From: Candidatus Bathyarchaeota archaeon
Lineage (GTDB): Archaea > Thermoproteota > Bathyarchaeia > Bathyarchaeales > Bathycorpusculaceae
Direction of reading: 5' to 3'
Length of the DNA stretch: 43,010 nucleotides
Assembly (NCBI GenBank): GCA_018396875.1
Contig: JAGTQG010000007.1
Location: forward strand, 1-43,010
Shown here: positions 1-43,010 of the stretch, one piece after another
Layout of the letters: every line of letters starts with the position of its first letter
Position numbering within the stretch: position 1 is the first letter of the stretch
Position numbers and translations under genes: made by a program
The notes under the pieces: generated by a model
What the model was told of the DNA's origin: nothing
The model's input: only the letters and a program-made list of their open reading frames with translations
Databases searched by the model: none

Positions 1-989
1 CAAGTGAAAACGAGCTCAGATCGGTAATGGGCAGTCAGGCACAAATACCTGAAAGCCAGCGGATCAAACCCCTCATCCACCAATGTCTGAACCGTAATTA
101 TCTGCCCAGCGGACTTCGCCATTCTCACCGACTTGCCGAACACGAGAAAAGCTCCGTGAAGCCAATAGTTCGCTAGAGGCTTGCCAGTTAAGGCTTCAGC
201 CTGTGCAATTTCATTGGTATGGTGAATTGGTATGTGGTCTATTCCTCCACAGTGAATGTCAAAATGCTCGCCAAGATACTTCATGCCCATAACCGTGCAT
301 TCTATATGCCAACCGGGAAAACCCACACCCCAAGGGGAATCCCACTCCATCTGCCTTTTCCGATCCTTCGGTGAAAAACGCCAGAGACAAAAGTCGGTTA
401 GGTTTCGCTTGTTTGGGTTGAATTCAACTCTTGCACCAGCCTTTAGGCTTTCATTAAGCCTTTCAAAATCCATGCCCGTGAGCTTCCCGTAATCCTTCAA
501 CTTCGAAGTGTCGAAGTAAACGCCGTCATCAATAATGTACGTGTAGCCTTTCTCCTCAAGCTTACGGATATACTCAATCATGTCCGCGATGTGGTCTGTT
601 GCCCGGCAAACTATGGTCGGTCTGAGAATGTTAAGCCTCTCAGCATCCTCGAAAAACTTTCTGGTGTAGAAGTCGGCTATCTCCCAAACAGTTTTCCGCT
701 CTCTTTGAGCGCCAACTTCCATCTTATCCTCGCCCGTATCAGCATCAGAGGTTAAATGCCCAACATCCGTAATGTTCATGACATGCTTAACCTCAAAACC
801 ATTAAACTCTAAAACCCGCCGTAGCAAATCCTCAAAGATGTATGTTCTAAAATTGCCTATGTGAGCGTACCAGTAAACCGTCGGTCCACAGCAATACATC
901 CTCACTTTTCCCTTTTCTATCGGGACAAAAAGCTCTTTCTTATGTGTCAAAGTATTGAAGACGTAAATTTCTCCCTTAGAGTTCCCCAT
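1..989 (-). CDS. cysS: Cysteinyl-tRNA synthetase (3' end outside window)
   Basis: This class I aminoacyl-tRNA synthetase charges tRNA-Cys with cysteine in the cytoplasm. I translated it by hand: the frame is open from an ATG at 989 to the window edge, so the C-terminal end is missing. The N-terminus carries [14 protein letters not shown], which holds the first zinc cysteine and the HIGH-like signature. Further on come GWHIECT and HHTNE, which supply the remaining Cys/His/Glu zinc ligands of the family. The KMSKS loop reads RMAKSAGQ instead of KMSKS. The ATG is preceded by GGAG eight bases upstream. A possible tiny ORF lies 63 bases upstream on the same strand. The family assignment is secure; only the C-terminal end cannot be judged. 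Confidence 0.95.
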
Positions 990-1052
990 GCTGAGAGTCT
1001 CCAACTGAATAATGGTAGAATCCCTTAAAGCCTTTACTTGCACAAAGCCTAA

Positions 1053-1208
1053 TCAATCAAACCTCTTAAACCTCAACATTCTCCTAAAACTTTTAAGGTC
1101 CCGTGCAACAAGCTTCAAAAAATGAAGCTCCTCCATAGCCACCCTGAACCTGGCAAACTCTTCATAAAGCATATCCAAACTTTTTCTGGCTTCCTCCACA
1201 ACGGCCAC
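1053..1208 (-). CDS. Possible small helical protein upstream of cysS
   Basis: A 51-codon frame starts with GTG at 1208 and ends with TGA at 1053-1055, on the cysS strand and 63 bases before cysS. The product is rich in Glu, Arg, Lys and Leu and looks like one long helix (for example LYEEFARFRVAMEELHFL). An in-frame TGA lies just upstream, so it cannot be part of a longer gene. A TATA-like TTTTTAAAG is only about eight bases before the GTG, too close for a leaderless start. I recognise no family. It may be a real micro-protein co-transcribed with cysS, or chance coding. Confidence 0.25.
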   Translation of the reverse strand: MAVVEEARKSLDMLYEEFARFRVAMEELHFLKLVARDLKSFRRMLRFKRFD

Positions 1209-1247
1209 CGTCTTTAAAAAGGCTTTTGGGGGCTTTCATTGTTTTTT

Positions 1248-1335
1248 GGCTGACCATGCGGCCATTTCCGTCATCGAGGAGAAAGGAGAAGGCTTCGAAA
1301 ACGGAAAACCCGAAATTGGCCGTTTTTGGTCAGCC
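1248..1335. repeat. 88-bp imperfect inverted repeat (large hairpin)
   Basis: GGCTGACC at 1248-1255 is matched by its exact reverse complement at 1328-1335. Inside it CGGCCA (1259-1264) pairs with TGGCCG (1317-1322), and TTTC (1265-1268) can pair with GAAA (1312-1315) past one bulged base. A competing inner pairing is TTTCCGT (1265-1271) with ACGGAAA (1301-1307). The element is flanked by a T6 run on the left. It fills most of the gene-free gap between the coiled-coil gene and the cysS group. It could be a MITE-like remnant, a structured leader or ncRNA, or a terminator. I see no second copy in the window. Confidence 0.55.
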
Positions 1336-1427
1336 TTCAACCTCCATCCCCCAAATTGCGTCGTAAGATTTAATATTCAAGGCAGTATAAAAATATTACT
1401 GAATAACACGAACATACACGCTCAAAT

Positions 1428-1991
1428 CTAGCCTACTGCCAAAACACCTTCAAGAATCTTGTCTTCAGAGACTTCTAATTGCTTAGAAAGCCAGCTCTTC
1501 AAAAGGGCTGTCTGCTTAGGAAGCTCCCCACTATAAGTAATGATCTGATTGTTCTTCAAAGCATCCACTTGAAAGGCCTTTTCAGCCTCCTTGTAAAGAA
1601 ACGAAAGAGTCTGAGCTTGACGAGCTAAAGTTTGAAAGTCTTCCCAATGCTTGCAACGCAAAATAACAGGTGGTCCTCTCACTTCTGCGGCAACAACTTG
1701 CGCTTTCTGTATCGGCATAGGTGTAGCAGACATTTTTGGCACTTCCTGAGAAGACGGTTGCGAAGTTGAAAGATAAGAAATTAAATTGGATATTTCACCT
1801 TGAAGGTTTGTAAGCCTCTCCTCAACACTTTCTATTTTTCCACTAAGCTCGCCAGCCTCACCAAGCCTTTCAGTTATCTTACCCAACTCACTTATCAAAC
1901 GGTCTAAATCCTTCTCATGCTCCCTCAAAACATTAATAATGAAGTCCAAGGCTTCCAACGCATCATCCTTGGAGGGAGGTTTCTTCGACAT
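1428..1991 (-). CDS. Hypothetical coiled-coil protein
   Basis: This 187-residue protein has no family I recognise. Residues about 10-95 are strongly heptad-patterned and charged (REHEKDLDRLISELGKITER), predicting a coiled coil. A Pro/Ser-rich linker follows, then a compact C-terminal part of about 80 residues beginning near VILRCKHWEDFQTLARQAQ. The C-terminal part contains one Cys and several aromatic residues and may be a small globular domain. No signal peptide or membrane segment is visible. It stands alone on the minus strand between tRNA-Ala and the hairpin at 1248-1335. The clean frame and codon usage like the neighbours support a real gene; function is unknown. Confidence 0.7.
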   Translation of the reverse strand: MSKKPPSKDDALEALDFIINVLREHEKDLDRLISELGKITERLGEAGELSGKIESVEERLTNLQGEISNLISYLSTSQPSSQEVPKMSATPMPIQKAQVVAAEVRGPPVILRCKHWEDFQTLARQAQTLSFLYKEAEKAFQVDALKNNQIITYSGELPKQTALLKSWLSKQLEVSEDKILEGVLAVG

Positions 1992-2137
1992 ATTTGCTTC
2001 CTCTGACCTATTTCAATGCCATCTTCAATAAATAAAGGTAGCGAATCTCCAAAATGTATCTATGGAAATAGCCAAACATACGTATTAACAATAAAAACTG
2101 ACATGCCAAACTGTTAAAGTCAACAGCTTTTAAGGGA

Positions 2138-2211
2138 TGGACCGGGCGGGATTTGAACCCGCGACCTCCCGAGTGCAAGTCGGGCGTTCATACCAGCTGA
2201 ACTACCGGCCC
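2138..2211 (-). tRNA. tRNA-Ala (TGC)
   Basis: The minus strand folds into a 74-nt cloverleaf without an encoded CCA. The acceptor stem GGGCCGG pairs with CCGGTCC and includes G3:U70, the alanine identity pair, with A73 as discriminator. The anticodon stem CCCGA/TCGGG closes the loop CTTGCAC, giving anticodon TGC. The T arm reads GCGGG-TTCAAAT-CCCGC. No intron is present. Confidence 0.97.
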
Positions 2212-2322
2212 ATATGTGTCTTGTAGGGAAACCGTAAAATTAGGATTTAGAGATTTCGGTTTCCATTGGTTGAACCGTTGCCTTTTTTAAAGTTGTTGTT
2301 TAAATTTTGGAGAGGGAAAGCG

Positions 2323-2703
2323 GTGTCTGAATATTTTTCTGGAAGGTTTGTAGTTCAGCGGCATCATGCTAGACGTTTGCATTACGATTTTAGGCTTGAG
2401 ATGGACGGTGTTCTCAAGAGTTGGGCTGTTCCCAAGGGGCCTCCATTACAGTCTGGTGTTAGAAGGCTTGCTGTGATGGTTGAGGATCACCCTGTAAGCT
2501 ACATAGATTTTGAGGGCATTATACCGGAGGGGATGTATGGAGCTGGAAAAGTGGAGATTTGGGATAAAGGCACATACATTTTAAAGAGCAAAAGTCCAGA
2601 CAAGATAGAGTTCACGTTGCAGGGTGAAAAGTTGAGAGGCGACTTTGTCTTGATAAGGTTTAAGGGAGACAAGGACTGGCTTTTGATTAAGAAACACACT
2701 TGA
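2323..2703 (+). CDS. Stand-alone LigD-type 3'-phosphoesterase
   Basis: This 126-residue protein matches the phosphoesterase module of bacterial DNA ligase D, which trims 3'-phosphate or 3'-ribonucleoside ends during end-joining repair. It shows [20 protein letters not shown], where H14, H20 and D22 correspond to the family's metal-binding His/His/Asp. It also has SWAVPKGP and [13 protein letters not shown] with the further conserved His. I chose the GTG at 2323 because GGAGAGG lies about eight bases upstream; an in-frame TTG at 2266 would add an unrelated hydrophobic stretch. No ligase, primase-polymerase or Ku gene is nearby, so it probably acts as a separate end-processing enzyme, as in other archaea. 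Confidence 0.9.
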
Positions 2704-2762
2704 CTTTGCCATAAAACTATTGAACAAAGTGGAGAAAATAAACTTTAAGGAGGGGTTGCGGA

Positions 2763-3248
2763 TTGAAATTCGAGATCGTGAAAATTGATGTGCCCAAGGA
2801 TTGTAACGTGATTTTGGGTACGGCGCACTTTATAAAAACTGTTGAAGACTTGTATGAGGCTTTGGTTAACTCTGTTCCAAACATAAAGTTTGGGATTGGG
2901 TTCTGTGAAAGCTCTGGACCATGCTTGGTTAGGCATGAGGGGAACGATGAAGAACTTCGAAGGCTTGCCGCTGAAAAAGCCTTTGAACTTTCATGTGGTC
3001 ACAGCTTTATAATTTTCATAAAAAACGCTTATCCAATCAATGTTTTAGACAAAATTAGAAAAGTGCCTGAAGTTTGTACAATATACGCGGCTACGGCGAA
3101 TCCTTTGCAGGTGATTTTGGCGGAAACGGAGCAGGGCAGAGGCATTGTAGGTGTTGTTGATGGCTTCAAGAGCAAGGGTATAGAGAAGGATGAAGACATA
3201 AGGGCTAGGAAAGAGTTTCTACGAAAGATAGGCTACAAGCTTGGCTAA
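2763..3248 (+). CDS. Adenosine-specific kinase family protein (DUF355-type)
   Basis: This 161-residue protein matches the archaeal and thermophile family annotated as adenosine-specific kinase, whose members bind adenosine. Recognisable blocks are [20 protein letters not shown] in the middle, [18 protein letters not shown], and the C-terminal block with [19 protein letters not shown] and [12 protein letters not shown]. Length is typical for the family. The start is TTG at 2763, supported by AAGGAGGGG at 2747-2755, the strongest ribosome-binding site in this part of the window. The gene follows the phosphoesterase by 59 bases on the same strand. Kinase activity is a family annotation; no Walker-type motif is visible. 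Confidence 0.85.
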
Positions 3249-3318
3249 AATAGCTAAAATAAAGGGGGGCGAGCAGGGTGGAGCTACATGGACAAGGAAC
3301 GATATTGGAAGCTAACTT

Positions 3319-3555
3319 CTATCTAACGGCTAACAGCTCCTGCTGCATTTCAAGTGAAGCCTTTTCCCTCATTTTTTCAGCAACGTAGTCAACGAGACTC
3401 TTAAACTGTTTCTCCGTAAGAACCTGACGAGCTTTGGCTAAAATTTCCAAGCAGACTTCTTTAAAAACAATGTCTGTGCAGCTCATTTTCGCGTCGTCAA
3501 TTAAATCCTTGCATGCCTGAAGGATTTGAGCGTTCAATGCGGCTCCACCCTGCAT
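3319..3555 (-). CDS. Hypothetical small helical protein
   Basis: The 78-residue product has no recognised family. It is mostly helix-forming, with three cysteines in the first half (QACKDLI, MSCTDIV, KEVCLEIL) spaced about 16-18 residues apart, and a charged, Met-rich second half. There is no signal peptide or membrane segment. It is divergent from the TrmO-like gene, the two ATG codons being about 33 bases apart, so the short gap must hold both promoters. Evidence for coding is the open frame, ATG start and sensible composition. Function unknown. Confidence 0.55.
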   Translation of the reverse strand: MQGGAALNAQILQACKDLIDDAKMSCTDIVFKEVCLEILAKARQVLTEKQFKSLVDYVAEKMREKASLEMQQELLAVR

Positions 3556-3588
3556 CAGACAGCTTAACTCTAAAACATTAAAACACTT

Positions 3589-4053
3589 ATGAATTTAGAA
3601 AACGTATTACAAATATGGATTGAGATGAAGAAGCGTGTTAACGAATCTGCCAAAATAACATTCGTAGGTGTTGTTGACAAGATTGTGGGAGATGAGGCAG
3701 TGATAAAGATTTTTCAAGAGTTTTGTGAGGCCCTTAAAGGTGTGGAGGACTATTCACACTTGATAATTCTGTACTGGATGCATTTGCGTGCCAATGAAGA
3801 GGATAGGCGGACACTGCTTGTTTATCCGAGAAGGCATGCAGTAAACGTGTTAACTGGCGTTTTCGCATGTAGGAGTCCGTCCCGTCCAAACCCAATTGGC
3901 TTATGTGTTGTTGAGCTTGTAAAGAGGGAGGGTTGCGCGTTAACCGTTAAAGGACTTGACGCCCTAGAAAAATCGCCAATCATTGACATAAAACCTTACG
4001 TTCCAAGACTAGACGCCGTTCCGAATGCCCGCATCCCTGAATGGGCTTGTTAG
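3589..4053 (+). CDS. trmO: TrmO-like tRNA (t6A37) methyltransferase
   Basis: This is a TsaA/UPF0066 beta-barrel protein, the family of TrmO, which uses S-adenosylmethionine to methylate N6-threonylcarbamoyl-adenosine 37 in tRNAs reading ACC. Visible signatures are FVGVVDKI at the N-terminus, LKGVEDYSHLIILYWMH, and the conserved FACRSPSRPNPIGLCVVEL, followed by GLDALEKSPIIDIKPYVPR. At 154 residues it is the short archaeal form without the C-terminal extension of the E. coli enzyme. Its stop lies 10 bases before the chosen GTG of the GPN GTPase gene, so the two are probably co-transcribed. Other archaeal members may modify a different tRNA set. Confidence 0.88.
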   Translation: MNLENVLQIWIEMKKRVNESAKITFVGVVDKIVGDEAVIKIFQEFCEALKGVEDYSHLIILYWMHLRANEEDRRTLLVYPRRHAVNVLTGVFACRSPSRPNPIGLCVVELVKREGCALTVKGLDALEKSPIIDIKPYVPRLDAVPNARIPEWAC

Positions 4054-4063
4054 AGGGGTCTCG

Positions 4064-4792
4064 GTGGCAACTATGGAAGTCATGATCCTAGGACCAGCAG
4101 GTTCAGGCAAAAGCTTGTTGACGGCAAGTTTTGGCAAATATTTGCAAGGTGAAGGTTTCATCGTAAAGTTTGTGAACTTAGACCCAGGATGCGCTGTACT
4201 TCCCTACAAGTGTGACTATGATGTGCGAGGCATGTTCACTGTTGAGGGAATTATGCAAAGCGAGGGGCTTGGACCTAACGGAGCCATGTTGAGGGCTATG
4301 GAGAAACTCTGCAACGTTGAGATTCCAAAATTTAGTGCAGACTTCACCTTGATCGACACCCCCGGACAGTTAGAGGTCTTCGCATTTCATAAGTCTGGGC
4401 CAAAAATTGTCAAGAGCCTAGAAGATCCCGTTGGAATATTCATAATAGATGGAACCATAGAAATTGAAGATCTCCCAGCGATCTACCTTTATGCCCTAGC
4501 GGTGAGGTATAGGCTTGGAATCAACATGATAACAACCATAAACAAAGCAGATTTATTGGACGAGGCAAAAGCTGAAAAAGTTAAGGACTACCTTCTTAAC
4601 CCGTCTGAACATAAAGAGAAACTGGAATTCAAGGGAGTTTTACACGACATCTACACTCCGCTTTCAGAAATTCTTCAAACGGTTATTCCAGCCCAACGTA
4701 TTCCGTTGATTTCAGCAAAAACCGGAAAAGGACTAGATGAACTGTTAAACATGCTTTACGAAGTTAAATGTGTCTGCGGAGACTTAACCTAA
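4064..4792 (+). CDS. GPN-loop GTPase
   Basis: This is a SIMIBI-class GTPase of the GPN family; archaeal members such as Pyrococcus PAB0955 form homodimers, and eukaryotic ones help assemble RNA polymerase II. The Walker A motif GPAGSGKS sits at the N-terminus, the diagnostic Gly-Pro-Asn loop appears in EGLGPNGAM, switch II is IDTPGQLEVF, and NKAD and SAKTG supply guanine recognition. I start at GTG 4064, which has GAGGGG six bases upstream; ATG 4073 is the alternative. A longer frame from 4025 would overlap the TrmO-like gene and add residues unlike the family. The product is about 242 residues, the usual archaeal length. Confidence 0.93.
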   Translation: MATMEVMILGPAGSGKSLLTASFGKYLQGEGFIVKFVNLDPGCAVLPYKCDYDVRGMFTVEGIMQSEGLGPNGAMLRAMEKLCNVEIPKFSADFTLIDTPGQLEVFAFHKSGPKIVKSLEDPVGIFIIDGTIEIEDLPAIYLYALAVRYRLGINMITTINKADLLDEAKAEKVKDYLLNPSEHKEKLEFKGVLHDIYTPLSEILQTVIPAQRIPLISAKTGKGLDELLNMLYEVKCVCGDLT

Positions 4793-4882
4793 ACAACATC
4801 GCATGAAAAACGCAACAGTCATAACGTTTATGCCAAAGTTTTTACCTTTTTCTCATCGCTACACGGGCTGGAAGACAGCGCC

Positions 4883-4993
4883 ATGAAAAAGAAGCGCCGG
4901 AAAGCCTCAGACCTATTGGATGAATTCGACCTTAAAATGATAATGGAAGCTCTCAGGCTTGACAAAAAACGCCGAGTAGACTATGTTGTCTAG
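4883..4993 (+). CDS. Possible 36-residue basic micro-protein
   Basis: An ATG at 4883 opens 36 codons ending in TAG at 4991-4993, in the gap between the GPN GTPase and tRNA-Ser. The product starts with a basic KKKRRK cluster, followed by a helix-like SDLLDEFDLKMIMEALRLDK and a second basic patch. Such a pattern would fit a small nucleic-acid or ribosome binder, but that is a guess. Only a weak GGAAG precedes the start. No homologue is recalled. Confidence 0.3.
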   Translation: MKKKRRKASDLLDEFDLKMIMEALRLDKKRRVDYVV

Positions 4994-5047
4994 CTTTAAA
5001 AATCCTGTTTCTAAAATTCAAAACATTGCTCTTTAATAAGTTGTTGG

Positions 5048-5155
5048 CGCCGGGGGTGGGATTTGAACCCACGCGGCCCTAATTGGGCCACAGGCTGTTA
5101 GGCGCTTATTTGATTGTCTCCAGGCCTGCTCCCTACCAGGCTAGGAGACCCCGGC
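5048..5155 (-). tRNA. tRNA-Ser (GGA) with an anticodon-loop intron
   Basis: The minus strand gives acceptor stem GCCGGGG/CCCCGGC with discriminator G73, a T arm GTGGG-TTCAAAT-CCCAC, and a long variable arm with stem GGCCC/GGGCC, which marks a class II tRNA. The anticodon stem is CAGGC/GCCTG, but 28 bases lie between its strands. Reading the loop as CTGGAG plus A gives anticodon GGA (Ser, UCC codons) and leaves a 21-base intron after position 37, the standard archaeal site. The mature tRNA would be 87 nt. No CCA is encoded. Confidence 0.92.
5097..5117 (-). other. tRNA-Ser intron (21 nt, position 37/38)
   Basis: These bases separate G37 from A38 of tRNA-Ser. The boundary can shift by one base because an A occurs at both junctions. 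A canonical bulge-helix-bulge is not clear: I can pair only G34 and G35 with the CC near the intron 3' end, so a relaxed motif is more likely. The alternative, an unusual enlarged loop, is much less plausible. Confidence 0.75.
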
Positions 5156-5210
5156 CTATTGCGCTATATTGTAATGCTTATTTATTTGTCTTATAATTAT
5201 CCCTTTTCCG

Positions 5211-5447
5211 GTGTTTCCTTTGAAGTTTAGCGGGAAATATTTGAGAAATGTTTTATTTGGTTTTTTTATGTCGCTTGGCATGTCTTTCGCTATGTCTTTG
5301 GTTCTCACATTGATTAATTTGGGTCTTGTTCCAGATTTTCCGACAAGGTGGTTTAGGGCCTTTTTAATTGGTTTTGCCGTGAGTTTTCCAACTTCTTTGG
5401 TTATCATTCCGGCTGTGAGGAGAATTGTGGATAGGTTGGCCAAATGA
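5211..5447 (+). CDS. DUF2798 family small membrane protein
   Basis: The 78-residue product resembles DUF2798 proteins, small two-helix membrane proteins of unknown role. It has the repeated pattern of the family: FFMSLGMSFAMSLVLTLIN in the first membrane helix, FPTRWFRAFLIGFAVSFP leading into the second, then the closing IPAVRRIVDRL. The start is GTG at 5211. A TATA element, TTATAATTAT at 5190-5200, lies the right distance upstream for a leaderless transcript starting at or near this codon. It diverges from tRNA-Ser and converges on the methyltransferase. The family match is by pattern only. Confidence 0.75.
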   Translation: MFPLKFSGKYLRNVLFGFFMSLGMSFAMSLVLTLINLGLVPDFPTRWFRAFLIGFAVSFPTSLVIIPAVRRIVDRLAK

Positions 5448-5455
5448 GGAAGGCG

Positions 5456-6076
5456 TTATTTTTTCTCGGCCATTAGCACTCGGTAGCCGCTTTCCCTTGC
5501 CAGTATTGTGCAGTTTCCAAACGCCTCTTTAAAGATTTGTTGGAGCCTTTTTCCGCCGATTTTTGACTTTACAACCATTTGGATTGTTGCTTTTTCAGTC
5601 ATGTGTTTTGGGGCTTCTGTTATTATGGCTTTTACTGTGGCTAATCCAGCGCTGACTGGGGGGTTTGAAAGGATGCAATTGAAAAGTATGCCTTTAACTG
5701 GCTCGTATAGGTTGCCTCGTCTAACCTCGGCGTTGTCTACCCTGTTTAGTTCAATGTTTCGCCTTGCAAGTCTGACAGCCCGCTCGTTTACATCAACCAT
5801 GACCACACGCAGTTTCGGGTTAAATGCTGCGGCTGCTATTCCAACGGCTCCGTAGCCGCATCCCATGTCCAGCACATAACCAGTCTCCGGCAAGATCATG
5901 GATTCTATCAACAGTTTTGTGCCCAGATCTACGCGTTTTTTGGAGAATACGCCGGAGGCTGTTAAAAACTTGAATTGGCGCCCTCTCAAGTAGGCTTGGA
6001 TCAACCTGAACCGTGGCTTTGAATGTGGGCTTGCCGAAAAATAGTGGTCTGTTTCGCTGTTTCTGTCCAGTTTCAT
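5456..6076 (-). CDS. RsmC-like class I methyltransferase
   Basis: This 206-residue S-adenosylmethionine-dependent methyltransferase has the small-domain type seen in RsmC/RlmG rRNA guanine-N2 methyltransferases. Motif I is VLDMGCGYGAVGIAA, the acidic residue of motif II is in VVMVDVNERAV, and motif IV is LSNPPVSAG, the NPP(Y/F/V) catalytic loop of N-methylating enzymes. The N-terminal HYFSASPHSKPRF block, followed by FLTASGVFSKKRVDLGTKLL, is typical of the archaeal stand-alone form. I start at ATG 6076, which overlaps the cbf5 stop in ATGA and has GAGGCG upstream; a longer frame reaches 6097. Its coupling to cbf5 supports an rRNA or tRNA substrate, but the exact base is unknown. Confidence 0.85.
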   Translation of the reverse strand: MKLDRNSETDHYFSASPHSKPRFRLIQAYLRGRQFKFLTASGVFSKKRVDLGTKLLIESMILPETGYVLDMGCGYGAVGIAAAAFNPKLRVVMVDVNERAVRLARRNIELNRVDNAEVRRGNLYEPVKGILFNCILSNPPVSAGLATVKAIITEAPKHMTEKATIQMVVKSKIGGKRLQQIFKEAFGNCTILARESGYRVLMAEKK

Positions 6077-7108
6077 ATTTCGCCTCTTTTCCAACATTTT
6101 GGATAAGTACCCCTAGGCATTAGGACACGTTTTACCCTTGCAACTACACCATGCTCCATGCCTAAAATTTCCTCGGTGGATGCTTGAGCTTCCGCTAATG
6201 CAACCGCTTCGCCCTTCAACGTGAATATTGCAACCATTGACCCAGCGGTAATTCCAGTTTCTATGGATAAAACTCCCGGAGCAGTTAGGTTGGCGCCATG
6301 GCATATGGCGTCTACGGCGGAATCCCTTATGTATATTTTTGGAACAAGTGCCAACGCCTTTTCCATCGGCTGGATAAACTTTCTAAGGATTGCATCGTCC
6401 CCGCTTTCTTTCCACTGCATAAACCAGTAGGCTACTTCATGCATGGTTACCAGTCCCTCTTCTTCAATGAATGGACCTGCCCTTGTTCTGCGAAGTTCTT
6501 GCATGTGGGCGCCGCAGCCTAAAACTTCACCTACATCATGGCAAAGCTTGCGGATGTATGTGCCTCCCTCGCAGCCCACTTTAAAAAGCACGTTTCGCCC
6601 ATCCATTTCGAGAAAATCTATATAGTAAATTTTTCTTGTTCGCAGTTGGCGTTTCACTGAAGCCCTCAAAGGCGGGCGCTGGTAGATTGTGTCTTCAAAC
6701 TCCTCCAGCACTGCCCTCACACGGTTTTCTGACGCGTCACCGTGAAGCTTCATAACACAAACGTATTCTTTACCGCTTAACAACAACGCCTGCACTATTT
6801 TCCGTGACTCTTCGAGGGTTATCGGGAGAACACCGGTCACGTTGGGATTTCCCTTAGCCCCTTAACGTGTAAAAGGCTTCTAGGGTCCCACCGTGGCCGA
6901 CGTTCTCCACGCCGACTATGCGTTTAACCCACGCGGCTACCTCGTGGCTTGTCGGACCAGCTGGTTTGTCCAGGTTTATGACGCCAAATTTTATGTATTC
7001 CTTTGCTGGGCGCTCTTCGGGTCTACAACCGTATTTTGGGTCTGTTTCGCCTTCAGTCTTCACCAACAGTTTACGTTCAACCATCCATGGAGCAACACTT
7101 CTAGGCAT
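6073..7108 (-). CDS. cbf5: rRNA pseudouridine synthase Cbf5, interrupted by an intron
   Basis: Cbf5 is the catalytic subunit of archaeal H/ACA ribonucleoproteins (with Nop10, Gar1 and L7Ae) and also modifies tRNA U55. The gene appears as two frames. Exon 1 (7108-6880) ends in VGHGGTL and exon 2 (6848-6073) continues with PNVTGVLPI. Removing 31 bases at 6849-6879 restores GGTLDPNVTGVLP with the catalytic Asp at residue 77, giving a 334-residue protein of normal archaeal length. Exon 1 holds INLDKPAGPTSHEV; exon 2 has QRPPLRASVKR, GTYIRKLCHDVG, ELRRTRAGPF and a C-terminal PUA domain. A TATA box at 7126-7137 and GAGGTG precede the ATG. It sits between rpl14e and the methyltransferase, a familiar archaeal neighbourhood. 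Confidence 0.95.
6849..6879 (-). other. Predicted pre-mRNA intron in cbf5 with bulge-helix-bulge fold
   Basis: On the transcript the exon strand TGGGA-CCCT is followed by bulge AGA, then the intron stem AGCCTTTT / AAGGGGCT (8 bp, two G-U) with loop ACACGTT. After one extra A, AGGG pairs with CCCT, bulge AAA follows, and exon 2 TCCCA pairs with TGGGA. Cutting each bulge after its second base, as the archaeal splicing endonuclease does, joins CTAG to ATCCC and gives CTA GAT CCC. This restores the frame (31 is 1 modulo 3) and the catalytic Asp exactly. The single extra A makes the fold near-canonical rather than perfect. Confidence 0.88.
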
Positions 7109-7162
7109 TTTGAACGATACACCTCAATTTTAAAAGCAGAAAAACGCGCCTAATAACAGTTG

Positions 7163-7453
7163 TTAAACCCGGGCTAGGGCGGGTTTAACTGGCTGAGCCA
7201 TAGTTTCTAACAGGCCTTTGGCTTTTAACGCCTCAACAACTTCCTCGTCTGAGGCTCCACGCTTAATGTCGATTTTTTCTGCTAGAGGCTCAAGATGGTT
7301 TATGTTAGCCCTCCGCCTTTTAACGCCAGTCACACTTTTGGGTCCAGTTACAAGCACAAAGTTCTTGTCTATAACGTCAACTATCACACATTTTTTGCCC
7401 GCTTCCCTTCCGCAGACCTTAACGCATACTCTTCCAACCTCAATTGCCGGCAA
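7163..7453 (-). CDS. rpl14e: Large-subunit ribosomal protein L14e
   Basis: This 96-residue protein is the archaeal/eukaryotic ribosomal protein L14e (eL14), with a KOW-type SH3 barrel. Visible are [31 protein letters not shown], and the basic [17 protein letters not shown] motif, followed by a helical tail. The start is TTG at 7453, supported by AGGAGGG about eight bases upstream. It lies upstream of cbf5 with a 54-base gap on the same strand, the same order found in many archaea. A strong TATA element is present at 7490-7502. Confidence 0.95.
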
Positions 7454-7489
7454 AGCGACCCTCCTTTTCTAGGCATAAACGTAAACGCT

Positions 7490-7502
7490 CATATTTATAA
7501 TT
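7490..7502 (-). promoter_or_regulatory. TATA box for rpl14e
   Basis: On the minus strand this reads AAATTATAAATATG, a good archaeal TATA element about 40 bases before the TTG start of rpl14e. A leader carrying AGGAGGG would follow it. Confidence 0.55.
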
Positions 7503-7548
7503 TCAGCTTTTGAAGCACGTAAATAACCGTTAAAACATAACTTGGATA

Positions 7549-8233
7549 ATGCGGGGGTGCCTCGAAGACGAAGATAGGCTTAATAACAATTGGACAGTCG
7601 CCCAGAGAGGACGTAACCCCAGCGTTACAGGCAGTTTTAGGCTCGTCTATTCAGCTAATAGAGAAGGGTGCTCTGGACGGCTTGGAAAGGGCTGAAATTG
7701 AAAGGCTTGCCCCAAAACCGGGAGACTATGTGTTGGTTACACGGTTGAGGGATGGAACATCGGTTAAAGTGGCTAGACGGCTGATTATGCCTAAAATACA
7801 AGCATGTATAAAGGAGCTTGAGGCTGTGGGCGTAGACTTTAACGTGCTCCTGTGCACTGGAGAGTTTCCCCGCCTAGAAGCGAGAAAGCCTCTGATAATG
7901 CTCGAACAATTAATCACAAGCTTTGCATGCTGGGTAAAAGGCGGTAAAATTGGCGTGGTTGTTCCAGAGAAAGAACAAGCTGCCGGTGCAGAGAAAAAGT
8001 GGAGAAAGAGAGGTGCTTCCGTAGTTGTGGTGTGGGCAAACCCTTACGGCGACGTCAAAGCCCTAAACAGCGCTGCAGTTATGCTTGCCAAGGAAAACGT
8101 TGACTTGATAGTTTTAGATTGTATTGGTTTCACTGTTAAAGCTTGGGAAATTTTTAGGCAATTAACTGGCAAGCCTGTTCTGCTTCCGCAGTTTGTTCTT
8201 GGTTATTTGCTGAAAAGTTTATCTTTGATGTAG
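7549..8233 (+). CDS. AroM family protein with a disturbed 5' end
   Basis: The coding frame matches AroM, a conserved protein of unknown function first noted beside aroL in E. coli. It contains KIGLITIGQSPREDVTP at the N-terminus, LAPKPGDYVLVTRLRDG, VGVDFNVLLCTGEFP, GKIGVVVPEKEQ and NVDLIVLDCIGF. The frame is open from a TAA at 7547-7549, but no ATG, GTG or TTG occurs in it before TTG 7682, which lies well inside the conserved region. Removing one G from the G5 run at 7553-7557 puts ATG 7549 in frame and gives a 227-residue protein, matching the 225 of E. coli AroM. It is either an assembly indel, a real frameshift, or use of a rare start codon. Confidence 0.8.
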
Positions 8234-8240
8234 TGTGCTT

Positions 8241-9599
8241 TCATGTCATGAATTTTTCCACAACATTGTAGAGGACGCTTGTGCCGAACACGAGATTGTT
8301 TATTGATATTCGTTCGTCTATGCCATGAACCATCTTCAAAATTTCGCCGTAGGGCAGGTCTGAAAGGGTTGGTTGGAAACCGTAACATGCAGCGCCAAGC
8401 CTTCTGAAGAACCTGGAGTCTGTACCGCCAGTCAACAGTATCGGGGCCACCGCACAATTAGGCTCAAACTCTTTTAGGGTTTCCACCATAAGCCTATACA
8501 AAGGCGTGTTCATAGGCGATTCTGAAGGTTCATTGGCTTGGATAATTTCAAACTCAAGTTTTTCTAAGGCTACATTCTTCAAAAGCTCTTTTATGCGGTT
8601 TAGAGCTTCATCCGTAGTTTGCCCAGGCAGGATTCTGCAGTCGAAGACCGCTTCGCATTCTGATGGAATAATGTTCTCTTTAACGCCGCCGTGGATGATT
8701 GTGGGGGCTATTGTCATCCTCAGCATTGCCCGAAGCTCTTCAGCCATGGCCTTGTCCTTTTGGGCTAATTTGTCTAGAATTTCGTCTGCCTTAGCTGGGT
8801 TTTGAAGCAGAAGCTTGAGGGCTTCTCTTGCCTCCTTGTTTTCTTCAGCCATAACAGTCAAAAACTGTTTCACGGTGGGTGTTAACATGATCTCCGCACG
8901 GTAGTTGCCAAGCCTGTCCACAACTTTATTCATGCGGAGAATTGCGTTGTCTGCGGCACCCGGCACTGAGCCGTGTCCCGGTCTACCTTTAGCTTTAACC
9001 TTAAACCACAATATGCCCTTTTCAGCAGTTTGAATTGTGAATACGTTTTTGCCGTTTACCGGAATTGCTTGTCCCCCACCTTCGTTTATGACGTAGTCTG
9101 CTTTGACCTTTTCCGGATGGTTGCGGACTAGCCAGCCGGCTCCATACTCGCCGCCTTTCTCTTCATCAGCTGTTGCCGCCAATATGACGTCGCCTTTAAG
9201 CTTGACACCGTTGCGTTTCAGAAGTTTCATAACCATGACTTCCATGGCCGTCATGGACTTCATGTCCATGGCCCCCCTGCCCCAAACAAAACCATCCTTA
9301 ACCAGCCCAGAGAAGGGGTCGACGCTCCATTCTTTCGGGTTAGCGGCCACCACGTCTAAATGCGAAAGCAGAAGCAGATTTGGCTTTTCACCCGTGCCCT
9401 TCAAACGGGTAATTATGTTTCCCCTTCCAGGAGCGGATTCCAAAACCTCACATTCAAAGCCTTCCTTTTCTAGGGTTTCAGCCAAATATTTAGCTGCCCG
9501 AGTTTCATTTCCAGGCGGATTTGTAGTGTTTATCCTTATCAAATCGCTTAAAAGGGCTGTAACTTCCCCTTCAATTTCTTTCAGAAGCTTCACACCCAT
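8241..9599 (-). CDS. M20 family metallopeptidase / deacylase
   Basis: This 452-residue zinc hydrolase belongs to the ArgE/DapE/aminoacylase (M20) family, which cleaves peptide or N-acyl bonds with two metal ions. Metal and catalytic motifs are LLLSHLDVV, VWGRGAMDMKS, ATADEEKGGEYG (catalytic Glu pair) and the C-terminal MVHGIDERI with the last metal His. A dimerisation domain is inserted between GRPGHGSVPG and HGGVKENIIPSE. I prefer ATG 9599, since GGTGA lies five bases upstream; GTG 9608 is the alternative. Its substrate cannot be deduced: the length and domain layout fit carboxypeptidase-like M20 members better than ArgE itself. No arginine or lysine biosynthesis genes are adjacent. Confidence 0.88.
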   Translation of the reverse strand: MGVKLLKEIEGEVTALLSDLIRINTTNPPGNETRAAKYLAETLEKEGFECEVLESAPGRGNIITRLKGTGEKPNLLLLSHLDVVAANPKEWSVDPFSGLVKDGFVWGRGAMDMKSMTAMEVMVMKLLKRNGVKLKGDVILAATADEEKGGEYGAGWLVRNHPEKVKADYVINEGGGQAIPVNGKNVFTIQTAEKGILWFKVKAKGRPGHGSVPGAADNAILRMNKVVDRLGNYRAEIMLTPTVKQFLTVMAEENKEAREALKLLLQNPAKADEILDKLAQKDKAMAEELRAMLRMTIAPTIIHGGVKENIIPSECEAVFDCRILPGQTTDEALNRIKELLKNVALEKLEFEIIQANEPSESPMNTPLYRLMVETLKEFEPNCAVAPILLTGGTDSRFFRRLGAACYGFQPTLSDLPYGEILKMVHGIDERISINNLVFGTSVLYNVVEKFMT

Positions 9600-9681
9600 C
9601 CATCTCACCTTTTCAGCCTATTATGAAGGCAAAACAATTTAAGACTTTACACACCGCACAAGGCTCGTTAAATTAAACGTT

Positions 9682-9783
9682 TCACTCATACCATTTGAGA
9701 ATCGCGTTTATGGCCTGCTCCGAATAACCCATCATAGCCAACATTTTGCGAATTTGACGCTTATTTAAATTCAAGTAGTCCAC
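9682..9783 (-). CDS. Possible 33-residue micro-protein
   Basis: Within the gap between the M20 peptidase and the Mth938-like gene, a GTG at 9783 opens 33 codons to TGA at 9682-9684. The product contains LNLNKRQIRKMLAMMGYSEQ, then AINAILKWYE, which predicts two or three short helices resembling a UBA or helix-turn-helix unit. Start context is weak. The remainder of the gap (about 9784-9948) shows only AT-rich sequence and a 10-bp palindrome GGATATATCC at 9833-9842. The regular helical pattern is the reason for listing it. Confidence 0.4.
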   Translation of the reverse strand: MDYLNLNKRQIRKMLAMMGYSEQAINAILKWYE

Positions 9784-9948
9784 CAAACTAGGTTAGGGGC
9801 GTAAAATTCATAATGAATATTCTAAATCTGGATATATCCTAAATTTGAAAGAGAGCAATCCACTTTATCCATGCAGTAAAATGCGCAAAACTGTCTTAGT
9901 TTAACAAACCCGCTTCGAACATGAACATGCGAATGTTTTCATCAATTA

Positions 9949-10299
9949 TTAGCATGTTAGGTGGAAGGCGCCAACAACCCGTTTGCCCGCCCTTAAAAGC
10001 TCGTTAAAGGTTTTGTAGGCCTCCTTTGTGGGCTGGATTATGAGCATTATCCCCTGCCTTTTTAAGGCTTCTTCGACTTCTGGCAAAACCTTGACAAGCC
10101 CAGAATAGCCCGTTCCAACCACCAAAACTTCCGGCAAGGGCGTCTGATTAAAAACCTCTTTTAAGTCCTCTAAGCAAAGTTGATGCCCCTCCCTCCTCCA
10201 CCATCTACCTAGAACTTTTTCGGGGAAAACAATGAGGTCGCTTGTGTAGCGTTTTCCGTTGACAACCATCACGCCGAAATCATAAAACTCAATCAACAA
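9949..10299 (-). CDS. Mth938-like (DUF498/AAMDC-type) protein
   Basis: This 116-residue protein matches the Mth938 fold family, small alpha/beta proteins found in archaea, bacteria and as mitochondrial NDUFAF3 and AAMDC. Features are the N-terminal IEFYDFGVMVVNGKRYTSDL, GRWWRREGHQLCLEDL, the loop VLVVGTGYSGLVKV and the closing pattern VVGAFHLTC. The family has no established enzyme activity. The start is one of two adjacent TTG codons near 10299, following GGTGA. It diverges from the glycosylase gene. The identification is by pattern recall and is fairly firm. Confidence 0.82.
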   Translation of the reverse strand: MLIEFYDFGVMVVNGKRYTSDLIVFPEKVLGRWWRREGHQLCLEDLKEVFNQTPLPEVLVVGTGYSGLVKVLPEVEEALKRQGIMLIIQPTKEAYKTFNELLRAGKRVVGAFHLTC

Positions 10300-10330
10300 A
10301 GTTCACCAAACATAAATCTAGAGATTAAAA

Positions 10331-10340
10331 GAATTTAAAG
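10331..10340 (+). promoter_or_regulatory. TATA box for the DNA glycosylase gene
   Basis: GAATTTAAAG is centred about 30 bases before the ATG at 10366, the spacing expected for a leaderless archaeal transcript. No ribosome-binding site precedes that ATG, which agrees with leaderless initiation. Confidence 0.5.
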
Positions 10341-10365
10341 TCTAACGTTGAAGGTTTAAGCAGTC

Positions 10366-10947
10366 ATGAAGGCGTTGCCGAGAAGCTTTTATGAGAGAGA
10401 CCCTGCCACGGTGGCAAGAGAACTCCTTGGAAAAATGCTTGTTAGGCGTTTGGCAAGCCAAATTTTAAGCGGCAAAATTGTTGAAACCGAAGCCTACTAC
10501 GGCGAAAACGACCCTGCCTCAAAAGCCTACAAAGGAAGGAAAAACTTTAACGAGCCTATGTTTTGCGAGGCTGGACGAACATTCATTTACATGGTTCATG
10601 GAAACTGGCTCCTAAACATAGTAGCCCATCCAAAAGGCGAGGTTGGCGCCGTCTTAATAAGGTCTCTTGAACCTCTTCAAGGAGTGGAGGTCATGAAGAA
10701 AAACAGGAAAACTGAAAACATAAAAGCGTTAACCAGCGGTCCTGGAAAATTGACTAAGGCTCTAGCCATAACAAAAGAGTTGAACAGTGTGGATGTCACT
10801 GACAGCAACAGTGACTTAATTATAGTGGAGAATATTGAAGGCGAAAGTTTTGATGTTTGCACTTCCCGCAGAATAGGTGTGAAGGCTGATCTTCCGCGGG
10901 ATTTAAGGTTCTATATCAAAGGGAACATTTTTGTATCCAAACCTTGA
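10366..10947 (+). CDS. 3-methyladenine DNA glycosylase (AAG/MPG family)
   Basis: This 193-residue base-excision repair enzyme removes alkylated and deaminated purines (3-methyladenine, 7-methylguanine, hypoxanthine) from DNA. Signatures are SFYERDPATVARELLGKML at the N-terminus, the catalytic GKIVETEAYYGENDPASKAY, in which the Glu of VETEAY activates water, YMVHGNWLLNIVA, VLIRSLEPLQG, and the TSGPGKLTKAL loop. A C-terminal RIGVKADLPRDLRFYIKGN closes the fold. Length matches bacterial members; the human protein has an extra N-terminal tail. The gene is monocistronic or leads the following phosphoesterase gene, 70 bases downstream. Confidence 0.94.
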   Translation: MKALPRSFYERDPATVARELLGKMLVRRLASQILSGKIVETEAYYGENDPASKAYKGRKNFNEPMFCEAGRTFIYMVHGNWLLNIVAHPKGEVGAVLIRSLEPLQGVEVMKKNRKTENIKALTSGPGKLTKALAITKELNSVDVTDSNSDLIIVENIEGESFDVCTSRRIGVKADLPRDLRFYIKGNIFVSKP

Positions 10948-11017
10948 CTTGAAAAATGTCATGCATTTTAAAACTTATGTAGAGAGGGTTGCCAAATCTA
11001 AGTAAGAGGCTCTTGGG

Positions 11018-11560
11018 ATGCTTAATCAAGAGATGGCTTTAAGGCAAGCAAAAGGTTCAGCGAAAATTATTGGACTTATTTCAGACACCCACGTGCCGAC
11101 CCGCGCCCGGGAAATCCCCCAAAAGGTTTTCGAGGTTTTTGAGAAAGTCGACTATATTATTCATGCCGGTGACCTAGTGGATTTAACAGTGATAGACAGA
11201 TTAGAGCAAATTGCTCCAGTTTTAGCTGTTTATGGGAACATGGACGGCCCAGAGATTCGTGGAAAGCTGCCGAAAATGAATTCTGTTAAGGTTTTCGATT
11301 GGAAGATTGGAGTCATGCACGATCCCGGAACTCTTTTTGGCGTGGGAAAGATGCGGGAAATCGCCAAACAAAATGGTTTCCACGTGCTTGTTTATGGGCA
11401 TACACACCACCCAAACATAAGATGGGAAGGCGAAATCCTATTCATAAATCCAGGCAGCCCAACCAATCCTATTCCGCCATTCGTCACAAAACCAACCGTT
11501 GGATTGTTAACCGTGTTCAAAGAGAAGATTTCACCTGAAATTGTTACGCTTTCACTTTAA
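11018..11560 (+). CDS. YfcE/MJ0936-type metallophosphoesterase
   Basis: This 180-residue two-metal phosphodiesterase shows every signature of the YfcE/MJ0936 family. IGLISDTHVP is metal block one (DxH), HAGDLVD block two, VYGNMDGPEI block three (GNxD), then GVMHDPG where the family usually has GH(G/D), and YGHTHHPNI supplies the last metal ligands. FINPGSPTNPI is the characteristic C-terminal motif. Substrates of the family are small phosphodiesters; the natural one is unknown. The start ATG at 11018 adds about 17 residues before the first strand, so a later start is possible, but no better codon is seen. Cytoplasmic. Confidence 0.9.
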   Translation: MLNQEMALRQAKGSAKIIGLISDTHVPTRAREIPQKVFEVFEKVDYIIHAGDLVDLTVIDRLEQIAPVLAVYGNMDGPEIRGKLPKMNSVKVFDWKIGVMHDPGTLFGVGKMREIAKQNGFHVLVYGHTHHPNIRWEGEILFINPGSPTNPIPPFVTKPTVGLLTVFKEKISPEIVTLSL

Positions 11561-11664
11561 CTTATCTCTCTCCACGGTATGGGACTACCAATCCGCAGAA
11601 TATTTTAAAAGGTAGGTGGACTGGAACTCTCCAATGGTCTGCAAGTTTATGAGGTGTGACCTTA

Positions 11665-11802
11665 ATGGAGCGTTGCAGGAACCCTTGGGATAAAGAGTGC
11701 AGGAACGAGGATATTGAGGTCTACATAGTTTTCAAGGGGGAGAAACTGCCCATTTGTAGGCGTTGCTGGGGCAAGATAGCTGAAAAAGACTTGGAATGGT
11801 GA
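11665..11802 (+). CDS. Small four-cysteine putative zinc protein
   Basis: A 45-residue frame begins with ATG 11665, with GAGGTG eight bases upstream, and ends with TGA at 11800-11802, four bases before the next ATG. The product is MERCRNPWDKEC near the start and PICRRCWGKIAEKD near the end, so two Cys pairs (C4, C12, C31, C34) could bind one zinc ion in a treble-clef or zinc-ribbon manner. The good ribosome-binding site, tight spacing to the following gene and paired cysteines argue for a real gene. Function is unknown; a nucleic-acid-binding or adaptor role would be a guess. Confidence 0.65.
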   Translation: MERCRNPWDKECRNEDIEVYIVFKGEKLPICRRCWGKIAEKDLEW

Positions 11803-11806
11803 TGGC

Positions 11807-12073
11807 ATGAAGGGTTTCACTTTGAATGTGGCTAAGTCTTTCATAGGCAAGAACGTCAACCTTCACCTTAAGGACGGGTCGGTTATCGTCAATGTGCGGG
11901 TGGCGGAAATACGGAGAGACCCGTTAAAAGGCGAGGTTTTCATTAAATGCGTCCCCCACGGCAAGGCTGGTGCGCTTCAAATACCTTTGAGAAATATTGC
12001 GTGGGTGAAGCTTTTGGACCTCAACTTAATTGGAGCCGGTGGCAGACAAGGTAGTTGGTTCATTTTGTCGTGA
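11807..12073 (+). CDS. Hypothetical small beta-rich protein (Sm-like pattern)
   Basis: This 88-residue protein follows the small four-cysteine gene by four bases and is probably translated with it. Its first 65 residues alternate hydrophobic and charged positions as in a small barrel: FIGKNVNLHLKDGSVIVN, VRVAEIRRDPLKGEVFIKC and IPLRNIAWVKLLD. The LHLKDGSVIVNVRVAEI block is reminiscent of the Sm1 motif of Lsm proteins, but the Sm2 motif is not evident. The C-terminal 20 residues are Gly-rich. I cannot name a family. An RNA-binding role would be an inference from the barrel-like pattern alone. Confidence 0.6.
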   Translation: MKGFTLNVAKSFIGKNVNLHLKDGSVIVNVRVAEIRRDPLKGEVFIKCVPHGKAGALQIPLRNIAWVKLLDLNLIGAGGRQGSWFILS

Positions 12074-12128
12074 AAATTTAAAATAACCTTAAATAGGCTT
12101 AAACAAATTTTCTGAACCGTGATCAAAT

Positions 12129-13130
12129 ATGCCATGCACGGTTATTGTTGGCGGTTTCTGGGGTGACGAGGGTAAAGGCAAAATCATATCTTATTTGGCT
12201 TTGAAGGACAAGGTAGATATCTGTGTGCGAGTTGGTTCCGTCAACGCAGCGCACACTGTTTGGTTTAAGGGTAAACGCTATGCGCTTCACATGGTTCCAG
12301 CAGCTTTTGTATACGAAAAGTGTCGCCTACTTATCGGCGCTGGAGCCAACATTCACGTTCCAAAGTTCCTCGAGGAAGTTGAGCTTACAAACGTGAAGAG
12401 CCGCATAGGCATAGATCATCAAGCCTCCATTATTGAAGAGAAACACTCCGAACAAGACAGATCCAGCGCTCATTTGAGGGGCGTTATTGGCACAACAGGC
12501 TGGGGTGTTGGACCTGCCATAGAGGAGCGGGTTCGCAGAACAGCCAAACTCGCCAAAGACATACCAGAACTGCAGCCCTATCTAGCGGATGTAGCGTTAG
12601 AGGTGAACAACGCTATAGACTATGGCAAAAAAGTCATTTTGGAGGGGGTGCAAGGCTTAATGCTCTCACTTTTCTACGGGACTTACCCCTACGTAACTGG
12701 AAGGGACACAAGTGCCTCAGCAGTGTGTTCCGAAGCAGGCGTGGGTCCAACAAAGGTTGACGAGGTCTTAATCGTGTTCAAATCTTTTATGACCCGTGTG
12801 GGAGGCGGACCATTACCGGGAGAGCTTCCAAAGGAGGAGGCTATCAAACGCGGATGGTTTGAGGTTGCCGCTGGCACAGGGCGCGAAAGACGTTCAGCCC
12901 CGTTCAATTTCGACATTGCAAAGAGGGCAGCCATGATTAACGGTGCAACCCAAGCAGCATTAACAAAACTGGACGCTTTATACCCAAACTGTAAGGGCGC
13001 AAGGAAATTCGAGGACCTGCCCATGGAAGCCAAGGAGTTTGTGAGAGAAGTTGAGCGGCAAGTGGGCATACCGGTAGTTTTAATTGGCACAGGTCCAGAC
13101 GCCCTTGACATAATTGATCGAAGAGCATAA
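12129..13130 (+). CDS. purA: Adenylosuccinate synthetase, short archaeal form
   Basis: PurA joins IMP and aspartate with GTP hydrolysis to make adenylosuccinate, the first step from IMP to AMP. At 333 residues it is the compact archaeal version, about 100 shorter than the E. coli enzyme. The GTP/IMP loop is GGFWGDEGKGKI with the catalytic Asp, followed by NAAHTV with the catalytic His. GTTGWGVGPAIEER, LEGVQGLMLS, YVTGRDTSASA and TRVGGGPLPGELP follow, with AAGTGRERRSAPF and LTKLDALYP near the end. The usual NAGHTV is NAAHTV here. GTGATC five bases before the ATG serves as ribosome-binding site. No other purine gene is adjacent. Confidence 0.95.
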   Translation: MPCTVIVGGFWGDEGKGKIISYLALKDKVDICVRVGSVNAAHTVWFKGKRYALHMVPAAFVYEKCRLLIGAGANIHVPKFLEEVELTNVKSRIGIDHQASIIEEKHSEQDRSSAHLRGVIGTTGWGVGPAIEERVRRTAKLAKDIPELQPYLADVALEVNNAIDYGKKVILEGVQGLMLSLFYGTYPYVTGRDTSASAVCSEAGVGPTKVDEVLIVFKSFMTRVGGGPLPGELPKEEAIKRGWFEVAAGTGRERRSAPFNFDIAKRAAMINGATQAALTKLDALYPNCKGARKFEDLPMEAKEFVREVERQVGIPVVLIGTGPDALDIIDRRA

Positions 13131-13136
13131 CCATTC

Positions 13137-13168
13137 CATTCTCTTTTTGTAACATTTCTTTCCTTTTC
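13137..13168 (+). terminator. T-rich stretch after purA
   Basis: Immediately after the purA stop the + strand has several T runs (CTTTTTG, TTTCTTTCCTTTTC). Archaeal RNA polymerase terminates at oligo-T without needing a hairpin, so this is a plausible purA terminator. Confidence 0.4.
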
Positions 13169-13240
13169 AATCTAATGTAAAGCTAATATCAATGTAATGA
13201 AAACAAGCTAGTAAGCCTAACAGTTAAGCGAGGAAATGTT

Positions 13241-14428
13241 TTGACAGCGCCCTCCTACGAAAAACCTTCACAGCTTAGCGTTCCCTCCAAAGTTTTGAAT
13301 AGAGACCTAGGGCTGATTTTCACTTCAAATCTTGTAGGAGCTTTTGGAGATGGTCTTTACGCTTATCTTCTGCCCTATTATATGGCGGAAGCTCTTGGAG
13401 CAGGTTCCGTGGAAGTCGGCGCATTATACGCCCTAGTAAGCCTAACAGCCGCCTTGACACTTCTGATTGCTGGAGCACTCGCTGACAAATACGACCGGAA
13501 AAAGATAATGATCGCCGGATGGATCGCATGGATTCCGGCACCCATCATTTTCGCCTTTGCAAGGGACTGGACACAAATGATTCCAGGCATGATTCTTTGG
13601 GGGTTTTGGCTCGGCGGACCCACAAGCACAGCATACATTGTAACAGCAGCCGACAAAGATAGGCTTACGTTAACATTCACAGTCATATCCTCGGCTTGGT
13701 CGCTGGGATACATTTTTTCGCCAGCCATCGGCGGGTATATGGCTGGAAAGGTCGGCATGCAGACAGTCTTCCTCATTTCCTTTGTCCTATATGTGCTGGC
13801 AGCCCTTGTCCTAGTGTTTATCAGAAGCCAGCACGCCCAACCACCAGAACATGAAAAACTTGAAAGTCACCCCTCAACGTGGCAGCTCCTGAAAACAAGA
13901 AAACTTGCGGCTGTTTCGCTCTTTTTTGCAGCGATAATGTTTGTCATGATGATGTTCCGCCCATTCGTGCCAAAATTTCTGGCAGACATATACCACTACG
14001 GAGACTTTGAAATTGGAGTTTTAGGCTCCGTAGCCTTCGCTGGCTCAGCCGTTTTAGGCATAGCCCTAGGTAGATTCGGCGACAAATACGGGAAAAAATT
14101 CGCCCTCGCAGGCTTGATGATCCTCTGCAGCTTTTCGCTAACTATTATGCTTCTAACCGGAGACTTTTGCCTCTTAGCCCTAGCGTTTTTCCTGACAGGT
14201 GCTTCCTACACCGTGTGGTCTCTAATGAGCGCCGTTATCGGGCCGATGGCGCCAGAACCCATAAGGGCTAAGTGGGTGTCCATACCTCAAACAATAAGCA
14301 TGTTCGCCTCAATACTAGCTCCATACCTAGGTGGAGTGCTTTACAGCTCCTCGCCTAAACTGCCATTTGCTGTTGCAATTATAGTTTCAGCTTTCTTAAC
14401 AGGTATTGCCCTCATCCAGAAGTTCTGA
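13241..14428 (+). CDS. Major facilitator superfamily transporter
   Basis: The 395-residue product has about twelve hydrophobic helices and the MFS signature GALADKYDRKKIM between helices 2 and 3 (the conserved loop-2 motif), with a second copy, GRFGDKYGKKFAL, between helices 8 and 9. Helix 1 begins at LIFTSNLVGAFGDGLYAYLL. It therefore is a secondary transporter using an ion gradient, in the cytoplasmic membrane. The subfamily looks like drug/sugar exporters of the MFS_1 group, but the substrate cannot be read from sequence. The start is TTG at 13241, with GAGG about eight bases upstream. A leftward neighbour, purA, is separated by a T-rich terminator, so it is likely transcribed alone. Confidence 0.9.
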   Translation: MTAPSYEKPSQLSVPSKVLNRDLGLIFTSNLVGAFGDGLYAYLLPYYMAEALGAGSVEVGALYALVSLTAALTLLIAGALADKYDRKKIMIAGWIAWIPAPIIFAFARDWTQMIPGMILWGFWLGGPTSTAYIVTAADKDRLTLTFTVISSAWSLGYIFSPAIGGYMAGKVGMQTVFLISFVLYVLAALVLVFIRSQHAQPPEHEKLESHPSTWQLLKTRKLAAVSLFFAAIMFVMMMFRPFVPKFLADIYHYGDFEIGVLGSVAFAGSAVLGIALGRFGDKYGKKFALAGLMILCSFSLTIMLLTGDFCLLALAFFLTGASYTVWSLMSAVIGPMAPEPIRAKWVSIPQTISMFASILAPYLGGVLYSSSPKLPFAVAIIVSAFLTGIALIQKF

Positions 14429-14443
14429 GGCAAGTGCACAAAG

Positions 14444-15604
14444 CTATTCAGGTCTCACTCCAAGAACTATATCCACAGATATGGGTTCGCCGTCTCTAAC
14501 GACCTTTAAGCGTATAGTATCTCCGGGACTTTTGTATCTTTCAAGATAAATTAACATATCATCAACGCGGTTAATTGTTCGGTTGTCAACCTCCACAATT
14601 ACGTCTTTGGGTTGCAACTTTCCAAACGCGGGGCCATCTTTTTCCACCTGCTCGATTAAAACGCCTCCTATATAACTGGAATTGCACACTATGCCTACCC
14701 ACGGATGCTCATACTTGCCCTTGGCGATTATTGAATCCGCCACCCTTTTCACTATTATTGATGGAATGGCGTAGCCTATTCCTATGAAAGCCTTTATGCC
14801 TTCAGCAGTTTCTATGGCGAAGGTTACGCCCACAACCTCACCTAAACTGTTTAATAGCGGTCCGCCGGAGTTTCCGGGATTTACCGCAGCATCAAACTGG
14901 ATAAGATCAACTATGGAATATTTTCCCCAAGGCTCAGGCACACCTAGTTCACTTAGCCTTAAAACCCTGCCAAGTTGACTAACTATTCCAGAAGTCATCG
15001 AGCCTTCTAAGCCGAAGGGATTGCCGATAGCATAGACTGGTTCACCAACCAAAAGCTTCGTGGAATCCCCCATAAGAAGCGGCTTCGCCTCCTCTGGAAT
15101 ATTCTCTACCTCCAAAACGGCTAAATCGCTGTAAATGTCTTTGCCTTTAACTGTTGCAGCAACCTGAGTGGGTTTGCCATTAATGAAAAATGTGACTTTA
15201 ACATTGCTTTCGGAACCCTCTACAACATGGTGGTTTGTGATAATATAGCCTCTGCAGTTTATCCAACTGTAAACGAACCCCGAACCTGACTTGTTACCGG
15301 CGACGACCAAAACTACAGATTTTCTGGTCATGTTATATATCTGAACAGCCGGCAAACTGAGCGTCTCATTATAATGAAGCTCTTCTAGCTGCTTGATTAA
15401 ACGTTGAATGGTCTCAAGTTGAGCTAGGGCGTCAGCATACGCGTTCAATTGTGCTGAAAGGCTGGCATATTCCCTTTGCAAACGGTCTAGGCCAGTTTTT
15501 AAATCCAAATATACTAATGAGAGACCTCCACCCAAGGTTAATGCAGCAAGAAAAAGAACTACGATGAACTTTTTGTCGATTGTTAAAGTGTACTCCCACT
15601 TCAT
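14444..15604 (-). CDS. Membrane-anchored HtrA/DegP-like serine protease
   Basis: A trypsin-fold protease with one PDZ domain, likely acting outside the membrane in protein quality control. From the start at ATG 15604, which has GGAGG eight bases upstream, a single N-terminal membrane helix (KFIVVLFLAALTLGGGLSLVY) is followed by a coiled-coil of about 45 residues. The catalytic triad is in TNHHVVEG (His), YSDLAVLEV (Asp) and NPGNSGGPLLN (Ser). The PDZ domain covers roughly the last 90 residues (YIGGVLIEQVEKDGPAFGKL). Length is 386 residues, normal for the family. A longer frame reaches 15655, but its extra residues lack a ribosome-binding site. Confidence 0.92.
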   Translation of the reverse strand: MKWEYTLTIDKKFIVVLFLAALTLGGGLSLVYLDLKTGLDRLQREYASLSAQLNAYADALAQLETIQRLIKQLEELHYNETLSLPAVQIYNMTRKSVVLVVAGNKSGSGFVYSWINCRGYIITNHHVVEGSESNVKVTFFINGKPTQVAATVKGKDIYSDLAVLEVENIPEEAKPLLMGDSTKLLVGEPVYAIGNPFGLEGSMTSGIVSQLGRVLRLSELGVPEPWGKYSIVDLIQFDAAVNPGNSGGPLLNSLGEVVGVTFAIETAEGIKAFIGIGYAIPSIIVKRVADSIIAKGKYEHPWVGIVCNSSYIGGVLIEQVEKDGPAFGKLQPKDVIVEVDNRTINRVDDMLIYLERYKSPGDTIRLKVVRDGEPISVDIVLGVRPE

Positions 15605-15667
15605 AAAGGATTCCTCCGCAAGCCCTTTCAATAACAACTCATAGACATTTAACAAGTTTACGTTTGG

Positions 15668-15742
15668 TGGGGCTGCCCGGATTTGAACCGGGGTCCCGAG
15701 CGCCCGAGGCTCAGAGCCTAGACCAAGCTAGCCGACAGCCCC
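15668..15742 (-). tRNA. tRNA-Pro (CGG)
   Basis: The minus strand folds into a 75-nt cloverleaf. The acceptor stem is GGGGCTG/CAGCCCC with discriminator A73. The anticodon stem TGAGC/GCTCG (one G-U) closes the loop CCTCGGGC region, which reads C-T-C-G-G-G-C and gives anticodon CGG. The T arm is CCCGG-TTCAAAT-CCGGG. The D stem includes two G-U pairs. No intron and no encoded CCA. Confidence 0.93.
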
Positions 15743-15861
15743 TTCTAGCTTGTTATGCTCAATTGTATGTTTGGTTAGGTTTAATAAAGGTGTTTTCTTA
15801 AACTTTTAAACCCCGTTCAGGGGCTAATAGGTTGTTGTGTTGAAGGGGAGGCTGGTGAATA

Positions 15862-18033
15862 GTGTCTAGTCAGCATCAGCGTTCGCGGGGAATCCGTGTT
15901 TTGAAGGCTGTTTCCTCAGCTGTTCGTCTCCAAATTTTGAATCTCCTTTTTGACAAGGGTGAGCTTTCATACACTGAGCTGATGAACCATTTGAAGATGA
16001 GTCCCAGTCGGGATGCGGGACGTTTCGCCTATCACTTGAAGTTTTTGCTTAAGGCGGATTTGGTGGAAGCTGATGTGGAGTCTAAAAAGTACCGTTTGAC
16101 TGATTTGGGCAAGATGGTGCTTGAGGTTGCCGAGGAAATTGAAAAGAAAGGCTTGAAACCTCAAAGAATTCTTGTCCGCACCTCACGTTTCACGCTTGAG
16201 GAGTTTGACATTAACCGTATAGTGGACGCTCTCGTAAAGGAAGCGGGCATGCCCGTTGAACAGGCTAAAAAGGTTGCTAAGGAGGCGGAAAAACGCCTTT
16301 TAAAGGCCAAGACAAGATATTTGACAGCCCCATTGATAAGGGAGGTTGTAAACGGAATTCTCATTGAAAAGGGTTTGGAAGAATATCGTCACAAACTTAC
16401 CCGTCTAGGGCTACCGGTGCACGATGTCTCTCAAATGCTTGCCAAAGGCAAACCAGTTCACGGTAATTTTAGCTTATGCGAAGAGTTTGGGAAAACTGTT
16501 CTTGGAGAGTACACCCTCTTAAACGTGCTTCCAAGGGACGAGGCAGACGCTCACCTGTCCGGTGAAATCCATCTAGAAGATTTGGGGTTTTGGATTTTGA
16601 AACCAAGCGAGATAGTGCATGATTTAAGGCCTTTCTTAAAAAAGGCAAACGCCTATCTGCCTTTCCATCCACCAAAAAGCTTGGAAGCAGCTTTAAACAT
16701 AACTTTAAATGTTTTACTATATTCAGCGAAAGGGGTTAGTGGCACACAAACCCTAGAATACTTCAACGTTTTTTTGGCACCTTTCCTAAGAGACTTTGAA
16801 AAATCTCATGCTAAAGAGTTGTTACGGCAGTTCATTTTAAACGTAAGTCAACACGCCGACGCGTCCATAAACATTGAGTTGTCCATTCCAAGCTTTCTTG
16901 CAGAAGCCTCCATAGACGCTGCCGATGTTTCGGGGGTTTACGGCGACTTTCAAGATGAGTGCCTGCTTTTGGCAAGGCTTATCCTCGAGGTTTTAGTAGA
17001 GGAAAGCGTGTTTAAACCCCTTTTGAATCCCAAGGTTGTTGTCAAGCTGCGTTCCGAAGCATTTAAAGACGAAGAAATTCTTGACGTTTTACGCAAAGCG
17101 CATCAACTGGCTATGGACGGAAGCGCCATATATTTTGCAAATCTTTTGGGCGAAGATAATAAAGGTACTGTTTTCTCGCCAAGTGGATGTAAACTCACGC
17201 CGAACTTTAAGGGCGACTGGGAAATAGACACTCTACGCACTGGGTTTTTAGGAGTTGCCTCCATTAATATGCCACGAATAGCATATGAATGTGAAGGCGA
17301 CAAAACCAAATTTTTTGATCTTTTGAGGGAAAGGCTTGAAATGGCAACCTGCGCTCTCGAAATCAAATTTAAAACGGTTAAACGGAACAATAAAGGCTTC
17401 CTTTTCCAAGCCATTAATGGAGACTCATATTTTAGACTGGAGAACTCTGCACGTCTAGTAAATTTGATAGGCTTGGAAGAAGCTGCAGAAGCCTTCAACA
17501 GAAAAAGTGTTTATGAAGATGAAAGCTCCTTAAAATTTGCCCTCGAAATCCTCCAGTATGCCTCGGAGTTCCTCCAAAAAAACGAGAAAAGACTCGGCAA
17601 ACGGACGTTATTATCCATCCTCCCGTCCAAAGAGGCATCAGCGAGACTGGCAAAGCAAGATATTGAGCGGTTCGGTGTTGCAAAAACCCGCTTCCATGGA
17701 ACAAGAGATAAACCCTACTACTTGTCTTATCACAAGTTAAGCGCCCAAAACCCAGAGGCCTCATTAAAGAGGCTAGCCTTGATGCAAGGGATTTACAAGC
17801 AGCTTAACGGTGGAACCCTAACAGTCCTAGAACTCGGCGAGGTCGCATACGAGGCTGAAACGCTACTTGCTTTTACGAGGAAACTGGCTGAAAGTCTCAA
17901 TGTACCATTCTTCACTTATGACCGCAACATAACCCACTGCAGTCAATGCCGCAAAAATATGTCTGGCCTTCTCAACAGGTGCCCTAATTGTGGCTCCACT
18001 GGAACCTTAACGGTTTTTAGGCGTTATCCATAA
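15862..18033 (+). CDS. HTH + ATP-cone + NrdD-like protein lacking the glycyl-radical segment
   Basis: This 723-residue protein has four parts. Residues about 8-95 form an ArsR-like winged helix (VSSAVRLQILNLLFDKGELS). Residues about 102-195 form an ATP-cone, the dATP/ATP sensor of ribonucleotide reductases. Residues about 200-690 resemble class III reductase NrdD, with LSGEIHLEDLGFW, GVASINMPRIAYEC and LSILPSKEASARLAKQD. The end is a zinc ribbon CSQC...CPNCG. It stops at TLTVFRRYP, exactly where NrdD continues with RVxGY, the glycyl-radical site, and the usual Cys after the HIHDLD-type motif is not seen. The GTG start follows GGAGG. A catalytically dead, nucleotide-sensing regulator is my inference; annotation as plain NrdD would be misleading. 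Confidence 0.8.
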   Translation: MSSQHQRSRGIRVLKAVSSAVRLQILNLLFDKGELSYTELMNHLKMSPSRDAGRFAYHLKFLLKADLVEADVESKKYRLTDLGKMVLEVAEEIEKKGLKPQRILVRTSRFTLEEFDINRIVDALVKEAGMPVEQAKKVAKEAEKRLLKAKTRYLTAPLIREVVNGILIEKGLEEYRHKLTRLGLPVHDVSQMLAKGKPVHGNFSLCEEFGKTVLGEYTLLNVLPRDEADAHLSGEIHLEDLGFWILKPSEIVHDLRPFLKKANAYLPFHPPKSLEAALNITLNVLLYSAKGVSGTQTLEYFNVFLAPFLRDFEKSHAKELLRQFILNVSQHADASINIELSIPSFLAEASIDAADVSGVYGDFQDECLLLARLILEVLVEESVFKPLLNPKVVVKLRSEAFKDEEILDVLRKAHQLAMDGSAIYFANLLGEDNKGTVFSPSGCKLTPNFKGDWEIDTLRTGFLGVASINMPRIAYECEGDKTKFFDLLRERLEMATCALEIKFKTVKRNNKGFLFQAINGDSYFRLENSARLVNLIGLEEAAEAFNRKSVYEDESSLKFALEILQYASEFLQKNEKRLGKRTLLSILPSKEASARLAKQDIERFGVAKTRFHGTRDKPYYLSYHKLSAQNPEASLKRLALMQGIYKQLNGGTLTVLELGEVAYEAETLLAFTRKLAESLNVPFFTYDRNITHCSQCRKNMSGLLNRCPNCGSTGTLTVFRRYP

Positions 18034-18038
18034 ACGCG

Positions 18039-19075
<1,037 letters not shown>

Positions 19076-19546
19076 ATGGAAATGAGCGAAACAATGTTGT
19101 ACGTTTCAAAAATCAAAGATGGCACAGTTATAGATCATATCACGGGCGGCCACGCCTTAGACGTTATCAAAATTTTGGGAATAACAGGTAAAGAGAACCG
19201 CATAATCACCATTGCCATGAACGTGCCAAGCAAACGTTTCAAGATTAAAGACATAGTCAAAATTGAGGGCAGAGAACTTAACCCCCAAGAAGTCCATAAG
19301 ATTGCGTTGTTGGCGCCGCACGCCACAATTAACATAATACGCAATTACAAGGTTGTCGAAAAACAGAGGGTGAAGCTTCCCAGCGTCATTGAGGGCATCG
19401 TTAAATGTGCAAACCCAGCGTGTATAAGCAATAGCAACGAGCCTGTCCGATCGAAATTTTACGTAAAAAGCGAGGAACCGCTAATTCTAAAGTGTCATTA
19501 TTGCGGTTACATGATGGATAAAGGTGACATTCTCAAACAGTTCTGA
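19076..19546 (+). CDS. pyrI: Aspartate carbamoyltransferase regulatory subunit
   Basis: PyrI binds nucleotides (CTP/ATP) and, through a zinc domain, contacts PyrB to form the allosteric holoenzyme. The nucleotide domain starts with VSKIKDGTVIDHITGGHAL and continues through IKDIVKIEGREL and LAPHATINIIRNYKVVEK. The C-terminal zinc domain has four cysteines in KCANPACIS and LKCHYCGYM. At 156 residues it is full length. Two in-frame ATGs six bases apart (19076 and 19082) are possible starts. It is divergent from pyrB, an unusual arrangement. Confidence 0.96.
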   Translation: MEMSETMLYVSKIKDGTVIDHITGGHALDVIKILGITGKENRIITIAMNVPSKRFKIKDIVKIEGRELNPQEVHKIALLAPHATINIIRNYKVVEKQRVKLPSVIEGIVKCANPACISNSNEPVRSKFYVKSEEPLILKCHYCGYMMDKGDILKQF

Positions 19547-19606
19547 ATCGAATATTCGGTTTTTTAGGTAATGCTTATATCGGAAGTCTCAATATTTTCA
19601 ATGTAG

Positions 19607-19628
19607 ATATGTCCGAAAAAGGACATAT
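19607..19628 (+). promoter_or_regulatory. Perfect 8-bp hairpin in the leader of the small membrane gene
   Basis: ATATGTCC (19607-19614), six-base loop GAAAAA, then GGACATAT (19621-19628). A few further bases can pair outside it (TTCA with TGAA). A TATA-like GCTTATATCGG lies about 35 bases upstream, so the hairpin would be near the 5' end of the transcript of the gene starting at 19674. It could equally be a pyrI terminator, though no T run follows. Confidence 0.45.
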
Positions 19629-19673
19629 TGAATACGCGTAGAACAAAAATACACATAGAATGGTGAAAATAAA

Positions 19674-19982
19674 ATGATAGAAATCCTAACAGCCACCGTT
19701 TGGGCCACCTTCCTAGGTTACACCATATGGTACTTCACACTCGCAAAACATTACGCCCCCCTAACGCTGGAAGAAGCACAAGTTCTATGGAAAATTCACA
19801 AACAAAACGCCAAATGCCAATCCACTAAATGGCGGAAAATAAAAAAGGGCGGAAAAATCGTTGGATTCGAATGTGAATGTGGTTATAGGCATATACAGAA
19901 ACGCCCAATAGCCAAAGGCACACCAGCCCCAAACATCCAAACAAATGTTTCAGCCATATACAAAAAGCTTCACAAAACATAA
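19674..19982 (+). CDS. Small membrane protein with a putative zinc site
   Basis: This 102-residue protein starts with one membrane helix (MIEILTATVWATFLGYTIWY). A basic cytoplasmic part follows with KCQSTKWRK and, about 20 residues later, GFECECGYRHIQKR. The C, CxC and H residues could form a small metal-binding knuckle next to a DNA- or RNA-friendly basic surface. No family is recalled. GGTGA lies about eight bases before the ATG, a good ribosome-binding site. It follows pyrI by 127 bases and is separated by a hairpin. Function unknown; its localisation as a single-pass membrane protein is likely. Confidence 0.65.
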   Translation: MIEILTATVWATFLGYTIWYFTLAKHYAPLTLEEAQVLWKIHKQNAKCQSTKWRKIKKGGKIVGFECECGYRHIQKRPIAKGTPAPNIQTNVSAIYKKLHKT

Positions 19983-20382
19983 ACCGCCCACATTAGGAAC
20001 AAGCTAACCTATCAAAAGAGACACAGTTAAGCACGTTGCTGGACAGAATGTTTTCTAACTTTGATGAACTCTTAGCAAAAACAGCAGATTATGTTTAAAG
20101 TCCGTTTTCCAAACCACCTCTCAAGAAACTAGAGGGAAGGGGAGAGCGAAAATAGCTTCCAGCAGCATCCATTTTCGACTGTAGAGTAGAGCATAGACGA
20201 GTTTTAATTAGCAAAGTAGGCAGTATAAGGCAAGTGTTATGTAATGGTGATTCATGATGGACTGCAACGCCCCGCCATTAAGCTGTTTGGTTTCTGGCAG
20301 CCAGAAATATTCGTTTACGCCTATGAAATTCAAACAACTCATAAAATCATTAGAATAGGGGGATTGAAGTTTATTTTCTGCA
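19983..20382. other. 400-base gene-free stretch with three short hairpins
   Basis: No convincing gene is present. In order there are CCTCT/AGAGG (20117-20121 with 20131-20135), CGAAAAT/ATTTTCG (20147-20153 with 20171-20177) and TTTCTGG/CCAGAAA (20291-20297 with 20301-20307, three-base loop). It separates two convergent genes. A 16-codon frame at 20049 is too short to accept. Possible non-coding RNA or paired terminators. Confidence 0.4.
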
Positions 20383-21324
20383 TTACATGACAAGCTGGAT
20401 TGTTACGAGGGTGGCGATTAGAATTGCCAGCACTTTTAAGGCTCTGGTGTTGAATTTTTGGGCTTCTTCGGCTTTTTTGGCGTCCACGAGTTTCATGATG
20501 TAGACTGACACGGATAGGTTGTAGAGGAATATAGCGTATACGGAGATCATCATTCTGTCTGCCAGTGTTAGGTAGCCGATGGGTGGTATGCCGCTGAGCA
20601 ATGATAGGTGGAAGGCGGATGCCGCCATTAAGGTTGAAACTGCCAAGCCTATTCGTTGGCCGAAGTTTTGTGGGGAAATGAAAAATGTCAATAGTGATAT
20701 GGTTGTTATAACCGATATCGGCAGTACGCTTTTTACAAAGGCTGAAAGCATTGGTCGCTTTAAACATAGGCTGAAAACGTACCTTGAATAGGCTTCATTT
20801 CCATAGGAGTGCTCCACAACTGTTTGCTCAAAGCCCCCTATCTCCCAGCCAGCAACGTTGGCGGTCTCGTCTACCGCCGTCTCTGAGTCGGTTTCAAAGA
20901 CGAGTTGGGATGCGTTGAGCCTTTTGTGTTCAAGCTCAATAGTGAGCGTGTGGGTTTCAAATGGGTACCGTGTGAAGTCAAAGGTCTTCATAAACTCTCC
21001 CCTTATACGGTATTCAATGCGGTTTTCCTCTTGGGCAATTATTTCCGTCTTTGCAGGGGCGCCATTAACGATTTCAAACTCCTTCACGGTGTTTGAATCA
21101 ATCTCAGCCGGGTTGAACTTGAACCATAAGTAAAAGTCTAGGCGGTAGCTGCTGGCAGCCAAATCAATCTTCTCAACGTTTACAAGCCAGACTCCCACAT
21201 AAACCCTGGCACGGTTTAAACTTGTGTAAGTCTGTTGAGCGGCGGCTTTTCCATGTAGAAGTAGCACGAACGAGAGGACAAGGACTGAAAACAAAACGGT
21301 TAATGTCAACTTTTTCAGCTGCAT
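20383..21324 (-). CDS. Pentameric ligand-gated ion channel homologue
   Basis: The 313-residue protein has the layout of prokaryotic Cys-loop relatives such as GLIC and ELIC. A signal peptide (about 1-29) precedes a beta-sandwich extracellular domain to about residue 190. It has LNRARVYVGVWLVNVEKIDL, SSYRLDFYLWFKF, and the Cys-loop equivalent FDFTRYPFETHTLTIELEH, which lacks the two cysteines, as in bacteria. M1 (about 194-216), the pore helix M2 (RIGLAVSTLMAASAFHLSLL), M3 and a final M4 (LKVLAILIATLVTIQLVM) follow. The start ATG has GGTGG upstream, and a TATA-like palindrome CCTTTTTAAAAAGC lies at 21346-21359. Channel activity and ligand are unknown; such proteins are rare in archaea. Confidence 0.9.
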   Translation of the reverse strand: MQLKKLTLTVLFSVLVLSFVLLLHGKAAAQQTYTSLNRARVYVGVWLVNVEKIDLAASSYRLDFYLWFKFNPAEIDSNTVKEFEIVNGAPAKTEIIAQEENRIEYRIRGEFMKTFDFTRYPFETHTLTIELEHKRLNASQLVFETDSETAVDETANVAGWEIGGFEQTVVEHSYGNEAYSRYVFSLCLKRPMLSAFVKSVLPISVITTISLLTFFISPQNFGQRIGLAVSTLMAASAFHLSLLSGIPPIGYLTLADRMMISVYAIFLYNLSVSVYIMKLVDAKKAEEAQKFNTRALKVLAILIATLVTIQLVM

Positions 21325-21382
21325 AACCTTCCACCAGAATATTCGCCTTTTTAAAAAGCTTGAATATTTAATTTTTGGCGAC

Positions 21383-22429
21383 TTAAACGCTATGGAAACG
21401 TTGCTGCACAGCCTTTACGGCATTAACAGTTCTCTTCAAAAGTAGTTGGGCGGACTCTTGGCTTGGCCACCCGCCTAACCCGCAATCAGGACCGGTGAAG
21501 GTTAGTCTTTCTCCAAATTTTGTCTTCGCCTTTTCAAACCGCTTTTTAATGGCTTCTTCATCTTCGACGATCTGCCAAGTCTGCGGTTGTTTGACCCCCT
21601 TCTCATATAGCTCCGCGAGGATGGTGTCTATGTCTGTTCGTGTTACGCCAACTCGGATCTGTTTATTCGCGTTTTCAAGCATGCCTTTTGATATGGCCTC
21701 TAGGTTCTTTGGAGAGGCAGCATACTCCACCGAGACTACGTCGACATTTTTAACCTCTAAAAGTTCGGCAATTCTAGACGTGGAGTGAACGTGAATCTGT
21801 TTTATCGCTCCGCCAAAGTTGAATGCTTTTTCAAAAACGTCTAAAAGCACATCTCTGCCGGCATCCACATCTTGAAAACCAAAGCTAGGTTCGTCCAGAG
21901 AAACCACTCTGGTTTCAACATGTTTATTGTTGAGAAGCGAGTTAACGGCAAACCTCCGTACAGTTTCAGCAAACATTAACAGAACATCCCGATAAACCCT
22001 TGTTCCAACTTCGGCGAGGTAGAGTTCAAAAGGTCCCGTCACGCAAACCCGAAGGGCAATTCTCTCAACGCCGAGTTCTTCGCAAAGTTGTTTGGCTTCG
22101 TTCTTGATAACAGCTACCTCTGGAATAACCGCAGCCTTATCGTCAACAATGTATGTGCCTTTCTCCATGGCTTTGCGGACAACCTCAATGAACTGGCGGC
22201 GTATGTCATAATGCTGCGGGTAATTAACAACGTCCAGACCAGCCTCACACTTCATCTTAAAAGAATCCTTCACCACAGTGTAAAAATTCCTAAACAAAAA
22301 TTCATCTTCAGCTAAAGATTTGCCTTCAGCCGCAAACTCTCTTGCCATGACGTAAGCCCTTTCAAAAGTTTTCCGCTCAACGAAACTTGGCAGCGGAAAA
22401 CTTCCCACGTCGTCAACGAGGGTCTGCAT
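21383..22429 (-). CDS. Core-MetE family protein (cobalamin-independent methionine synthase-like)
   Basis: This 348-residue TIM-barrel protein matches the C-terminal catalytic half of MetE, the form archaea use. MetE transfers a methyl group to homocysteine held by zinc. It starts with VDDVGSFPLPSF and has YPQHYDIRRQF, VTGPFELYLAE, SLDEPSFGF, IKQIHVHSTSRI, VVSVEYAAS and GPDCGLGGWPS. Alignment by eye with the E. coli zinc site (His, Cys, Glu, Cys) gives H215, T217, E235 and C316, so one Cys is replaced by Thr. The methyl donor and activity are therefore uncertain; archaeal core-MetE proteins use corrinoid or other donors. The gene diverges from htpX. Confidence 0.82.
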   Translation of the reverse strand: MQTLVDDVGSFPLPSFVERKTFERAYVMAREFAAEGKSLAEDEFLFRNFYTVVKDSFKMKCEAGLDVVNYPQHYDIRRQFIEVVRKAMEKGTYIVDDKAAVIPEVAVIKNEAKQLCEELGVERIALRVCVTGPFELYLAEVGTRVYRDVLLMFAETVRRFAVNSLLNNKHVETRVVSLDEPSFGFQDVDAGRDVLLDVFEKAFNFGGAIKQIHVHSTSRIAELLEVKNVDVVSVEYAASPKNLEAISKGMLENANKQIRVGVTRTDIDTILAELYEKGVKQPQTWQIVEDEEAIKKRFEKAKTKFGERLTFTGPDCGLGGWPSQESAQLLLKRTVNAVKAVQQRFHSV

Positions 22430-22495
22430 AATGGAAGATATTTAGTCCAAAGCTATTAAAACTACCTAAATCGTAACGGTTGAAGCACGTAAAAC

Positions 22496-22504
22496 CTATA
22501 TAAG
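22496..22504 (+). promoter_or_regulatory. TATA box for htpX
   Basis: CTATATAAG, one of the best TATA matches in the window, sits about 36 bases before the chosen ATG at 22535 and leaves room for a short leader with the GTGAGG ribosome-binding site. Confidence 0.6.
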
Positions 22505-22534
22505 CGGGCTTTATTGTTCACACGTGAGGATAAA

Positions 22535-23500
22535 ATGTCCAGCCTTTGGAAACTTCGCCTCTCGATGGCGGCAGCCCTAGCTATAATAGTCGGCCTTTCA
22601 ACCCTTGTCTTAGCCGTCATTTTAAGCCTCCTTCAAGTTGGCTTACTCTACATCGGAATATTCGTGATAGCCTTCAACCTTCTTCAGTGGCTTATATCCC
22701 CATACGTAATTGACATCATATATCGGGTGAGAGAAATTCCAGAAAACGAAAACCCAAGGCTTCACGCAATAGTGGAAAACCTAAGCAACAAAAGCGGCAT
22801 CAAAAAGCCGAAACTCATGCTTGCCCGCATCCCAATACCAAACGCCTTCGCCTATGGTTCGCCACTAGCTGGAAACCGTGTAGCCGTCACAGAAGGCTTG
22901 CTGAAAACCCTAAATGAGGGCGAAGTTGAGGCCGTTATAGGACACGAACTCGGCCACCTGAAACACCGTGACGTCCAAGTTATGATGGTTGTTTCATTAT
23001 TGCCAGCCCTAATCTACTACATAGGATATTCAATAATGATTTCCTCCATGTACAGCAGAAACCGTAGAGAAGAGGGCAGCGGGATGGCCCTCTTAGGTAT
23101 GGGCTTAGTTGCTTTCTCATGGTTCCTAACGTACGTTTGTGTTTCTTTCCTAAGCCGTGTCCGCGAGTACTACGCTGATAGACACAGCGCCACCATTGTG
23201 GAAAACGGTGCACAGAAACTTTCAACGGGACTCGCGAAAATAGTTCATGCAGTCAAAAATATGAAAAGAGCAAGGAATGAAATGCAACACTTAAACGCCT
23301 TTAAGGCCCTCTTCATAACAGACCCTGACAGGGCGGAAGCAGATTCATTGACTCTTTCAGCGATGGCAGCCTCAAGCGATCAAAAATTGGTTGAGGAGTT
23401 TGTGTCTCAAAAGTTAACTTGGATTGATAGAATAAATGAAATTTTCTCAACGCATCCACATGTCGTTAAAAGGATCAGAGCTCTACAACAGTTAAGTTGA
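22535..23500 (+). CDS. htpX: HtpX-like membrane metalloprotease (M48)
   Basis: This zinc endopeptidase of the cytoplasmic membrane degrades damaged membrane proteins. Two N-terminal membrane helices (LSMAAALAIIVGLSTLVLAV and the next) are followed by the soluble block PKLMLARIPIPNAFAYGS and the zinc motif VIGHELGHLKHRD (HExxH). Two more helices lie between YIGYSIMI and FLTYVCVSF, then REYYADRHSATI supplies the third zinc ligand (Glu/Asp) region. I start at ATG 22535, preceded by GTGAGG; a longer frame from TTG 22514 has no such site. The product is 321 residues, near family length. Its gene diverges from the core-MetE gene. Confidence 0.93.
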   Translation: MSSLWKLRLSMAAALAIIVGLSTLVLAVILSLLQVGLLYIGIFVIAFNLLQWLISPYVIDIIYRVREIPENENPRLHAIVENLSNKSGIKKPKLMLARIPIPNAFAYGSPLAGNRVAVTEGLLKTLNEGEVEAVIGHELGHLKHRDVQVMMVVSLLPALIYYIGYSIMISSMYSRNRREEGSGMALLGMGLVAFSWFLTYVCVSFLSRVREYYADRHSATIVENGAQKLSTGLAKIVHAVKNMKRARNEMQHLNAFKALFITDPDRAEADSLTLSAMAASSDQKLVEEFVSQKLTWIDRINEIFSTHPHVVKRIRALQQLS

Positions 23501-23569
23501 GTCCTCTTTGAGGGAAATTCTAAATAGCTTAAATGTAAACTACTAAACGTTTTCGTGGGGGCTGGAATT

Positions 23570-24265
23570 ATGAAACAGGCTTCCCAAATAATTGCAAATG
23601 CCCTCAAAGAAGGAAGAAGAAATCTCTACGAAACAGAAGCGAAAACAATCTGCATGGAATACGGCATACCAGTAACAAAGTTCAAACTAGCTAAAAGCGA
23701 AGGTGAAGCCGTCAAAATTGCCGAGGAAATAGGCTTTCCAGTTGTTTTAAAAATAGTTTCACCAGACATAATCCACAAGTCAGACGTCGGCGGCGTTATG
23801 CTAAACCTAAAAAATGCCAAAGAGGTGAGAGCTGCCTACAAGCAGATAATGGAAAATGTTAAAAAATACAAGAAGGATGCGAAAATCGTTGGCATAGTTG
23901 TTCAGGAAATGGCTAAGCCATCAACAGAGGTTATCGTGGGCGCCATAAAAGACCCCCAGTTTGGTCCAACGCTAATGTTTGGACTTGGAGGAGTTTTTGT
24001 TGAAATTTTGAAGGACGTCACCTTTAGAATAGCGCCAATAACCGAGGAAGAAGCCCGTGAAATGTTAACCGAAATTAAGGCTTATCCGCTACTTAAGGGT
24101 TATAGGAACATGCCGCCAGCAGACATCGAGACAATAGTCAAAATTCTGCTTAACACGTCAAAACTTGTAACGGAGCATCCCGAAATAAAGGAATTGGACC
24201 TTAACCCAATAATGGTTTATGAGAAGGGTGCAAAAACTGTGGATGCAAGGATCATCCTTGAATAG
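23570..24265 (+). CDS. ADP-forming acyl-CoA synthetase, beta subunit (ATP-grasp)
   Basis: The 231-residue protein matches the beta subunit (AcdB) of ADP-forming acetyl-CoA/acyl-CoA synthetase, which makes ATP from acyl-CoA in anaerobic archaea. The ATP-grasp fold shows GIPVTKFKLAKSEGEAV, GFPVVLKIVSPDIIHKSD, VGGVMLNL, VVQEMAKPSTEVIVGAIKD, MFGLGGVFVEILKDV and ELDLNPIMV, all conserved in the family. The start is ATG 23570 following a G-rich stretch. The alpha subunit (CoA-binding and ligase part) is not in this window, so the complex partner must lie elsewhere. The stop overlaps the next gene's likely TTG start, so the two may be translationally coupled. Confidence 0.9.
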   Translation: MKQASQIIANALKEGRRNLYETEAKTICMEYGIPVTKFKLAKSEGEAVKIAEEIGFPVVLKIVSPDIIHKSDVGGVMLNLKNAKEVRAAYKQIMENVKKYKKDAKIVGIVVQEMAKPSTEVIVGAIKDPQFGPTLMFGLGGVFVEILKDVTFRIAPITEEEAREMLTEIKAYPLLKGYRNMPPADIETIVKILLNTSKLVTEHPEIKELDLNPIMVYEKGAKTVDARIILE

Positions 24266-25028
24266 CTATGAAAGTTTGGTTAAAAACGAAATTTTCTCGA
24301 AAACTTCGGTGCCTCATGGAACAAACTTCTTCGTGAGACTTGACGGATGGAAATTTAAAAGACTTTCCGAGACAGTTGGCGCTGAAAAGCCTTTTGATGA
24401 GAGATTTGCTAAATGCATGGTCAACGCCGGGCGAGCACTGTTTGAAAAAGGTTTTAGTCCAGCTTTGGTTTATGCCGCCAGCGACGAGTTAAACATTTTA
24501 TTTTGGGATAGCCAACCTTTCCGCGGAAGAGTGGAGAAGATAGACTCAGTTACAGCCAGCCTAGTTTCAGCAGCCTTCGCTTTACAACTGCAGAAAGTGT
24601 TTAGCAAAACAGACAGCATAGCTTTTGATTCAAGAATCGCAATAGTGCCCACCGAAAACGCTGTGGTAAATTATCTGGCTTGGAGGCAAGCCAACGCTTG
24701 GAGAAATCATAACAATGCTTATGCCTACTGGCTTTTCAGAAAAATGGGCTACCAGCCCCTCGAGGCAGCCAAAAAGTTGGAGGGAATGAAGACTGAGGAG
24801 ATCCATGAAACACTGTTCAAGCACGGGATTAATTTAGCTGAAACACCAGCATGGCAGAGGAGAGGTATCCTCCTGTATAAAAAGCCAGTGTCCAAAAAGA
24901 CTGAAAAATGGCGGGTTATTCGCTGGAAAATTGAAGAAAACTGGGACTTACCCCTATTCACGAAAGAGGAAGGAGCAAAGCTAATTCATCAGATCCTTGA
25001 ATGGTTTAAATTAAAAAGGAGATCATGA
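24258..25028 (+). CDS. Thg1-like tRNA guanylyltransferase (reverse polymerase)
   Basis: Thg1-family enzymes add nucleotides in the 3'-5' direction, either the -1 G of tRNA-His or repairs at tRNA 5' ends. The polymerase-palm signatures are FFVRLDGWKFKRLSE with the first metal Asp, AASDELNILF with the second Asp/Glu, and YLAWRQANAWRNHNNAYAY. Length is about 256 residues, normal for archaeal members. The TTG at 24258 overlaps the AcdB stop (TTGAATAG), with AAGGAT upstream, and yields a sensible N-terminus; the frame opens at 24219 and ATG 24243 is an alternative. No tRNA-His gene lies in the window, so the substrate type (His or general repair) stays open. Confidence 0.88.
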   Translation: MNSYESLVKNEIFSKTSVPHGTNFFVRLDGWKFKRLSETVGAEKPFDERFAKCMVNAGRALFEKGFSPALVYAASDELNILFWDSQPFRGRVEKIDSVTASLVSAAFALQLQKVFSKTDSIAFDSRIAIVPTENAVVNYLAWRQANAWRNHNNAYAYWLFRKMGYQPLEAAKKLEGMKTEEIHETLFKHGINLAETPAWQRRGILLYKKPVSKKTEKWRVIRWKIEENWDLPLFTKEEGAKLIHQILEWFKLKRRS

Positions 25029-25904
25029 TTGTCAAAACAGCAGGAGAAAATCAAAAAAATCGAAGAATTAAACCAGAAACTTGCAATCCTAAAAGAACAA
25101 AGAGAAAAATTGGCCGTTGAAGCGAAGGCGCTTGTTGAAAAAAGGGATAAACTTAACAATGAAGTTAAACGCCTAAAAGCCGAAGCCCAAGAACTTAGAA
25201 AAACCAGAGACGAAATAAACGCGAGGGTTAAGGAACTAAAGCAGCAGCGAAACCAGATAAGAGCGGAAGTAGCTCAAAAGGCTAAGGAACTAAAAAACAT
25301 ACAAAATGAAATTAAGGTTCTAATGGCGAAAAGGCCTTCGAAAAGCGCAAGTTTTCTTCAAAAAGAGGTTGAAACCTTAGAATGGAAAATTCAAACAACA
25401 CCGTTAAGCCTTCAAGAAGAGAAACAACTCGTTGAAAAAGTTAGACAGCTGGAAGCCCAGCTAAACATTCATAGGAAAATTGAACAATTAATCCAAAAAA
25501 AGCTGGAATTAGTAACAGAGTTAAAGGCGCTTGAAGCAAGAGCCAAAAGCCTTCACGAAAAAATGGCTGAGGAGGCGAAGAAAAGCCAGCAAACCCATGA
25601 AAAAATTATAAAAAAGCTTGAAGAAGTTAAAAAAATTAAAATTGAGGCTGATGGCCTCCACGAACTCTTTCTTCAAGTTAAAGAAAAAATTGAATCAGTT
25701 AAATTGGAGATAAAGAAAATTCTTGAAGAGGTAAGGACGCTTAAAGAGGAAATGGCAGCAGAAATTCAAGAGGAGAAACGGAAAAATGAGGAACGCCTTT
25801 TAGAATGTGTTGCAAAAAGGGCTCTGGAGAAACTTAGGCGAGGCGAAAAACTAACATGGGAAGAATTTAAAATTTTAGCGGAAAAAGGTTTAACACAAAA
25901 TTAA
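25029..25904 (+). CDS. Archaeal coiled-coil protein
   Basis: The 291-residue protein is almost entirely coiled coil, rich in Lys, Glu, Gln and Ala, with near-continuous heptads from residue 1 to about 255. It ends in a short non-coiled tail (LRRGEKLTWEEFKILAEKGL). There is no signal peptide or membrane helix. It resembles the archaeal family annotated only as coiled-coil protein, often found near DUF373 or phosphoserine-phosphatase-like genes, as here. The start is TTG 25029, right after the Thg1 stop and with GGAG about seven bases upstream, so the genes are coupled. A structural or scaffolding role is likely, but unproven. Confidence 0.75.
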   Translation: MSKQQEKIKKIEELNQKLAILKEQREKLAVEAKALVEKRDKLNNEVKRLKAEAQELRKTRDEINARVKELKQQRNQIRAEVAQKAKELKNIQNEIKVLMAKRPSKSASFLQKEVETLEWKIQTTPLSLQEEKQLVEKVRQLEAQLNIHRKIEQLIQKKLELVTELKALEARAKSLHEKMAEEAKKSQQTHEKIIKKLEEVKKIKIEADGLHELFLQVKEKIESVKLEIKKILEEVRTLKEEMAAEIQEEKRKNEERLLECVAKRALEKLRRGEKLTWEEFKILAEKGLTQN

Positions 25905-25941
25905 AGTAGCCTCACGCATTTATTGATTGGGAACGAAGCAG

Positions 25942-27120
25942 ATGACAACAAAAAATGAAGAGGGAAAGGAAGAACAAAAAAGAATTCTAATTTTATGCGT
26001 TGACAGAGACGGAGACATTGGCGCAAAGACGGAGATTAAAACGCCTCTAATTGGCAGAGATGGAAACCTTAACGCTGCAGTCGCCCTAGCTTTAAAGGAT
26101 CCAGAAGAGCCTGACGCAAACGCCATGTTTGAGGCTGTACGCCTCTACGACCGCCTCACAAGCGAAAGCAAACCCGAAGAAGTCTTCGAAATAGCCACAA
26201 TATCCGGATCCGAACTGGGTGGAGTTGGCGCCGACAGGAAGATAGTCGCAGAGTTAAGTGATGTCTTGAAGGTTTTCCCAGCAAATGAGGTTATTCTAGT
26301 CACAGATGGCTACTCGGATGAAGCTGTTCTTCCCCTTATAGAGTCAAGGGTGCCAGTTTCATCCGTCAGAAGAATAGTTGTGAAACACAGTGAGTCCATA
26401 GAGGAGACAGCTGCCCTTTTCACGAGGTATTTCAAAATGATTGTGGAGAACCCCCGTTACTCCCGCATAGCCCTTGGACTGCCTGGAATCCTTTTCTTGA
26501 TTTTAGGTGTGCTAGCTATTTTTGGGCTGGTCCACTATTACCTGATGGCTTTCATAATTGTGTTGGGCGCTTACATGTTTGTGAAAGGCTTTGGAGTAGA
26601 CAGAGCAGCCAAAAGAGTCTACATATGGATGAAGGAGTATTCGCCTCCACCCCTCTACGTGCAAATTTCAACGTTCTCCGCCCTTGCAGGCCTACTCTGT
26701 GTTGGGATAGGCGTGTATCTCGGACTAAACGCTGTAAACGAACAGAATTTGGACTGGTCTAATTGGCTTAGTATTTTGCCTCAAGCTGCAAGCGCATTCA
26801 TTATGGATTCCAAAGACCTTGCAGTTATAGGTGTTTGTTTAGCCTTAACCGGAAGAGCCATAAGGTGGTACTTTGAGAGAGACGTGCGGCTTTTGCGTAA
26901 TGCTGCCTTGATTGTTTTGATTGGATGGAGCAGGCAAATCCTAGAAGCAGTGTCGGTGATTTTGAGTAATCCGAAAGCTGGCTATGAAACATTAATTTTT
27001 TCCATAGTAATCGGCATCTTGATAAGCGTAGCCTCAATCCTAGTCATTCTCGTCATTCATAGATCTGCTCGAGGTTTCTTCAAGAAAACGGAGGAGCAAG
27101 AGGAGTTTGAGGAAAGCTGA
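25942..27120 (+). CDS. DUF373 family membrane protein
   Basis: DUF373 proteins are archaeal membrane proteins of unknown function. The soluble N-terminal part (about 170 residues) begins with ILILCVDRDGDIGAKTEIK and contains IGRDGNLNAAVALAL, LKDPEEPDANAMFEAVR, ISGSELGGVGADRKIV and VILVTDGYSDEAVLPLI, a Rossmann-like alpha/beta pattern with conserved Asp residues. About six to seven membrane helices follow from residue 180 on (LGLPGILFLILGVLAIFGLV and others), ending in a charged tail. ATG 25942 is preferred over TTG 25927, although neither has a clear ribosome-binding site. Its stop overlaps the phosphorylase start by 14 bases, so they form one unit. Confidence 0.88.
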   Translation: MTTKNEEGKEEQKRILILCVDRDGDIGAKTEIKTPLIGRDGNLNAAVALALKDPEEPDANAMFEAVRLYDRLTSESKPEEVFEIATISGSELGGVGADRKIVAELSDVLKVFPANEVILVTDGYSDEAVLPLIESRVPVSSVRRIVVKHSESIEETAALFTRYFKMIVENPRYSRIALGLPGILFLILGVLAIFGLVHYYLMAFIIVLGAYMFVKGFGVDRAAKRVYIWMKEYSPPPLYVQISTFSALAGLLCVGIGVYLGLNAVNEQNLDWSNWLSILPQAASAFIMDSKDLAVIGVCLALTGRAIRWYFERDVRLLRNAALIVLIGWSRQILEAVSVILSNPKAGYETLIFSIVIGILISVASILVILVIHRSARGFFKKTEEQEEFEES

Positions 27121-27892
27121 AATTGCAATAATAGGTGGAACAGGGTTTGAAAAACTGTTTACTGACGTAGAAAGGCTCCATGTTGGAACACCCTACGGAA
27201 TTCCGCCGCCCATATCGATGGGAAAACTGGGTGAAAAGACCATTGCTTTTCTTCCAAGACATGGCCCAGAGCATTCTGTTCCCCCTCACAAGGTAAACTA
27301 TAGAGCAAACGTTTACGCCTTGCATAAGCTTGGCGTTGAGAGAATTATAGCGGTAAATGCTGTTGGTGCCATAAACACGGAGTTTAAGCCCGGCGACCTC
27401 GTTGTTCCACACGACTTTGCCGACTTCACAAGACAAAGACACGCAACTTTTTACGACACGGCGCCAGTTACCCATGTAGACGTGTCTCAGCCTTACTGTC
27501 CCGAACTCCGTGAAGCCTTAATCAAGTGTGCTGAAAAGCTTGGCTTACCCCTTTGGAGACGCGCTGTGCTGGTTTGCACCGAAGGTCCTCGTTTTGAGAC
27601 GCCGGCTGAGATTGAAATGTTTAGGCGGTTGGGCTTTGATATTGTTGGCATGACTGGTGTTCCAGAGGCTGTTTTAGCAAGGGAGCTGGAAGTTTGCTAT
27701 GCGTCGGTCTGTTATGTTTCGAACATGGCGGCTGGGATGCAGGAACGTTTGACGCCGAGAGAGGTTTACGACATATCTAGGAAGGTTCATTTGAAAGTTG
27801 AGCAACTTTTAATTGAAACAATTAAAACCTTACCACCAAGGCGTAGCGGCAAGTGTCCATGTGCAAACGCCTTGAAAAACGCGAGGATCTAA
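27107..27892 (+). CDS. Methylthioadenosine/methylthioinosine phosphorylase
   Basis: This trimeric nucleoside phosphorylase releases methylthioribose-1-phosphate from the polyamine/SAM by-product. Signatures are IAIIGGTGFEKL, FLPRHGPEHSVPPHKVNYRA, AVNAVGAINTEFKPGDLVVP, GPRFETPAEIEMFRRLG and VGMTGVPEAVLARELEVCY. In the base-binding loop human MTAP has a DYD segment, but here it reads VSNMAAG; Asn there is typical of 6-oxopurine-binding members, so methylthioinosine or another 6-oxopurine may be the preferred substrate. The C-terminal CPC resembles the CxC disulphide motif of Sulfolobus MTAPII. The TTG start overlaps the DUF373 stop. It is followed after three bases by uppS. Confidence 0.88.
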   Translation: MRKAEIAIIGGTGFEKLFTDVERLHVGTPYGIPPPISMGKLGEKTIAFLPRHGPEHSVPPHKVNYRANVYALHKLGVERIIAVNAVGAINTEFKPGDLVVPHDFADFTRQRHATFYDTAPVTHVDVSQPYCPELREALIKCAEKLGLPLWRRAVLVCTEGPRFETPAEIEMFRRLGFDIVGMTGVPEAVLARELEVCYASVCYVSNMAAGMQERLTPREVYDISRKVHLKVEQLLIETIKTLPPRRSGKCPCANALKNARI

Positions 27893-27895
27893 ACA

Positions 27896-28678
27896 ATGCT
27901 TAGAACAATTCTCTCGGCGTTAGGCGTCTACAAACTTTATGAGAAATGGCTCTGGCACCAAATCAAAAACCATGAAAAGCCGGAACACATAGCCATAATT
28001 TTGGATGGAAACAGAAGATGGGCTTCTGAAAAAGAGATGCCGCCATGGCTTGGACATAAAGAGGGCGCAGAAAAAGTTGAACAGCTCCTAGAGTGGTGTT
28101 TGAGACTTAATGTTAAATCTATAACGCTTTATGCGTTCTCAACAGAAAACTTCCGCCGCTCCCAAAGAGAGATTGAAGAGATTATGCGAATTGCCAGCGA
28201 AAAGCTCCAAAAAATCCTAACAGATGAAAGGATTCACAAAAACAAGGTGTGCGTGAAGGTTATTGGCAGAAAGCACTTGTTGCCGGAGGATCTGCAAAAG
28301 CTTATTGATGAAGTGGAGAAAGCCACACAGAACTATGATAAACATTTTTTGAATGTCGCCTTCGCTTATGGCGGGAGAGCCGAAATAGTTGACGCTGCAA
28401 GAAAAATCGCGGAGAAAGTGCAAAGTGGGAAATTAAGGCCTGAAGATGTTAACGAGGAGCTTTTCGAAAGGTTTCTGTACACTTCGCATTTGCCGAAACA
28501 GGACCCGGACTTAATTATAAGAACTTCTGGTGAAGAGCGTTTAAGCGGTTTCCTGCTTTGGCAGTCAGCCTACAGTGAACTTTGTTTTCTGGACATATAT
28601 TGGCCCGACTTTAGATTTATTGATTTACTCAGGGCTGTGCGCACTTTCCAGAAGCGTAAAAGACGATTCGGTGCATAA
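27896..28678 (+). CDS. uppS: cis-Prenyltransferase (polyprenyl diphosphate synthase)
   Basis: This enzyme adds isopentenyl units in the cis configuration to make long polyprenyl diphosphate, the dolichol-type lipid carrier for N-glycosylation. Visible are HIAIILDGNRRWASEKEM with the catalytic Asp, GHKEGAEKVEQLLEW, ITLYAFSTENFRRSQREI, NVAFAYGGRAEIVDAAR, DPDLIIRTSGEERLSGFLLWQ and the metal/PPi site SAYSELCFLDIYWPDF. At 260 residues it is of normal archaeal length. The gene follows the phosphorylase after three bases, and ends five bases before the YchF gene on the other strand. Confidence 0.94.
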   Translation: MLRTILSALGVYKLYEKWLWHQIKNHEKPEHIAIILDGNRRWASEKEMPPWLGHKEGAEKVEQLLEWCLRLNVKSITLYAFSTENFRRSQREIEEIMRIASEKLQKILTDERIHKNKVCVKVIGRKHLLPEDLQKLIDEVEKATQNYDKHFLNVAFAYGGRAEIVDAARKIAEKVQSGKLRPEDVNEELFERFLYTSHLPKQDPDLIIRTSGEERLSGFLLWQSAYSELCFLDIYWPDFRFIDLLRAVRTFQKRKRRFGA

Positions 28679-28683
28679 AACTG

Positions 28684-29907
28684 CTAGGCTCTTTTTTTGG
28701 CGCTCACTATTGAAATCACGTCCCTATCTTTGAGGATGTAGTCTTCGCCAACTCTTTTGCGTTCTCTGGCTTCCACCGCGTAAATGAAGCTTTCACCGAG
28801 TTCTGTATGAATTAGGTAGGCGAGTTCTCGTGCCGTTGTTCCATACGGCACAAGATAGGCGTCTGGTAAAACCCTCCCGCTGTGGTCAGATAAGTGCTCC
28901 AAGTCTTCCACCGGATAAACCACTATCATGTTTAAAAGCTTAAAATAAGCCATGTTTATGGCTTCCTGTACTCCCGTTGAACCATATTTATGTAGAACCT
29001 TTTCTCTGATGGCTTCTAGGGCTCTAAGCTGGCTTTCGGTGAGCTTTTCCGGGTTGTTGATTTTAAAGTTGCAGTCTCCCGGCTTATAGTCTATAAGGTT
29101 TTTTTCAGCAGCCCTTCGCAGGGCAAGTTCAGCCTCAGCGCAACATGGCACAACGGTATAGTTTAACCTTTTAAGCCTTTCAAGGTTCTCCTCCGCCGTC
29201 GGCATATCCACCTTGTTTGCGGCTATGAGCATGGGTTTGGCGATCTGTCTCAAAGCGTCGATAAACCGCAGAAAATCTTCTTCGCTCCAAGAGGTTGGCT
29301 TGTCAGCGTTCAGTCCAGTTCGCCTAACAGCCTCGAAAATGTGAACCCTTTTTATGGCTAAGCCGCTAAGCCTTTCCTCAAGAATTGTCAGAAGATCTTT
29401 AGCCCCAGACTCGGCTGTTCTAGCTATTTTGGGCCAATCCCTTTTTAGGATGTTAGCCATCCACATTGTTATTTCTCGCTCTAGAAACTTCACATCTTCC
29501 ACGGGGTCATGCTCGCCGGGCTTGCATATCCGCCCTTCAGAATCCGTTCCACCAGAAGCATCCACTATGTGAATCAACACGTCGGCTTTTCTAATCTCGT
29601 CTAGGAACTGGTTGCCCAAGCCTCTACCTTGCCATGCGCCCGGCACAAGTCCAGCGCAGTCAATGAACTCTACGGGGATTAACCGGATGCCGTCGAGGCA
29701 TAGGGAGTTTACCGGGTTATCTTTGACTCCGAATTCCCTGCACACGCATGGAGTTCTAACATAGCCCACTCCCCGGTTTGGTTTAATTGTTGTGAAGGGA
29801 TAGTTGGCTATCTCAGCTGGAGCCAGTGTCGCTGCGCTGAAAAATGTGGATTTTCCAACATTTGGTTTTCCAACTATGCCAAGCAGTCTAGCGTATGATT
29901 TCTGCAT
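28684..29907 (-). CDS. ychF: YchF/Obg-family GTP-binding protein with TGS domain
   Basis: This 407-residue archaeal YchF-type GTPase belongs to the OBG family and is ribosome-associated in other organisms. The G1 motif is GKPNVGKSTFF, followed by NYPFTTIKPNRGVGYV (switch I), IDCAGLVPGAWQGRGLGNQF (switch II), and NKVD for guanine specificity. A helical insertion follows, and the C-terminal TGS domain ends with VYPVEDLEHLSDHSGRVLPD and the Ala-Lys-rich end. The archaeal form differs from E. coli YchF in the insertion region. The start is ATG 29907. It converges on uppS with five bases between stops. Confidence 0.92.
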   Translation of the reverse strand: MQKSYARLLGIVGKPNVGKSTFFSAATLAPAEIANYPFTTIKPNRGVGYVRTPCVCREFGVKDNPVNSLCLDGIRLIPVEFIDCAGLVPGAWQGRGLGNQFLDEIRKADVLIHIVDASGGTDSEGRICKPGEHDPVEDVKFLEREITMWMANILKRDWPKIARTAESGAKDLLTILEERLSGLAIKRVHIFEAVRRTGLNADKPTSWSEEDFLRFIDALRQIAKPMLIAANKVDMPTAEENLERLKRLNYTVVPCCAEAELALRRAAEKNLIDYKPGDCNFKINNPEKLTESQLRALEAIREKVLHKYGSTGVQEAINMAYFKLLNMIVVYPVEDLEHLSDHSGRVLPDAYLVPYGTTARELAYLIHTELGESFIYAVEARERKRVGEDYILKDRDVISIVSAKKRA

Positions 29908-29944
29908 TTAATCACGCTTAAGCTAGCATTTAGAAAAGGGACTG

Positions 29945-31315
29945 CTATATGGCTTGTGCTTGAACCGGGCTTTTGGGACTACGCCTTGATAAAGCTAAAG
30001 CCATAATAACCAAAAATAGGGCTACGATGAGGTACAGCGTAAAAACTTTGGCTATAAGCATCCAAACATGCTTCGACGCTTCCTCAGCTATTTTGATGGC
30101 TTCGGTGGCATTGCTCGTGGCAGTTTTTGAACTTTCACCCCAAATGTCAACAGCGTTTTGAATGTAAACTTTACAATCCAAGATTTTATGTTCGACATTT
30201 TCAATCTCCGAAGGGAAAAGAAATCTTACGCCTAAAATCCTCCCAATAGAGGCGCCAAACTCTGCCTGCTTCGCCATTTGGACAGCCAACACGATTTTCT
30301 CCACAAACTGGCTATCGCTGAATCTACTTGCGGACACACGCCTAAGTTGGATAGTCTGCCTGTCTTCAAGCCTTCGCCCACCAGCACTTTCAAAGTAAAA
30401 GTTGGCATAGGGCATAACTTCGGGCATGCTTTGAATGGAGCTCAAGTGCTTATAGTCTACTTGACCAAACATCTTCCACGTGGCGTCTACGGGTATCCAT
30501 CCATAATTTTCAAGGTAATATTCAGCCCACATGTGCCCATCCTCCATAACTTCGTTAACATAATGGAAGGCGAAACCGGCTTGTACACGGGCAGGTATGC
30601 CGGCAGCCCTACACAAAGCCACAAAAAGGTATGAGTATTCTGAACAGTCGCCTTTTCTGTTTTCTAAAGCCCAAAGGGCTCCTTTCTCCTCACTTTGAAC
30701 TTCATATTTCAAATTTTTTATTACAAAGTTGTATATCAGCAAAGCCTTTTTATGCGGGTTTTCTTCGTCACCAACGATGGCTTGCGCTGTCCTCACAACC
30801 TCTGGATTATCAGATTGTATGAATTCCTCTGGTTGAGTATACAGCTCATACACTTCAGAGTCGGTGTCATAACTGCCAACCAAATTTGAATTCACCAGGT
30901 ATTCAACGTCGAAGGAAAGCACAAAATAGTCAATTTCAACGATAAAACTTCTCCCCGGCGGAATTTGTACATTTTCCAAGCAAAGGTAAACGTTTTCAAA
31001 GCTGTCATTCAAGAGGCTTGATCCACTAAACTGTCCACCTACTGCTGAAAAATTGTGCAAGAAGGTGTAGTGACGGGCTGTTTGGTTTTTCACAAGAGGA
31101 ACAACAAGTTTTCCAGTGGCGGTATTTGGCCACGGGTTTGTTATCTGAATTACATGTTTAAGTTCACCAACGAAGACCGCCCCAACTTCATACCTTAAAA
31201 GGAGAGGATTCGTCTCACCAGATTCTATATCATTTTGCGGAAAAGTTGGAGTCAAAAGAACAGCAACCGCTGCTAACATCGTTGCGAGTAGAATCGCCCA
31301 GTGTTTTGTTTTCAT
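29945..31315 (-). CDS. Secreted membrane-anchored transglutaminase-like protein
   Basis: This 456-residue protein begins with a signal peptide or anchor (WAILLATMLAAVAVLLTPTF). A beta-rich domain follows to about residue 165, then a transglutaminase-like papain-fold core. The triad is visible: C224 in RKGDCSEYSYLF, H261 in DGHMWAEYYLE, and D277 in WIPVDATW. A helical part and a C-terminal membrane helix near residues 422-445 (VFTLYLIVALFLVIMALAL) end in a basic tail. It would face outward with its core outside the cell. Archaeal relatives are thought to act as proteases or cross-linkers; the substrate is unknown. A palindrome at 31322-31336 sits just upstream. Confidence 0.87.
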   Translation of the reverse strand: MKTKHWAILLATMLAAVAVLLTPTFPQNDIESGETNPLLLRYEVGAVFVGELKHVIQITNPWPNTATGKLVVPLVKNQTARHYTFLHNFSAVGGQFSGSSLLNDSFENVYLCLENVQIPPGRSFIVEIDYFVLSFDVEYLVNSNLVGSYDTDSEVYELYTQPEEFIQSDNPEVVRTAQAIVGDEENPHKKALLIYNFVIKNLKYEVQSEEKGALWALENRKGDCSEYSYLFVALCRAAGIPARVQAGFAFHYVNEVMEDGHMWAEYYLENYGWIPVDATWKMFGQVDYKHLSSIQSMPEVMPYANFYFESAGGRRLEDRQTIQLRRVSASRFSDSQFVEKIVLAVQMAKQAEFGASIGRILGVRFLFPSEIENVEHKILDCKVYIQNAVDIWGESSKTATSNATEAIKIAEEASKHVWMLIAKVFTLYLIVALFLVIMALALSRRSPKSPVQAQAI

Positions 31316-31321
31316 TTTCTT

Positions 31322-31336
31322 CCTCTTGTTAAGAGG
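31322..31336. promoter_or_regulatory. Palindrome near the transglutaminase start site
   Basis: CCTCTT-GTT-AAGAGG is a perfect 6-bp inverted repeat lying between a TATA-like element (31341-31352, minus strand CTTTTATATTATT) and the ATG at 31315. That places it near the expected transcription start, where a repressor could act. It may also be a leader hairpin. Confidence 0.4.
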
Positions 31337-31399
31337 AGGAATAATATAAAAGCATCCAGCCTTATTAAAGAAGGTTAAGCTTCAAGAGAGTGAGCGGAA

Positions 31400-32371
31400 A
31401 TGTCGCTGATGTTAAATTTATCCAAAGAAAAACTTGTCGAGATGTATAGGCTGATGGTTAAAATTCGGCTATTCGAAGAGAAAGTTTTCGAGCTTTACGC
31501 TCAAAATCTTGTTCCGGGAACAATACACTTATACACTGGACAAGAGGCCGTTGCTGTTGGCGTTTGCAGCGCCCTGAGAAAAGATGATTATATTACCAGC
31601 ACACATCGAGGGCACGGCCATTGTATTGCAAAAGGCGCAGATGTCAAACGTGTCATGGCTGAAATTTTAGGAAAAAAGACCGGCTACTGTAAGGGCAAGG
31701 GTGGCTCAATGCACATCGCGGACTTCAGCATAGGCATGCTTGGTGCAACAGCCGTTGTGGGTGCTGGCATACCCATAGCTGCTGGAGCTGGCTTGTCAAT
31801 AAAGCTTCGAGGAACAGACCAGGTTGTAGCGTGTTTCTTCGGCGACGGAGCCTCAAATCAAGGAACATTCCACGAGGGCATCAACATGGCGGCAATATGG
31901 AGCTTGCCAGTCATATTTGTCTGCGAAAACAACTTGTATGCCATGGGAACTCGTCAGTCGATGGTTATGCGGATAGAAAACATCGCTGACAGAGCCGCTG
32001 CCTACGGGATTCCGGGGGTTGTTGTGGATGGAAATGATGTTTTGGCTGTTTATGAAGCCACGTCGAAAGCGGCTGAAAGGGCGCGGAAAGGCGAGGGACC
32101 AACACTTATTGAATGTAAGACTTACAGGCATAGGGGGCATTCCCGCGTGGATCCAGCTAAATACAGACCCAGAGAAGAGGTTGAGGCTTGGCTTGCTAAG
32201 GATCCAATAAAAAGGTTTAGAGAGAAACTTCTAGGATTAAACGTTCTAACGGAGGCTGAAATTCAACAAATTGATAGGGAGGTGGCTGCTGAAATCGAGG
32301 AGGCTGTCCGATACGCCATGGAAAGCCCATACCCTGCGCCTGAAGAAGCTTTAGAAGACGTTTACGCGTGA
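31400..32371 (+). CDS. 2-oxoacid/acetoin dehydrogenase E1 component, alpha subunit
   Basis: This 323-residue thiamine-diphosphate subunit decarboxylates a 2-oxoacid (or cleaves acetoin) with E1beta. It has MYRLMVKIRLFEEKVFEL, TGQEAVAVGVCSALRKDDYI, THRGHGHCIAKG, KTGYCKGKGGSMHIAD and the cofactor/Mg motif CFFGDGASNQGTFHEGINMA. ENNLYAMGTRQS and ECKTYRHRGHSRVDP follow. All are conserved in pyruvate dehydrogenase and acetoin dehydrogenase E1alpha. It leads a tight operon with E1beta (14-base gap) and E2 (no gap). GAGTGAG lies upstream of the ATG. The complex type cannot be settled from this subunit alone. Confidence 0.9.
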   Translation: MSLMLNLSKEKLVEMYRLMVKIRLFEEKVFELYAQNLVPGTIHLYTGQEAVAVGVCSALRKDDYITSTHRGHGHCIAKGADVKRVMAEILGKKTGYCKGKGGSMHIADFSIGMLGATAVVGAGIPIAAGAGLSIKLRGTDQVVACFFGDGASNQGTFHEGINMAAIWSLPVIFVCENNLYAMGTRQSMVMRIENIADRAAAYGIPGVVVDGNDVLAVYEATSKAAERARKGEGPTLIECKTYRHRGHSRVDPAKYRPREEVEAWLAKDPIKRFREKLLGLNVLTEAEIQQIDREVAAEIEEAVRYAMESPYPAPEEALEDVYA

Positions 32372-32385
32372 TGGAGGATTAGGAC

Positions 32386-33360
32386 GTGAGAAGAATAACC
32401 TATCGGGAAGCGTTGCGCGAAGCCTTGCGAGAGGAAATGCGAAGGGACCCAACGGTTTTCCTTTTAGGCGAGGATATTGGCAGATACTGGGGTGGAGCCT
32501 TCAAGGTGACGGAAGGTTTAGCCGAAGAGTTTGGAGATGAACGGGTTCGAGACACGCCTATATCTGAATCAGCCATAATTGGCGTGGCTGTTGGGGCAGC
32601 CATAACCGGAATGCGGCCAGTTGCCGAAATAATGTTTGGAGACTTAACCGCCCTAGCCATGGACCAGATAGCCAACCAAGCGGCAAAGCTTCGATACATG
32701 TTTGGGGGACAGGTTAAAGTGCCCCTTGTAATTAGGACTCCTTTTGGCGGCGGCGTGAACATTGCTGCACATCACTCGCAATGTCTGGAAGCTTGGTTTA
32801 TGCATGTTCCGGGCTTGTATGTGGCTGTTCCATCAACGCCTTACGATGCGAAAGGCTTGTTGAAAAGCGCCATTCGAGGAAACAACCCGGTAATCTTCTG
32901 CGAACACAAGCTGCTCTACCCCTTCGAGGGAGAAGTCCCGGAGGAGGATTACACAATACCCTTCGGTGTGGCTGACGTCAAAAGGGAGGGAGAAGACGTC
33001 ACCGTTGTGGCTACACTTTACATGGTTCACAAAGCTTTGAAGGCTGCTGAAACCCTCGCCAAAGAGGGCATAAGCGTTGAGGTTGTAGATCCAAGAACCC
33101 TAACGCCATTAGATAAAAAAACGATAGTAAATTCGGTGAAGAAAACTGGTAGGCTTGTTGTCGTCAGCGAGGACTGCAAAACAGCTGGTGTGACGGCGGA
33201 AATAGCCGCCATAGTAGCTGAGGAAGCCATAGACTATTTGGATGCTCCAATAAGGCGAGTGGCTGAACCGGATACGCCAATACCTTTCAGTCCACCCTTG
33301 GAGCAGTATGTGATTCCAGACGAGAAGGCGATAATACGGGCTGTTAAGGAGATAGCCTAA
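32386..33360 (+). CDS. 2-oxoacid/acetoin dehydrogenase E1 component, beta subunit
   Basis: This 324-residue E1beta completes the active site with E1alpha. It begins ITYREALREALREEM and contains LLGEDIGRYWGGAFKVTEGL, RDTPISESAIIGVAVGAA, PVAEIMFGDLTALAMDQI, RTPFGGGVNIAAHHSQCLE, and the substrate-region residues AWFMHVPGLYVAVPSTPYDAK. The final domain has VVDPRTLTPLDKKTI and RVAEPDTPIPFSPPLEQYV. The start is GTG 32386, with GGAGGAT about seven bases upstream. The stop is directly followed by the E2 ATG. Confidence 0.92.
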   Translation: MRRITYREALREALREEMRRDPTVFLLGEDIGRYWGGAFKVTEGLAEEFGDERVRDTPISESAIIGVAVGAAITGMRPVAEIMFGDLTALAMDQIANQAAKLRYMFGGQVKVPLVIRTPFGGGVNIAAHHSQCLEAWFMHVPGLYVAVPSTPYDAKGLLKSAIRGNNPVIFCEHKLLYPFEGEVPEEDYTIPFGVADVKREGEDVTVVATLYMVHKALKAAETLAKEGISVEVVDPRTLTPLDKKTIVNSVKKTGRLVVVSEDCKTAGVTAEIAAIVAEEAIDYLDAPIRRVAEPDTPIPFSPPLEQYVIPDEKAIIRAVKEIA

Positions 33361-34476
33361 ATGGTTACGAAGGTTGTCATGCCAAAGCTCAGCTTAACCA
33401 TGAAAACTGGAAGCGTTGGCAAATGGTACAAACGTGAAGGCGAAACCGTTGAAAAGGGCGAGCCAATAGTTGAAATAATTTCGGAAAAAGCCACCTACGA
33501 CTTGGAGGCGCCAGCCTCCGGTGTGCTGCGAAAAATCTTTGTAAAAGAAGGAGAAGAGGCGCCTGTGGACGCTGTAATAGCCATAATTGCTGCGCCAGAC
33601 GAGCAGATTCCAACAGAAGAAGCATTTGCGGCTAAAACTCCTGAAGAAGTTGCCGAAGCCAAAGAACGGGTTTTAGCCTCTCCAGCTGCAAAACGCCTAG
33701 CAAGGGAGTATGGGGTAGACCTCTCGCTTGTTAAGGGCACGGGTCCCGGAGGGCGGATAGTTGAAGACGATGTTAGACGTTTCATTGAAGAGTCAAGGGG
33801 GTTTATGCCAAAAGTTAAGGAGGTTATACCTCTAAGCGGTTATAGGAAGACCACTGCGGAAAAAGTTTCAGCGAGTTTTAGGACTGCTCCCCACAGCACT
33901 GTTTTCATGAATGTTGACTTCACAGAAGCCGCCAAAATTCATGAGACGCTCCAAGTGTCCTACACGGCTATCATCGTGGCGGCTGTTGCGAAGGCTTTAG
34001 CTGAAAATCCAGTTTTAAACTCAACTATTGAGGGAGATAAGATCAAGATTTTCGAAGACATAAACGTTGGAGTGGCGGTAGCGACAGACCACGGTCTAGT
34101 GGTTCCAGTTATCCACAACGCCGACAAGAAATCCCTGAAAGAGATAGACGTGGTCCTCAAAGACTTAACAGAAAAAGCTAGAGAAGGTAGACTGAAAAAA
34201 GAGGAAATAAATGGTGGAACCTTCACAGTTTCAAACTTGGGCATGTTTGACGTGGAATTCTTTACACCTATCATAAACCCGCCAGAAGCTGCCATCTTAG
34301 GCGTTGGAAAAATCTTTGAAAAACCAACGTTATCTGCTGATGGAAAAATAGTTTTCAAGCCTTTCGTAACGCTAAGCCTTTCATACGACCACAGAATAGT
34401 CGACGGAGTTCCAGCCGCCAAGTTCCTTCAAAGCGTTAAACGCCACCTAGAAGCCCCAAGCCCTCTGCAAGGCTAG
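33361..34476 (+). CDS. Dihydrolipoamide acyltransferase (E2)
   Basis: This 371-residue E2 forms the core of the complex. Residues 1-80 are a lipoyl domain; the lipoylated Lys is in ISEKATYDLEAP (family: ETDKA). A linker with Ala/Glu leads to the peripheral-subunit-binding domain (SPAAKRLAREYGVDLSLVKG, then GTGPGGRIVEDDVRRF). The catalytic domain runs from about residue 155, with TFTVSNLGMFDVEFFTPI and the active-site SYDHRIVDGVPAAKFL. E3 (dihydrolipoamide dehydrogenase) is not encoded here. The stop TAG overlaps the minus-strand membrane gene's stop by four bases. Confidence 0.93.
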   Translation: MVTKVVMPKLSLTMKTGSVGKWYKREGETVEKGEPIVEIISEKATYDLEAPASGVLRKIFVKEGEEAPVDAVIAIIAAPDEQIPTEEAFAAKTPEEVAEAKERVLASPAAKRLAREYGVDLSLVKGTGPGGRIVEDDVRRFIEESRGFMPKVKEVIPLSGYRKTTAEKVSASFRTAPHSTVFMNVDFTEAAKIHETLQVSYTAIIVAAVAKALAENPVLNSTIEGDKIKIFEDINVGVAVATDHGLVVPVIHNADKKSLKEIDVVLKDLTEKAREGRLKKEEINGGTFTVSNLGMFDVEFFTPIINPPEAAILGVGKIFEKPTLSADGKIVFKPFVTLSLSYDHRIVDGVPAAKFLQSVKRHLEAPSPLQG

Positions 34477-34907
34477 TCTTTTGGGCTATGTGCCGCAAAT
34501 TCTATTGCTTGCAACAGCCCCTTGGCAATTTCTAGAAGGTTTATCACTATTATCAAGGCAAGCAGCGGCACAAACTCGACGGTGAAAACTAAGTTTTCAA
34601 AACTCACTTTTAAAACTCCGCTGTTTGTTGCGTAGGTTAAATAGGCTATTAGGAAAAAGGCTCGTATGATTTTCAAAATGTACTTGTAGATTGTGCCTTC
34701 AGCCAACGCTATGGCAAAAGTGAAGAAAAGTAAACCCAAAGCTATGACAGAGAAAAGTTTCTGATATTCCGGAAAGCTTGCCAGAAGTGTAGACGTCAAA
34801 AACCATATTATAAGCCAGAAAACCGCATAGGCTGCTGTTATAAGAAAAGCTCTGGCAACTCGAAAACTAAACCTTCGGCGGTCTGGCTTGGGCTCAAGCT
34901 CGCTCAT
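34473..34907 (-). CDS. Hypothetical four-helix membrane protein
   Basis: The third gene of a minus-strand cluster encodes a 144-residue protein with about four membrane helices (FLITAAYAVFWLIIWFLTST, LFSVIALGLLFFTFAIAL, then two more). It has a basic N-terminal tail and no extramembrane domain. I start at ATG 34907, which overlaps the preceding stop in ATGA; the frame extends back to 34919. No family is recalled. It is probably a partner of the two upstream genes, judging by the coupling. Its stop shares bases with the E2 stop from the opposite strand. Confidence 0.7.
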   Translation of the reverse strand: MSELEPKPDRRRFSFRVARAFLITAAYAVFWLIIWFLTSTLLASFPEYQKLFSVIALGLLFFTFAIALAEGTIYKYILKIIRAFFLIAYLTYATNSGVLKVSFENLVFTVEFVPLLALIIVINLLEIAKGLLQAIEFAAHSPKD

Positions 34908-35686
34908 GGCAAAATCCACTCCGTTTCGAGAACATGCAAGTCAGCAAAAAACATACGGATTAAGACTCTGTTGGTAACTCCTAAAGGATCAACAGCCACA
35001 TCAACAGTTTCTTGGAAAAACTCCCCAGACGGGACGTCTAAATACAGCGATGTTTTGCCAATCTCATAATTGCTAGAATTGTACAATCTAATTTCAAAGG
35101 GGCCACTAAGAGGAAAGAAGGCGTGGTTGTTGAAACTTATAGAAAACGAGAAAGTGTGAGTTGCGCCGTCATAGGCTAAAATATAAGTTAGATTGTGGAA
35201 GGGGGCTCCCCAGCGCGTGGAAAAATTTTGGGCTACATTGAAGGCTATTGCGTAAGCTACTCTGAAATGTAGCGCTGCGTTCACATTTAAATTAGCATCC
35301 TCCGTTAATAGCGTACAGTCTTTTTGGAAAATTTCCATCAAGCTTGCGGTTAAAATGCAACTCGTGTTGACCATTTGTCCAGCCGGTATGTTAGGTAGAT
35401 CCCTATACAATGTCACAATGGTTTTGTCCGCTTTCCCTATTCTAATTTTTACGCCTGCTTCTGAAATGTCGTAAAAGCCTGTGTTGTTTACGTATATGGG
35501 CATACTTATGGAAATGTTTCCATTTGACAACATGAATGTTGGTTCTTGAATACCTAAGTTTCTTCCTTCAGCAAGCTTCATCAAAGAGAAAGCCACAGAG
35601 ACTGGCAATGCTAGGGTGAAAATCCAAAGAAGGATTATCGTCCATCCAAGGGCCTTAATAGTTAACCGCAAGACTTGCCACCGCAA
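34904..35686 (-). CDS. Hypothetical membrane-anchored extracellular protein
   Basis: The 260-residue product has one N-terminal membrane helix (ALGWTIILLWIFTLALPVSV) and then about 225 residues outside. The outside part is beta-rich with alternating polar and hydrophobic residues and several Asn-X-Ser/Thr sites, which fits a glycosylated extracellular protein. Two similar stretches (NGNISISMPIYVNNTGFYDI, and HTFSFSISFNNHAFFPLSG) suggest two related beta-sandwich units of the LEA14/WHy kind, though this is a visual impression. It lies nine bases after the first gene of the cluster. Function unknown. Confidence 0.68.
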   Translation of the reverse strand: MRWQVLRLTIKALGWTIILLWIFTLALPVSVAFSLMKLAEGRNLGIQEPTFMLSNGNISISMPIYVNNTGFYDISEAGVKIRIGKADKTIVTLYRDLPNIPAGQMVNTSCILTASLMEIFQKDCTLLTEDANLNVNAALHFRVAYAIAFNVAQNFSTRWGAPFHNLTYILAYDGATHTFSFSISFNNHAFFPLSGPFEIRLYNSSNYEIGKTSLYLDVPSGEFFQETVDVAVDPLGVTNRVLIRMFFADLHVLETEWILP

Positions 35687-35694
35687 AAGTCGTT

Positions 35695-36006
35695 TTAGGC
35701 TTTTTCTGGTTTTTCTTCAGGCTTTGGCGTCTGTGCCACTGCCGGCTTAGCCTCTTTGTAAAGTTGTATTCCTCTCATGGTTACAATGGAGCCCGTCCAA
35801 CCCATAACTCCGAGAAACATTATCTTTATGACCGCTTCAGCTATTGGTCCAAGAATCTCTCCTAAAGCTCTTGAAAGGTCCATGTTTGTAGGAATGCTTA
35901 GAACCGCTGTTAGCATGAGGAAAGCCATAACAAACGTGAAAACCAGCAGAAGCAAACCCGCCACTATTAGGATGTATGCCACCAGCTCAGCTCTTTCAAT
36001 TTTCAT
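35695..36006 (-). CDS. Hypothetical two-helix membrane protein
   Basis: This first gene of the cluster encodes about 103 residues with two membrane helices (VAYILIVAGLLLLVFTFVMA and AVIKIMFLGVMGWTGSIV), a short outside loop and a Pro/Glu/Lys-rich cytoplasmic tail. I start at ATG 36006, because GGTGTTAGG precedes it and the TATA box at 36043-36052 overlaps the longer frame (to 36063), which would place the promoter inside the coding region. No family is recalled. Confidence 0.65.
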   Translation of the reverse strand: MKIERAELVAYILIVAGLLLLVFTFVMAFLMLTAVLSIPTNMDLSRALGEILGPIAEAVIKIMFLGVMGWTGSIVTMRGIQLYKEAKPAVAQTPKPEEKPEKA

Positions 36007-36040
36007 TCCTAACACCTTTTGTGGCTCAATTTTCTGTAAA

Positions 36041-36058
36041 GTTGTATAAAAGCTATAT
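36041..36058. promoter_or_regulatory. Shared divergent TATA region
   Basis: The minus strand carries CTTTTATACAAC, about 40 bases before the membrane cluster. The plus strand carries GTATAAAAGC and CTATATGCC, about 35-45 bases before the first alcohol dehydrogenase. The elements overlap, so the two transcription units may compete or be co-regulated. Confidence 0.5.
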
Positions 36059-36089
36059 GCCAACGAGTGAAAAGAAAGGGTGAGTTAAA

Positions 36090-37118
36090 ATGAAAGCCGC
36101 CATTTACTATAATCAAGGGGACATAAGGGTTGAGGAAGTCCCAACTCCAGAAGTGGGACGAGACGAAGTTCTGGTGGAAATGAAGGCATGCGGCATATGC
36201 GGTTCAGACTTAATGGACTGGTACCTAAAAAATCGTGCACCCCTTGTTCTGGGACACGAACCATCCGGCGTAATTGTCGAGAAAGGCGAAGATGTTGAAG
36301 GCTTCGATGTTGGCGACAGAGTTTTCGTCCACCATCATGTGGCTTGCTTAAAATGCCACTACTGCCAGCGGGGAGACTTCACCCTATGCGAGCAATTCCA
36401 CAGAACACGCATAGTTCCAGGCGGGTTTGCGGAGTACTTTAAGGTTCCAGCTCCAAACCTAAAGTTAGACACTCTTAAAATTCCAGAAAACCTTTCCTTT
36501 GAAGAAGCAACCCTCATAGAACCCGTTGGATGTTGCATAAGAGCCCTTAAAAAATGTGGAATCCGCGGCGGCGATGTTGTAGCAATCATAGGCGCTGGAG
36601 CAACGGGCATAATCCACACAGCTTTGTCAAAAATTTTTGGTGCAGAAAAAGTTATTGTAAGCGATCTTGTTGAGCACCGCCTTGAATATGCTGAAAAATT
36701 CGGCGCAGATGTTGTCGTTAATCCACGGAAAACAAGCCTCGCCAACGTGATTATGGCTGAAACCAGCGGGAGAGGAGCAGACCTAGCTATTGTAACAGCG
36801 CCGAACATAGAAGCCTACAAAGCTGGAATCAGCGCACTTCGTAAGGGCGGAAAACTTTGTGTTTTTGCGCCTACAAATCCCGGAGAATTTCTGGAATTAA
36901 GCCCAAAACAGCTTTTTTTCAACGAAATACAAATAGTTCCATCATACTCGACATCACACATTGAAACCAGAGAGGCGCTGGAACTGATAAGAACTGGAAA
37001 GCTGAGAGCTAAGGACCTTATAACTCACCGTTTCGCCTTAAAAGAGGTTGCCAAAGCCTTTAAGACAGCCCTTGAAGATAAGAGGAGCCTAAAAGTTGTT
37101 GTGCTGGGTAAGGTGTGA
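36090..37118 (+). CDS. Zinc-dependent alcohol/polyol dehydrogenase (MDR)
   Basis: A 342-residue medium-chain dehydrogenase/reductase. The catalytic zinc site is in ACGICGSDLMDWY (Cys) and GHEPSG (His/Glu); the structural zinc has four cysteines in CLKCHYCQRGDFTLC. The nucleotide-binding loop is IIGAGATGIIH, and the acidic residue at the end of the second strand (VSDLVEHR) suggests NAD rather than NADP. It is nearest to sorbitol, threonine or butanediol dehydrogenases; the substrate cannot be fixed. GGGTGAG lies upstream of the ATG. The next gene follows after three bases and encodes a paralogue. Confidence 0.88.
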   Translation: MKAAIYYNQGDIRVEEVPTPEVGRDEVLVEMKACGICGSDLMDWYLKNRAPLVLGHEPSGVIVEKGEDVEGFDVGDRVFVHHHVACLKCHYCQRGDFTLCEQFHRTRIVPGGFAEYFKVPAPNLKLDTLKIPENLSFEEATLIEPVGCCIRALKKCGIRGGDVVAIIGAGATGIIHTALSKIFGAEKVIVSDLVEHRLEYAEKFGADVVVNPRKTSLANVIMAETSGRGADLAIVTAPNIEAYKAGISALRKGGKLCVFAPTNPGEFLELSPKQLFFNEIQIVPSYSTSHIETREALELIRTGKLRAKDLITHRFALKEVAKAFKTALEDKRSLKVVVLGKV

Positions 37119-37121
37119 TTT

Positions 37122-38150
37122 ATGAAGGCGGCAATGCTTTACGGCATAAAAGACCTACGAGTGGAGGATGTTGACACACCAAAAGTCGGAGCAGGTGAGG
37201 TTCTTGTAAAAGTTAAGGCCGCTACGACATGTGGCACGGACCTAAAGATTTTCCAGAGGGGCTATGTTGAACGGGTGATTAAGCTTCCAACGGTTTTCGG
37301 GCATGAGTGGGCAGGCGACGTGGTTGAAGTCGGCGAAGGCTCAGACTGGCCTAGGAAAGGCATGCGGGTGCGCGCTGGCAACAGTGCTCCATGTTTGCGG
37401 TGTTTTATGTGCCAGAAGGGCAAATACAATCTTTGCGAGAACATGATTTGGCTTTGGGGAGCCTACGCCGAATACATAAAAGTTCCAGCCCACATGGTTC
37501 GCGTGAACATGCAGGAGATTCCATCTCACATATCCTACGAGGAAGCAGCAATTACAGAACCTTTAGCATGCGTTCTTCATGGAATCGAGGAGGTTGGAGT
37601 TAAACTAGGCGACTCCATAGCCATAATAGGTGCAGGCCCAATAGGACTTCTTCACCTTTTAACAACAAAGAAAATGGGTGCTGAGAAAACCATAATGATA
37701 GACCTTGTTGAGGAAAGACTGGACTTTGCAAAGAAGCTCGGAGCTGACGAAACCATAAATGCTGCAAAGGAAAACGTCGAAGAAAGAGTCAAGCAGCTAA
37801 CAGGCGGATACGGCGCAGATGTTGTCATAGAGGCTATTGGGCGGCCGGAAACTTGGGAGCAAGCCTTAAAACTTGTGCGGAAAGGAGGGAAAGTCTTAGA
37901 GTTTGGCGGCTGCCCACCGGGAATCGAAATACGTGTCAACACGGAGCTTCTACATTATAATGAAACTACGGTGCTTGGCACTTTTCATGCAACGCCCTTG
38001 CATTTTAGGAAAGCTCTAAACCTCATAGCTTCAAAAACAGTAAACGTAGCTCCGTTGATAACTCGGAAAATGCCCCTCGAAAAAATTGAGGAGGCCTTCG
38101 AAATCCTAGCGACCTCAAAAAGTGAAATTAAAATAGCAATACAACCCTAA
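37122..38150 (+). CDS. Second zinc-dependent alcohol/polyol dehydrogenase (MDR)
   Basis: Also 342 residues and a paralogue of the preceding dehydrogenase, but clearly diverged. The catalytic zinc Cys is in TTCGTDLKIF, followed by VFGHEWAG, the structural zinc cysteines in CLRCFMCQKGKYNLC, and the nucleotide loop IIGAGPIGLLH with Asp in IDLVEERL indicating NAD. It starts with ATG 37122, with GGTG close upstream. Tandem, equal-length paralogues suggest different substrates or a heteromeric enzyme. A link to the oxidation of butanediol or similar alcohols feeding the E1-E2 complex upstream is a context-based inference only. Confidence 0.88.
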   Translation: MKAAMLYGIKDLRVEDVDTPKVGAGEVLVKVKAATTCGTDLKIFQRGYVERVIKLPTVFGHEWAGDVVEVGEGSDWPRKGMRVRAGNSAPCLRCFMCQKGKYNLCENMIWLWGAYAEYIKVPAHMVRVNMQEIPSHISYEEAAITEPLACVLHGIEEVGVKLGDSIAIIGAGPIGLLHLLTTKKMGAEKTIMIDLVEERLDFAKKLGADETINAAKENVEERVKQLTGGYGADVVIEAIGRPETWEQALKLVRKGGKVLEFGGCPPGIEIRVNTELLHYNETTVLGTFHATPLHFRKALNLIASKTVNVAPLITRKMPLEKIEEAFEILATSKSEIKIAIQP

Positions 38151-38151
38151 T

Positions 38152-38580
38152 ATGCCTTGTAACCGACGCGGCGAACACGTCATGGTCGAAGCAGACGGCT
38201 ACATTTTAAGGATAGCCAAAAAAGAATGGATCGAAAAAGTTTTCGGTTCAGCCATGTATTACACGAGTTCCCCAAGAAAATGGCAGAAAGGCCAAACCGT
38301 CATGTTTTTAGCTAAAACAGAGTTTGGCGATGCGTTCATTGGTTACGGCGTGATAGAAAACATTTACCTGAAAGAGGAGCTTACCGAAGAAGAGCATATG
38401 GAATGCGAAACTTGGGGTTGGCGAAAAGCTTTAGAGTTCAGGTATATTGTAAGGTTTGACAAGCCCCTACCTTTAAAGGAGACGTTCTTGAAGGATTTAA
38501 GGCTTCGCGGGAAATACCTTCACGGATTATCCCTCAAAGCGGAGCAGTTAAATGCGTTGATAAGTCAGGCTGAAGGTTAA
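38152..38580 (+). CDS. Hypothetical protein, PUA/EVE-like pattern
   Basis: The 142-residue product follows the second dehydrogenase after one base. It has a beta-rich middle with SSPRKWQKGQTVMFLAKTEF, GYGVIENIYL and EFRYIVRFDKPLPLKE, a sequence of strands and aromatic residues reminiscent of PUA-like or EVE-like RNA/modified-base binding domains. I cannot assign a family. The ATG at 38152 is close-coupled; ATG 38182 is an alternative start. No membrane segment is present. Its job may be unrelated to the dehydrogenases. Confidence 0.6.
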   Translation: MPCNRRGEHVMVEADGYILRIAKKEWIEKVFGSAMYYTSSPRKWQKGQTVMFLAKTEFGDAFIGYGVIENIYLKEELTEEEHMECETWGWRKALEFRYIVRFDKPLPLKETFLKDLRLRGKYLHGLSLKAEQLNALISQAEG

Positions 38581-38593
38581 ACGCTTAATGCCT

Positions 38594-39223
38594 TCACCAA
38601 AAAGGTTGTATATAATCTCTAACCCTAAACTTGACGCCCATTTTTCTGGTTATTTCCTCCACCGCTTGAATGTCAACCTCTGGAATTCTTACAGCCGTCA
38701 CTTCAACTTCTAAAAGCTCTTTGGCTTTTTCAATGAACTCTAATACGCTTTCAAAAGCGTTTTCGAAGGTTGGCCTGCAGACTTGGTTGTAGGTTTCCTT
38801 GTTGTGGGCGTTTAGGCTAACGCTTACCTTGTCCATGCCCGCCGTCTTCAATTCCTTCACTACTTCCCGCCCCTTGTTAAGCAGGAAAGCTTGACCGTTA
38901 GTGTCCACCCTTAAAGTCACGATTTTCCCGTAATGTCTCTTTATCCACCTGCATACTTCTAACATGCAGTCCAGTCTTTCGAAGGGTTCTCCGAACCCGC
39001 AAAAGACTATTTCCCTCCAATTCCTCTTGTTTATAACACCCTCAATTTCCGCTATAATCTCGGCAGTGGATGGTTCTCTTTCAAGTTTTAGGTTAAAGCT
39101 TCCGACGCCCTCTTTGAAGTTCCGTAGGCAAAAATAACAGTTATTTGGACAGTTATTGGTTATGTTTATGTAAAGGTTTTCTCCAAGCCAGTAAACCACG
39201 CTAGGTTTCTTTTTGTGAGCCAT
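38594..39223 (-). CDS. Radical SAM protein (TatD-associated type)
   Basis: This 209-residue protein has the radical SAM iron-sulphur motif CPNNCYFCLR (CxxxCxxC) near the N-terminus, following LGENLYINITNN. Further family features are IVFCGFGEPFERLDCML (the GGE-like SAM motif), TLRVDTNGQAFLLNKG and KVSVSLNAHNKETYNQVCRP. It resembles the compact archaeal and bacterial family annotated as TatD-linked radical SAM protein. The reaction is unknown. I start at ATG 39223 with AAGGGA upstream; the frame reaches 39241. It is divergent from pyrG. Confidence 0.85.
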   Translation of the reverse strand: MAHKKKPSVVYWLGENLYINITNNCPNNCYFCLRNFKEGVGSFNLKLEREPSTAEIIAEIEGVINKRNWREIVFCGFGEPFERLDCMLEVCRWIKRHYGKIVTLRVDTNGQAFLLNKGREVVKELKTAGMDKVSVSLNAHNKETYNQVCRPTFENAFESVLEFIEKAKELLEVEVTAVRIPEVDIQAVEEITRKMGVKFRVRDYIQPFW

Positions 39224-39326
39224 TTTATCCCTTAACTCCATTCACGACCCGTTTCAACAGAAACTTAGAACTTTTTGAATTTAGCTTTTGAGTTACGCGC
39301 GAATGGCCTTCATGAACTGTTGGAAT

Positions 39327-39337
39327 AAGTTTAAATG
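39327..39337 (+). promoter_or_regulatory. TATA-like element for pyrG
   Basis: AAGTTTAAATG lies about 45 bases before the pyrG ATG at 39379; a leader with GGGGGA just ahead of the start would follow. Confidence 0.45.
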
Positions 39338-39378
39338 CTGAACGCTTCTAGGTTCTGTTATTAAAACGGGGGAAGCTT

Positions 39379-41010
39379 ATGGTAAAGTACATTTTCGTTA
39401 CAGGCGGTGTTTTAAGCTCTGTAGGTAAGGGCATTGTAACCTCTTCTATTGGGAAGATGCTTCAAGCAAGGGGCTTCAAGGTTACAGCCATAAAAATAGA
39501 TCCCTACGTGAATGTGGACGCGGGCACCATGAACCCCTACATGCACGGTGAAGTTTATGTGACGGAAGACGGCGGTGAAACGGATTTAGATCTTGGATGG
39601 TATGAACGTTTTCTCGATTTGAACCTAGGGAAAAACAACAACATTACAACGGGAATTATTTACAAAGCCGTCATCGAAAAGGAGCGTCGCGGAGATTTTT
39701 TGGGAAGATGTGTGCAAATAGTTCCCCACGTAACCAACGAGATTAAAAGTCGAATAAGAAACGTGGCTGCGGATTCAAACGTTGACATTGTTTTAACAGA
39801 GGTAGGTGGCACTGTTGGCGACATTGAAGGCTTACCTTTTCTTGAAGCCATACGTCAAATGCGTTTGGAAGAAGGATACGAGAACACATTGTATGTGCAT
39901 GTAGCCCTCGTCCCAATTTTGGACGTAACAAAGGAAATGAAAACAAAACCCTTGCAACATAGCGTGAACGAGTTGCGCCGCATAGGTATTCAGCCGGACA
40001 TCATTGTTGCGAGATGTTCACAAATGATAGACTCTGAAGCTTTACGGAAAATAGCCCTATTCGGAACAATACCAGAAAATGCAGTTTTCTGCTCCTACAA
40101 TGTTGAGTCAATTTACCAAGTTCCACTTATCCTAGACGCACAAGGAATGGGTGACTTCGTCTGCAAGAGACTTGGACTTCCAGAACGTAAGCCTAACTAT
40201 GACGACTGGAAAAGTTTTGTTGACGCCATACTCAATCCTGAACATGAAGTACGCATAGCGTTGGTTGGAAAATATGCTGGTTTAGTGGACAGCTATGTAA
40301 GCATGAACGAAGCGTTACGCCACGCCGGAGCGGCATGCAAAACAAAAGTGCACATACACTATATTGAAGCCGAAACCTTTGAGAAAAGCCCAAACAAAGT
40401 TGAAATGTTAAGAGATTTCGATGGAATCTTTGTGCCCTACGGCTTCGGCTCTAGAGGAGCTGAAGGAAAAATTGCAGCCATAAAATTTGCAAGAGAAAAC
40501 AACATACCGTTTTTGGGAATCTGCTTTGGCTTTCAGTTGGCTGTGGTTGAATTCGCACGCAATGTGTGCGGCTTAAAAGACGCAAACAGCACCGAGATAA
40601 ACCCTAACACACCACACCCAGTAGTCGACCTAATGCCCGAACAAAGGGGTGTAGAACTTAAAGGCGCCACAATGCGGTTAGGCGCCCACAAAGTAATTAT
40701 AAAGCCAGGCACGTTGGCGTACAAACTTTACCAAAGCGAGGAAATCATTGAGCGCCACCGCCACAGATTCGAAGTAAACATGGTTTATATGGAAAAACTC
40801 GAGAAGGGGGGCTTAGTATTTTCCGGAAGAAGTCCAGACGGCAGAAGAATGGAGATTTTAGAGTTGCCGGACCATTACTTCTTTTTTGCATCTCAGTTTC
40901 ACGGTGAATTTAAGAGCCGCCCCGGAAAACCTGACCCGGAATATTATGGCTTTGTAAAGGCTTGCCTAGACCGCAAACTCGGAAAAGCCAAACCAGAATT
41001 CCAGCCTTAA
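39379..41010 (+). CDS. pyrG: CTP synthase
   Basis: PyrG aminates UTP to CTP with ATP and glutamine-derived ammonia. The 543-residue protein is full length. The synthase half has [60 protein letters not shown] and [19 protein letters not shown]. The glutaminase half has [52 protein letters not shown] with the nucleophile Cys, and HRHRFEVN, and ends with the catalytic His/Glu region [16 protein letters not shown]. The glutaminase nucleophile elbow usually reads GxCLGxQ; here it is CFGFQ. The ATG is preceded by GGGGGA. Confidence 0.97.
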
Positions 41011-41565
41011 CTACAAACCTATTTCCGCAGCTACTTCCTTCAGTGCGCTTAAGGATATTTCAAAAAACTTCTCCCTCGGAATTCCAATCTCTTCGCAGAG
41101 GAGAATTCTATCCCTCTCCGCCCCCCTGGCAAAATCTTTGTCCTTAAACTTTTTCGCCACAGTTTCCACTCTCACTTCCGCCAGTTTCTTAGAAGGCATG
41201 ACAAGGGCGCAAGCCACCAACAGGCCTGAAATGGCGTCGCTGGCAATTAACGCCTTATCCATTCTACTTTTAGGTTCAACGCCAGTATACTTGAAATTAT
41301 GGGCTTTTATCGCTCTTAACAATTCTTCAGGTAATGCTTCTTTGAGGATTTGTTCCGCAACGAGGCTATGCTTCTCCGGCGTGGCCTCCGTCTTCTCATA
41401 GTCTATGTCGTGAACCAAGCCGACTAAACCCCATTTTTCCACGTCTTCTCCAAAATGTCTCGCCAATCCCCGCATTATAGCTTCTACAGCGAGCATGTGA
41501 TAGATAATATTCCTTTTCGAAACATGTTTCCTGACAAGATTAAGGGCTTCTTCCCTCGTCAACAT
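41011..41565 (-). CDS. HD-domain phosphohydrolase
   Basis: This 184-residue protein carries the HD metal-binding pattern: HMLAVEAIM (His), LVGLVHDIDYEKT (HD), HSLVAEQIL (His) and a later Asp in IASDAISG. It is related to the HDIG-type hydrolases that cleave phosphate esters of nucleotides. The gene's stop directly adjoins that of pyrG on the opposite strand. The specific substrate is unknown. The C-terminal helical tail (REKFFEISLSALKEVAAEIG) is conserved in similar archaeal proteins, from memory. Confidence 0.85.
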   Translation of the reverse strand: MLTREEALNLVRKHVSKRNIIYHMLAVEAIMRGLARHFGEDVEKWGLVGLVHDIDYEKTEATPEKHSLVAEQILKEALPEELLRAIKAHNFKYTGVEPKSRMDKALIASDAISGLLVACALVMPSKKLAEVRVETVAKKFKDKDFARGAERDRILLCEEIGIPREKFFEISLSALKEVAAEIGL

Positions 41566-41698
41566 AGTTTACCATCTTATGCCTTATTCCAATTATCTAA
41601 CCATTTAGCCTTTTCGAACACCCTTAGTTCAGCTTTCATGTATATTTGTCTGACGGAGGCATTTGACAATATGAAATGCTATGGACGTGGAGTTAAGC

Positions 41699-41711
41699 AA
41701 AATATATAATC
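41699..41711 (+). promoter_or_regulatory. TATA box for the AglD-like gene
   Basis: AAAATATATAATC, a strong TATA element about 50 bases before the ATG at 41756. The 190-base gap between the HD gene and this one otherwise shows nothing recognisable. Confidence 0.55.
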
Positions 41712-41755
41712 GCCGATGAATTCTCTGAGTCAACATAAGCGAGACGCAAAAGAAC

Positions 41756-42835
41756 ATGGCCTCCACCAAACCTAAAATCACCCGGAAAACCGTAGTTCTT
41801 CCGTTAATAGGCATAGCGGCTTTTCTCGTGTACCTATACCTTTTCCAAGTAGATTTACCGGAAATTATTGCAACCATTCAAACTGTAGACACCTTGACAT
41901 ATCTCGCAGCCGCTCTACTCATTTTCGTTGACACCTTCTTTTATGCAATGGCTTGGCGAACCCTTCTAAACCATTTATCTGTGAAACTTCCAATTTTGAA
42001 AGCCTACCTATACATTTGGTACGGAACGTTCATAGACTTGATAATCCCAGCTGAATCCATAAGCGGAGAAATTTCAAGAGCCTACCTAATCACAAGAGAA
42101 AAGGGCAACCATGTAAGTGGTAAGGTCGTCGCCTCTTTGGTGGCCCATAGGCTCATAAGCACTAGTATTGGTTTAACAACACTTATTGTGGGCGTATGCC
42201 TACTTTTAACGTATTCAGGTTTCAATGACCTAATCTTCAATTTAAGCATATTTCTCATCTGCGCAACATTATTCTTTCTAATTTTGCTCCTGCTTCTATG
42301 CACAAAAAGAAACTGGACTCTAGGAATTATAGAACGTCTACTAAACTTTTTCGAACGCCTCACCAGAGGAAAATGGAACCTTATGAAATTTAAAGAGGAT
42401 GTCACAAAAGCCGCTGAAATGTTCCATGAGTCAATGCAAGAGTTTAGACACACCCCAAAAATCGTATTTTTCGCCACATTCTTGTCAAGCGTTTCATGGT
42501 TTTCCTACCTAGCTATCTCATATACGGTTTTCATGGCAATGCATTTTCCAACAAGCTTCCATCTTTGGAGCACTATCTTGGTAACGCAAGCCATAGTGAA
42601 CACTATAAAATCCATTCCCGTAGGCATACCTTTTGAGGTTGGTTTGCCAGAAATAACCATGACAACAATTTACACGATCTTAGGAATTCCAATGAACGTC
42701 AGCGCGACATCAACAATATTGAACAGGCTTTTAACAGTTTGGTTGAGGTTCTTCGTCAGCTTCGCAGTCCAGCAGTGGATTGAAATTAAAGCCGTAAAGA
42801 CTTCGTTGAAAGTCGCTTCGATAGAGAAAGCCTAA
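41756..42835 (+). CDS. LPG-synthase/AglD-type flippase-like membrane protein
   Basis: The 359-residue product has about eight membrane helices and matches the lysylphosphatidylglycerol synthase TM region family (DUF318/UPF0104). Archaeal members include the C-terminal half of Haloferax AglD, implicated in N-glycosylation lipid steps. Family-like features are AMAWRTLLNHLSVKLPILKA, YIWYGTFIDLIIPAESISGE, REKGNHVSGKVVASLVAHR and IKSIPVGIPFEVGLPEITM. No soluble aminoacyl-transferase domain is attached, so lipid transport or flipping is more likely than aminoacylation. The ATG at 41756 follows a strong upstream TATA box. Confidence 0.85.
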   Translation: MASTKPKITRKTVVLPLIGIAAFLVYLYLFQVDLPEIIATIQTVDTLTYLAAALLIFVDTFFYAMAWRTLLNHLSVKLPILKAYLYIWYGTFIDLIIPAESISGEISRAYLITREKGNHVSGKVVASLVAHRLISTSIGLTTLIVGVCLLLTYSGFNDLIFNLSIFLICATLFFLILLLLLCTKRNWTLGIIERLLNFFERLTRGKWNLMKFKEDVTKAAEMFHESMQEFRHTPKIVFFATFLSSVSWFSYLAISYTVFMAMHFPTSFHLWSTILVTQAIVNTIKSIPVGIPFEVGLPEITMTTIYTILGIPMNVSATSTILNRLLTVWLRFFVSFAVQQWIEIKAVKTSLKVASIEKA

Positions 42836-42868
42836 ATCTCAGTTTTAAATATAAACCTTAGAGGGACT

Positions 42869-43010
42869 ATGCCTATAAAAATAGAGGATATCTCAATCGA
42901 ATATTTGGATAGGCTTTATGAAATTGAAATAGAATGCTTTAAAAAAGAAGCCTTTACAAAACAGCAAATAGCCCAGCTACTTCAAAACAGCAACACCATA
43001 GGCTTAGTAG
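42869..43010 (+). CDS. GNAT acetyltransferase (RimI-like), N-terminus only
   Basis: An ATG at 42869, with GAGGG just upstream, opens a frame that runs off the window. The 47 residues read include DISIEYLDRLYEIEIECFKK, then EAFTKQQIAQLL and NTIGLV, matching the N-terminal region of RimI-type N-acetyltransferases. These acetylate the N-termini of proteins, or other amines, using acetyl-CoA. The acetyl-CoA binding region lies beyond the window. An AT-rich TTTTAAATATAAACC is about 25 bases upstream and may be the TATA box. Confidence 0.7.
   Translation, partial: MPIKIEDISIEYLDRLYEIEIECFKKEAFTKQQIAQLLQNSNTIGLV

Follow-up and report, generated by a model that had tools for sequence, protein, structure and literature searches.

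The window, that is, the whole stretch of 43,010 nucleotides of bathyarchaeal DNA that was analysed, encodes a protein in which an archaeal winged helix and an ATP-cone precede a degenerate class III ribonucleotide reductase (RNR) body; with a probability of roughly 0.7, it is a transcription regulator of RNR genes that was derived from a complete class III reductase (NrdD), with one early origin in the Thermoproteota. This reading is based on linkage to RNR genes, on the loss of catalytic residues, on the combination of winged helix and cone, and on the scarcity of NrdR in genomes that carry the gene; the family to which the protein belongs probably represents a switch for DNA-precursor synthesis that is widespread but undescribed. 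In bacteria, RNR genes are repressed by NrdR, a protein of 140–220 amino acids that consists of a zinc ribbon and an ATP-cone. NrdR is rare in archaea (PMC12176259), and archaeal RNR regulation is consequently largely open. If the proposed function is correct, this gap in archaeal RNR control would be filled in most Bathyarchaeota and in ammonia oxidisers; such genes should then be annotated as anaerobic reductases only with caution when they occur in aerobic organisms; and the family would provide a rare example of an essential enzyme that became a transcription factor for the enzyme replacing it, with intermediate stages of decay that can still be seen.

Domain order and predicted fold

The first-pass annotation had read the protein as a helix-turn-helix domain, an ATP-cone, a NrdD-like body and a zinc ribbon, an order that is confirmed by Pfam matches and by orthologue alignment (Table 1). 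The HTH_5 and DUF7347 models both match residues 13–88, each above its own cut-off, and eight winged-helix residues (D51, A52, G53, F55, A56, Y57, H58, and L59) are invariant among 31 aligned orthologues. The NRDD match, also above cut-off, covers residues 209–721 and profile positions 16–538 of 562; the score for the NCBIfam NrdD equivalog TIGR02487, 245.8 bits, is below the cut-off of 326.35. Three zinc ribbon cysteines (C693, C707, and C710) are conserved in 100% of 64 aligned relatives. The structure predicted by AlphaFold2 with the 31 orthologues as input has a mean pLDDT of 84.7, and its best Foldseek matches are the solved NrdDs of S. thermophilus, P. copri, T. maritima and T4, with TM-scores of up to 0.75 (normalised to the target); the zinc ribbon features and, as predicted by this model, the NrdD barrel fold are present.

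The start codon fits the start positions seen for close relatives in the orthologue alignment. At the other end, the protein had been described as stopping right after RR and before the glycyl-radical loop; the end ahead of the loop stands, but the last residues are GTLTVFRRYP, immediately before the loop position and two residues past RR. The convergent pyrB gene ends at 18039, five bases away, as had been stated. A frameshift or truncation is ruled out, since near orthologues stop at the same residue; this shared end point upholds the earlier view that nothing was cut off downstream.

Table 1. Features of the gene and of its upstream region, in window coordinates.
Feature	Position	Strand	Details
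Conserved intergenic block between tRNA-Pro and the gene	15774..15814	.	TATA-like CTTTTAAAC at 15803-15811; possible control region
Gene for the winged helix, ATP-cone and dead NrdD protein	15862..18033	+	723 aa; GTG start, TAA stop
Archaeal winged helix-turn-helix (aa 10-95)	15889..16146	+	PF01022, 33.8 bits (cut-off 22); PF24038, 33.6 bits (cut-off 27.6)
ATP-cone (aa ~104-190)	16171..16431	+	PF03477, 28.1 bits (cut-off 25.8), match at aa 105-175
NrdD-like ten-stranded barrel body (aa 209-685), catalytically degenerate	16486..17916	+	PF13597, 234.6 bits
Degenerate substrate/reduction site	16570..16611	+	HLEDLG replaces HIHDLG; E250 replaces the reductive Cys
Codon of C443, finger-loop (thiyl radical) position	17188..17190	+	SPSGCKL; by alignment; Cys here, not conserved in relatives
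Zinc ribbon	17938..17991	+	C693-C696...C707-C710; four Cys invariant in the orthologue alignment
C-terminal RYP-stop	18022..18033	+	NrdD runs on here into the glycyl-radical loop (RVVGYLRP...); comparison with orthologues and NrdD

Two other loci within the window were noted in passing. A 313-residue protein (20383–21324, minus strand) that begins with a signal-like segment and has a soluble domain and some four membrane segments recalls, by eye, pentameric ligand-gated channels and has no Pfam match; the plus strand at 31400–34476 carries genes of a 2-oxoacid dehydrogenase complex (E1 alpha, apparently E1 beta, and E2), with no E3 gene seen within the window.

Gene neighbourhood and linkage to ribonucleotide reductases

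The degenerate gene is located directly 5′ of a same-strand, glycyl-bearing nrdD in the bathyarchaeal families f4 (3 of 3), f6 (9 of 11), and f7 (9 of 10), and also in f19 (2 of 2), f20 (1 of 1), and f2 (1 of 3). In families f25, f50, and f53 it lies directly 5′ of the class II gene nrdJ in 47 of 48 genomes; in the remaining genome, a fragmented assembly, the two genes are found on separate contigs. These three families are identified as ammonia oxidisers because archaeal AmoA was found in all 11 of their genomes that were tested. The class II assignment is exemplified by locus L157, where the neighbour of the degenerate gene scored 727.8 bits against NrdJ_Z (cut-off 399.95), and the gene also precedes a class II RNR in one bathyarchaeal genome of f17. 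The ammonia oxidisers tested yielded no NRDD match besides the degenerate protein, hence no NrdD, and no NrdR; across 55 genomes, NrdR (TIGR00244) exceeded its cut-off in only five, four of them from f1 and the fifth being G058. A catalytic role, or that of a NrdD subunit, would hardly account for linkage to two RNR classes, which is expected of an RNR regulator; the gene order beside nrdD and nrdJ, together with the lack of NrdR in most carriers tested, lends support to the regulatory role that had been suggested initially.

Several of these loci show further features. At locus L041, a glutaredoxin/NrdH-like open reading frame of 101 aa (L041:9986–10291), with similar sequence in L038–L043 and thus in further f4 and f6 loci, lies between the degenerate gene and nrdD and is a probable dedicated reductant for the adjacent NrdD. 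At L044 (genome G060), the adjoining nrdD is of the other subtype, 69% identical to the NrdD of the window genome, and the redoxin reading frame ahead of it looks truncated, which suggests in-place replacement of nrdD. Among f25 ammonia oxidisers, an inverted repeat that reads TATGAAGTTCATA in several species is conserved upstream of nrdJ; it lies between this gene and the degenerate gene in L157, L159, and L211–L216 and is a candidate operator.

The same adjacency to active RNR genes would also fit a regulatory pseudo-subunit, a dead NrdD that attaches to the active reductase and adjusts its stability or allosteric behaviour. NrdD forms dimers, and oligomerisation of RNRs is driven by ATP-cones (PMC11226230). 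The winged helix might be an oligomerisation element and not a DNA-binding one, a possibility that counts against an RNR regulator. We regard this explanation as unlikely. The linkage is strongest in the ammonia oxidisers, whose only RNR found is class II and not of the ancestor's class; few parts of the protein are as well conserved as the winged helix; and many bathyarchaeal copies (f10, f13, f15, f17) are distant from any nrdD or occur in genomes where nrdD was not detected.

In the window's own genome the degenerate gene is next to no RNR gene, and it is unlinked throughout family f1. It is instead divergent from a tRNA-Pro gene (15665–15742, minus strand), and the conserved block between the two genes was seen in L003, L053–L057, and L059. 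The nrdD gene of this genome is part of an nrdR-nrdD-nrdG cassette with its own NrdR, as in f1 generally, a bacterial-type arrangement that is unusual for archaea; a class II RNR is encoded as well. NrdR-box-like palindromes (e.g., CACTACATTTAGTG) were observed upstream of nrdR in several f1 genomes (L210, L200–L209). Inspection by eye of f1, the nrdD-linked families, and the ammonia oxidisers revealed no convincing operator common to the promoter of the degenerate gene and RNR promoters. TGATC elements that recur 5′ of the gene in several ammonia oxidisers were not taken for an operator, as GATC is frequent throughout these loci.

With its f1 copies unlinked to RNR genes, NrdR covering nrdD in these genomes, and a tRNA-Pro gene as divergent neighbour, the protein could be a nucleotide-responsive regulator with mainly non-RNR targets, such as a broader regulon for replication or energy, and its linkage to RNR genes would be historical. 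This alternative appears slightly less probable than a pseudo-subunit; the linkage involves two RNR classes in distant lineages, and is not easily explained by inheritance of one ancestral arrangement. Regulation of RNR genes remains the preferred reading. Its extension to the phylum, such that in much of the Thermoproteota, ammonia oxidisers included, a transcription factor with a dead RNR as its sensor controls DNA-precursor synthesis for two RNR classes in place of the NrdR that is rare in archaea, is held at somewhat better than even odds.

Catalytic residues, distribution and selection

Conservation was assessed in an alignment of 64 relatives of the window protein (itself included in this number) with 27 archaeal, glycyl-bearing NrdDs; the roles of the catalytic residues follow published work on NrdD (PMC11226230, PMC4493059). 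Eighty columns are invariant in the 27 NrdDs, of which 21, including zinc cysteines, some cone residues, and structural glycines and prolines, are retained in at least 90% of the relatives, and 22 in fewer than 10%. The cysteine of the reductive half-reaction (Cys79 in T4, Cys125 in T. maritima; PMC4493059) is found in 0% of the relatives and is E250 in the window protein; the second histidine of the HxHD triphosphate motif (H165) is kept in 6%, the asparagines of the NxN flap in 3% and 5%, and finger-loop C379 in 0%. Finger-loop position C380 is a cysteine in 19% (12 of 64), the window protein among them, and crystals of T. maritima NrdD likewise display a residue other than cysteine at the thiyl position of the finger loop (PMC4493059). 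The radical glycine persists in 6% and the following tyrosine in 2%, neither of them in the window protein.

These results correct the first-pass annotation in one respect and extend it in another. The cysteine missing after the HIHDLD motif had been taken for that of the thiyl radical; its position, E250, is that of the reductive cysteine, and the thiyl position, C443, is still a cysteine here, though in few other members of the family. The losses of the second HxHD histidine, the NxN flap, and C379 had not been listed previously. The idea of a dead reductase is borne out by family-wide loss of catalytic residues. A degraded form of the loop (SRVSAKHLP, SRSSATYIPLDLW, GRITGRFLPLKWW) still follows the zinc ribbon in more distant members but is gone in the window's family, and at the former reductive-cysteine site the dead family has a new conserved motif, W-I/L-L-K/R-P....HD-L/I-R, that speaks for a new function. 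The alignment thus supports the conclusion that the window protein and its family are CATALYTICALLY dead as reductases.

Pyruvate formate-lyase can be rescued by a separate glycyl-radical protein, YfiD/GrcA. An active class III reductase that receives its glycyl radical in a similar manner would account for the retained fold, zinc ribbon, and C443 at the finger loop, but not for the near-complete loss of the reductive cysteine, the HxHD histidine and the NxN flap, nor for the presence of the gene in AmoA-positive genomes without another NRDD match; it is very improbable. A pairing glycyl-radical module elsewhere, or catalytic cysteines identified by alignment, had been named as evidence that would speak against a dead reductase. 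The PF01228 glycyl-radical domain, a model that may miss the NrdD-type loop, was not found in 12 carrier genomes, and the alignment yielded no conserved catalytic set in the family.

Of 61 near relatives, 60 have a match, in most cases with a full-length orthologue of 42–75% identity. When the N-terminal 209 residues of the window protein served as query, 154 of 163 genomes of the class (Bathyarchaeota) and 163 of 250 of the phylum gave a match, counts that include a minority of matches that are weak or fall in the cone of ordinary NrdDs. The matches usually sit on a long open frame. Mean identity to relatives is 75% for the winged helix, 73% for the cone, and 46% for the body. Compared with the nearest relative, dN is 0.034 and dS 1.35 for winged helix and cone, and 0.158 and 2.10 for the whole gene (dS being close to saturation); as judged from these substitution rates, the gene is under strong purifying selection. 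In a quick, midpoint-rooted tree with long branches, dead and active NrdDs are split by one branch with 100% SH-aLRT support, which is consistent with one origin of the dead family. That the gene is a decaying relic or pseudogene of nrdD, as the vanished catalytic residues and glycyl loop might suggest, is the least probable explanation and is rejected: the gene is kept across the phylum, its frames are open, dN is much lower than dS, and a new motif occupies the reductive-cysteine site.

Other unusual nrdD genes were encountered in the genomes examined. Real nrdD genes in open frames of approximately 1000 to 2800 amino acids with a split NRDD match (G024:C8, G028:C28, G052:C112 and C157, G074:C9, G179:C17, G186:C7, G232:C28, G297:C50) probably contain inteins, several of them in G186. 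NRDD matches that end at profile position ~477–500 of 562 and miss the C-terminal part (G340:C7:73140–74651, G331:C22:26303–27787, G082:C17:24623–26161) are possibly other degenerate NrdDs.

Proposed mechanism and comparison with known systems

Residues E113 and F115 of the cone are conserved and align by eye with the adenine-recognising E56 and F58 of the Streptomyces coelicolor NrdR, for which the adenine and phosphate contacts have been described (PMC9110341). The phosphate-contacting Lys-Arg pair of the NrdR cone is replaced by T107-S108 in the window protein, a Thr-Ser type that is common to the adjoining active NrdD2; in a cone without this pair, nucleotide binding is not assured. The ATP-cones of NrdD and NrdR switch oligomeric state upon binding ATP or dATP (PMC11226230, PMC9110341).

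We infer DNA binding, ligand, dimerisation, and the sign of regulation in the following scheme. An ancestral NrdD would have acquired an N-terminal archaeal winged helix and lost catalysis, so that its body and zinc ribbon would now provide a scaffold on which the protein dimerises. The cone would sense ATP versus dATP, as in NrdD and NrdR, and the body that was kept may respond to the allosteric signals that the active enzyme recognises. A ligand-driven rearrangement of the dimer would then alter the grip of the paired winged helices on the RNR gene promoter, with the promoter of the degenerate gene itself probably a target too; the outcome would be feedback control, most likely repression at high dATP.

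Comparison with NrdR reveals a similar logic in a different architecture, as the first-pass annotation had surmised: in both cases an ATP-cone is coupled to a DNA-binding domain, and in relatives there is linkage to RNR genes of more than one class. Yet a winged helix takes the place of the zinc ribbon as DNA-binding domain, an entire degenerate NrdD is fused to it, the Lys-Arg pair that contacts phosphates is missing from the cone, and the NCBIfam search gave no TIGR00244 match for the window protein. With NrdD (PF13597/TIGR02487) the protein shares ATP-cone, barrel fold, and zinc ribbon, indicating clear common descent; it differs by its score below the TIGR02487 cut-off, by the loss of glycyl loop, reductive cysteine, HxHD and NxN, and by the added winged helix. 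The N-terminal domain resembles archaeal ArsR-like winged-helix regulators in exceeding the HTH_5 and DUF7347 cut-offs; unlike these regulators, the protein falls below the NF033788 metalloregulator cut-off and is joined to a cone and a dead enzyme. We know of no case in which an RNR body serves as the sensor of a regulator, and a search of the open-access literature (most subscription journals lying outside it) found no description of such a protein. In a wider sense, BirA, PutA, and the ROK family are enzyme-derived regulators in which a DNA-binding domain is fused to an enzyme body that acts as sensor; the window protein likewise combines a DNA-binding domain with an enzyme body, in this case a dead RNR.
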